A stretch of 34,176 bases of DNA from a virus. The DNA lies in IMG/VR virus record IMGVR_UViG_3300030117_002275, positions 1 through 34,176 of that record. One strand, 5' to 3'. Of this stretch, positions 1 through 34,176 are shown piece by piece; position 1 is the first letter of the stretch, and each line of letters starts with the position of its first letter. The notes under the pieces are model-generated. The model was not told where the DNA came from. It worked only from the letters and a program-made list of their open reading frames with translations, and did not search any database. Position numbers and translations under genes: made by a program.

Positions 1-345
1 CCAATCCTTTTCCTGTGGTTTCACATTACCTTCTGCGTCATACTTTCTACCGTCTGCGTGATTTGCGTATCTACGTGCTCGTGTAAACCCCATCTCAAGG
101 AACTTGCGACACATATCCATACCCACAAAGTCACCCTCTGAACGATACTCACAGTATAAGTCGTATATACGCTGAGAGGACACCCGCGCTTCGGGTATCG
201 TCTTAAATCTCCAGTGTCTACATATGTCATCCGTGTAGGGTCTTATCAGTAATACACCCTGTTCCCCTCTCCCGATACGATAACGAGAATCATTCGGAAC
301 AAACAGAGTGTTCTTATAGTCTATAGTATAGTCAAACTCTTTCAT
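1..345 (-). CDS. DUF4385-family protein, C-terminus cut by window edge
   Basis: The frame starts at ATG 345 and stays open for 115 codons to base 1, so the C-terminus lies outside the window. It begins MKEFDYTIDYKNTLF and contains YRIGRGEQGVLLIRPY, HWRFKT and GDFVGMDMCRKFLEMG followed by TRARRYANH. I recognise this block as the DUF4385 family, common in marine T4-like phages and of unknown function. Its start overlaps the stop of the upstream 39-aa membrane gene (ATGA), and it has no good Shine-Dalgarno of its own, so translation is probably coupled. Family assignment is from memory of the conserved block. Confidence 0.85.
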   Translation of the reverse strand, partial: MKEFDYTIDYKNTLFVPNDSRYRIGRGEQGVLLIRPYTDDICRHWRFKTIPEARVSSQRIYDLYCEYRSEGDFVGMDMCRKFLEMGFTRARRYANHADGRKYDAEGNVKPQEKDW

Positions 346-461
346 CGAAACAGTAAGTAGATAACTCCTCCCAGTATAATAAAGTCAGCACAGATACTCC
401 ATGCAATGTATGCACGGAATAACCATTTAGTAATCGTCTTTGAATACTTGGGAAATATCAT
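342..461 (-). CDS. Small single-pass membrane protein, 39 aa
   Basis: The ORF begins MIFPKYSKTITKWLF and ends with a hydrophobic stretch at about residues 18-38 (SICADFIILGGVIYLLF) that reads as one membrane span. The basic N-terminus suggests an N-in orientation. AGGTG lies 7 bases before the ATG. The stop overlaps the DUF4385 start by ATGA, so the two form an operon. A 7/8 match to the T4 late box sits just upstream. Function is not recognised; a holin or membrane accessory role is possible but unproven. Confidence 0.65.
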   Translation of the reverse strand: MIFPKYSKTITKWLFRAYIAWSICADFIILGGVIYLLFR

Positions 462-476
462 GAAGACACCTTATTG

Positions 477-484
477 CATTTATA
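477..484 (-). promoter_or_regulatory. Possible late promoter (TATAAATG)
   Basis: Read on the minus strand the box is TATAAATG, 7/8 to the T4 late consensus TATAAATA. The predicted start site is about base 471, giving a 10-nt leader that begins AGGTG before the ATG of the 39-aa gene. One mismatch lowers certainty. Confidence 0.4.
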
Positions 485-539
485 GATTAGATATTCTTTA
501 CCAGTTTTGACGGGGGGTATAGTCAAAATATATATACAA

Positions 540-622
540 AGAGAGAGGGTCAACACGTAACCCCCACACGTTATCTAACGAACTTTCACTGTGGGCCATC
601 CATCCTTAATGACCCTCTCTCT
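540..622. other. Structured intergenic element with 13-bp closing stem
   Basis: AGAGAGAGGGTCA at 540-552 is perfectly complementary to TGACCCTCTCTCT at 610-622. Inside are a second helix (CCCACA with TGTGGG) and an inner palindrome CGTTAGATAACG. No ORF explains it. It lies between the stop of the 53-aa gene and the promoter region of the 39-aa gene. It could be a 3' processing structure or terminator of the upstream operon, or a small RNA; the bases after it on the minus strand are AT-rich but not a clean U-tract. Confidence 0.55.
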
Positions 623-636
623 ATCTCTTCAGAGCG

Positions 637-798
637 TTATCCAAACAACTCCTCGTACTCCTTTGCGACACCATTGCCAATAATTCGTATAACCTCTCTC
701 TTGATCGATTTGAGTTCACCGAATGTACATGCATCACCAATGGCACGTGCTTCGTCCATACCCTTATTCAATTCATTCACTATAACGTCTAAGTTCAT
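637..798 (-). CDS. Small conserved-looking phage protein, 53 aa
   Basis: The ORF begins MNLDVIVNELNKGMDEARAI and ends KEYEELFG. A strong Shine-Dalgarno (AAGGAGAT) lies about 8 bases before the ATG, and a near-consensus early promoter is centred about 50 bases upstream. The predicted product is acidic and helical with one cysteine and no membrane span. No family is recognised. Good start signals and its own promoter support a real early gene. Confidence 0.7.
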   Translation of the reverse strand: MNLDVIVNELNKGMDEARAIGDACTFGELKSIKREVIRIIGNGVAKEYEELFG

Positions 799-830
799 CT
801 AAGTTATCTCCTTAACCACTCTACATACTC

Positions 831-859
831 AATATACCAGACTGTCAAGGGATTGTCAA
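831..859 (-). promoter_or_regulatory. Early sigma70-type promoter TTGACA-N17-TATATT
   Basis: On the minus strand the -35 TTGACA (854-859) and -10 TATATT (831-836) are separated by exactly 17 bases. It sits upstream of the 53-aa gene and downstream of the terminator at 888-906, so it begins a new transcription unit. Confidence 0.8.
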
Positions 860-879
860 GTACTTTCTGCACAAAAAAA

Positions 880-906
880 CAAAAAAACCCCAGAAAATAT
901 CTGAGG
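880..906 (-). terminator. Rho-independent terminator after methyltransferase
   Basis: Minus-strand reading gives CCTCAGA, a 5-base loop and TCTGGGG (7 pairs, one G-T), followed by seven Ts. It ends the polymerase/DUF1289/methyltransferase unit. Confidence 0.8.
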
Positions 907-972
907 TGCTCTGTGTTGAGTCGATAGTCTGCAAAGTAAGTCCCACACAACTCTATGTTTTTTTATACCTTT

Positions 973-1488
973 TTATTGTTTCTCCGCATTTGACACATAT
1001 TTCACAAGAGCGCAACATTCTCCTCCTTCTGATATATCAAAGTCATAATCTCTCTTCATACCCTCTCTTAACATTCTCTTTACTACCTCTTCACCCTTAT
1101 CATGGGGTCTATAATCATGACATACAAACCAAAATGTATCAAGTGTCCTCTCAAATATGTTCTCTACATCCTCCTGTTTCAACCAACCATCCACAAATAC
1201 GAAATCAAATCCATCTATACCCCTTCTCCAGAAATCTATACTGGTAGTCTCTGGGTATCGAATTATTCGCTCATATCCCTCATGGTATACAAATCTATCT
1301 TTGTTTTGGTCTACAGTATGTACTTCACACGTACTACCATAAGCAAGTGCGTATGCAGACTTACCTACAAGGGTTCCTATCTCTAATATCTTTTTTGGAT
1401 TCTTTTGTGTGCATAGGTCACGAAGAAAGTAGCAGTCCTCATTACTGGTGCTATTGAGTGTGTCTGGCCACTCATCAATGATGTTCAT
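973..1488 (-). CDS. Class I SAM-dependent methyltransferase-like protein
   Basis: This 171-aa protein has a Rossmann-type motif I (ILEIGTLVGKSAYALAYG, about residues 35-52), an acidic strand end (VHTVDQNKD), and FDFVFVDGWLKQEDV in the position of motif IV. This matches small methyltransferases of the Methyltransf_24 type; the substrate cannot be read from sequence. Its start overlaps the stop of the DUF1289-like gene by ATGA and a terminator follows its stop, so it is the last gene of the polymerase operon. Similar proteins in phages modify sugars, lipids or nucleotides; which applies here is unknown. Confidence 0.7.
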   Translation of the reverse strand: MNIIDEWPDTLNSTSNEDCYFLRDLCTQKNPKKILEIGTLVGKSAYALAYGSTCEVHTVDQNKDRFVYHEGYERIIRYPETTSIDFWRRGIDGFDFVFVDGWLKQEDVENIFERTLDTFWFVCHDYRPHDKGEEVVKRMLREGMKRDYDFDISEGGECCALVKYVSNAEKQ

Positions 1489-1622
1489 AACTTTTCCGCA
1501 TCTGTCACTAATGTCATCTCTATCAGTGTTCTACCGCAAGCAACGCATCTATCGTCCTCTCCTAGTATGCATATGTCTATACAGGGGGTTATACTCTCCT
1601 CTATCTTCTCTTCATCATCCAT
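1485..1622 (-). CDS. DUF1289-like four-cysteine mini-protein, 45 aa
   Basis: The ORF starts at the base after the polymerase TAA and ends in an ATGA overlap with the methyltransferase. It holds PCIDICILGEDDRCVACGRT, matching the DUF1289 signature SPCxxxCxLD...CxGCGRT. The four cysteines (C14, C18, C26, C29) suggest a metal site. DUF1289 proteins are small bacterial, mainly proteobacterial, proteins of uncertain function. Its position next to polymerase suggests co-expression with replication genes. Confidence 0.75.
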   Translation of the reverse strand: MDDEEKIEESITPCIDICILGEDDRCVACGRTLIEMTLVTDAEKL

Positions 1623-4121
1623 TTATGTAAAGAAGTCCTCTAGTGTACCCTGTGTGCCATATGAACTGTCAATCAACCACTGTGCCTTGTCTGTGATGAA
1701 TTTGAGTGGTTCTACGAAACTCTTCTCGAATTGTGTGTCATAGTCAATATACTTGTATATGTCAAGTTCTACTGGTAATGTGGTGATGAATGAGAAGGCA
1801 GACGACTGATATGTGTTAGGTTCTTTCATATGCACGAATCGTATCTTGTCACCCTCTTGTATATACGGATATCGATGCGATAGCGAGTTCTTCTCTACCA
1901 GATGATTATACAGTATCGCACCCTTGACATGTATCGGAGCGCCAGATGCAAAGAGTTTGTGTGTTCCACGAAACTTCTTTACACCGTTACAGGAGCGAGG
2001 ATATGCAATCTCTTCTGGTGATAGGTCCATAAACTCGGCGCGAAAGTCCTGTATGAAAGTGTTGAGTTCTCTCTCTGTTCCTCCCATGATGATATTCATC
2101 GCTTGTTTAATCTTCTCTCGACAGGGTGCGGGAGTAGACGATTTGACTGCTTCGATGCCCATCATCTTGAGTTTGGGTTCCTTATACCGCACTCCTTCAG
2201 AGTCATGCACATTCAGAATATACCGCTTCTTTGCTGTCCAGATACCCTTGTCTGCGATCACCTCGCGTTTCATGTACATTCTCTGGTCATATGCGTTCAT
2301 ATGTGATGCGAGTGCGTCATAGGACTTATCAATGAACGGTTCTAACTTCTCTTTTGCAAGTTTGTCCAGTGCAGAGACAATCTTACGTGAGTCTTTCTCA
2401 TCCCCAAACACTTTACTTACAAGCGTGTCAAACGTGATATAAACTGAGTCTGTGTCTGAAGCGATAACGTAGTCTACGTCCTTTGTGTCCAGTATCTTGT
2501 TGAGATGTATGTTGAGTGCCTTCTCTATCCATCGTATGGACAACTGACCAGCGGTAGTGATAGCGGTTGCAATCATCAGGTCATAGTATCGAAACCAGTT
2601 GTTACCAATCGCACCATAAGCGGAGTTCAGTGATATCTTCTTTGCCATCTGTATGTTGTTATACTTGGATATATCCTTGAGTAGTGCAGGGTTCTTTGTG
2701 TCCTCGTATTCCTGTTCTGCTTGCAACATGAGTTTCTTGTATTTCACACGGTCATTGTATATCTGTTCCATGAGTTCTGGCAGAAACCCCTTGAAATTCT
2801 TACGAAAGTATGCACCATTGGGAGTCATGCAATAAGCAGTGGTATTTTTTACCTTTCCCTCTAAAATCTTGTCTACGAGTTTGTCTCCCTGCATATGGCA
2901 ATCAGTTATAAGTGTCTCAGGCGATATATTATACTGCATGATAAGATGCGGATAAAGAGAGTTGAGGTCAAATGACATGACCCAGTTATGCATACCCACG
3001 AGCGGGTCTTTCACATACGCACCCTCGTACTTGTCAGTTTTCTCGTGTTCCTTCTTGGGTGGAATGACGATGTTCTTCTTACGTAGGTGATTGTAGATAA
3101 GAATGTCCCAGTATCGCACCTGTCCTAGAACGTCAGTTAGATTCACCTTTGCCTCATACGCCATCGTGACGATGAGTTCAATCAGTTTCATCTTGTCTTC
3201 TAACTTGTCAACAAGTTCCACGTCTGTTATGTTGTATTCGATAAAGGATTGATAGTCCTTTGTGTACCACTCGCGGAAAGTGTCGTATGGGTTACCGTCC
3301 TTACGTTCACCTAGTTCTACATACGCGATATAGTCCAGTGTGTACCGCTCCTGATTGGTGTACGTGAACTTACGATACAGGTCGTAATAGTCCAGTGCAG
3401 AGATACCGTCGATGGTGTAAATCTGGTGTGTGCGTCCCATCTGATACACTTGACGGTCAAACACGTTACGCCACGGCGACAGTCGCTTCACCTCATCCTC
3501 ATTGAACACACGTTTGATGCGATTTATCAAATATGGGAGATCGAAAAATTCTGTGTTCCATCCCGTGATAATATCGGGGGTGTTTTCCTCCCAGAACCCA
3601 AGGAACTTCTGTAGAAGGTGGTCCTCATCCTTACACTGAATATATGACACGTCATCGCGACTGTTCTCAAACTCATGCAGTCCAAACACCACGATACGTT
3701 TAGACTGATGGTTTTTGACCGTAATGGACAACAGAGGTTCTAACGCATCCTCTGGTTTTGGAAACCCGTTCTCGCACTCCACCTCAATGTCAATGGTGAC
3801 AATGAGCATCTGGTCCAAGTCCCACTCAACACGGTTTGGATACTCATCAGATATCCAACAATAGGGATACTGTGTGTTACCGAAGACAACATCTTGGTTC
3901 TCTCTGTCCGATATCCAATCTTTCGCCTCTCGAATGGAGTCGAAATGATGTGGTAATACCGCACGTCCATCGAGCGTGGTGTATCCCGTCTTCTCTCCTG
4001 TCGTAACAAGGTCAAATAGTGTGGGTTCATACCGAACACGTTTAGTCAGACGTTTACCGTCCTCGACATAACGCACAAGTAGCGAGTTGCCGTACTGAAG
4101 TACATTTGTGTAAAAAGACAT
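1623..4121 (-). CDS. 43: DNA polymerase, family B (T4 gp43-like)
   Basis: This is the replicative polymerase with 3'-5' proofreading. Visible motifs are Exo I DIEVE (D111, E113), Exo II GWNTEFFDLPYL, Exo III YNITDVELVD, Pol A FDLNSLYPHLI, Pol B KKISLNSAYGAIGN and Pol C ASDTDSVY, in the normal order. The frame is open upstream to 4172, but I choose ATG 4121 (832 aa): MSFYTNVLQYGNSLLVRYVE aligns with the T4 gp43 N-terminus, and a promoter lies inside the longer version. There is no Shine-Dalgarno at this start, and the -10 ends six bases before the ATG, so the message may be leaderless. It heads an operon with the DUF1289-like and methyltransferase genes. Confidence 0.97.
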   Translation of the reverse strand: MSFYTNVLQYGNSLLVRYVEDGKRLTKRVRYEPTLFDLVTTGEKTGYTTLDGRAVLPHHFDSIREAKDWISDRENQDVVFGNTQYPYCWISDEYPNRVEWDLDQMLIVTIDIEVECENGFPKPEDALEPLLSITVKNHQSKRIVVFGLHEFENSRDDVSYIQCKDEDHLLQKFLGFWEENTPDIITGWNTEFFDLPYLINRIKRVFNEDEVKRLSPWRNVFDRQVYQMGRTHQIYTIDGISALDYYDLYRKFTYTNQERYTLDYIAYVELGERKDGNPYDTFREWYTKDYQSFIEYNITDVELVDKLEDKMKLIELIVTMAYEAKVNLTDVLGQVRYWDILIYNHLRKKNIVIPPKKEHEKTDKYEGAYVKDPLVGMHNWVMSFDLNSLYPHLIMQYNISPETLITDCHMQGDKLVDKILEGKVKNTTAYCMTPNGAYFRKNFKGFLPELMEQIYNDRVKYKKLMLQAEQEYEDTKNPALLKDISKYNNIQMAKKISLNSAYGAIGNNWFRYYDLMIATAITTAGQLSIRWIEKALNIHLNKILDTKDVDYVIASDTDSVYITFDTLVSKVFGDEKDSRKIVSALDKLAKEKLEPFIDKSYDALASHMNAYDQRMYMKREVIADKGIWTAKKRYILNVHDSEGVRYKEPKLKMMGIEAVKSSTPAPCREKIKQAMNIIMGGTERELNTFIQDFRAEFMDLSPEEIAYPRSCNGVKKFRGTHKLFASGAPIHVKGAILYNHLVEKNSLSHRYPYIQEGDKIRFVHMKEPNTYQSSAFSFITTLPVELDIYKYIDYDTQFEKSFVEPLKFITDKAQWLIDSSYGTQGTLEDFFT

Positions 4122-4127
4122 AGGTTG

Positions 4128-4156
4128 ACTATATATCATTCCTGTAATAAAGTCAA
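4128..4156 (-). promoter_or_regulatory. Early promoter TTGACT-N17-TATAGT for polymerase
   Basis: The -35 TTGACT (4151-4156) and -10 TATAGT (4128-4133) are 17 bases apart on the minus strand. Six bases separate the -10 from the polymerase ATG at 4121, so the expected start site falls on or next to the start codon. Confidence 0.75.
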
Positions 4157-4188
4157 GGAACTTACTTGACATTGAACGACTAAGGTGG

Positions 4189-4196
4189 TATAAATA
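4189..4196 (+). promoter_or_regulatory. T4-type late promoter TATAAATA
   Basis: This is a perfect TATAAATA. With T4 geometry (box at -13 to -6) the start site is 4202, the A of the next ATG. The 16 bases from box to ATG match the gene-15312 promoter except at one position (TATAAATAATATTATG here, TATAAATAATATCATG there). Confidence 0.85.
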
Positions 4197-4201
4197 ATAT
4201 T

Positions 4202-5446
4202 ATGCATAAATTCCTTGAAATCCTCAACGAAGATAAAGGCGGTAAGAACCTTCATCTGGAACACCTAGAAGATGAAATTTTGAACTATGGTGTAGATGGT
4301 GGTCGCGCAGCGATTAATTTTCTACGATCTCTTCGTGACATGTTAGCGGGCAGTTCACGCTCCTCTGTCAACATGACAGTTAAATGGGATGGTGCCCCAG
4401 CAATATTTGCAGGGATAGACCCAGAGGATGGTAAATTCTTTGTCGCGAAGAAATCCGTGTTCAACGTCGATCCGAAGTTGTACAAGAGCAACGAAGAGAT
4501 TGACGCTGACCTATCAGGGACACTAAATGACAAATTTAAAGTTGCACTACAAGAACTTAGTAAGTTGGGTATCAAGGGAGTACTCCAAGGTGACCTCATG
4601 TTTACCGATGATGTCGAGACTTCAAAAATCGATGGTAAGTCATATTATACTTTTCAACCTAATACTATTGTTTATGCTGTACCTGTGGATAGCGACTTAG
4701 GTAAAACCATAAATCGTGCGAAGATAGGTGTTGTGTGGCACACCACGTATACGGGCGATACCCTACAGGATATGAGGGCATCGTTTGGTGTAGATATTAG
4801 TGGACTCACGGAAACCTCATCAGTGTGGATGGATGATGCAACATACAAAGACACATCTGGTAGCAGCACCTTTACCGATGAAGAAACTAAGTCGGTAACA
4901 AAATACCTCAGCGATACAGGTAAAACATTTCGTCGCATCAATTCAAACAGACTAAAAGCGTTCTTACGTTTACAAGAGAGTATGACAGGTAACCTTGCTG
5001 GTGCGTCACTCAAGACCTATAACAATAGTATGGTTCGCAAAGGTCAGAAGATTACCAACCCCGTCACTCACGCGAGAGGGTATGAGAGATGGGTTCACAT
5101 GCACTTTGACAAACAGATAGAAAAAGTCAAGAGTGACGCTGGTAAAAAGAAATACCAGAACATGCAAAAAGAGTATGTGCGTGAGGTTAGAAAACACACC
5201 AAAAATCTTGAAAATATAATTACATTTCAAAACCTACTTGTTGAGGCGAAGTCACTTATCGTGGCAAAACTCAACTCTGTCAAACAGATGACTGACACAT
5301 TCATTCGCACTGCAAACGGTTATAAGATAACCAACCCAGAGGGATATGTCGCTATAGACCGTGTAGAGGGAAATGCGGTCAAACTCGTTGACCGCATGGA
5401 GTTCTCATTCAACAACTTCACTGCTATCAAAGCGTGGGATCGTTAA
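4202..5446 (+). CDS. Late-expressed putative nucleotidyltransferase/ligase-like protein (DUF6267-type), 414 aa
   Basis: The protein carries motifs that resemble the polynucleotide ligase/capping superfamily in order: [10 protein letters not shown] with K61-x-D-G (nucleotidyl-lysine motif I), GVLQGDLMF at 126-134 (IIIa-like), NPEGYVAID at 378-386 (EG, motif IV-like) and AVKLVDR at 392-398 (motif V-like). A charged, lysine-rich helical segment at about 245-375 separates the halves. I recall homologues in marine T4-like phages as DUF6267 with no assigned activity; the enzymatic reading is inference. The promoter is a late one and there is no Shine-Dalgarno. Its stop overlaps that of uvsX tail-to-tail. 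Confidence 0.7.
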
Positions 5447-6459
5447 CCGTACTTAAACTCTTGCCCTGCTGCTGCATCCAACTGTTGCATAATCTCTTCT
5501 GTAAAGAACTTCTCAGGGTCATTGTTTATGGTCTTACCAAATGTCTTAGTTCCATCAGGTAACTCAATACGAGTACTAACCGATTTGAAGATACCATACT
5601 TCAATGCAAGGTCAAGCAGACCGTAATACCTATCCAGACCTTTGCTGTAAGACAGACGCACGTCTACCATCTTGTTCTCTACGGTCAACCGTGACTTGTG
5701 GTTCTTACAGTGAATGATATTACCCACCACTTCAGTGCCGTCCTTATCTTTCTTCTTAGACAGATAGACGATAGAAGACGCTGCATACTTCAGTCCAGAA
5801 CCACCACCCATCTCTTTCGTGGGGAACATAGACCCAACTACATCATAGGTATGATTGGTCACCACCATAGGAACCTTTGCCTTACCTAGTTTCAATGTCA
5901 GAACACGAAACGCTGCCTTGAGAACTTGTGCGCGAGTCATATCGCGTGTCTCTTTACCATCTGCTGTGTCCTCTACTTCTTTGGTCGTAGACAACATACC
6001 CAGAGAGTCAAGACAAAGCATCATCTGTGGACGTTCACCTTCTGGTTTTGATAGATGGTCATCCAGAACACGAATCGCCTGTGTACGAAACTCTTGCACA
6101 GTAGTGACGGGCATAATCACCATACGCTTAGGGTCAATACCACGGTCAACAATCATTTGTTTCGTGATAGCACTTTCACTCTCAAAATACAACACACCAG
6201 CGTTAGGGTTCTTCTCTAGGAAGTTTTTAACCATACCAAGGACAAAGAAGGTTTTCCCTGTCGCTGACTCTCCCGCAATCGCAACCACTTTGTTTTGTGG
6301 CATACCACCGTAGATACTACCTGATAATAGCGCATTGAAGATATAACTCCCAGTGTCAACAAAAGAGTCAACATCTCCCGCCTCTACTCCGTCCTCTACT
6401 AACGCTGCATACTCATTTCCTGCTGCCTTAATCGCATCCTGTAAAAAATTATTACTCAT
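5443..6459 (-). CDS. uvsX: UvsX RecA-like recombinase
   Basis: The 338-aa protein is a strand-exchange ATPase. Walker A is GESATGKTF (63-71) and Walker [12 protein letters not shown] (about 146-156), followed by [12 protein letters not shown] and [14 protein letters not shown] typical of the RecA core, and [16 protein letters not shown]. In T4 UvsX loads on gp32-coated single-stranded DNA with UvsY and starts recombination-dependent replication. Shine-Dalgarno AAAGGAGGT is near perfect. The start overlaps the stop of the 102-aa gene. Convergent overlap with the ligase-like late gene leaves no room for a terminator. Confidence 0.96.
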
Positions 6460-6760
6460 CCGTACCTCCTTTAAAAATCAATGTCTCATCCTCCATTCTC
6501 TGGTCAATGATATCAACGAGGATATCACCAATCAGTTGAAAAAACTCCTCGTCAAACTGGTCACGAGGAATGTTGTTGTTGTCTTCTATGTTATAGTCAA
6601 ACGAGAGTTGTGCAAACCCATCTGATGTGGGTTCTGGCACACTGATGCGACCATATGAATAAATCACACCAGCAAATTTATGATTACCTCGTAAGAGAAT
6701 GGACGCTTGTGCGTCACCTTCTCGCGATACGTAATCCCATGTTTCTGGATCAATTTTCAT
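6452..6760 (-). CDS. Conserved phage protein upstream of uvsX, 102 aa
   Basis: The acidic protein begins [20 protein letters not shown] and ends with a helix ([20 protein letters not shown]). No catalytic motif or membrane segment is visible. It overlaps uvsX by 8 bases and the 2OG-oxygenase gene by 11 bases, so it belongs to the uvsX operon. A role near recombination is only suggested by position. Confidence 0.8.
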
Positions 6761-7283
6761 CCCATACCCTCTCTAATACATGATATGACGTGTTAGTTAA
6801 CCTTACGGGGTCATACCTATCTGGTGGTCGTTTCCACCATACCCAAGCGACTGACACTCTATTACCTTTGTACTCTTGCACCCTATGTGTAAGAGTCGCA
6901 TCAAAACACACTAGACGATTAACTTTAGGTGCGATAGTCTTGTTGATTCGCCAGTCATCATTACCAACCTCAAGCAAACCACCACTATCTGGTTCTCTCA
7001 TGTAGTATAGAAACGTGTACTCTGGTAACTCGTTTGTGGGCCATTTATCGTTATAAGATAGGATGTCACTATGCCACTTTGGGTTCTTAGGTCTCACGTT
7101 ATACCATGCAGTTGCACCATGTGCTCTATCTTCCAAGAGATGTTTACTAGACATGACTAAATTAATTAGTGGATTATTACCTTTATACTCCCACCCAATC
7201 CAATGCACCTTTGCATACTCAATCTCTAATTGGTTAAGTTTGTCAAGGTCACCATCACTTAACCATGAATCCATAATCATCAT
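6750..7283 (-). CDS. 2OG-Fe(II) oxygenase, 177 aa
   Basis: The fold signature is a distal double-stranded beta-helix with HSD at 71-73 (HxD iron ligands), H133 in TLTHRVQEYKG (second histidine) and R142 in GNRVSVAW (2-oxoglutarate binding). This is the prolyl-4-hydroxylase-like group. I choose the ATG at 7283, which overlaps the helicase stop (ATGA) with GGTGGAAAGT upstream, rather than the GTG three codons earlier. The substrate is unknown. It is one of three such enzymes in the window. Confidence 0.85.
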   Translation of the reverse strand: MMIMDSWLSDGDLDKLNQLEIEYAKVHWIGWEYKGNNPLINLVMSSKHLLEDRAHGATAWYNVRPKNPKWHSDILSYNDKWPTNELPEYTFLYYMREPDSGGLLEVGNDDWRINKTIAPKVNRLVCFDATLTHRVQEYKGNRVSVAWVWWKRPPDRYDPVRLTNTSYHVLERVWDEN

Positions 7284-8662
7284 ACTTTCCACCCCTCACC
7301 AAAGTCAGTTCTGTCAAACACGGGTTCGTTAAATGTGTCTTCTTTTTGATTGCTGTCAACGAGGTCAGTCTGTTCACTCTCCTCTAAATCATGCAGTCTC
7401 ATTTTTGCACGGTCAATACCCACAACAAACCTTTTATTAATCGTAGGGTCATTATATCGGTTCTTCAACTGTTTGACTGCAATCTGGTTTCGCTCTTCAA
7501 GTTCCTCACTAGAAATAAGCGCAAACATGAGGTCAGCAGTAGCAGGGAGACCAAAACTCTCCGATGTGTCTTCCAAACCAACATCTGTATTGGAGTACCC
7601 GCTCCTTGTTGTCTGTGTTGCCGACATAATCGGGACGTTTGTCTCAACAGCGAGTCCCCTAAGTTCCTCTGCAATCGACTTAATATACATGTACGAGTTA
7701 ACATTTGCCGCTCCTTTAAATCTACTGGATGCACAGATGTTCAGATAGTCAATAAAGATAATATCTGGTTTAAATGACTTCTTGACTGCAAGTTCCTTAA
7801 TAAGACCGCGAAAGTGTCCAGAGTGTGCAGATGCAGTTGGATATTCCTTGATAACAATCTGTCCTGTAGTGTTCTTGATAATCTTGTTAATCTTATCGTC
7901 ATACATCTGCTTTGGTAGACTATGTAGGTCTTCCATAGAGATGTTCATGAGGTTCGCATCTATGCGCTCTGCGATACGTTCCTCTGCCATCTCCATAGAG
8001 ATATACAATACATTCTTACCTTGGTTCATACAGTTCGCTGCCATGTGACACATGAACAGAGACTTACCCACACCAGTTCCCGCGAGGGCAATGTTTAGTG
8101 TCTTGGGTGGCAGACCACCCTTGGTTATTCGATTGAAGAAATCAAGATCGAATGGTATTTTTTCTTCTACAGTGTGGTAAAATTCAAATCGGGACTCTGC
8201 ATCCAAAAGATAATCATGGCCAACGCTATTGTCAAAACCCACAGAAAGGGCATCTGTGAGAATGTTAGGGATAGCATCAACATTTCTATTCTTATCTTTT
8301 CCATCAATGATTTGTATACCTTCAACAATCGCATTATACACCGCCTTATCTTTACAAAATTTCTCTGTAGTTTCGACCAACCACTCTAGATTTGCATCAT
8401 CGTCTTTCTCAAGACTTTTGATTACATCAATCACCGATTTCACATCTTGCTCGTTTAAATCACGGCGGTTGTCAATTTCTATCTCAATAGAGGTCTTGTT
8501 TGGTAGAGAGTTGTATTTCTCTACAAACTTCTGTATCTCCTCAAATACAATACGTTCACTACGGTCAGAGAAGTAGTCCCTCTTCATGTGAGGGAGAACT
8601 TTCCTTGCATAGTCTTCGTTTGTAATTAATTCAGAGAGTGCTGTTCTTTCAATCGTCTGCAT
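7280..8662 (-). CDS. 41: Replicative DNA helicase (T4 gp41-like)
   Basis: The 460-aa protein is a DnaB-family hexameric helicase. It has an N-terminal helical domain (1-150), Walker A AGTGVGKS at 194-201, YISMEMAEERIAERID (motif H1a), IIFIDYLNICA (Walker B, about 295-305) and SATQTTRSGY (H3). In T4 gp41 unwinds the fork on the lagging strand, is loaded by gp59 (here at 21987) and recruits primase. The start overlaps the GNAT-like gene by 14 bases. No primase gene is in this window. Confidence 0.95.
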   Translation of the reverse strand: MQTIERTALSELITNEDYARKVLPHMKRDYFSDRSERIVFEEIQKFVEKYNSLPNKTSIEIEIDNRRDLNEQDVKSVIDVIKSLEKDDDANLEWLVETTEKFCKDKAVYNAIVEGIQIIDGKDKNRNVDAIPNILTDALSVGFDNSVGHDYLLDAESRFEFYHTVEEKIPFDLDFFNRITKGGLPPKTLNIALAGTGVGKSLFMCHMAANCMNQGKNVLYISMEMAEERIAERIDANLMNISMEDLHSLPKQMYDDKINKIIKNTTGQIVIKEYPTASAHSGHFRGLIKELAVKKSFKPDIIFIDYLNICASSRFKGAANVNSYMYIKSIAEELRGLAVETNVPIMSATQTTRSGYSNTDVGLEDTSESFGLPATADLMFALISSEELEERNQIAVKQLKNRYNDPTINKRFVVGIDRAKMRLHDLEESEQTDLVDSNQKEDTFNEPVFDRTDFGEGWKV

Positions 8663-9071
8663 CTAGTTTGTACTCATAATTATCAGTTTCTTCATTCTCT
8701 CTCAACAAGAATGCACCATTTCTCAGGTGAAATTTTTTTGCCATCGCTGTTTTTGGTGACAGTGTGACTAACCTTATGAAGTCATTCTCTATCGCCCAAT
8801 CTCGTAACTCAAATATCAAGTCTCTACCCGCGCCAGGGGCATAAGACCACACGGTATACGCAACACATATGCGTCCTCTTGGATATGAGTAAAAGACTAA
8901 ATCTTGCACCTTCTCAGGGACTTCGTAATTGTATGCACAACACACAATAGCATCAGGTTTGTCCTCACCAATGTAAAATATCTCACCGACATGTTTACGA
9001 AACGAATACGACAATGAAGGACGAACTGGATCGTCCTCCACATACGAGGGAGTTTTCAGTACTTTTATCAA
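8649..9071 (-). CDS. GNAT-like acetyltransferase, TTG start, 140 aa
   Basis: The segment APGAGRDLIFELRDWAIEND followed by RLVTLSPKTAMAKKFHLRNGA looks like the acetyl-CoA-binding loop and C-terminal half of a GNAT fold, with the usual late 'FHLRNGAF' strand. The start is TTG at 9071, overlapping the stop of the 44-aa gene (TTGA), with GGAG seven bases upstream. No catalytic residue can be named with confidence. It is part of the helicase/uvsX operon. Substrate unknown; weak membership of the fold is the main doubt. Confidence 0.7.
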   Translation of the reverse strand: MIKVLKTPSYVEDDPVRPSLSYSFRKHVGEIFYIGEDKPDAIVCCAYNYEVPEKVQDLVFYSYPRGRICVAYTVWSYAPGAGRDLIFELRDWAIENDFIRLVTLSPKTAMAKKFHLRNGAFLLRENEETDNYEYKLDADD

Positions 9072-9202
9072 TGCATTCTCCGTGCCTTTCTAAGTAACGC
9101 CTGTAACACGTTACCCCAGTATCTTATCCCCCATTCACAACCTGTGGTCTCACATACTTGGAAAGCGGTCTCTGCATTCTTTATTAAACGCTCTATGTTC
9201 AT
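9068..9202 (-). CDS. Small protein, 44 aa, overlapping two neighbours
   Basis: The ORF begins MNIERLIKNAETAFQVCETT and ends LLRKARRMH, with two cysteines, tryptophans in CEWGIRYWG and a basic tail. It starts inside the last 53 bases of the 87-aa gene and its TGA overlaps the TTG of the GNAT-like gene. The upstream sequence has only a modest GAGA ribosome site. Close packing and a helical, charged composition support coding; no homologue is recognised. Confidence 0.55.
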   Translation of the reverse strand: MNIERLIKNAETAFQVCETTGCEWGIRYWGNVLQALLRKARRMH

Positions 9203-9413
9203 TCTCTTGTAACCTCTCGACCATATTACCAAACAAACTAAATATTTCTTTTACCTTTGCAGATTTGTCTGCGCGAGGTATACAAAGAGTTTCAGTGGCA
9301 GTATCTTGGGAAATGACTACTCTCGCTTGTTCCATACAAGTTTTCATGTCCGGCATATTTATATTATACTCGGACCCTGTTACGGTCATCACAACCAATA
9401 GTGCCTTTATCAT
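9150..9413 (-). CDS. Small probable exported protein, 87 aa
   Basis: The ATG at 9413 overlaps the upstream stop (ATGA). The protein begins MIKALLVVMTVTGSEYNINM, a short hydrophobic leader, and has two cysteines (in DMKTCMEQ and ETLCIPRA) that could form a disulfide. Its plan resembles the 70-aa protein at 27646-27858 (MIKEFL leader, EVC...FNC), suggesting one family of small secreted or periplasmic phage proteins. The leader lacks a clear cleavage site. Function unknown. Confidence 0.7.
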   Translation of the reverse strand: MIKALLVVMTVTGSEYNINMPDMKTCMEQARVVISQDTATETLCIPRADKSAKVKEIFSLFGNMVERLQENEHRAFNKECRDRFPSM

Positions 9414-9712
9414 ACTACACTCCATCCTGTAGGTTCACACTTATACTTAGTGGTTCCAATCAAAACCATGTCACCAACACTGGTGCTCCGACATGCGCCA
9501 CCACCAAACATTTTGGTCACACCCTCGTTGTTCCACCAAGGTCTCTCAATTGTGTTCGTCTTCATGAACGCGGTTTCCAACTTTTCAGTATCAGTCAACT
9601 TCTTTTCAACAGACACAAATGCAACAGTCGTAGGAGCGTCCTCGTAGGCAGCGTGTATCACTACAACATCCTCACACAAAAGGTTCTTCGTTAATGCATC
9701 AATTTTACTCAT
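9410..9712 (-). CDS. Conserved phage hypothetical protein, 100 aa
   Basis: The protein starts at the TAATG overlap with the upstream gene (ATG 9712). Its C-terminal half holds ERPWWNNEGVTKMF and ACRSTSVGDMVLIG, a 'RSxSVGD' module that I recall in many phage and mobile-element proteins of unknown function. No catalytic motif is evident. It lies in an early cluster read from the promoter at 10115-10143. Confidence 0.75.
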   Translation of the reverse strand: MSKIDALTKNLLCEDVVVIHAAYEDAPTTVAFVSVEKKLTDTEKLETAFMKTNTIERPWWNNEGVTKMFGGGACRSTSVGDMVLIGTTKYKCEPTGWSVV

Positions 9713-10083
9713 TACACAATCTCCGCAGGTTTGTTCCACTCACCAATCTTGATACTGTTGTACCAAGCGGTATCGAAATAGTCAGTCATGGCATCACTAT
9801 TGTCATACCACTTCGTACCCTTCATGGCAGCAAGCAACTTGGTCAGGAACTTCTTAGCAGTTCCTTCGTAATGCGAATCAATGTGGTAGACATTAACATC
9901 ACCACCACCAAGGGACCAAGAAATCTCTTCCGCTTTGAAGAGTCCAGCAGGAATCTTCCGAAGGGTCACAACCAGAGTGCTGTGATGGTTGACCTTGATG
10001 GTTCCCTTTACACCGTATTCGGCAAGAACCTTCTTGATTGCAGGGGCAAGTTCTTTCTTTGTCTCTTTACTCACATATGCCAT
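9712..10083 (-). CDS. Conserved phage hypothetical protein, 123 aa, own strong promoter
   Basis: It begins MAYVSKETKKELAPAIKKVL, followed by GVKGTIKVNHHSTLVVTLRK and a C-terminal SDAMTDYFDTAWYNSIKIG. I recall this family across unrelated phages, without a function. Shine-Dalgarno AAAGGAA and a near-consensus promoter 30 bases upstream suggest high early expression. The 18-base leader stretch before the gene is identical to that before the gene at 29339-29695, which has a similar size and setting. Confidence 0.85.
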   Translation of the reverse strand: MAYVSKETKKELAPAIKKVLAEYGVKGTIKVNHHSTLVVTLRKIPAGLFKAEEISWSLGGGDVNVYHIDSHYEGTAKKFLTKLLAAMKGTKWYDNSDAMTDYFDTAWYNSIKIGEWNKPAEIV

Positions 10084-10090
10084 TTCGTAA

Positions 10091-10108
10091 TTCCTTTCTC
10101 TTGACTAT
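10091..10108 (-). repeat. 18-base leader repeat, copy 1
   Basis: On the minus strand this reads ATAGTCAAGAGAAAGGAA and includes the Shine-Dalgarno. An identical copy is at 29701-29718, and a diverged copy lies before the gene starting at 10557. All three follow TTGACA-N17 promoters. Confidence 0.8.
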
Positions 10109-10114
10109 ACTCAT

Positions 10115-10143
10115 AGTATACGACATCTAAGAAGATTTGTCAA
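10115..10143 (-). promoter_or_regulatory. Early promoter TTGACA-N17-TATACT
   Basis: The -35 is at 10138-10143 and the -10 at 10115-10120 with a 17-base spacer. It drives the 123-aa gene and probably the whole run down to uvsX. Confidence 0.85.
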
Positions 10144-10153
10144 CAGTTTTTTT

Positions 10154-10360
10154 TCATAAAAGTGCGGTATATTCAAAAGAATCACCAACCAACTCTTTAA
10201 ACTTATCAAGTGCCTCATTATAAGAAGAGTCAAATACCTCACACTCTTTGTAGTATTTGTTCTTAACGACCTCAATCTCGTATTTGTAGTTTCCACTATT
10301 CCAGAGATACATCGGCGTTACATCATCCAAAGAACTATAACCTTTTGCAATCAAATTCAT
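10154..10360 (-). CDS. Small phage protein, 68 aa
   Basis: It begins MNLIAKGYSSLDDVTPMYLW and ends DSFEYTALL. The start overlaps the upstream stop (TAATG), consistent with coupling. It is acidic and rich in tyrosine, with no recognisable domain. The promoter of the next unit begins 11 bases after its stop. Confidence 0.75.
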   Translation of the reverse strand: MNLIAKGYSSLDDVTPMYLWNSGNYKYEIEVVKNKYYKECEVFDSSYNEALDKFKELVGDSFEYTALL

Positions 10361-10557
10361 TATATAATCTCCACTATTTCAAAGTTTTTTTCATCTAACC
10401 ATCTCCACTCACCCGTCTTGACTGACTTGACAGGAGGGAGAGTTGGTTTGTTTGACATAGACACAACACCTGGCGGCAACTCTAGAACTTCCCAGAGTTC
10501 ACCGTGTTCACGGATACGGTTCTTACCGTGTCCAGTAATTCCTTTCAGTTTTATCAT
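10360..10557 (-). CDS. Small phage protein, 65 aa
   Basis: I start it at ATG 10557 (MIKLKGITGHGKNRIREHGE) because the promoter and leader lie just upstream; a longer in-frame start at 10596 would fall inside the -10 region. The motif GKNRIREHGELWEV and ELPPGVVSMSNKPTLP give a conserved-looking basic N-half. I recall similar short proteins in marine phages, function unknown. It forms a two-gene unit with the 68-aa gene. Confidence 0.75.
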   Translation of the reverse strand: MIKLKGITGHGKNRIREHGELWEVLELPPGVVSMSNKPTLPPVKSVKTGEWRWLDEKNFEIVEII

Positions 10558-10587
10558 TTCTATTTTCTCTCTCTTGACTATGTTTAT

Positions 10588-10616
10588 AGAATACACTATG
10601 GAGTAACATCTGTCAA
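10588..10616 (-). promoter_or_regulatory. Early promoter TTGACA-N17-TATTCT
   Basis: The -35 is at 10611-10616 and the -10 at 10588-10593. The leader downstream contains ATAGTCAAGAGAGAG, a diverged copy of the repeat at 10091-10108. The promoter starts right after the terminator at 10615-10640. Confidence 0.8.
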
Positions 10617-10640
10617 ATAAAAAACGCCCCGAAGGACGTT
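10615..10640 (-). terminator. Terminator with UUCG loop
   Basis: On the minus strand AACGTCC-TTCG-GGGCGTT forms a 7-bp stem (one G-U) followed by six Ts. The UUCG tetraloop and U-tract are classic. It ends the kinase and zinc-ribbon unit. Confidence 0.9.
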
Positions 10641-10663
10641 TTTTTTAAAAATTTACGGAAGGT

Positions 10664-10679
10664 GTGATATTTTTATCAC
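10664..10679. other. Second hairpin GTGATA-TTTT-TATCAC
   Basis: A perfect 6-bp stem with a 4-base loop is followed by five Ts on the plus strand, so it could stop plus-strand transcripts. It lies between the 43-aa gene and the UUCG terminator, forming a double barrier. Confidence 0.5.
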
Positions 10680-10682
10680 TTT

Positions 10683-10814
10683 TTATAGACTAACTTTTGT
10701 AACGTCATAGTCGAATGGTCTACCACAACGTCTACATGCGTTTATGATACCCCATTTTTTGGTGTTCATCATTTTAAAGTCACAACGGAAGATGATACAC
10801 GCTAACCTTCTCAT
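10683..10814 (-). CDS. Four-cysteine mini-protein (possible zinc ribbon), 43 aa
   Basis: The ORF begins MRRLACIIFRCDFKMMNTKK and continues WGIINACRRCGRPFDYDV. Cysteines at 6, 11, 27 and 30 (the last pair CRRCGRP) look like a zinc knuckle or ribbon. It starts 6 bases after the kinase stop with a weak AGG ribosome site and ends just before the terminator pair. Family unknown; the CxxC pairing and position support a real gene. Confidence 0.65.
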   Translation of the reverse strand: MRRLACIIFRCDFKMMNTKKWGIINACRRCGRPFDYDVTKVSL

Positions 10815-10820
10815 TGTGGT

Positions 10821-11504
10821 CTAGAAACCTTTGGGCATTCTTGTAATACCCCGATCTTTCATCTGTTGCATGACCCACTGTTTTGCAAGGGGACTCTTCA
10901 CCTTCTTTCGTAAGAGTCCCTTAATTTGTTTGAACACCTTCACGAACACATCCTCACCAGCATCATTATTATCAACCACAACAAAGTTCTCTCTAAAGTG
11001 CTGACTGAATTTACCTATGTTGGACTGCACATCATTCCATGATTTGACAACGATGGACTCTGGAACAGAACGTGCTCGTTCTGCGTTTCGTTGTAGTGCG
11101 GTGTCAAGAGAGGTGTTCACAAAAATCATGTGTGTGTCGTATCCCAACTGTCTTAGGTCTTTGGACTGACTTGCAATCTTATCATAATCTCTGCCAGTGC
11201 CATCTATAATAAGTCCAATGCGACCTTCGACATAATTATCTCGACGGGATTTTGTAATTTCCTTCGCTCGACTACGAACCATGTCTCTTGGTTCCTTTTC
11301 CTCTGGAGGCATCTTGAGTGACAGATTTGCATCCTTGAGTAACTTCTCAAATGCGTCATCTGAGTTTACCACCTTTAAACCAGTTCCACCAGTGGTTTTC
11401 CTGACAACGTATGACTTACCGCTGCCAGGACCACCCGCCAGGAAAAATGCTTTAAATATGTTGGGGTCTTGCAACCCCTCCTGTAAGTCGTTGAATTGCT
11501 TCAT
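10821..11504 (-). CDS. P-loop kinase (zeta-toxin / polynucleotide-kinase-like), 227 aa
   Basis: Walker A is GGPGSGKS at 24-31, preceded by KAFFLAGG; NSDDAFEKLL follows, then GLIIDGTGRDYDKI in the Walker B position. The AAA-type lid has RNAERARSVPESIV. This matches phage kinases of the zeta-toxin/AAA_33 class, which phosphorylate sugars, nucleotides or nucleic-acid ends. The conserved C-terminal WVMQQMKDRGITRMPKGF is typical of the marine phage version. It lies in a late baseplate operon rather than with the replication genes. Confidence 0.75.
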   Translation of the reverse strand: MKQFNDLQEGLQDPNIFKAFFLAGGPGSGKSYVVRKTTGGTGLKVVNSDDAFEKLLKDANLSLKMPPEEKEPRDMVRSRAKEITKSRRDNYVEGRIGLIIDGTGRDYDKIASQSKDLRQLGYDTHMIFVNTSLDTALQRNAERARSVPESIVVKSWNDVQSNIGKFSQHFRENFVVVDNNDAGEDVFVKVFKQIKGLLRKKVKSPLAKQWVMQQMKDRGITRMPKGF

Positions 11505-11637
11505 CGTGCATTTGCCCTTTTCTATATCCTGCCATCTCTACGATGTATTTATCATTATCCGAAAGTGGTTGTAATCCTACCTTGCGTTCCTGTCGTTGAA
11601 AGTTCAATTTCTTAATGCGATTCTTGGTCTTTGCCAT
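11452..11637 (-). CDS. Small basic protein, 61 aa
   Basis: It begins MAKTKNRIKKLNFQRQERKV and ends TGGVARPQHI. AAGGAA lies six bases before the ATG. Its last 53 bases overlap the start of the kinase gene in another frame, so coupling is likely. The frame is also open upstream to the gp27 stop, with a good AAGGAG placed six bases before an ATC codon, so a longer product from a rare start cannot be excluded. Function unknown. Confidence 0.65.
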   Translation of the reverse strand: MAKTKNRIKKLNFQRQERKVGLQPLSDNDKYIVEMAGYRKGQMHDEAIQRLTGGVARPQHI

Positions 11638-11712
11638 TTTATCTTCCTTTCGCTGTTTATGTTTGGATATAGATTTTTTTGTGATGGGCCTCTCCTTTCT
11701 TGTTAGTTTTGA

Positions 11713-13146
11713 TTAAACCTCTATAGAGTATAGATCAGTCTCTACCTCTGGACGAGTGTCATCAACTATCTCTGGGTTAAATGCAGAGGGTAACTCAAAT
11801 GTGAGTGAATCTTTTACACCCTCAACAAGCATTGTATGAGATTTAGTTGATGGACCCGAAAAATCATGTCTAATTCTTACCACTAAAAACTTACCTCTGT
11901 ATATCTTGTCAAAGTCTTCATTTTTCTCTGTCTTGGTAGACGCTGTGTATGGCAAGTTGATATCCACAACATCACCCGCGTTGACAAATGTATTACCATG
12001 AACTTTTAACTTTACTGTATACCCTCTCTTGAGTTGGTCAATATTTGAGTTTCTATTCTGAACTCTTTGAGTTGGTATGTTGGGCGAGTAAGGAAACTCA
12101 CCAAATTCATTCTGTTGGTTTTTGTCAGAAAGAACACCACTTACGGGTTGCACATAAGTTCTTGCAGGGAAATCTGATATTCTCTCTTTTGAGTTAGTTA
12201 TCTCAGAGGCACTTACTATGGCGTAATCCTCCACTTCTTCTCCGTTAAATCTAGCATTAGTCGATTCAATATGATTATCCTTTGAAAACTGCTCTAGATA
12301 GTTATATGTATACTTTCGGTATCTTTTACTAACCGCATCATGAGTATACAGAACTGACCCATATGTTCCCATCCTGTGTGCATTTAGGGAGTCCTGAGTA
12401 CTCACGATGTTTTGCTCAAGTATGACAGAAAAATCTGCCTCTACATTCGAGGCACCTTTTTTTGAATTAGTCCCCACAACAAATGACCTATACTCCATAG
12501 AACTAGGTTGTGCGTACATACTTGCAAGTGACCTAAAGTTAAACCCTCTTGGTGTTTCAAAGTTTAAATAGGTTGCATCACTAAACTTTTCAGATATCGC
12601 ACTGCTCATGAGTTCTTGAACTAGTTCAAATGGTCTTTTGTTGGGGGATGCAATCTTCCTAATTCCCGAACTAGGTTCAATAAACAGTTTCTTTTTCGTA
12701 TCAAGGTTATTCTCATAGATACCTTTTACTATATCTGATTCTGTGCCAACAAGGGATTGTAACACCTTTGTTCTCTGGTCAATCATCAACTCTCTAGATA
12801 CAAAGGACAGATTATACCCCTGTACTCCCGAACCCAAATCTAACCTACCAGATACTTTGTTTACCAAAAATTTTTTACTTTCGGTGAAGTCCATGATAAA
12901 ATTTTCTTGCGACAACGATGCAGTTGCAAGTTTGAGAATAAGATATTCTTGACCAATCAATGGGAGCATTGATGATAGATTGACTGAATCTTGTACAACC
13001 ATGACTCCAGATATGGTAAATCTAAAAATGTCCTCGAATAGTGTGAGGGACAACAATGACAACGTGAGGTCTACCTCAGTACCATTCATTGATACTATTT
13101 TTGCCTCTTGTAGTTCGTATTGTCCGGCGCGAAGTAGTCCCGCCAC
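11713..13146 (-). CDS. 27: Baseplate hub protein (T4 gp27-like), GTG start, 477 aa
   Basis: It begins AGLLRAGQYELQEAKIVSMN after a GTG start that overlaps the gp53 stop (TAGTG), with AGGAG nine bases upstream. The N-terminal half is rich in beta strands (IFRFTISGVMVVQDSVNLSS); the C-terminal part has NAGDVVDINLPYT and IYRGKFLVVRIRHDFSG, typical of hub proteins with gpD/gp27-type tube domains. In T4 gp27 forms the trimeric hub that holds the gp5 needle. It is adjacent to gp53 and gp48 and read from the late promoter at 14852. Confidence 0.75.
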   Translation of the reverse strand: MAGLLRAGQYELQEAKIVSMNGTEVDLTLSLLSLTLFEDIFRFTISGVMVVQDSVNLSSMLPLIGQEYLILKLATASLSQENFIMDFTESKKFLVNKVSGRLDLGSGVQGYNLSFVSRELMIDQRTKVLQSLVGTESDIVKGIYENNLDTKKKLFIEPSSGIRKIASPNKRPFELVQELMSSAISEKFSDATYLNFETPRGFNFRSLASMYAQPSSMEYRSFVVGTNSKKGASNVEADFSVILEQNIVSTQDSLNAHRMGTYGSVLYTHDAVSKRYRKYTYNYLEQFSKDNHIESTNARFNGEEVEDYAIVSASEITNSKERISDFPARTYVQPVSGVLSDKNQQNEFGEFPYSPNIPTQRVQNRNSNIDQLKRGYTVKLKVHGNTFVNAGDVVDINLPYTASTKTEKNEDFDKIYRGKFLVVRIRHDFSGPSTKSHTMLVEGVKDSLTFELPSAFNPEIVDDTRPEVETDLYSIEV

Positions 13147-13679
13147 TATAGTACACTCCTGCTCATTAGGTTCTCAAATTCATTTACAAAATCTTCAATA
13201 TACGCTGGGTCAAGTAATTTTACCTGTCTTAACCCATCTTGCAGTTCTTGCTCATACTCTCTGTTGGTGATGGTTGTAAGGTCTGCCTCTGAGTATCCTG
13301 TCGTATCTGTCCCAATGTTAATCCTAATCGTGGTATCACCAGAGGTCTGTGAGACCTCGTAATGATGCACACCATCCACGTTAGTATATTTGTCATTTAG
13401 GTGTGCGAGGAATTGTCTTGTACTCATGGGCCATTGATGATAACGGTCAACCACGTCATTCATCAGTAGGATAACCCAATGCAACTCTGGGTCACCATAC
13501 AGTTTGTGTGCAATCATCTCAGGGGTTTCACCATTCTTCACATCATATGTATCGAAGAATGCAGTATTTTGAGATATCTTCACGCGAGTAGCGACTCTCT
13601 TTAAAAGATTAGTGACCGTTTTGAAGTCATCATTTCCAGATGAATCGTATGGGATACGAGGAAAACTTGTAAAATACAT
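13146..13679 (-). CDS. 53: Baseplate wedge protein gp53
   Basis: The N-terminus MYFTSFPRIPY and the block NGETPEMIAHKLYGDPELHW followed by VILLMNDVVDRYHQWPMS correspond to T4 gp53 (GSPRPEELANAIYGNPQLYW and following residues). Length 177 aa compares with 196 in T4. The domain resembles the LysM-like fold of gp53, which joins wedges into the six-fold baseplate. A C-terminal RQVKLLDPAYIEDFVNEF also matches T4. Same operon as gp48 and gp27. Confidence 0.92.
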   Translation of the reverse strand: MYFTSFPRIPYDSSGNDDFKTVTNLLKRVATRVKISQNTAFFDTYDVKNGETPEMIAHKLYGDPELHWVILLMNDVVDRYHQWPMSTRQFLAHLNDKYTNVDGVHHYEVSQTSGDTTIRINIGTDTTGYSEADLTTITNREYEQELQDGLRQVKLLDPAYIEDFVNEFENLMSRSVL

Positions 13680-13681
13680 GA

Positions 13682-14824
13682 CTAATATCCTTCCTCAATC
13701 CTATCACGGTACATAATTTCAATCTCTGAGAATCCAAGTGTGAGAGATGTTCTTTGGGGCGGAGGTGAACCTGATGCATCTGGTTCATATGCCGTATACC
13801 TGTCACCACCATAAGACACCTGTACACTCTTTAAGTAAGAGGTTCCTATCTTGTTTAGATATTGGTTCTCCTGTTCCCTGTACATATAGTTTATATCGAA
13901 CACATCAGGTATTGTTAACTCTCTCACAGACTCAGTTTTTCCAAAGACCGTTGTGCTAGTCTGTGGTGCCATGTGTATCTTAAACAACTTGACAATTTCT
14001 TTAACCTGTTGCGCCTCTGCTGCACTTTTAGGAATGAAAATAAAAGAGAATTCAAACTCCCTTCTCCCTACACCTTCAAACATAAGTTCCATTCTAGGTG
14101 CAACAACTTTACCTCTTTCAAGAGCAACCAATGCTTTTGCCCCTGGCGCAACTGTGTCGAGGACACCAAGTCCCGCTGCTTTTCCCGCTGCGAGTGCTGC
14201 ATCACCTGATGCTCTAAAGAAGTCTCCGAAAGAAGTTGACCCTGGCCCAAATAACCCCTGATATGCTTTCATACCAGTTTCCGCACCAAGACCAATCTCT
14301 TGCTCTGCATAGGACGCACCGTATGAGACACTTACCTGTGGTGGCATGTATAGAGCAATCGACTGCACAAGTTGAGTAGATGGTCTAGTTTTCATAGTAA
14401 GAGTTTTTTGACTGCCCCTGCTCTTTTGAATATTTGCCTGTTGCATCTCCTTTTGTTTTGACTCACCCAATCTATCTATGAAATTAGAACTGACTAAACT
14501 TGCATTTTTACCCCCCATGCTCTTAACCAACTTATCAATATGTGATTTTTGAGATGCTGTTGGTTTGTTAGAAATTTTGCCTGGCTCATTCCTTCTGATT
14601 CCAAATAAGATGTAGTGTCCCTGCATGGGGTCTACTGCAACATCATCTGGATATGAAAGTATTGGGGATTGTCTTGACATCACACCCAGCGAACCAAATG
14701 CGTTTGTGGGGTTTACACCTTTTAACCCTGCTGCAACACCTTGAACAGCAGAAGATATCGTCCTGTTTGCGATACTGGTTGCGGCACCTTGTGCGATGTT
14801 TACAAATGCGTCTCTGAGTGCCAT
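13682..14824 (-). CDS. 48: Baseplate tail-tube cap (gp48-like), 380 aa
   Basis: The protein has an alanine/glycine-rich N-terminus (MALRDAFVNIAQGAATSIAN), a central LYMPPQVSVSYGASYAEQEI, and a C-terminal tube-like domain (MELMFEGVGRREFEFSFIFI, then SVQVSYGGDRYTAYEP and SLTLGFSEIEIMYRDRI). T4 gp48 also has a tube-fold C-terminus and sits beside the hub genes. The gp48 name rests on this plan and the gp53/gp27 neighbours. The late promoter at 14852-14859 gives a 22-nt leader with AAGGATAT. Confidence 0.7.
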   Translation of the reverse strand: MALRDAFVNIAQGAATSIANRTISSAVQGVAAGLKGVNPTNAFGSLGVMSRQSPILSYPDDVAVDPMQGHYILFGIRRNEPGKISNKPTASQKSHIDKLVKSMGGKNASLVSSNFIDRLGESKQKEMQQANIQKSRGSQKTLTMKTRPSTQLVQSIALYMPPQVSVSYGASYAEQEIGLGAETGMKAYQGLFGPGSTSFGDFFRASGDAALAAGKAAGLGVLDTVAPGAKALVALERGKVVAPRMELMFEGVGRREFEFSFIFIPKSAAEAQQVKEIVKLFKIHMAPQTSTTVFGKTESVRELTIPDVFDINYMYREQENQYLNKIGTSYLKSVQVSYGGDRYTAYEPDASGSPPPQRTSLTLGFSEIEIMYRDRIEEGY

Positions 14825-14851
14825 GTCTAAATATCCTTATACACTTTTTAC

Positions 14852-14859
14852 TATTTATA
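14852..14859 (-). promoter_or_regulatory. Late promoter TATAAATA for baseplate operon
   Basis: Perfect late box on the minus strand; the predicted start is about 14846, giving a 22-base leader with AAGGATAT before the gp48-like ATG. Read on the plus strand the same bases (TATTTATA) are a 6/8 match placed four bases before the gp4 ATG, so the site may act in both directions. Confidence 0.85.
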
Positions 14860-14863
14860 ACAA

Positions 14864-15307
14864 ATGTCATACAAAGGTCGATACACACCAGCGAACCCTA
14901 AAAAATATAAAGGTAATTCGCGCAACATAGTCTACCGCTCTCTATGGGAACGGAAGTTCATGGTGTATTGTGACACCAGTAAAAACATTCTAGAGTGGGG
15001 TAGTGAAGAGATCATTATACCCTATTTATCCCCTTGGGATGGTCGCATCCACAGATATTTTCCAGATTTTTACATCAAAGTCAAACAGCATGACGGTGGT
15101 GTAAAGAAAATGATTATAGAGGTAAAACCCAAAATACAGTGCAAACCACCTAAACAACCCAAGCGAAAGACCCAGAAGTATCTGAATGAGGTAAAAACAT
15201 GGGGTATCAATTCTGCGAAGTGGAAATATGCGAATGAATGGTGTATAGATAGAGGTCTAGAGTTTAAAATTTTAACTGAAGACGAATTGGGTATCTCTTA
15301 TAAATAA
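14864..15307 (+). CDS. 4: Head completion protein gp4
   Basis: It begins MSYKGRYTPANPKKYKGN and continues NIVYRSLWERKFMVYCDTSK, EWGSEEIIIPYLSPWDGRIH and RYFPDFYIK, closely following T4 gp4 (RSLWEFK, SWGSEE, IHRYFVDFY). The Ex..PDFY..EVKPK pattern resembles a PD-(D/E)XK/TnsA-like nuclease core, seen in gp4. In T4 gp4 finishes the DNA-filled head before tail joining. There is no Shine-Dalgarno. The stop codon lies inside the late promoter of the next gene. Confidence 0.95.
   Translation: MSYKGRYTPANPKKYKGNSRNIVYRSLWERKFMVYCDTSKNILEWGSEEIIIPYLSPWDGRIHRYFPDFYIKVKQHDGGVKKMIIEVKPKIQCKPPKQPKRKTQKYLNEVKTWGINSAKWKYANEWCIDRGLEFKILTEDELGISYK
15299..15306 (+). promoter_or_regulatory. Late promoter TATAAATA overlapping gp4 stop
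   Basis: Perfect box whose last bases are part of the gp4 TAA. The predicted start site is 15312, exactly the A of the next ATG, and there is no Shine-Dalgarno. Confidence 0.85.
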
Positions 15308-15311
15308 TATC

Positions 15312-15869
15312 ATGGCAGAGAGTAAATATATTCAGTCCGTAAAACAAGCAGCGATGGACCGCCCACGTTCTACTGATTGGTATAAAAATAAAATAAAAGA
15401 GTTTGGTACACCCAGTGCGTTAGACTTAATTCGTGACGGTAAACAGGCAACACGTCCGTTTTTTGGTAGGTTAAACATGTTTATATATGACCCCAAGTTT
15501 AAGAAAACACTACCATACTATGACACGTTTCCTTTAGTCCTGCCCATTGAAAATTATCCAGATGGATTTTTGGGTGTGAATCTTCACTACCTACCAATCC
15601 CCTTGCGAATTAGATTACTTGATAGACTTGTAGACTTTTCAAACAACACAAAATTTGATGAGTCAACAACACTGGACGTTGATTACTCTGGTCTTAAAAG
15701 TATAAGATTGGTTAAACCAACCATTCACAAATATCTCGCTGGTCAGGTCAAGTCACGATTCCGTAGAATTAATGCAGACGAATTTACTATCGCAACACTG
15801 CTCCCCGTACAACGGTTTAAGAAGGCAGGAGTAAGTGAAGTATGGAAAGACTCTAGGAGTATGATCTGA
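15312..15869 (+). CDS. Virion structural protein, possibly gp2-like DNA end protector, 185 aa
   Basis: Key block: RPFFGRLNMFIYDPKFKKTL then PYYDTFPLVLPIENYPDGFL, GVNLHYLPIPLRIRLLDRL and a basic LAGQVKSRFRRINADEF. I recall this as a conserved marine T4-like virion protein sometimes labelled DNA end protector gp2. In T4 gene 2 lies beside gene 4, as here, which fits. The gp2 name is tentative; gp53 is excluded because a clear gp53 is at 13146. It is read from a late promoter with no leader and overlaps the next gene by TGATG. Confidence 0.55.
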   Translation: MAESKYIQSVKQAAMDRPRSTDWYKNKIKEFGTPSALDLIRDGKQATRPFFGRLNMFIYDPKFKKTLPYYDTFPLVLPIENYPDGFLGVNLHYLPIPLRIRLLDRLVDFSNNTKFDESTTLDVDYSGLKSIRLVKPTIHKYLAGQVKSRFRRINADEFTIATLLPVQRFKKAGVSEVWKDSRSMI

Positions 15870-16585
15870 TGGCAGTAGGACAAAACTTTTTTGAGGGGAC
15901 CGCGATTGGTGTTCTCAATGATGTTATATCTGCATTTCATTCAAACGAGGGATATGCATCACCAAACCGATATGAGGTGAATTTATTTGGTCCCTCTGGT
16001 AGACAGGTTGGTGGTGGGTCATCTTTGCAGAACGCATCTGCTGGCACAGAGTCACTTTTGAGTGCAAGAGATATTTCACTACGTTGCGAGACCGTGACCC
16101 TGCCGGGCGTTAATCTGGCAACTGCACAAGACACTAACATCTATGGTCCTACCAGAGACGTAGTTGAGGGTGTAACCTATGCAGAAGAGGTCGCTATGAC
16201 ATTCCAAGCAAGTAATGATTTGCAAGAGAGGGTATTCTTTGAGCGGTGGCAAAAGAGTGCGTATAATCCACAGACGTGGAACGTAGGATATTATAAAGAT
16301 TATGTTGGGTCAGTAGAAATTTACCTTTTGGACCAACAGAACCAGAGAAGATACGGATTGAAGTTGTGGGATGCATTTCCTAAAAGTATCAATGGGATTG
16401 ATTTAAACTACGGGGCCGCTAATGAAAACATAAAGATTGGGGTCAACATGTCATTTCGATATTGGACACCACTTGACATAAATGAAACCTCACCAAACAT
16501 ATTCAACAAAATTATCGACACGGTTGCAACTGGCGTTGAAAGACAGATACTAAGTAATGTACCGAAAGTGCTTAGGAGACTATAA
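15869..16585 (+). CDS. Tail-tube-fold protein (gp54 initiator / gp19-like), 238 aa
   Basis: The segment RCETVTLPGVNLATAQDTNI, EVAMTFQASNDLQERVFFER and WDAFPKSINGIDLNYGAANE matches the gp19/gp54 tube fold (T4 gp19: CKATALPAG, GLWPTNVGELQLDW). It is longer than gp19 (163 aa) and shorter than gp54 (320 aa). Position beside gp26-gp51-gp29 favours the baseplate tube initiator gp54; a true tube gp19 normally follows the sheath gene, absent here. Good Shine-Dalgarno AGGAG. Confidence 0.7.
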   Translation: MAVGQNFFEGTAIGVLNDVISAFHSNEGYASPNRYEVNLFGPSGRQVGGGSSLQNASAGTESLLSARDISLRCETVTLPGVNLATAQDTNIYGPTRDVVEGVTYAEEVAMTFQASNDLQERVFFERWQKSAYNPQTWNVGYYKDYVGSVEIYLLDQQNQRRYGLKLWDAFPKSINGIDLNYGAANENIKIGVNMSFRYWTPLDINETSPNIFNKIIDTVATGVERQILSNVPKVLRRL

Positions 16586-16598
16586 AGGATGAAACATT

Positions 16599-17303
16599 AT
16601 GGCATTACCAAAACTACAGACACCAGAGTATGAACTGGTTTTACCCTCAACACAGGAGACAATTAAATATAGACCATTTTTAGTAAAAGAAGAAAAGATA
16701 CTACTACTCGCAATGGAGAGTGAGGACAACAAGCAAATAAACGAATCAATAGGTAAAATTATTAAGGAGTGTACGTTTGGTGAACTTAACGCGAAGACAC
16801 TACCTGTATTTGATTTGGAGTATGCGTTCTTACAAATTCGGTCCAAGTCAGTAGGAGAGACAGTGGATGTTACTGTTACGTGCCCAGATGATGAAAAGAC
16901 AAAAGTTGATGTTAAAGTAGATTTGACTGAAGTTGGTGTGCAGATGAGTGTTGGTCACAGTAACATTATTGAACTGACGGATGATATTAAAATGATTATG
17001 TCGTATCCTACTCTGTATAGTTCGACTGCGAATGAGGGTGATTCGGATACAGAGATGGTCTTTAAGTTGATGCAAGGTTGCATCTCTGAGATACATTTTG
17101 GTGAGGACATATATCGTGATGTGGATATTACAAAGAAGGAGTTGGATGAGTTTTTTGATAGTTTGACATCTGAAATGTTGGCGAAAGTTCAAGAGTTTTT
17201 TGAGACTATGCCAAAACTTAGACATATCATTGATGTCAAGAATCCAAAGACTAAGAAAAAGAATGAAGTGATGTTGGAGGGACTAGGTGATTTTTTTTCT
17301 TAA
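16599..17303 (+). CDS. 26: Baseplate hub assembly protein gp26, probable upstream half of a frameshift pair
   Basis: The N-terminus MALPKLQTPEYELVLPSTQE, FLVKEEKILLLAMESEDNKQ and CTFGELNAKTLPVFDLEYAF belong to the T4 gp26 base-plate hub family (234 aa versus 208). It acts as a chaperone in hub/tape-measure assembly. Shine-Dalgarno AAAGGATG. The last codons GAT TTT TTT TCT TAA contain T TTT TTT; a -1 slip there continues in frame into gp51 without a stop. GGAGGG lies nine bases before the slip site. Confidence 0.88.
   Translation: MALPKLQTPEYELVLPSTQETIKYRPFLVKEEKILLLAMESEDNKQINESIGKIIKECTFGELNAKTLPVFDLEYAFLQIRSKSVGETVDVTVTCPDDEKTKVDVKVDLTEVGVQMSVGHSNIIELTDDIKMIMSYPTLYSSTANEGDSDTEMVFKLMQGCISEIHFGEDIYRDVDITKKELDEFFDSLTSEMLAKVQEFFETMPKLRHIIDVKNPKTKKKNEVMLEGLGDFFS
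17291..17297 (+). promoter_or_regulatory. Probable -1 frameshift site T TTT TTT
   Basis: The heptamer is in the X XXY YYZ register of gp26. GGAGGG at 17276-17281 could act as an upstream Shine-Dalgarno-like stimulator, as in dnaX. After a slip the ribosome reads TTC TTA ACC ATG into gp51. A weak CTCATA/TATGAG hairpin lies at 17310-17338. Confidence 0.65.
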
Positions 17304-17305
17304 CC

Positions 17306-17500
17306 ATGGCTCATATCTCAGTGAAGATGTACTATGAGTTGAACTGGAACATGATGTTTCACCATCACTTTAGTCTGACAGAGATAGAAAACATGATGCC
17401 GTGGGAGAGAGAAATTTATACTGGTTTGACTATGAAATACCTTGAGGAAGAACACGAAAGAATTCAAAAGGAACAGAGGAGTTTAAACACCAATGGCTGA
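17306..17500 (+). CDS. 51: Baseplate hub assembly protein gp51-like, 64 aa
   Basis: It contains MYYELNWNMMFHHHFSLTEI and ENMMPWEREIYTGLTMKYLE, the short marine-phage version of gp51 (T4 gp51 is 249 aa). It lies in the -1 frame of gp26, two bases after the gp26 stop. There is no Shine-Dalgarno within 15 bases of its ATG, so expression probably needs the -1 slip or tight coupling. It overlaps the tape-measure start by 8 bases. The gp26-gp51-gp29 order is that of tail assembly chaperones before a tape measure. Confidence 0.8.
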   Translation: MAHISVKMYYELNWNMMFHHHFSLTEIENMMPWEREIYTGLTMKYLEEEHERIQKEQRSLNTNG

Positions 17501-19250
17501 TGAAGCAAAACAATTTGCCCTCGCAGTGAAAGCGTTTTCCAATGCGAACAAAGAAAGTTCTACCCTTGCCGCTGCAACATTCGGCAAGGATGGTACTATT
17601 GGAAAAGGTGTTGATAAATTAGTTACCCGTCTCAATCTTCAGTTTGCCGCAGATGCTGCCGTGAAAACGAAAAACTTTTTGATGGACCGAAAGATGAGAA
17701 GGCAAGAGATGAAGATGCTCCGTGATCGTCTTGGTCTCACTAAACAAGATTTCAAGGTGATGATGACCACGAAAAGGAACAATGATGCGTTTAAAACTAT
17801 GCAAGAATCTCTTTCAACGGCAGCGCAAAACTTACTGGGGTTTGATGCAAACTTCGTGGGGGATATGATGAGTCAACAGTTAAAAGATGCTGATGGCAAA
17901 TTTATTTCTCTCGAAACTGCAATAGAAAATAATATGGAAAAATTAAACAGCACGATGGATGCAAACAATTTCCTACAAGAGAGAAGTCTGAATATAGGTA
18001 AAAGGACTCAGCAGAATAGAGCGAAAGCAGAGGAAGAACAAGCAGAGGCGAATGCAAAGGAAGAGAAGAGAACATCTTTATTTGAGTCTATGGTAGAGGG
18101 CATAGGCACCCTCAACAAGAGTTTCATGGCGGGAATGAAGAAGACAGGTAAGTTTGCATTCGCGGGACTAATCGCTTTAATTGCTGCACCAGTTATTGCT
18201 CTTGCAAATTTCTTCGGACAACTTGCAGTTGAGTTTGCGTACTTAGGTAGACTCGCGAAAGGGGGTCTAAAGAAATTATTTAAACCTTTTGCTGCACTCC
18301 TTAAATTTTTCCCAAGTCTCAACGCATTTTTGATAAGTACAGGTACGTCTATCAAAGCAGCAGCGAAGGTTATGGCACCCCAAAATTTAGGTAAAAACAT
18401 CAAGTCCGTGGTGACCACACTTAAAAATTTCTTCGCACCTGTAACTAGATTCTTCTCAACGATTGCAGCGAATGTCACTGCATTCGTTAAAGCGTCCCAG
18501 ACTGCATCCACCATCTTAAAATTTGCAGCAGGGTTTGGTACAGTTCTTGGTAAACTTTTTCTGCCTCTGACTGTTGTCATGAGTGCGTTTGATTTTATTA
18601 CTGGTTTTATAGATGGTTTTCAGAGTGAAGAGGGTAGTACGGGAGAAAAAATATTTGCTGGTTTTAAAGGTGGATTTCAAAAGTTGTTCAAAAACTTAAT
18701 AGGTCTTCCACTCAAGTTGTTGACAAATGGTGTCGCATTTATCGCTGGACTATTTGGTTTTGATAATGCGAAAAAAGATTTGAATGAGTTTGCAGATAAA
18801 ATACCTAAGTTTATTTCTGACCTTGTTGGGGCACCCTTTGACTTTATTAAGAAGATATTTGATTTTGATTTTGTCGGGTACATCCAAAAGAACTTTCCAA
18901 CAGTTTCAAAAGTACTTGGATTGCAGACAAAGGAACAAGAACGAGCAGAAAAAATTGCTGACTTAGAAAAAAGTGTTGCAAGACGTGGGAGGTCGATAGG
19001 TCGCCTACAGGAACAAGCGGAGACACAGGGTAGGTTTGAATCTGATAGGATGCAACAAAGACAGGTTGAGAGATTTAATCAGGCACAAAAGGCACTTGAT
19101 GCTGAAAGAGCAGAACTCGCTACACTTAGAGCACAACAGGCAGCGGCCGCTGGAGGTGGTTCCACAGCGATTGATAACTCAAGGTCAGAAACTTCTGTGA
19201 GGTCAGAGAATGTTATGATGACTAACACTGCGATTGCCATTCCATACTAG
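17493..19250 (+). CDS. 29: Tape measure / hub protein gp29-like, 585 aa
   Basis: Length is close to T4 gp29 (590 aa). It is mostly helical, with alanine-rich N-terminal coiled-coil regions (residues 1-200), several hydrophobic segments at about 220-460 (KFAFAGLIALIAAPVIALAN, VLGKLFLPLTVVMSAFDF), and a C-terminal coiled coil (ERAEKIADLEKSVARR, ALDAERAELATLRAQQAAA). These are hallmarks of a tail length determinator that also enters the membrane during DNA injection. GAGGAG precedes the ATG. It is the last gene of the plus-strand late operon. Confidence 0.88.
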   Translation: MADEAKQFALAVKAFSNANKESSTLAAATFGKDGTIGKGVDKLVTRLNLQFAADAAVKTKNFLMDRKMRRQEMKMLRDRLGLTKQDFKVMMTTKRNNDAFKTMQESLSTAAQNLLGFDANFVGDMMSQQLKDADGKFISLETAIENNMEKLNSTMDANNFLQERSLNIGKRTQQNRAKAEEEQAEANAKEEKRTSLFESMVEGIGTLNKSFMAGMKKTGKFAFAGLIALIAAPVIALANFFGQLAVEFAYLGRLAKGGLKKLFKPFAALLKFFPSLNAFLISTGTSIKAAAKVMAPQNLGKNIKSVVTTLKNFFAPVTRFFSTIAANVTAFVKASQTASTILKFAAGFGTVLGKLFLPLTVVMSAFDFITGFIDGFQSEEGSTGEKIFAGFKGGFQKLFKNLIGLPLKLLTNGVAFIAGLFGFDNAKKDLNEFADKIPKFISDLVGAPFDFIKKIFDFDFVGYIQKNFPTVSKVLGLQTKEQERAEKIADLEKSVARRGRSIGRLQEQAETQGRFESDRMQQRQVERFNQAQKALDAERAELATLRAQQAAAAGGGSTAIDNSRSETSVRSENVMMTNTAIAIPY

Positions 19251-19256
19251 AATAAA

Positions 19257-19283
19257 AAAGGGGAGAACCGCGTTCTCCCCTTT
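19257..19283. terminator. Strong bidirectional terminator
   Basis: AAAGGGGAGAAC at 19257-19268 pairs perfectly with GTTCTCCCCTTT at 19272-19283 around a 3-base loop, with A/T runs at the ends. It separates the convergent tape-measure and gp32 genes. Confidence 0.93.
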
Positions 19284-19300
19284 CTGTTGCCATAGGTTAG

Positions 19301-20194
19301 TTACTCACTAGCGAGTTTCTCAAAATAAGAAAAGGTATCATCCTCATCATTATCTGTTACTGACACAGTAGGTTCTGGCGCATCAACAGTCTTAGTATCT
19401 ACCGTTACGGTTTCAACTGGTGTGTCAATCACATCCTCTACTGTACCGACTGTCACAGTTCCAGCAAGAACTGCATCCAGACGGGTCTTGAGTTCGTCAT
19501 ACGACTTGAAGTTGGATGGTGCAGTGAAGTCTGCGAGTGAATACTCAGTCTTCCACAACGCCTCAATCTCCTCATCATTATCGAACAGTGCAGATGGGTC
19601 TGCGAACTCTGACTTATCATAGTTCCAGTATCCGTCTACCTTGCGAAGTTTCAACTTGAAGTTCGCACCTTCCCAGAAGTCGAAGGGATTGACAGGGGTT
19701 TCATCTTGGAATGCGGGTTGCATTGCCTCCATGATCTTGTCAAAGATTTTCTTACCATAACGATAGAGGAAAACCTTACCCTCGTTCTGAGGATTTGCAG
19801 GGTCTTCTACAACATAGATGTTGGAGTAGTACTGCAACTTCCGCTTCTGCTTACGTGCAACCTCTTTGTCAGACTCTACACCTGAGTTCCAGAGTTTAGA
19901 GTTGTACTCTGACACAGGGTCATTCTGACCCACAGTGGTGAGAGAGTTTTCAATATACCACTGACCCGTTGGACCTTGAAATGCATGGTTCCATAGTTTT
20001 GCCCAAGGCATGTCCTCACCCTCTGGTGCGGGAAGGAAACGAATGACTGCATATCCGTTACCAGACTTATCCATAACTGGTTTCCAGAGACGTTCATCAA
20101 CGTAAGACTTCTTTGCGAGAGGTTCAGACTCTTTCTGGGCAGCACCCAGCAGCGAGTCAAGACTGTTCTGTTTTTTCAATGTCGCAAGTGACAT
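19301..20194 (-). CDS. 32: Single-stranded DNA-binding protein gp32
   Basis: The 297-aa protein matches T4 gp32: basic LAKKSYVDERLWKP near the N-terminus, GNGYAVIRFLPAPEGEDMPW, YSNIYVVEDPANPQNEGKVF, PFDFWEGANFKLKLRKVDGY, and an acidic tail (NDEDDTFSYFEKLASE) for partner binding. It coats single-stranded DNA and coordinates gp59, UvsX and polymerase. The T4 zinc ligands in the YIETC...CPVC stretch are replaced here by YIENSLTTVGQNDPVSEYN, so the zinc site is lost. Shine-Dalgarno AAGGAG. Its leader carries a 9-base tandem repeat. Confidence 0.97.
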   Translation of the reverse strand: MSLATLKKQNSLDSLLGAAQKESEPLAKKSYVDERLWKPVMDKSGNGYAVIRFLPAPEGEDMPWAKLWNHAFQGPTGQWYIENSLTTVGQNDPVSEYNSKLWNSGVESDKEVARKQKRKLQYYSNIYVVEDPANPQNEGKVFLYRYGKKIFDKIMEAMQPAFQDETPVNPFDFWEGANFKLKLRKVDGYWNYDKSEFADPSALFDNDEEIEALWKTEYSLADFTAPSNFKSYDELKTRLDAVLAGTVTVGTVEDVIDTPVETVTVDTKTVDAPEPTVSVTDNDEDDTFSYFEKLASE

Positions 20195-20212
20195 ATCTTT
20201 CTCCTTATGTTA

Positions 20213-20230
20213 TCGTATGTTTCGTATGTT
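20213..20230 (-). repeat. Tandem 9-base repeat in the gp32 leader
   Basis: The mRNA sense reads AACATACGA twice in tandem, followed by AACATAAGG that merges into the Shine-Dalgarno. The leader is AU-rich and unstructured. T4 gp32 represses its own translation by binding such a leader, so this may be an autoregulatory site. Confidence 0.6.
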
Positions 20231-21071
20231 ACAATATTTTTAATGTATCACAAAAGTCTGTTTTAGTCAAGTATCTTACGTTGTTGTTTTTAACGTTAGT
20301 TACCTCACCTTTACGATGTATAGCGTCCACCCAATAGAATTGTGTTTTACTATATTCCGTAAAAACAGTTTGCATCTGGTTCACCCAATTCGTAGGATTA
20401 AAACCTTTTGCATCACCTGACAGATAATTATCTGTCCCTTTATATATGTTGTTCAACGGTTCATCATATGATGATAGGTCAAACCCCACTATATAAACTT
20501 CATTCGCACCCTCTTGACAAGCAAGGTGTAGTGCGGTATTACCAGCAGACCACCCAACAGGGTAGTCAATACTATTTATTCCATCATCGTCTTTGACGTA
20601 TGTAATCCAAACCCCAACGTCTTTCTCCATCTTATTACGAAGGTCTACCATGTCTAGGTCTGGATTCATCTTCATGGCAACCTCAATCTTCTCCTGTAAT
20701 GTAACAGGGTCTTTACCTGAGATGACACATTGCTCTGTGTGGTTGCCCACCCTCTCTGTTTTGTGAATGAACGACTCTGGTATGTCATATCCCATGAACA
20801 TCATATCTGCGATCTCGGCAGGGACAGGACTCCAGTTTGTAAAATGAAACCTCATCGTGTCACCAGTAGTGAACTGACCCTCTAATAAATCAGAGGTGTA
20901 AATCTCTTGTTGCATGGGGTAGTCCACTGCAACTAAATTATCCACCCACATATCACGATAGATTGCATTGCACCCCCAAGTAACTACGTCCTTATCATGT
21001 CTATCAAAAGTAAGAACGTTATCTGCCCACTTTCTAGACTCCCCGTTACCAAATACGACTGCTTTAGTCAT
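20229..21071 (-). CDS. Phage protein with Rossmann-like GNG..S motif (DUF115/MptE-like), 280 aa
   Basis: It begins MTKAVVFGNGESRKW, then VVTWGCNAIYRDMWVDNLVA, and later GNTALHLACQEGANEVYIVG and FDLSSYDEPLNNIYKGTDNY. The glycine-rich N-terminal loop and the 'GCN..YRD..VD.L.A.D' pattern fit a DUF115/6-hydroxymethylpterin pyrophosphokinase-like or sialyltransferase-like fold seen in marine phages. Activity cannot be fixed from sequence. Its start overlaps the thyX stop by 8 bases. The gp32 promoter lies in its last codons. Confidence 0.65.
   Translation of the reverse strand: MTKAVVFGNGESRKWADNVLTFDRHDKDVVTWGCNAIYRDMWVDNLVAVDYPMQQEIYTSDLLEGQFTTGDTMRFHFTNWSPVPAEIADMMFMGYDIPESFIHKTERVGNHTEQCVISGKDPVTLQEKIEVAMKMNPDLDMVDLRNKMEKDVGVWITYVKDDDGINSIDYPVGWSAGNTALHLACQEGANEVYIVGFDLSSYDEPLNNIYKGTDNYLSGDAKGFNPTNWVNQMQTVFTEYSKTQFYWVDAIHRKGEVTNVKNNNVRYLTKTDFCDTLKIL
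20242..20270 (-). promoter_or_regulatory. Promoter TTGACT-N17-TACATT for gp32
   Basis: The -35 is at 20265-20270 and the -10 at 20242-20247, with a 17-base spacer, inside the 3' end of the 280-aa gene. It allows gp32 to be made independently of the upstream operon. Confidence 0.75.
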
Positions 21072-21732
21072 GCGTTACAAAATCCTGTATCATGGGAAAT
21101 ATGGGTGCGATTTCCCAAGCACATGCCTTGGCAACATCGATGTGTTCTTTTTGTGTCCCATGTCCACTACGAAGTTCAATAAAATGCACCCATGAACGAA
21201 GAGTGCCGTTTACATACAGGCGAGACATGGTAAGTCCCTCTGGTAACACTGCTCTTGCCTGTTCTTTTGCGATACCCTTATCAATCGCCCAGTTGTAAAC
21301 CTCTTTTGATTTTTCTATCACTTCTTGCTGTTTCATATCCCACTCATCTTGGATGCCATGTGGTGTGGTATCAGTTGAGTTTTGTCTGTTCTTTGGGTCT
21401 TGCATTCTTGCACCACGCCGAACAAACTGAAGTTCTTTCACAGGGTTAGCATATCGTTGACTAAACTCTTGAAATGAGAACGAGCGGTGACGTAGTATCT
21501 GTCTTGCAATATCTCGCGTTGTCTCAACCTCAAGACATGCACTAACCATCTCCAGTGGTGACCAGTGTTTATGTTTGATGAGATACTTCAACAACTTTTC
21601 GGCGGTGTCTTTGTTCCTCTGGTTTGATGGATTGGAGATACGAGCACAGTATGCAATTAAATCTTGTGCATCATCTCCACCAACAAATCCCCCAGCGGGT
21701 ATCTGTGAGTATGATATAAGTTTTGCTGTCAT
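21064..21732 (-). CDS. thyX: Flavin-dependent thymidylate synthase ThyX
   Basis: The signature RHRSFSFQEFSQRY at 81-94 matches the ThyX motif RHRxxSxNExSxRY. Flanking SPLEMVSACLEVETTRDIAR and the C-terminal GTLRSWVHFIELRSGHGTQK complete the FAD/dUMP sites. It makes dTMP from dUMP using methylene-tetrahydrofolate and supports phage DNA synthesis. Length 222 aa is normal. The ATG lies only seven bases after the encoded CCA of the tRNA, with no Shine-Dalgarno between, so translation may start on an RNA 5' end made by tRNA processing. Confidence 0.96.
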   Translation of the reverse strand: MTAKLISYSQIPAGGFVGGDDAQDLIAYCARISNPSNQRNKDTAEKLLKYLIKHKHWSPLEMVSACLEVETTRDIARQILRHRSFSFQEFSQRYANPVKELQFVRRGARMQDPKNRQNSTDTTPHGIQDEWDMKQQEVIEKSKEVYNWAIDKGIAKEQARAVLPEGLTMSRLYVNGTLRSWVHFIELRSGHGTQKEHIDVAKACAWEIAPIFPMIQDFVTHD

Positions 21733-21739
21733 CTAAGAA

Positions 21740-21815
21740 TGGTGCCGCCGGAAGGAGTCGAACCCTCGACCTACTGATTACAAATCAGTCGCTCTACCGA
21801 CTGAGCTACAGCGGC
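21740..21815 (-). tRNA. tRNA-Thr (anticodon TGT), CCA encoded
   Basis: The 76-nt cloverleaf is complete: acceptor GCCGCTG with CGGCGGC (one G-U), D arm AGCTCAGTCGGTAGAGC, anticodon arm CTGATTTGTAATCAG with TGT, T arm GAGGGTTCGACTCCTTC region, and discriminator A plus CCA. It is transcribed between the 58-aa gene and thyX. It would read ACA and, by wobble, other threonine codons. Confidence 0.95.
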
Positions 21816-21823
21816 ACATCTCC

Positions 21824-22000
21824 CTACCTACGGTGGTTACGGTTATGTCGGCGGTTGTTGCGCGACATTGCGAGTTCTTTTACTCGCTTTGAGAGTTCGT
21901 CATTACTCTTGACGAGTTCTGCATTATCCCACTGTAACGCTTTTACAGTGTTTTCCAAATCGGCAACTTTTGCCTCAAAGAAACCTTCAACACGTTCCAT
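21824..22000 (-). CDS. Small coiled-coil protein with basic tail, 58 aa
   Basis: It begins MERVEGFFEAKVADLENTVK and ends with the basic tail MSRNNRRHNRNHRR. Heptad-spaced V/L residues through about 1-45 predict a coiled coil; the tail could bind RNA or DNA. GAGGAG lies eight bases before the ATG. It overlaps gp59 by 14 bases and ends nine bases before the tRNA, so it and the tRNA share a transcript. No family recognised. Confidence 0.7.
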   Translation of the reverse strand: MERVEGFFEAKVADLENTVKALQWDNAELVKSNDELSKRVKELAMSRNNRRHNRNHRR

Positions 22001-22580
22001 CTCTGGACTCCTCTATAAGATTTAATAATTTCATTTTATACTTGTTCTTGTCAATTGTCAAGAACCTTTTGTAATCATTCATGAATTTTTTTAAATCAGG
22101 CCATATAACATCGTCTCCCAATAATTTATCCCACCTGTCTACGTATGATACCAACTCATCTAAAATTACCAGTGTCTCAATTGATACACGTCCACCTAAA
22201 AACTCCTTGAGAAGTTTTGGATGGTTGTGCTTCTTCACCTCAAAGAGCGGTTCAAAATCTTTTACGAGTGGTTGCATCTCAACCACGAACATGTCAAAGA
22301 AACTGCTTCGTTTTAGTTTCCAAGACTCATAGTTCTCATCACTGAAGTTAGCAACGTAACCCTTTCTATCCTTAACGAAGTTAGACAGGAAGTAGTTTTT
22401 AATCTCTTCCTCTGACTTATATTTTTTGGATAGTCGAACAAAGAACCCACGGTCTTTACGTTTATAGAATGTGTCTCTGGATATACGAGTCTTACCCTTG
22501 TACTTTACAAAGTCATAGTTTGACTTACCAAAGTGCGCCTTCATTGCACAATACATCAAATATGTGTCAATAGGTTCCAT
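21987..22580 (-). CDS. 59: Helicase loader gp59
   Basis: The sequence aligns with T4 gp59: YLMYCAMKAHFGKSNYDFVK / YLMIKQHMNGKYDVIK, TRISRDTFYKRKDRGFFVRL / MRVSDAAYQKRRDKYFFQKL, and SIETLVILDELVSYVDRWDK / SFETFILLDSFLNIIDKHDE. Length 197 versus 217. It binds forked DNA and gp32 and loads gp41. All-helical and basic, as expected. Its start overlaps the lipoprotein stop by one base, and its last codons hold the promoter at 22033. Confidence 0.92.
   Translation of the reverse strand: MEPIDTYLMYCAMKAHFGKSNYDFVKYKGKTRISRDTFYKRKDRGFFVRLSKKYKSEEEIKNYFLSNFVKDRKGYVANFSDENYESWKLKRSSFFDMFVVEMQPLVKDFEPLFEVKKHNHPKLLKEFLGGRVSIETLVILDELVSYVDRWDKLLGDDVIWPDLKKFMNDYKRFLTIDKNKYKMKLLNLIEESRDGTC
22033..22061 (-). 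promoter_or_regulatory. Early promoter TTGACA-N17-TAAAAT
   Basis: The -35 is at 22056-22061 and the -10 at 22033-22038, inside the 3' end of gp59. It would drive the 58-aa gene, tRNA-Thr and thyX. Confidence 0.65.
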
Positions 22581-22885
22581 CAGTAAGATACTTTTGGTGG
22601 CATCCTAATCTTTTTTTGTTTCTCGTAAAAAGAGTCACACGGTTCACCAGTTGTTACTGGTCCTACCGTGCCATCCTTATTCACTTGTTTTATGTAAAAC
22701 TTCGCACCAACAGGTAAATCACCAGCATGAATACTCGTTGCGTACTCACCAGTTGGTGCAGGGTTTTGTGTCACAACATGACAACCAACCCATGCAAAGT
22801 TCATTGGTCCTTGATTCAATGCGACTTGGCCAGGTGTACATGCACCTAACAAGGTCACTACAGGTATTGCTAGTAACTTTTTCAT
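22580..22885 (-). CDS. Small lipoprotein, 101 aa
   Basis: The N-terminus MKKLLAIPVVTLLGAC is a lipoprotein signal with lipobox LGAC (Cys16). The mature part is short and beta-like (GAKFYIKQVNKDGTVGPVTT, GEPCDSFYEKQKK) with two further cysteines. It would be exported and lipid-anchored. It overlaps gp33 by four bases (ATGA). A lipoprotein between two core replication/transcription genes is unexpected; superinfection exclusion or lysis roles are known for phage lipoproteins, but nothing here shows which. Confidence 0.8.
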   Translation of the reverse strand: MKKLLAIPVVTLLGACTPGQVALNQGPMNFAWVGCHVVTQNPAPTGEYATSIHAGDLPVGAKFYIKQVNKDGTVGPVTTGEPCDSFYEKQKKIRMPPKVSY

Positions 22886-23133
22886 AATGGTAACTGCGCT
22901 CGCTTTGGTAAAAAATTTAACTCTCTTGCGTTTGCCTCAATCTTTTCTCTGAGACTTTTGGATATCAGGTTTCCCACAGTGTCAGGTTCGATACCCTGCC
23001 TAAAACAATAATCTAATACTGCTTCCATGTGAGTGATGTTTTTTTCACTTGCAATTTTTTCTATCTCAAGTGAAAAGGTCTTGGCGGTGTTCAATGACAA
23101 AATACTCTCCTCAAAAGTTGGGGGGTTGACCAT
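22882..23133 (-). CDS. 33: Late transcription coactivator gp33-like, 83 aa
   Basis: The block IEKIASEKNITHMEAVLDYC followed by SKSLREKIEANARELNFLP lines up with the T4 gp33 core (IIEKMVEEFGMSYLEATTAF ... IIEKIQSEAIDENLLRP). gp33 bridges RNA polymerase and the sliding clamp and works with gp55 at TATAAATA promoters, which are present in this window. It is shorter than T4 gp33 (112 aa). It follows directly on the tmRNA coding piece, sharing the composite promoter at 23561-23591. Confidence 0.8.
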   Translation of the reverse strand: MVNPPTFEESILSLNTAKTFSLEIEKIASEKNITHMEAVLDYCFRQGIEPDTVGNLISKSLREKIEANARELNFLPKRAQLPL

Positions 23134-23149
23134 GACCCCCCGCGCATCT

Positions 23150-23367
23150 TTAGGTGATGACCCCTGCTGCGTCCGAAGTCGATATACAGCAATAAGGTGG
23201 GGATATTCTGTTACTAGGAACCCCCGAAACCCTATCCGATTTACGCTGCTAGAGCGTAATCTTGAGATGCAAAATTATCGTTTGCATTTACTAATTTGAC
23301 CAATAACGCAGTCACCCGACATCTCTCCACTTCTCTATTCCACGCCAGTCGATCCTATTTCGCCCCC
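23150..23367 (-). ncRNA. tmRNA coding piece (5' domain, tag, pseudoknots)
   Basis: It starts GGGGGCGAAATAGGATCGAC, the typical tmRNA 5' domain with D-loop-like GGATCGAC. After the tag, GGATA...TATCC and GCTG...CAGC form helices expected for downstream pseudoknots. The 3' end is not defined exactly and approaches the gp33 ribosome site. Confidence 0.85.
23241..23285 (-). CDS. tmRNA proteolysis tag ANDNFASQDYALAA
   Basis: The resume codon is GCA at 23285-23283 and the stop TAA at 23243-23241. The 14-residue tag starts ANDNFA and ends ALAA, the C-terminal signal read by ClpXP-type proteases. Confidence 0.93.
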   Translation of the reverse strand, partial: ANDNFASQDYALAA

Positions 23368-23379
23368 CTCATAAAGAGA

Positions 23380-23478
23380 CTACATGCAAAGGTCATCATA
23401 ATCCACATTGCACTCTCTACGATAGTTTGCCTCAACTGAGTTTTTTGTTCCGAAAAACTTTAAAATTAGTTTTAACAC
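23380..23478 (-). CDS. 32-aa ORF inside the tmRNA intervening segment
   Basis: A GTG start is preceded at six bases by AAGGAG. The product begins MLKLILKFFGTKNSVEANY and continues RRECNVDYDDLCM, ending 12 bases before the coding piece. It occupies nearly all of the segment normally discarded when the split tmRNA matures. A hydrophobic/basic N-terminus and two cysteines are visible. No homologue is recognised; good ribosome site and tight fit are the evidence. Confidence 0.6.
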   Translation of the reverse strand: MLKLILKFFGTKNSVEANYRRECNVDYDDLCM

Positions 23479-23491
23479 TGCAATCTCCTTA

Positions 23492-23540
23492 TGGTGGAGG
23501 CGGGGGGTATTGCACCCCCGTCCTGTACGTCTTTCAATCC
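23492..23540 (-). ncRNA. tmRNA acceptor piece
   Basis: It contains the T arm GGGGG-TGCAATA-CCCCC and acceptor CGCCTCC-A-CCA, with CCA encoded. The T-loop TGCAATA has G in place of the usual U at position 55. The 5' end is estimated from the predicted start at about 23555. Confidence 0.85.
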
Positions 23541-23560
23541 GTATCAACAAAATGTAACTA

Positions 23561-23591
23561 TATTTATATCATACAGTAATTACTTTGTCAA
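23561..23591 (-). promoter_or_regulatory. Composite early/late promoter of tmRNA-gp33 unit
   Basis: TTGACA (23586-23591) lies 17 bases from TATAAA (23563-23568), and the same bases extended give the perfect late box TATAAATA (23561-23568). Both predict a start at about 23555-23556. The locus can thus be transcribed early and late. Confidence 0.8.
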
Positions 23592-23936
23592 GTAACTTAT
23601 CGGTGTACCCCTAATTTTTTCAACAAAATCAGTAATCTCTAAATTTGTTCCAACGCTAACTATACAGGCAACACCACCAGTAGGCATGTATTCAAGAACT
23701 GTCATGGTCTTTTTCTTTTTGTTAATCAATAAAATGCTGCTGGTCCCCGCCTCCTCTGTAGTCCAAGATGCAAAGGGCACTTCTCCAGTGTGATTCGTTA
23801 TCGTATTGTAGATAGCAACACCATCTCCACAGACCACAGGTTTGGGCATCATTATCCCTTCAATTGTGGGTTGCCCCTCCTCTGCAAAAGAGGGTGTACT
23901 AAGCAGCAGTGCTATTAAGAATACTAGATACTTCAT
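23580..23936 (-). CDS. Exported protein with signal peptide, 118 aa
   Basis: The start at 23936 gives MKYLVFLIALLLSTPSFAEE, a clear Sec signal with cleavage after SFA. The mature part (IEGIMMPKPVVCGDGVAIYN, ILLINKKKKTMTVLEYMPTG) has two cysteines and is beta-rich. It resembles small periplasmic proteins seen in marine T4-like phages, function unknown. It overlaps the nuclease gene by 38 bases, and its stop lies inside the tmRNA promoter. Confidence 0.8.
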   Translation of the reverse strand: MKYLVFLIALLLSTPSFAEEGQPTIEGIMMPKPVVCGDGVAIYNTITNHTGEVPFASWTTEEAGTSSILLINKKKKTMTVLEYMPTGGVACIVSVGTNLEITDFVEKIRGTPISYLTK

Positions 23937-24591
23937 TTCGTTCTCTCCATTCTGCAACAGAATCGATTAACGCACCTAGATAATTGTTTTTGTCTTTGAT
24001 AAATTCTTGAACAGTTCCGTCCTCTGTAACAACGAGGATAACTACTTGCGATATTTCTATCCCTGTTCTCTCTCCGAACATTTCTGCATACGCAGAACCT
24101 TGAATGTAATAATTTTCATTCCAATCATCATTGCGTTCTTTAGAAGACGTTTTGAAGTCTATAATGGATGGTATACCTTTATATCCAGCAATACAGTCTA
24201 CTCGACCCGCTACCTTATATTTATCACTGTATAGTCCTGCTTCCTGTGCATAGATGTTATCTATATTGCACAGAACACTATCCTTTAACTGGTTAAACAG
24301 GCAATACGGTAAGAAATTCTTTTTATGTTTCTCAGTATCAAAATCATTATTAAGGTAATCCTCACACATATGATGCACTTTAGTACCGCGTGATGCAGCG
24401 GTTCTTGCTACGTAGTTCGCAACCTCATCACCAACACGTTTACGCCATTCATGTAGTCCCTTCTTATTACGAATAGATAAGACTGTTGTAATGGAAGGAT
24501 ACTTGTTACCCTCTGGTGTTTCATATAAACGAACACCATCACTGTTTCTTGCCTTTACGGGTGGCAACTCCACTGGTGTATGATTAAACAT
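23899..24591 (-). CDS. PD-(D/E)XK exonuclease (RecB/Cas4-like), 230 aa
   Basis: Active-site residues are readable: H74 in GTKVHHMCEDYL, D132 in AGRVDCIAGYKG, D145-x-K147 in IIDFKTS, and the QxxxY motif Q164-Y168 (YYIQGSAYAEMF). This is the nuclease order of RecB-type enzymes. I recall this family in many marine T4-like phages, probably acting on DNA ends in recombination or host DNA breakdown. It overlaps the lysozyme start by one base. Confidence 0.88.
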   Translation of the reverse strand: MFNHTPVELPPVKARNSDGVRLYETPEGNKYPSITTVLSIRNKKGLHEWRKRVGDEVANYVARTAASRGTKVHHMCEDYLNNDFDTEKHKKNFLPYCLFNQLKDSVLCNIDNIYAQEAGLYSDKYKVAGRVDCIAGYKGIPSIIDFKTSSKERNDDWNENYYIQGSAYAEMFGERTGIEISQVVILVVTEDGTVQEFIKDKNNYLGALIDSVAEWRERNEVSSILNSTAA

Positions 24592-25034
24592 TACGCTAAC
24601 GCTCGCATCCTTTCCACTAATCTATCCGCTCGATTAGTTACTTGACGATACCACGCCGAGTCAACCATCTCGTCTGCTGCTGAATTCCAATCTCTCGCAT
24701 CCACACCACGTTTCATACCCTTGAATTTACTCAGGCGAGGTCTGCCCAAATTGAACATCATATTCGCAATTATTTGCTGAGCTTCTTCTGGCAAATCTCC
24801 GAAATCAGGGTAGAGGGTTTCGCAGTCAGACAGGACTCCCATGATATCTGACTCGAAGGCTTCAATACATCTGGACTCACTGACTGCTGTACCGACCTCC
24901 CAACCGTTTTCGGGGTCAGTATCACGGACAAGATGGCCAATGCCGAAAGTAGCATAACCAAGATGATCAAGATATATTTCATGCACAACTCCTTCATCAA
25001 TTTCTAGTTGTTCTCTAAGTTTTTCTAAATCCAT
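24591..25034 (-). CDS. Phage lysozyme, GH24 (T4 gpe-like), 147 aa
   Basis: The catalytic signature is E14 in DEGVVHEIYLDHLGYATFGI followed by GH, with D23 and T29 in the T4 lysozyme arrangement (E11, D20, T26). The C-terminal NMMFNLGRPRLSKFKGM and SAWYRQVTNRADRLVERM match. It cleaves peptidoglycan between MurNAc and GlcNAc. There is no signal peptide, so release needs a holin. It sits between the nuclease and an oxygenase gene. Confidence 0.93.
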   Translation of the reverse strand: MDLEKLREQLEIDEGVVHEIYLDHLGYATFGIGHLVRDTDPENGWEVGTAVSESRCIEAFESDIMGVLSDCETLYPDFGDLPEEAQQIIANMMFNLGRPRLSKFKGMKRGVDARDWNSAADEMVDSAWYRQVTNRADRLVERMRALA

Positions 25035-25035
25035 G

Positions 25036-25686
25036 TTAGTTCTTCCTAAAAGTTATATTGCCAGACACGCTTATTCTATACTCATCTGACTGATTTGGTT
25101 CTACTGAGTGTCTCAACCATGCGGGAAACATTATCATACGGCCAGGTATTGGTAACCAATATACTTCCTGTCCATATTCCTCTGGACGTTCACCCTGCCA
25201 ACCTTTTTCTGGATTCTTTGTGAAAGGTAATTGGACTGCCATTGCTTGTTCGCGAGGGTCTTCAAATGAGAGCATACCACACTTCTCAGGACACTGAACA
25301 TAGTAGACAAAACTTAGATGAGCGCCAGGATGTGTGTGAGTCTTGTTGTACGAACCCTTCGTATTCACGTTGAACCACATGGCATCAATCTCTGCTGGAT
25401 AATCTTCATCTATCTTGAGTGCTTCATGAAGGTCATCTGCAAAAGATTGCACTTCCCACTTCAACCCTGTGTGATGTACAAACTCACTCTGCCAACCAAA
25501 GATGTTAGATTTTACTACACCTTTCTCTTTAGTCATCTCTAAAATGTCTTTGGACCACTCATCATTTTTCTTTTCGTATTCAACTATGTCTCTGTAGTAG
25601 ACCATAGTTGGAAAAGACATTTTTCCACCGATTATACCCCTCTGGTCTAGAGCAATATCTTGTGCAAATTTTTCATTTTTGTTCAT
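25036..25686 (-). CDS. 2OG-Fe(II) oxygenase (TIGR02466-like), 216 aa
   Basis: Iron ligands are H117-T-H119 region in THTHPGAHLSFVYYV and H193 in FPAWLRHSVEPNQ, with R204 for 2-oxoglutarate (DEYRISVSGNI). The pattern 'FPAWLRHSV.P....RISVSGN' is diagnostic for this marine phage oxygenase group. Substrate unknown. The ATG at 25686 follows a rubredoxin-like gene by 11 bases, which suggests a possible electron-transfer link. Confidence 0.88.
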   Translation of the reverse strand: MNKNEKFAQDIALDQRGIIGGKMSFPTMVYYRDIVEYEKKNDEWSKDILEMTKEKGVVKSNIFGWQSEFVHHTGLKWEVQSFADDLHEALKIDEDYPAEIDAMWFNVNTKGSYNKTHTHPGAHLSFVYYVQCPEKCGMLSFEDPREQAMAVQLPFTKNPEKGWQGERPEEYGQEVYWLPIPGRMIMFPAWLRHSVEPNQSDEYRISVSGNITFRKN

Positions 25687-25697
25687 GATGTATTTGT

Positions 25698-25808
25698 TTA
25701 CTCTTCCTTCTCGTAATCTTCAGCAGGGCATCCACATATGGGACAATCCTCTGTGGGTGGTTCATCTCCCTCATGAATATGACCACACTCTGGACAAACA
25801 TATTTCAT
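25698..25808 (-). CDS. Rubredoxin-like iron protein, 36 aa
   Basis: The ORF begins MKYVCPECGHIHEGDEPP and has C5-x2-C8 and C22-x2-C25 (CPICGCP), the two knuckles of a rubrerythrin-type rubredoxin domain, in a minimal length. Its ATG overlaps the PhoH stop (TGATG) and it precedes the oxygenase gene. It could bind iron for electron transfer or zinc for structure; sequence alone does not decide. Confidence 0.85.
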   Translation of the reverse strand: MKYVCPECGHIHEGDEPPTEDCPICGCPAEDYEKEE

Positions 25809-26515
25809 CATTCCATCCCCAATCCCATTTTGATCTTATTAATAAGATAGTTACGCACGAACCCAGAACGCACAATATCTCCGATACTAAACTCTGTGCA
25901 ATTAAACTCCTCCATCTCCTCTAGGATACGCAAGAAATCATGAAGACCATTTTTCTCATTTGTCTTCTGTAAGTCGGTCTGGTCAAAGTCACCACAAAAC
26001 ACGATGCGAGAATCCTGACCAACGCGAGTGATGATTGTGTCCAGTTCGTGAAAGTTCATGTTCTGACATTCATCTACTATAATGATAGAGTTATCAAATG
26101 TCAACCCTCTTAGGAAAGAAGTTGATAGAAAAAATAGTGTTCCCTGTCCCTTGAGTCTGTCGTATAGTGTGTTGAACTGTTGCTCATTCTGCATCTCAAA
26201 CATGAACTGCACCATGTTCTGATACGGCACCTGATACAGCGCAGACTTATCCTCTTCATCGCCAGGCAGAAATCCAATCTCTCTCGTAGGGATAAGAGAG
26301 CGCACGATAATAACTCTTTCGTACTTAGTCTTCAAGTCCATGACAGATTGCATTGCAAGATACAAAGAGATAAATGTTTTACCTGTCCCTGCCGCACCAA
26401 ATAGAAATTGGTTCTGTCCTTTTTTCCATGTATTGAACACGGTTTTTTGACTGTCTGTTATGGGTTTGACTGTTACTAATTGTGATTGATTGATTTCTTT
26501 GTTATTTTTTGCCAT
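25808..26515 (-). CDS. phoH: PhoH-like ATPase, 235 aa
   Basis: Walker A is GAAGTGKT at 40-47 and Walker B IIIVDECQ at 143-150; VIIVRSLIPTREIGFLPGDE and FCGDFDQTDL are typical PhoH. The family is very common in marine phages; its role (phosphate stress, RNA metabolism) is unsettled. I choose ATG 26515 with AAGGA upstream; the frame is open further back, but that stretch is the structured RNA and its terminator. The PhoH start lies 12 bases after the terminator's T-run. Confidence 0.93.
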   Translation of the reverse strand: MAKNNKEINQSQLVTVKPITDSQKTVFNTWKKGQNQFLFGAAGTGKTFISLYLAMQSVMDLKTKYERVIIVRSLIPTREIGFLPGDEEDKSALYQVPYQNMVQFMFEMQNEQQFNTLYDRLKGQGTLFFLSTSFLRGLTFDNSIIIVDECQNMNFHELDTIITRVGQDSRIVFCGDFDQTDLQKTNEKNGLHDFLRILEEMEEFNCTEFSIGDIVRSGFVRNYLINKIKMGLGME

Positions 26516-26526
26516 GATAAAATCCT

Positions 26527-26646
26527 TAAAAAAAGAGGGGGGCAGTCGGGGGTGATGTGCCCCCCTCTGATACATGGGCGGATTGACTTCCCAGCTTGCG
26601 TAGATGCTGTGCATCCCTTGCTGAAGTTTGATTTCTCGCCCGTATC
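26527..26646 (-). ncRNA. Putative late small RNA with own promoter and terminator, about 120 nt
   Basis: The late box TATAAATA at 26652-26659 predicts a start on G26646. The RNA begins GATACGGGCG, which pairs with CGCCC-AT-GTATC at 26569-26580 (10 bp with a 2-base bulge). Inside are ACTTC/GAAGT with AGC/GCT and a GATGC-ACA-GCATC hairpin. It ends in AGAGGGGGGCA / TGCCCCCCTCT (11 bp) and seven Ts. No ORF fits. It may be a free small RNA or an attenuating leader of PhoH. Confidence 0.75.
26528..26568 (-). terminator. Strong GC-rich terminator before PhoH
   Basis: An 11-bp perfect stem of AGAGGGGGGCA with TGCCCCCCTCT around a 13-base loop, followed by seven Ts on the minus strand. Confidence 0.93.
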
Positions 26647-26651
26647 ATTTT

Positions 26652-26659
26652 TATTTATA
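26652..26659 (-). promoter_or_regulatory. Late promoter TATAAATA of the small RNA
   Basis: Perfect box overlapping the TAA of the gene at 26655-26963. There is no TTGACA 17 bases upstream, so it appears purely late. The +1 is the first base of the closing helix. Confidence 0.8.
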
Positions 26660-26963
26660 AGACTCCATGTTTCTTCAACACTTCCCTAGTCTTAATTTCT
26701 TTGGTCGTTTTTGTACTGCTCGTCCCATACTTGTCTGCGAGAGGTGTGCCAGGATGTGACTCTGCAATACGTTGCATGTTCTCTGTAAATCCGTTATCTA
26801 CTTTGGGACCAACACCCATGATATGGTCACCAGCAATTGCAACCGCAACAGGAACTTGGTGAATATGAGGATTAAGTTTTTTATAATTATCAAGTTCTGC
26901 CATCGGCATAAACTCTTCGTACTCCTCACATGTAATGGAATCATAAAATCTATATGTGGGCAT
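26655..26963 (-). CDS. FmdB-like small protein lacking cysteine ribbon, 102 aa
   Basis: The start MPTYRFYDSITCEEYEEFMP resembles the FmdB zinc-ribbon N-terminus (MPTYxYxC...), but the CxxC pairs are absent; AELDNYKKLNPHIHQVP and DNGFTENMQRIAESHPGTPL match phage versions I recall. The ATG at 26963 is chosen over an in-frame start nine codons upstream. Its stop codon forms part of the small RNA's late promoter. Function unknown. Confidence 0.8.
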   Translation of the reverse strand: MPTYRFYDSITCEEYEEFMPMAELDNYKKLNPHIHQVPVAVAIAGDHIMGVGPKVDNGFTENMQRIAESHPGTPLADKYGTSSTKTTKEIKTREVLKKHGVL

Positions 26964-27171
26964 CAAATAACTCCAATTGAACTGGTCCATATTTTTTTAG
27001 GTCTTGGACCTCACTTACCAATTCTATTACCCGCACTTGCAAATCATGTATCTGTTTTTGCATCTGTGCAATTTCATTTTTATACATCTCGTCAGGCACT
27101 AACTTTTCCTCTCTCATCCGTCTGCTCATGTAATCCCAATACGGTTCTCTTTCTATTAGATGTCCCACCAT
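26950..27171 (-). CDS. Small coiled-coil protein, 73 aa
   Basis: It begins MVGHLIEREPYWDYMSRRMR and includes a clear coiled coil (EIAQMQKQIHDLQVRVIELV then SEVQDL). GGAG lies eight bases before the ATG. It overlaps the end of the 185-aa gene by 80 bases in another frame and the FmdB-like gene by 14 bases. Unknown function; the heptad pattern and ribosome site argue that it is real despite the long overlap. Confidence 0.65.
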   Translation of the reverse strand: MVGHLIEREPYWDYMSRRMREEKLVPDEMYKNEIAQMQKQIHDLQVRVIELVSEVQDLKKYGPVQLELFDAHI

Positions 27172-27649
27172 TAAACCACTCCGGCACTGGACGCTTAGTC
27201 CATCTTGCAAATCTTGACTTCTCTAGTATATAGTAAGTCTGATACGCTGACACGGTATCACCACCCTTACAAGTTTCGGGCATACACTGAGGTGGGTCCG
27301 TGAAGGGTGCATCTTTATCAATATTGATCGGAGATATCCTCAGAATCCAACGCAACCGTTCTGTGGCATGATGTTTACCGTATCGGTGTGTATACTCTTT
27401 CAGTAGACTGTCAAAGTATCTCCAGTGCCACTGATAATTCATTTCAGATGTACGAGTCCATATGGTGCTGGGATGGTTCTTGTGAACCATCTTGTACATA
27501 CCACCATGATCTGCTGGTTCATCACCATCAAGAACACGGTGTGCAGTGCAGAGCATTTGTGCGCTCTCCAGTATCATCTTGACAACGTGTTTATCACAAG
27601 CGAGTTGAGCAGCAATTTTCGGGTCACGGTCTAGGTAAAAGATATTCAT
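27092..27649 (-). CDS. Conserved phage protein (CDKHVVKM family), 185 aa
   Basis: The N-terminus MNIFYLDRDPKIAAQLACDK and following HVVKMILESAQMLCTAHRVL is a widespread phage family; WTRTSEMNYQWHWRYFDSLL and STIW earlier are also conserved. Some databases attach a DNA glycosylase label, but I see no motif that proves it. Many histidines, tryptophans and the conserved CDKH could form a metal or catalytic site. Starts four bases inside the stop of the 70-aa gene's neighbour set. Confidence 0.8.
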   Translation of the reverse strand: MNIFYLDRDPKIAAQLACDKHVVKMILESAQMLCTAHRVLDGDEPADHGGMYKMVHKNHPSTIWTRTSEMNYQWHWRYFDSLLKEYTHRYGKHHATERLRWILRISPINIDKDAPFTDPPQCMPETCKGGDTVSAYQTYYILEKSRFARWTKRPVPEWFNGGTSNRKRTVLGLHEQTDERGKVSA

Positions 27650-27858
27650 TTCATTTCCTCTGATACATGAAAACAGTTGAACTGCAATCCGTAATATCTA
27701 TTTTTTTGAACGATAGACCAATTCTTTTCCTTAATCTTTTCTTCACACACCTCTTGTGTCATGAGAGTATTGTCAATCCACTGATTTCCTATGTATTGCC
27801 AATCACCCGTAGCAGTCTGTCCCCACATGGAGATGACCATTAAAAATTCTTTTATCAT
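27646..27858 (-). CDS. Small two-cysteine protein, 70 aa
   Basis: It begins MIKEFLMVISMWGQTATGDW and has cysteines in TQEVCEEKIKEKNW and LQFNCFHV. The pattern recalls small pelagic-phage proteins with a short hydrophobic start, and resembles the 87-aa protein at 9150. Both ends overlap neighbours by ATGA. Function unknown; export is possible but the leader is weak. Confidence 0.75.
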   Translation of the reverse strand: MIKEFLMVISMWGQTATGDWQYIGNQWIDNTLMTQEVCEEKIKEKNWSIVQKNRYYGLQFNCFHVSEEMK

Positions 27859-27959
27859 TTTTTCTTCACCACTGGCATCAATAAAATTGATGGTTTAAGT
27901 TTGTTCAAATCAAATTCAACTTGTTTTTTTGTTTCCTTTTGTTTTTTTGTTCGTTTCAT
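27855..27959 (-). CDS. Tiny basic protein, 34 aa
   Basis: The ORF begins MKRTKKQKETKKQVEFDLNK and ends LLMPVVKKK. It is linked by ATGA overlaps to both the membrane-protein gene upstream and the 70-aa gene downstream, which strongly supports translation. High lysine content suggests nucleic-acid or membrane-surface binding. Not recognised. Confidence 0.65.
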   Translation of the reverse strand: MKRTKKQKETKKQVEFDLNKLKPSILLMPVVKKK

Positions 27960-28318
27960 CTCTCATCCTTTTTCTTCAAATAATCTATACACTCATCCCA
28001 TGAGTTTACAGTGTAATCAATTTTAGAGTGTTTTTCTTTTACATCTTTGAATGCGTGAAATGTGACATAGACAGCAATGATAACTGCAACGTGACCAAGC
28101 ATTAATCCACCCCAACCATACGACACCTCATAGATTGATTCAAATGTCAGTACAGAAAATGCTGTACACCATACCGCACTCAGGGTTGTTAAGATTTGTA
28201 GTCGCACAGTCTTTGGTAAACTACGCATATCATTTTTAGAGTCGTCAAAAAGGATAGTAGCAACGTCATACATCTTCCATGAAAACTCTCTCCACCAATA
28301 ACCTACATCATATATCAT
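27956..28318 (-). CDS. Two-span membrane protein, holin candidate, 120 aa
   Basis: Two hydrophobic segments are visible: ILTTLSAVWCTAFSVLTF and LMLGHVAVIIAVYVTF, with charged ends (C-terminal DECIDYLKKKDER). The ATG at 28318 overlaps the stop of the SleB-type hydrolase (ATGA). A small membrane protein fused in translation to a wall hydrolase is the usual setting of a holin, but no holin family is recognised, so this is inference. Confidence 0.7.
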   Translation of the reverse strand: MIYDVGYWWREFSWKMYDVATILFDDSKNDMRSLPKTVRLQILTTLSAVWCTAFSVLTFESIYEVSYGWGGLMLGHVAVIIAVYVTFHAFKDVKEKHSKIDYTVNSWDECIDYLKKKDER

Positions 28319-28827
28319 TCTTTTACCCACCTATAAAAAATATGGTCACCAATTTCAACTGTTTTAGTTTTAGTTTTAGACCATGCAGGCGTAACGTAGT
28401 CTGCATGGTAATGAGTTGCACCACCCGTTATGTCATAAAAAGGCATTTTGTTTGACAAGATCGTGTCAGAGATACTTAAAAATTTTTGATAAGTAGTTTT
28501 GTCTTTAGGGTTATCAGATAACCCATCACAAAACCATGAGAACTGACAAAGATGTTTAATAGGAATGTTAACGGTTGGGTCTTTCCATGACTTACGAGTT
28601 GGACCTTGTTCTATAACTTCACAAATCGTGCTAGGGAACCTCTCATCTTTTACGCGATTAAAAACAACCGCCGTGACTGCCATCCATCCGGCGGTTCCTT
28701 GGTTTCTTGCCTCATAGTACATATTCTTTGCGAGACAGGTTGCAGACTCATTATATTGAATTTCAGGTTTATCAGGATTCATTGTGACGACTGCTGCCCA
28801 GACCACCAATGCCTCAAGAGGATTCAT
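28315..28827 (-). CDS. Cell wall hydrolase, SleB-like, 170 aa
   Basis: The core CLAKNMYYEARNQGTAGWMA and VTAVVFNRVKDERFPSTICE match the SleB/hydrolase_2 family, with catalytic Glu39. GGATHYHADYVTPAW near the end is the conserved second block. Such enzymes cut peptidoglycan glycan strands. The N-terminal MNPLEALVVWAAVVTMN could be an uncleaved signal or anchor. It overlaps the SprT-like gene by 4 bases and the membrane gene by ATGA. Confidence 0.88.
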   Translation of the reverse strand: MNPLEALVVWAAVVTMNPDKPEIQYNESATCLAKNMYYEARNQGTAGWMAVTAVVFNRVKDERFPSTICEVIEQGPTRKSWKDPTVNIPIKHLCQFSWFCDGLSDNPKDKTTYQKFLSISDTILSNKMPFYDITGGATHYHADYVTPAWSKTKTKTVEIGDHIFYRWVKE

Positions 28828-29252
28828 ATTACATATTCCTCTTTGAACTTTTCCAGTAGGTCGCCCTGCATAGCATATGCTTCAATCTCCCAAGGTTCAT
28901 CCTCATATGCAGTAGTGTCATCATAGACCTTACCCATATACATCTTACGAAATCCATCAAGGTCTTTCATCTTACGAGTAGCACCCTGCCAGACATGAAC
29001 CATCTCGTGACATATAGTCTCAACTATCTCTTCACCATCAAGTTTTTTGTCAACGTCAATGTAGAAGTCCCGATTGCTTTCACCCTCATAACACCAACCA
29101 GCGGCACCTTCTTCCTCTGGAATGTTTTTAAGGTTGACCTCAATCTCAAGAGTTCGCATACGGGGCATCAGTTCACTGATACAGAAGATAACCGCGCTCT
29201 CTGCGAGAGCACGTTTCTTCTTTGTGGAACCCATGACATTGATATGATTCAT
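28824..29252 (-). CDS. SprT-like zinc metallopeptidase, 142 aa
   Basis: HExxH is at 82-86 in ETICHEMVHVWQG, and a third ligand glutamate is probable in DEPWEIEAYAMQ. The size and order match SprT-like domains, which in cells cleave DNA-protein cross-links (SPRTN). In marine T4-like phages this family is common, role unproven. Shine-Dalgarno AGGAG. It overlaps the SleB start by ATGA. Confidence 0.85.
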   Translation of the reverse strand: MNHINVMGSTKKKRALAESAVIFCISELMPRMRTLEIEVNLKNIPEEEGAAGWCYEGESNRDFYIDVDKKLDGEEIVETICHEMVHVWQGATRKMKDLDGFRKMYMGKVYDDTTAYEDEPWEIEAYAMQGDLLEKFKEEYVI

Positions 29253-29262
29253 AACTCAACTC

Positions 29263-29337
29263 CTAGAACATCACCAAAGCGGTGTAACCCATTGTGAAAA
29301 TTGTAACAACACCAAATATGTCACCAATCATTTTCAT
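29263..29337 (-). CDS. 24-aa membrane peptide
   Basis: The ORF MKMIGDIFGVVTIFTMGYTA ending LVMF is almost entirely one hydrophobic helix. It starts one base after the upstream stop, with AGGAGC six bases before the ATG, and is followed by AGGAG for the next gene. The ribosome site and spacing support it; function unknown. Confidence 0.6.
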   Translation of the reverse strand: MKMIGDIFGVVTIFTMGYTALVMF

Positions 29338-29338
29338 G

Positions 29339-29695
29339 TTATGCTCCTGTCCAATGGATTTCGTAACCACCGTCAAGGACGTTTCCACGAGCAAAGTTCC
29401 TAGCAGGAGCGTTCCAACCAGCGGGTTTCAGAATATCACCCAAAGCGAACTTTTTGTCACTGGTAACATTGACGATGAATGCTAACACACCACCATTTTT
29501 CTTGTAGATTTTGATGTACTTGCTACCATAATTCTCAGTAAGTTCATCACAATACTCGTTATACATCTTCAGAGCAATTTCTCCACCTTTAAGTGGACCA
29601 CTTGCCCAATCAGCATAGTCCTCACGCATTGCTCTTTTCATGGTGTTAACACCTTCTATAATGTCGAAGGATTTCTCTTTTACGAACTTAGTCAT
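29339..29695 (-). CDS. Conserved phage protein with early promoter, 118 aa
   Basis: It begins MTKFVKEKSFDIIEGVNTMK and ends GNVLDGGYEIHWTGA, with KYIKIYKKNGGVLAFIVNVT in the middle. No catalytic motif. Promoter and leader are the second perfect copy of the cassette before the 123-aa gene at 9712, implying shared strong early control. I recall similar proteins in marine phages without function. Confidence 0.8.
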   Translation of the reverse strand: MTKFVKEKSFDIIEGVNTMKRAMREDYADWASGPLKGGEIALKMYNEYCDELTENYGSKYIKIYKKNGGVLAFIVNVTSDKKFALGDILKPAGWNAPARNFARGNVLDGGYEIHWTGA

Positions 29696-29700
29696 TGCAT

Positions 29701-29718
29701 TTCCTTTCTCTTGACTAT
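29701..29718 (-). repeat. 18-base leader repeat, copy 2
   Basis: Identical over 18 bases to 10091-10108 (ATAGTCAAGAGAAAGGAA in mRNA sense), including the ribosome site. Confidence 0.8.
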
Positions 29719-29724
29719 ATGTAT

Positions 29725-29753
29725 ATACTACTACACTCAGAGAGGTTTGTCAA
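29725..29753 (-). promoter_or_regulatory. Early promoter TTGACA-N17-TAGTAT
   Basis: The -35 is at 29748-29753 and the -10 at 29725-29730 on the minus strand. A nearby TATATA could also serve as the -10. Confidence 0.75.
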
Positions 29754-29782
29754 CAAAAAAATGCATTTTTTTTGAACTTTTT

Positions 29783-30292
29783 TTAGTCTGGAAAAGATGC
29801 TGCTCTGGACCCTTGCGGGTAAACTACTCTCTCTTCACCATCATTAATCATGTAATCATCTGTCCAGTTAAACGCGGTTTTAACCACATTTGCAGACAAT
29901 CCTTTGTAGACCTGATGTAACTTCTTATCCTTTGCAGCAACAAGAAGGTTTGCTTCGTCTTCGTGTAGACCCTCAAGTAGTTGGACAAACATCATCTCAC
30001 GCTTGTTCTGTGTCAACTGTGGGTTTCCTCCTTTGATGAAGTTATACAACCGTCTTGCTTCACCCGCTAGGATAGTGTGCTCAGTTCCCTCTGGTGAGTC
30101 ATTAGGTTCAAAAGGGACACTGCCCTCTGGGAGTTGCCACTCAACATTTGGGTCAAACGAGGACTTGATGACCATGCGAAGAGCATCTGTGTTATACTTT
30201 TGAAGGTAATCTACCTTCTCCTTCTTTGTTTTCAGTTTTGCAACCTTACTCAAAATCTCTGAGAACAGAGGTGTGTATGTATCGACTGCCAT
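29783..30292 (-). CDS. DUF6433-like phage protein, 169 aa
   Basis: It begins MAVDTYTPLFSEILSKVAKL and includes QLPEGSVPFEPNDSPEGTEH and AKDKKLHQVYKGLSANVVKT. I recall this as a DUF6433-type protein found next to the RNase H gene in marine T4-like phages. Helical and charged, no known activity. It follows the exonuclease gene by one base. Confidence 0.75.
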   Translation of the reverse strand: MAVDTYTPLFSEILSKVAKLKTKKEKVDYLQKYNTDALRMVIKSSFDPNVEWQLPEGSVPFEPNDSPEGTEHTILAGEARRLYNFIKGGNPQLTQNKREMMFVQLLEGLHEDEANLLVAAKDKKLHQVYKGLSANVVKTAFNWTDDYMINDGEERVVYPQGSRAASFPD

Positions 30293-30293
30293 T

Positions 30294-31136
30294 TTAAAAT
30301 TCTCCTATAGATTCAACGAGGTTCCTCAACCTCTTTTGTGTAAAATAATTTAGTAGTTTGCTACGGTCACCTTCTGGCGCATCTTGATACTCTCTCAGTA
30401 TCTTGATGAATAAATCCTCTGGTGACTTAGTGAGATCAATCAGAGTTTCATTTCTCTGAAAGTTTCTCTTGACCTCATCGTTAGGGAGGTCACCATCAAT
30501 AAACGATGTAATCTTCTTCTTACTCAGTGGTTTCTGTCTTAACCCATCAACAAAAGTATTGTCTGGGGACAACACGTTAGGGACACCATCACTTGAGTCA
30601 CCTTTCATAACGTGTTCATTTAGATACTCTACTGGGTCAATGCCATTCACATACTTCTTAGTGATGGGACTGTATTGTGTCACGTTACGATACTTCTGCA
30701 ACTGAATAAAGTCTTTGTCACCAGAGAGGATGAGTGTCTTGCCATTGTCAAACTCCAACTCACCACATAGTGCTGCAATGATATCATCTGCCTCTGCACC
30801 ATAGACCTCAACAAACTTGTAAGGGAAGAACTCTTTTAATTCTGCTTTGATGGTATTCAAACACTCAAAGATAGCGTTCCAATTTAGATTGGAGTCATCG
30901 CGTGTCTTTTTACGATTACGTTTGTAGTTGGGGAAATAGTCTCGCCGCCAGTAGTGTTTCGAGTCATAACAGAGAACCAGTTCTCCATACTCCTCAAAAA
31001 ACTTGGTGCGATACATACGCACGGAGTTTAGAATCATGTGTCGAACCATGTCAATATCTGGTTCGACCTTCTTGTTCATGTTCAAGTGCATCATCACACT
31101 GGCCAGACTAATCTGGTTCATATCAACTAATATCAT
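30294..31136 (-). CDS. rnh: RNase H / 5'-3' exonuclease (T4 rnh-like, FEN family), 280 aa
   Basis: Acidic metal ligands are visible: D5 (MILVDMN), D58 in LVLCYDSKHYWRRDYFPNYK, E115, D117 and D118 in GAEADDIIAAL, and D140, D142 in LILSGDKDFIQLQ. The YKRNRKKTR helix is the basic arch. T4 RNase H removes RNA primers from Okazaki fragments. Length is near T4's 305 aa. Ribosome site GAGGTTGAT. It belongs to the operon starting upstream with the oxygenase gene. Confidence 0.93.
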   Translation of the reverse strand: MILVDMNQISLASVMMHLNMNKKVEPDIDMVRHMILNSVRMYRTKFFEEYGELVLCYDSKHYWRRDYFPNYKRNRKKTRDDSNLNWNAIFECLNTIKAELKEFFPYKFVEVYGAEADDIIAALCGELEFDNGKTLILSGDKDFIQLQKYRNVTQYSPITKKYVNGIDPVEYLNEHVMKGDSSDGVPNVLSPDNTFVDGLRQKPLSKKKITSFIDGDLPNDEVKRNFQRNETLIDLTKSPEDLFIKILREYQDAPEGDRSKLLNYFTQKRLRNLVESIGEF

Positions 31137-31144
31137 ATCAACCT

Positions 31145-31819
31145 CTATTTATCGAACACAATCTTTGCGTTAAAACTCATCATTCGTCTCTCTCCCTCAC
31201 AAGTAAACGGATAGACAAGATGTTTCAACCAAGCAGGGAACACTAAAAACTTACCGACCTCTGGTTGGAACTTAACACTGTCACTTCTGAAGTTATCTAC
31301 ATTTCCAAACGCAAACTCAATCATGCCTTTAGCGGGTGCATGGTCATCTAAATCATCAACCATGTTGTCAGGAACTTTCAAATATATCGCTGCAGAGAAA
31401 TCTCCCGTGTGAAAATGTATGGGATTAAAGTCCCCTGCATATTGACTGACCACCCAACTCTGTGTCAAATGTATATTCTCAATTGTTGGCACTCCACCAT
31501 CGTTAGGATTTATTTGAGTGTATCCCACTTGGTTAGTGTAAATACGAGCACGATTTTTTGCCATGTTATATTTCAGATAGTCTAGACACCCCTGCTTCAT
31601 TATATTTAAAAGATACTCACGGTGTTTCTGTTTTGTAATGGGAACTTGAACTTCATTCCTAACCTTACCTACAAGGTTATTAGAAAAGTCCCATTTCTTA
31701 ATCTGTTCATCATCAGATAGAATCTCATCTGCCTTCTTGTTGATTAGGTCAACAAATTTCTTTGGCACGGTTGTCTCCATAATCGCTGGAGAGAACGGTT
31801 CATGAAACTTCGGGGTCAT
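31145..31819 (-). CDS. 2OG-Fe(II) oxygenase (TIGR02466-like), 224 aa
   Basis: Iron ligands appear as H135-F-H137/D140 in FNPIHFHTGDFSAAIYLKVP, H200 in VFPAWLKHLVYPF, and R211 near EGERRMMSFNAKIVF for 2-oxoglutarate. It is a second member of the group found at 25036, about the same length. GGAAGAAG precedes the ATG. Substrate unknown. It overlaps the 137-aa gene by 20 bases. Confidence 0.87.
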   Translation of the reverse strand: MTPKFHEPFSPAIMETTVPKKFVDLINKKADEILSDDEQIKKWDFSNNLVGKVRNEVQVPITKQKHREYLLNIMKQGCLDYLKYNMAKNRARIYTNQVGYTQINPNDGGVPTIENIHLTQSWVVSQYAGDFNPIHFHTGDFSAAIYLKVPDNMVDDLDDHAPAKGMIEFAFGNVDNFRSDSVKFQPEVGKFLVFPAWLKHLVYPFTCEGERRMMSFNAKIVFDK

Positions 31820-32213
31820 CTTCTTCCAATTCCTTCATTTCTCTTGCAACCTGTTTTACTAGGTCTGCTCGAATAATAGTTTTTATAGAGTTGTCTGGTT
31901 CAACTTCTACATCTGTAAACACGTCGATAAAATCGTGTAACGGATGATTTACTCCCGCATCACGATACAACAGAGACTTTACAAACTCTAATACGACAGC
32001 AATATCACGGGAAAAAGATTTCTCACTAATGTCCACGTCATGCTCACCCATTATCTCTGCCATGTCCATAATAAGTTTACGTGAAAAATCCTCACAGAAC
32101 TGCATCTCCTCCATGAGACGCATCTCTTCCTCACTTGGATTTTTTATTTCTCTTTTTTTCCACGGTCCTCTTATTACGTTTTCGGGGAGTTCGTTTTCTT
32201 GGTTCTCCGTCAT
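31800..32213 (-). CDS. Acidic conserved phage protein, 137 aa
   Basis: It begins MTENQENELPENVIRGPWKK and contains MQFCEDFSRKLIMDMAEIMG and FVKSLLYRDAGVNHPLHDFI. It is acidic and helical; a marine T4-like hypothetical family is likely. AAGGAA is ten bases before the ATG. Its first 83 bases overlap the end of the 206-aa gene in another frame, an unusually long overlap. Function unknown. Confidence 0.78.
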   Translation of the reverse strand: MTENQENELPENVIRGPWKKREIKNPSEEEMRLMEEMQFCEDFSRKLIMDMAEIMGEHDVDISEKSFSRDIAVVLEFVKSLLYRDAGVNHPLHDFIDVFTDVEVEPDNSIKTIIRADLVKQVAREMKELEEDDPEVS

Positions 32214-32751
32214 CCGTGATTATTCCTTTATCTAAATTGTACATCTCTTGGGTGTAAGTTCCAATATCAGGATACCAAACTCCCACGTCACGTTTTGCTG
32301 TTCCATCTGACTCATACGCCATTGCAACACATCTTCTTTTAACTTTATGCTCCATATACTCACCATAGAACATATCTACGTAATCACCATCACGTAAGTA
32401 TTTAACAAGATTACGAACATACCCTTCATGAGTACACTGTCTTGAGTATGCACCTTTCACACCTTGTTTGACTGACCTTCTCTCTGACGCAGCAAGGTCT
32501 TTCTGTGTCTTAATCCACAGTTTAACTTTCTTTGGGTGAGCAGGGTGGTCATCTGGAAGATCACGTAAAGTGGGATGAATCCCACTCTGCCCATAATCTG
32601 GATTCTTTGATGCTCGTACCTCTCTTGCCTTTGCAAGACGTTCAGACGCAGCACGGCGTTGCTCCTCTGTCATAGGTTTGCGTCTTTTACGAACCTTTTT
32701 CTTAGGTTCTACCCAACCACTATTGTCAGTCCTGATTTTTTTAGGCATCAA
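32131..32751 (-). CDS. Very basic phage protein, 206 aa
   Basis: It has KR-rich ends (KKKVRKRRKPMTEEQRRAAS near the start, RKRTPRKRNKRTVEKKRNKK at the end) around a central domain (YSRQCTHEGYVRNLVKYLRD, DVGVWYPDIGTYTQEMYNLD). The plan suggests nucleic-acid binding. Its lysine-rich tail is encoded over the start of the acidic gene. It overlaps bS21 by four bases. Not assigned to a named family. Confidence 0.78.
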   Translation of the reverse strand: MMPKKIRTDNSGWVEPKKKVRKRRKPMTEEQRRAASERLAKAREVRASKNPDYGQSGIHPTLRDLPDDHPAHPKKVKLWIKTQKDLAASERRSVKQGVKGAYSRQCTHEGYVRNLVKYLRDGDYVDMFYGEYMEHKVKRRCVAMAYESDGTAKRDVGVWYPDIGTYTQEMYNLDKGIITDDGEPRKRTPRKRNKRTVEKKRNKKSK

Positions 32752-32951
32752 TAACCCTCTTTCTCCATTCTCTTTTTCAAATCACGTTCTGCTCGACGTT
32801 TCGCAGCATTCCTCGCCCTACGTCTTTTTTCACCTTTAGTCATGTAGAACTCACGTTCTCGTAGTTCATTAAATACGCCCTCTTCAGTGAGTTTCTTTTT
32901 AAGAATCCTCATTGCCTTTTCGACGTTGTTGTTACGAACTTCAACTCGCAC
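32748..32951 (-). CDS. rpsU: Phage-encoded ribosomal protein bS21, 67 aa
   Basis: MRVEVRNNNVEKAMRILKKK followed by LTEEGVFNELREREFYMTKG and EKRRRARNAAKRRAERDLKK corresponds to bS21 (VRDNNVDQALRALKKK...EGIFREM...EKRxR). bS21 sits on the 30S platform next to the 3' end of 16S rRNA, near the anti-Shine-Dalgarno, and aids initiation. Phage bS21 homologues are known in some marine phages. Full-length, overlapping the basic gene downstream. Its presence fits a strategy of altering initiation on phage mRNAs. Confidence 0.92.
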   Translation of the reverse strand: MRVEVRNNNVEKAMRILKKKLTEEGVFNELREREFYMTKGEKRRRARNAAKRRAERDLKKRMEKEGY

Positions 32952-33203
32952 TTAGTTTCTCCTCATTTCTGAATATGTTGTTTTATCATGTATGATAACC
33001 TCTGCATCAGTTTCAATCCAAAGTTTAGCACCGCACTTTCTTGGTTTATCAGGACTATATATCATTGAACTGGGACCAAGAATGTCTACCCTTGACCCAT
33101 ACAAAGTCTCACCACCAACTTCAACTCGACATACAGGGTTTGACCTACCATGTTTATCGTTTGACTGTTTAAGGTTCTTGTTGATATGGATGATGGTTTT
33201 CAT
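32952..33203 (-). CDS. Small phage protein, 83 aa
   Basis: It begins MKTIIHINKNLKQSNDKHGR and contains VCRVEVGGETLYGSRVDILG and LWIETDAEVIIHDK. Beta-rich, with two cysteines. It abuts bS21 and overlaps the 128-aa gene by four bases. I recall similar proteins in marine phages without a function. Confidence 0.75.
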   Translation of the reverse strand: MKTIIHINKNLKQSNDKHGRSNPVCRVEVGGETLYGSRVDILGPSSMIYSPDKPRKCGAKLWIETDAEVIIHDKTTYSEMRRN

Positions 33204-33586
33204 CCTCGCCTCATGTTTGCAACTTCCTCTGCCTGTTTCTTACCACGAATGGGCACGGCATTAGATTTATGCATCTGTGCGATACCAATAATCTCAGTGC
33301 CAGTGTAAACCTTCTCAGGTTTCTTTGCCATCGTAGGATTGTAGAATTGGTCAGAGTTAGAGGATTTGAACTTCTGACTCTCTGTTGTTGAATTAGCAGA
33401 TGCACTACCAACCTGTGTCAAACTCCGTTTGGGTTTGGGTTGTTTAGTCTCAGATACACCCATCTTCTTTAAAAACTTTGCGTGTTGACGTTCTGCCTCC
33501 AAGAGAGACTTGGACTTCTTTTTCTTTTTGCGCCTCTTCGTATTAGTCGTAGAATAATACGGTGGCAATAGATGCATACTACCCAT
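33200..33586 (-). CDS. Basic phage protein, possibly leaderless, 128 aa
   Basis: It begins MGSMHLLPPYYSTTNTKRRK and holds a KR-rich run, a spacer rich in S/T/N, and the C-terminal EKVYTGTEIIGIAQMHKSNA with VPIRGKKQAEEVANMRRG, a block common in marine T4-like phages. The promoter -10 ends seven bases before the ATG and no Shine-Dalgarno exists. It heads a unit leading into bS21. Confidence 0.75.
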   Translation of the reverse strand: MGSMHLLPPYYSTTNTKRRKKKKKSKSLLEAERQHAKFLKKMGVSETKQPKPKRSLTQVGSASANSTTESQKFKSSNSDQFYNPTMAKKPEKVYTGTEIIGIAQMHKSNAVPIRGKKQAEEVANMRRG

Positions 33587-33593
33587 AAAATTA

Positions 33594-33622
33594 ACAATAC
33601 ATTAGTTGATGAAGTTTGTCAA
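33594..33622 (-). promoter_or_regulatory. Early promoter TTGACA-N17-TATTGT
   Basis: The -35 is at 33617-33622 and the -10 at 33594-33599. The -10 lies seven bases from the ATG at 33586, so the mRNA would start at or beside the start codon. It probably drives the bS21 operon. Confidence 0.8.
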
Positions 33623-33633
33623 GACACTTCTTT

Positions 33634-33711
33634 TTAATAAAGGTAAAGAAGTGCGGTTATAACAACCACCAAGAAAGTTGTGGCAATTAGTGCTAATTGA
33701 TTCTCGCTCAT
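33634..33711 (-). CDS. 25-aa membrane peptide
   Basis: The ORF MSENQLALIATTFLVVVITA ending LLYLY is a short polar start plus one membrane helix. Its ATG overlaps the TGA of the 76-aa gene (ATGA), which supports coupling. It ends 12 bases before the -35 of the next promoter. Function unknown. Confidence 0.6.
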   Translation of the reverse strand: MSENQLALIATTFLVVVITALLYLY

Positions 33712-33938
33712 GACGCTTTTTTGTACTCGCGAAGACTTTTTGCAATAAGTTCTGAAACAGGGACAAGTTCTTTCTCACCATTCTTGTCCAACTCTGTGAC
33801 AATAAATCCCTCTGACTCCAACATGTCTATGAGACCCTCAATCATAGTTGGAAGGTCATTTCTTCCAGACCATCGACCAAGATAATAGAAACCCGCCATG
33901 CAACCAACAGCAATGAGTGAATGTATAATAGGGTCCAT
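33708..33938 (-). CDS. Small membrane-anchored protein, 76 aa
   Basis: It begins MDPIIHSLIAVGCMAGFYYL, an N-terminal hydrophobic anchor, then GRWSGRNDLPTMIEGLIDML and an acidic/helical C-terminus (VSELIAKSLREYKKAS). GAGAGGAA precedes the ATG. Similar N-anchored small proteins occur in marine T4-like phages. Function unknown. It is the first gene of the minus-strand block, divergent from the late gene at 34021. Confidence 0.75.
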   Translation of the reverse strand: MDPIIHSLIAVGCMAGFYYLGRWSGRNDLPTMIEGLIDMLESEGFIVTELDKNGEKELVPVSELIAKSLREYKKAS

Positions 33939-33967
33939 AAGTTCCTCTCTATTGTAAGTGTTCTACT

Positions 33968-33996
33968 ACTATAAACTATTTATCTAAGTTTGTCAA
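33968..33996 (-). promoter_or_regulatory. Early promoter TTGACA-N17-TATAGT
   Basis: The -35 is at 33991-33996 and the -10 at 33968-33973. It drives the 76-aa and 25-aa genes, with a leader holding GAGAGGAA. Confidence 0.85.
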
Positions 33997-34007
33997 CCCC
34001 CCAAATA

Positions 34008-34015
34008 AATAAATA
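34008..34015 (+). promoter_or_regulatory. Probable late promoter AATAAATA
   Basis: This 7/8 match ends five bases before the ATG at 34021, the same geometry as the boxes at 4189 and 15299, so the predicted +1 is the A of the ATG. Confidence 0.6.
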
Positions 34016-34020
34016 TTTGT

Positions 34021-34176
34021 ATGATACCCACAGTCAACACTAAAGAACTTGACAACAAATTTAATAACTTATTACATGAGCGTCTATTCTTACAGAAACG
34101 AGCAGAGTATCAGGCCGCTCAGATTCGTAAAGATGTAAATATGTTGGCGGGGGTCTCTGTGAACGGTATTACTATA
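34021..34176 (+). CDS. Start of a late gene, cut by window end
   Basis: The frame begins MIPTVNTKELDNKFNNLLHE and stays open for 52 codons to the window end (through KRAEYQAAQIRKDVNMLAGV). There is no Shine-Dalgarno and a late-type box lies five bases upstream. The visible part is helical. Too little is present to name it; a structural gene is likely from its promoter class. Confidence 0.7.
   Translation, partial: MIPTVNTKELDNKFNNLLHERLFLQKRAEYQAAQIRKDVNMLAGVSVNGITI

Follow-up and report, generated by a model that had tools for sequence, protein, structure and literature searches.

The stretch of DNA analysed here, hereafter the window, is a linear virus contig of 34 kb (34,176 nucleotides). 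It encodes DNA polymerase B, RecA, a gp41-type helicase, gp32, ThyX, a gp59 loader and a gp33 coactivator, together with an exonuclease, PhoH, RNase H and baseplate and tail proteins. This gene content identifies the window as a fragment of a T4-like phage of the marine Melnitz/pelagimyophage type, for which the nearest sequenced isolates are Melnitz (host OM43) and HTVC008M (host SAR11). The window also carries two 2OG-Fe(II) oxygenase genes at 25036–25686 and 31145–31819, both on the minus strand. Directly upstream of the gene for gp33, the late-transcription coactivator, lies a permuted tmRNA gene, the features of which are collected in Table 1.

Table 1. Features of the tmRNA locus and of a related free-standing gene in the window
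Feature	Position	Strand	Basis or remark
Promoter-like element, TTGACA - 17 nt - TATAAATA	23561..23591	-	Consensus match, read in sequence
Acceptor piece (tRNA-like 3' part, T-arm, encoded CCA)	23492..23551	-	RF04321/RF01849 match
Intervening spacer (IVS), 124 nt	23368..23491	-	Ends pair and extend the acceptor stem in the precursor
Ribosome-binding site AAGGAG of the candidate ORF	23485-23490	-	Read in sequence
Candidate small ORF in the IVS, 32 aa, MLKLILKFFGTKNSVEANYRRECNVDYDDLCM, GTG start	23380..23478	-	Frame fills the spacer
Coding (mRNA-like) piece, begins GGGGGCGAAAUAGGAUCGAC	23196..23367	-	Covariance match
Tag frame ANDNFASQDYALAA + UAA	23241..23285	-	ARAGORN; tmRNA_permuted (RF04321) match ends at UAA
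Hairpin GGGGGGU-CAUGGUCA-ACCCCCC, then AACUUUU	23120..23141	-	7 bp, GC-rich, -14.9 kcal/mol
gp33-type coactivator	22882..23100	-	Pfam Trans_coact 6.7e-18; PHROG 254
Free-standing 39-aa mini-protein family member	342..461	-	tblastn 2e-10 and context

Rfam models and ARAGORN place a permuted tmRNA of the alphaproteobacterial type at 23583–23196 (-). RF01849 (alpha_tmRNA) matches 23595–23196 (-) with 120.3 bits (E = 1.6e-32) and RF04321 (tmRNA_permuted) matches 23551–23241 (-) with 119 bits, both above the respective gathering scores of 50 and 47, and an independent ARAGORN call places a permuted tmRNA at 23150–23583. The covariance search that a sequence-only reading of this DNA had suggested as a check is thus significant, and all of the tmRNA elements described in that reading were found on the minus strand. 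The acceptor piece ends in CCA (last base 23492) and is followed by the spacer, the length of which had been read exactly, and by the coding piece (first base 23367). The acceptor stem GGGGGCG/CGCCUCC forms between the two pieces, as had been proposed; all 7 bp are paired, including the G3–U70 wobble of alanine identity. G–U is present at 3:70 in 118/118 phage copies and several stem variants have paired changes on both sides, in a tally for which ARAGORN and the script used both favour pairing. The tag frame is open and has the expected ALAA ending, a ClpXP-type Ala-Ala end followed by the UAA stop. The precursor has a predicted folding energy of -67.6 kcal/mol, which lies at z = -3.55 relative to dinucleotide shuffles, and in the predicted structure the ends of the spacer pair so as to continue the acceptor stem. 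The T-loop, UGCAAUA, does have G at position 55, to which attention had been drawn. It is not an oddity, however, since G55 is universal among the tabulated phage and bacterial copies (GGCAGUA, GGCGGUA, UGCGAUA and similar).

The TATAAATA element matches the consensus of a sigma-70 -10 box overlapping a T4-type late promoter. It is present in 48 of 93 distinct phage tmRNA upstream regions compared with 1.8% of random windows taken at these loci; the TTGAC..-16/18-TATAAT-like pair occurs in 46 of the 93 compared with 2.1% of random windows. On the 3' side, the GC-rich hairpin probably marks where the tmRNA unit ends, as its boundary or terminator. Alignment with relatives places the start of gp33 better at TTG 23100 than at the usual ATG 23133, which lies inside this hairpin. 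The hairpin is kept in the closest relatives only (L014, L015 and L065), and we rejected it as a general feature of phage tmRNA loci. A tRNA-Thr(UGU) gene is located at 21740–21815 (-), between ThyX and gp59, and in many relatives a tRNA likewise lies downstream of the tmRNA at a comparable position.

The order exonuclease, small ORF, tmRNA, gp33 is common to the window, Melnitz and Mosig; in the cyanophages S-PM2 and Syn1, by contrast, the exonuclease adjoins gp33 and no tmRNA is annotated there. We collected 80 viral loci by means of gp33 alone. In 49 of these ARAGORN identified a tmRNA upstream of gp33 on the same strand, tags were read by hand in 16 more and the covariance model revealed a tmRNA in L071 and L079; the remainder are mostly contig ends. 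Weak, partly sub-threshold matches upstream of gp33 in L069 (1111–1225) and L072 (3211–3325), each of 34 bits, and a weak match in L078 (3338–3551; 54 bits) are probably decaying tmRNA copies. The SAR11 phage HTVC008M (KC465899) has a tmRNA at 3097–3455, upstream of gp33 and with the tag ANFNEYALAA, that is not annotated in the public record.

The spacers of the phage genes have a median length of 112 nt, compared with 30 nt in other alphaproteobacteria and 7 nt (range 6–12 nt) in SAR11. In 61 distinct viral spacers they encode a single family of mini-proteins of 38–44 residues with the pattern MKNPLV..(V/I)S..M...Y..WS.CAD...L.G(I/V)..., for which one membrane helix is predicted by eye. The stop codon of this mini-gene always lies exactly 1 nt before the coding piece. 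A dN/dS of about 0.19 over 24 distinct spacers indicates purifying selection, and pN/pS, calculated without the part overlapped by the upstream frame, is 0.20 in frame as against 1.06 and 4.3 in the shifted frames. Related phages also encode the family at other sites, as an ordinary gene; its position in L071 and L079 is just upstream of the tmRNA and not within it, and the stop codon of the free-standing member in the window overlaps the next start (ATGA). Because the family is encoded outside the spacer as well, we regard it as a real protein gene. Searches of Pfam and PHROGs profiles with the spacer mini-proteins mostly gave no match.

Other spacers hold other genes. That of L049 (3922–4658) contains a 131-aa homing-endonuclease-like frame (PHROG 655, 4.7e-14) and that of L061 (3745–4340) an endonuclease frame (PHROG 3322, 1.2e-19), the acceptor–coding pairing in L061 being assigned by position alone. 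Further families of 62–77 aa are encoded in the spacers of L138/L109, L145/L248, L185/L194 and L112/L435, and three of these families display in-frame pN/pS values of 0.11–0.36. Nearly every spacer longer than 195 nt in the related phages carries a gene, as do 61 shorter ones; many of those below 100 nt have no frame. Nested spacer genes are very probably real in this group of phages. A text search of openly accessible literature, and the papers most likely to report such genes, made no reference to proteins encoded in the intervening segment, and the spacer genes are apparently a feature so far undescribed. In the spacers of L003, L026 and L034, and in others like them, a second short frame (e.g. 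MEEMISGDSDEESSSKKNIG..) begins close to the first ribosome-binding site, at an offset of about 13. It covers the beginning of the membrane mini-gene, read in a different frame, and is possibly a leader for coupled translation.

The spacer of the window begins UAAGGAG directly after CCA and is filled by a frame of its own, which the sequence-only reading had overlooked. The length of this frame is weakly unusual in a shuffle test of the longest ORF (P = 0.039), and a Shine–Dalgarno sequence together with an ORF of at least 32 codons was obtained in none of 5000 dinucleotide shuffles. Sequence and pattern searches found no homologs of the 32-aa frame and we therefore treat it as a candidate only. 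A single pattern match, in L531, was rejected as it lies in another context and without a tmRNA. The AAGGAG sequence sits in the predicted stem that extends the acceptor arm, and since the ribosome-binding site coincides with paired bases it could be kept for folding alone. Conservation for folding, for translation or for a switch between the two would each fit the predicted structure.

The frame may be a product of chance, with AAGGAG merely a part of the extended stem. We consider this quite possible, at rather less than an even chance: no homolog was found, the longest-ORF test is weak alone and many spacers shorter than 100 nt lack a frame, but a Shine–Dalgarno sequence with a frame this long did not arise by shuffling, and nearly all related spacers above 195 nt, with the 61 shorter ones, hold real genes. 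That the window's 32-codon frame is translated has about an even chance.

The N-terminal part of the tmRNA tag is the part bound by the adaptor SspB in Caulobacter and E. coli. The motif ANDN is present in 65/65 of the tags read at gp33-anchored viral loci and likewise in the window. Our pattern scans of viral sequences and genomes required A-N-D in the pattern itself, and for this reason the tag counts are drawn only from the gp33-anchored loci and the family searches. The SAR11 order was recognised by the SAR11 16S probe site and was anchored on genome G423. SAR11 tags have nine residues, ANDN in 0/50 cases, and SspB was found in 0/40 SAR11 genomes and in 253/289 genomes of the class sample. 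In an order of small genomes, that of G014, which we rejected as SAR11 since the SAR11 16S probe site is absent, SspB is present in 20/32 and ANDN in 16/17 tags. Among the 25 class-sample genomes with readable tags, ANDN occurs in 21/22 with SspB and in 0/3 without it, kinship being ignored in this count. The tmRNA of G423, at 10,219–10,520, is at the published position for P. ubique (PMC2704228).

The phage tags show a similar pattern. Both HTVC008M and Mosig (GEDNFALAA), which infect SAR11, are without ANDN; the motif is kept in phages of Rhodobacter and Mesorhizobium and in Melnitz, and the tag of an Erythrobacter phage has VNDN. The simplest reading of these sequences is that phage tags follow the adaptor of the host, with ANDN retained where SspB is present and lost in the SAR11 systems that lack it. 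Shared ancestry could explain part of the association, since the genomes are related and the isolate phages few. As the window tag has ANDN, and SAR11 and the two SAR11 phages do not, the host of the window phage is probably an SspB-bearing bacterium other than SAR11. The GC content agrees with this, at 41% for the window and 34% for the regions from HTVC008M and Mosig. An alphaproteobacterial host, which the sequence-only reading had deduced from the type of RNA, is unproven; the host cannot be read from the type of RNA because Melnitz, with a similar tmRNA, infects OM43, which is not alphaproteobacterial (PMC9004378).

Two further observations concern the tags and their fate. Long tags of 29–32 aa (e.g. 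ANDNFFAADNVVYANFGLQKAAVSYEDYALAA) that begin with ANDN and end in ALAA are present in L020, L138, L168, L182 and L199. In the Erythrobacter phages vB_EliS-L02 and XM05 a gene for a proteasome/HslV-type peptidase follows within about 0.5–0.8 kb, downstream of the tmRNA in L02 and, in XM05, of an acceptor match that resembles a tmRNA; the two are possibly a phage-owned tag-and-destroy pair.

The course of events that we infer, from expression of the locus to breakdown of the tagged proteins, is as follows; translation of the 32-codon frame belongs to the same inferred part. Transcription would start at the locus's own promoter ahead of gp33, which in appearance is both early (sigma-70) and T4-type late. 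The precursor would fold with the acceptor stem continued through the ends of the spacer, host tRNA-processing nucleases would excise the spacer and the acceptor and coding pieces would remain paired. Alanyl-tRNA synthetase, recognizing G3–U70, would charge the paired tmRNA with alanine, after which it would bind host SmpB and be taken into ribosomes that have stalled, where A-ANDNFASQDYALAA would be appended and the ribosome set free. Fragments so tagged would pass to host ClpXP by way of the ALAA end, probably with help from host SspB reading the ANDN end. Neither SmpB nor SspB was found in the ten phage records searched, including the complete Melnitz, HTVC008M and Mosig genomes; we rejected phage-encoded partners, and those of the host are needed. 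In this phage group the spacer would in addition house very small genes, for which either the precursor or the excised segment would act as the message.

The likely benefit is that ribosomes are kept free while phage nucleases break messages. The main functional rival is that the tmRNA acts chiefly as a weapon or recycler, tagging nascent host proteins for degradation and so freeing amino acids, which was one of the options proposed for Melnitz (PMC9004378). An early-type promoter and the retention of the ClpXP-read ALAA end, with ANDN in the non-SAR11 phages, would suit such turnover of host proteins, yet a tmRNA acts on stalled ribosomes and cannot itself choose host over phage messages. The promoter, moreover, has a perfect late-type -10, so that expression may span the infection. 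We therefore consider a primary role in host protein turnover unlikely. Rescue and tagging during infection, by a phage-borne two-piece tmRNA of alphaproteobacterial type, is the most plausible use on present sequence evidence, in line with the earlier proposal that the phage brings its own ribosome-rescue RNA; replacement of a degraded host tmRNA, raised in the same proposal, is conceivable.

A SAR11 origin has been suggested for the Melnitz tmRNA, with phage tmRNAs placed near those of SAR11 (PMC9004378), and among the nearest isolates by gp33 is the SAR11 phage HTVC008M (63%). For the window a SAR11-derived tmRNA, and hence a SAR11 phage, appears improbable. A tree of 256 tmRNAs puts the window copy among 57 sequences that make up an all-phage clade (support 0.83), and the SAR11 tmRNAs form a separate clade of their own. 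The short tags of SAR11 without ANDN, the spacers of 6–12 nt, the higher GC content of the window and the non-ANDN tags of the two SAR11 phages are likewise against it. We rejected this derivation as the window copy neither groups with SAR11 nor shares the short non-ANDN tag.

The closest phage tmRNA shares 85% identity with that of the window; for non-SAR11 bacteria the best value is 69% and for SAR11 it is 62%. That the gene is a recently captured host passenger or a decaying, functionless relic is very improbable: the near- or sub-threshold fragments in L069, L072 and L078 indicate that tmRNA loss does occur, but the window copy has intact pairing, G3–U70, an open tag and a clear promoter, the same locus is kept in most relatives and both the all-phage clade and these identities set it apart from bacterial copies. 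Conservation of the locus, the all-phage clade and the enrichment of the promoter together argue for a long-held and probably expressed phage gene.

Permuted tmRNAs were also observed on contigs PBDU01000009 (L248/L437) and NHBR02000136 (L294/L436), which belong to MAGs labelled 'Euryarchaeota' and 'Muricauda', respectively. Since these two contigs also carry phage genes for a single-strand binding protein, clamp and clamp loader, the contigs are phage sequences misbinned into the MAGs. Such misbinning may account for some of the 'archaeal' tmRNAs that have been reported (PMC11915505).

We conclude with good confidence that the locus is a working, phage-owned transcription unit for a two-piece tmRNA, with the spacer as a pocket for small genes. 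Structure, tag, synteny, conservation of the promoter, selection on the spacer genes of relatives and the association of tag with SspB support this at the level of sequence. The fuller proposal, that viral spacers are nests for mini-genes, that the tag is matched to the host adaptor and that the 32-aa frame of the window is one such gene, has in our judgement an even chance of being correct. If it holds, the ribosome-rescue RNA and a very small protein are both expressed from one promoter. Selected protein genes within a segment that is expected to be removed raise the matter of how a precursor shares folding, processing and translation. The tag/SspB pattern provides a genome-based clue to host range and bears on whether phages want tagged proteins to be destroyed in the manner of the host. 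Phage tmRNAs are a known kind of gene, to the interest of which the nested spacer genes and the match of tag to adaptor add.

The window tmRNA as such belongs to a kind of gene already known, since Melnitz and its relatives were reported in 2022 to carry a two-piece tmRNA beside gp33, in a study that counted 53 such tmRNAs among phage genomes (PMC9004378). The nested spacer genes are not described in that report. The ssrA genes of Melnitz (MZ577095) and Mosig (MT647606), which share with the window phage the virus group Kyanoviridae, resemble that of the window in consisting of two pieces, in their place just upstream of gp33 and in the ALAA end. The tags differ, being ANDNYVPVDYALAA in Melnitz and, without ANDN, the sequence given above in Mosig. 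Melnitz has a glutamine riboswitch after the tmRNA gene, an arrangement that is common at the 3' side and not defining (PMC9004378). In the window a search of 21500–24500 gave no match to this riboswitch even at an E value of 1, and we rejected its presence at the locus.

The Caulobacter-type permuted tmRNA (RF01849/RF04321) shares with the window the gene order, the G3–U70 stem, T-loop G55, the GGAUCGAC element and the ANDN...ALAA tag. The window copy scores lower than the bacterial alpha_tmRNA copies (120 compared with about 184–259 bits), and its spacer is much longer than those of the bacterial alphaproteobacterial copies. Complete tmRNA genes in lytic phages are also known, as here, from mycobacteriophages of the Bxz1 group and Bacillus phage G (PMC4131195); these lie outside the permuted forms discussed here and have other hosts and loci. 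A parallel to the nested genes is provided by bacterial tmRNA genes interrupted by group I introns that carry homing endonucleases, where protein-coding DNA likewise lies within the gene and is absent from the mature RNA (PMC11915505). There the carrier is self-splicing and located in the T-loop, whereas in the phages it is the ordinary intervening segment, with no intron, and unlike the intron-borne endonucleases (PMC11915505) the gene carried in the phage spacer usually encodes a non-endonuclease mini-protein.
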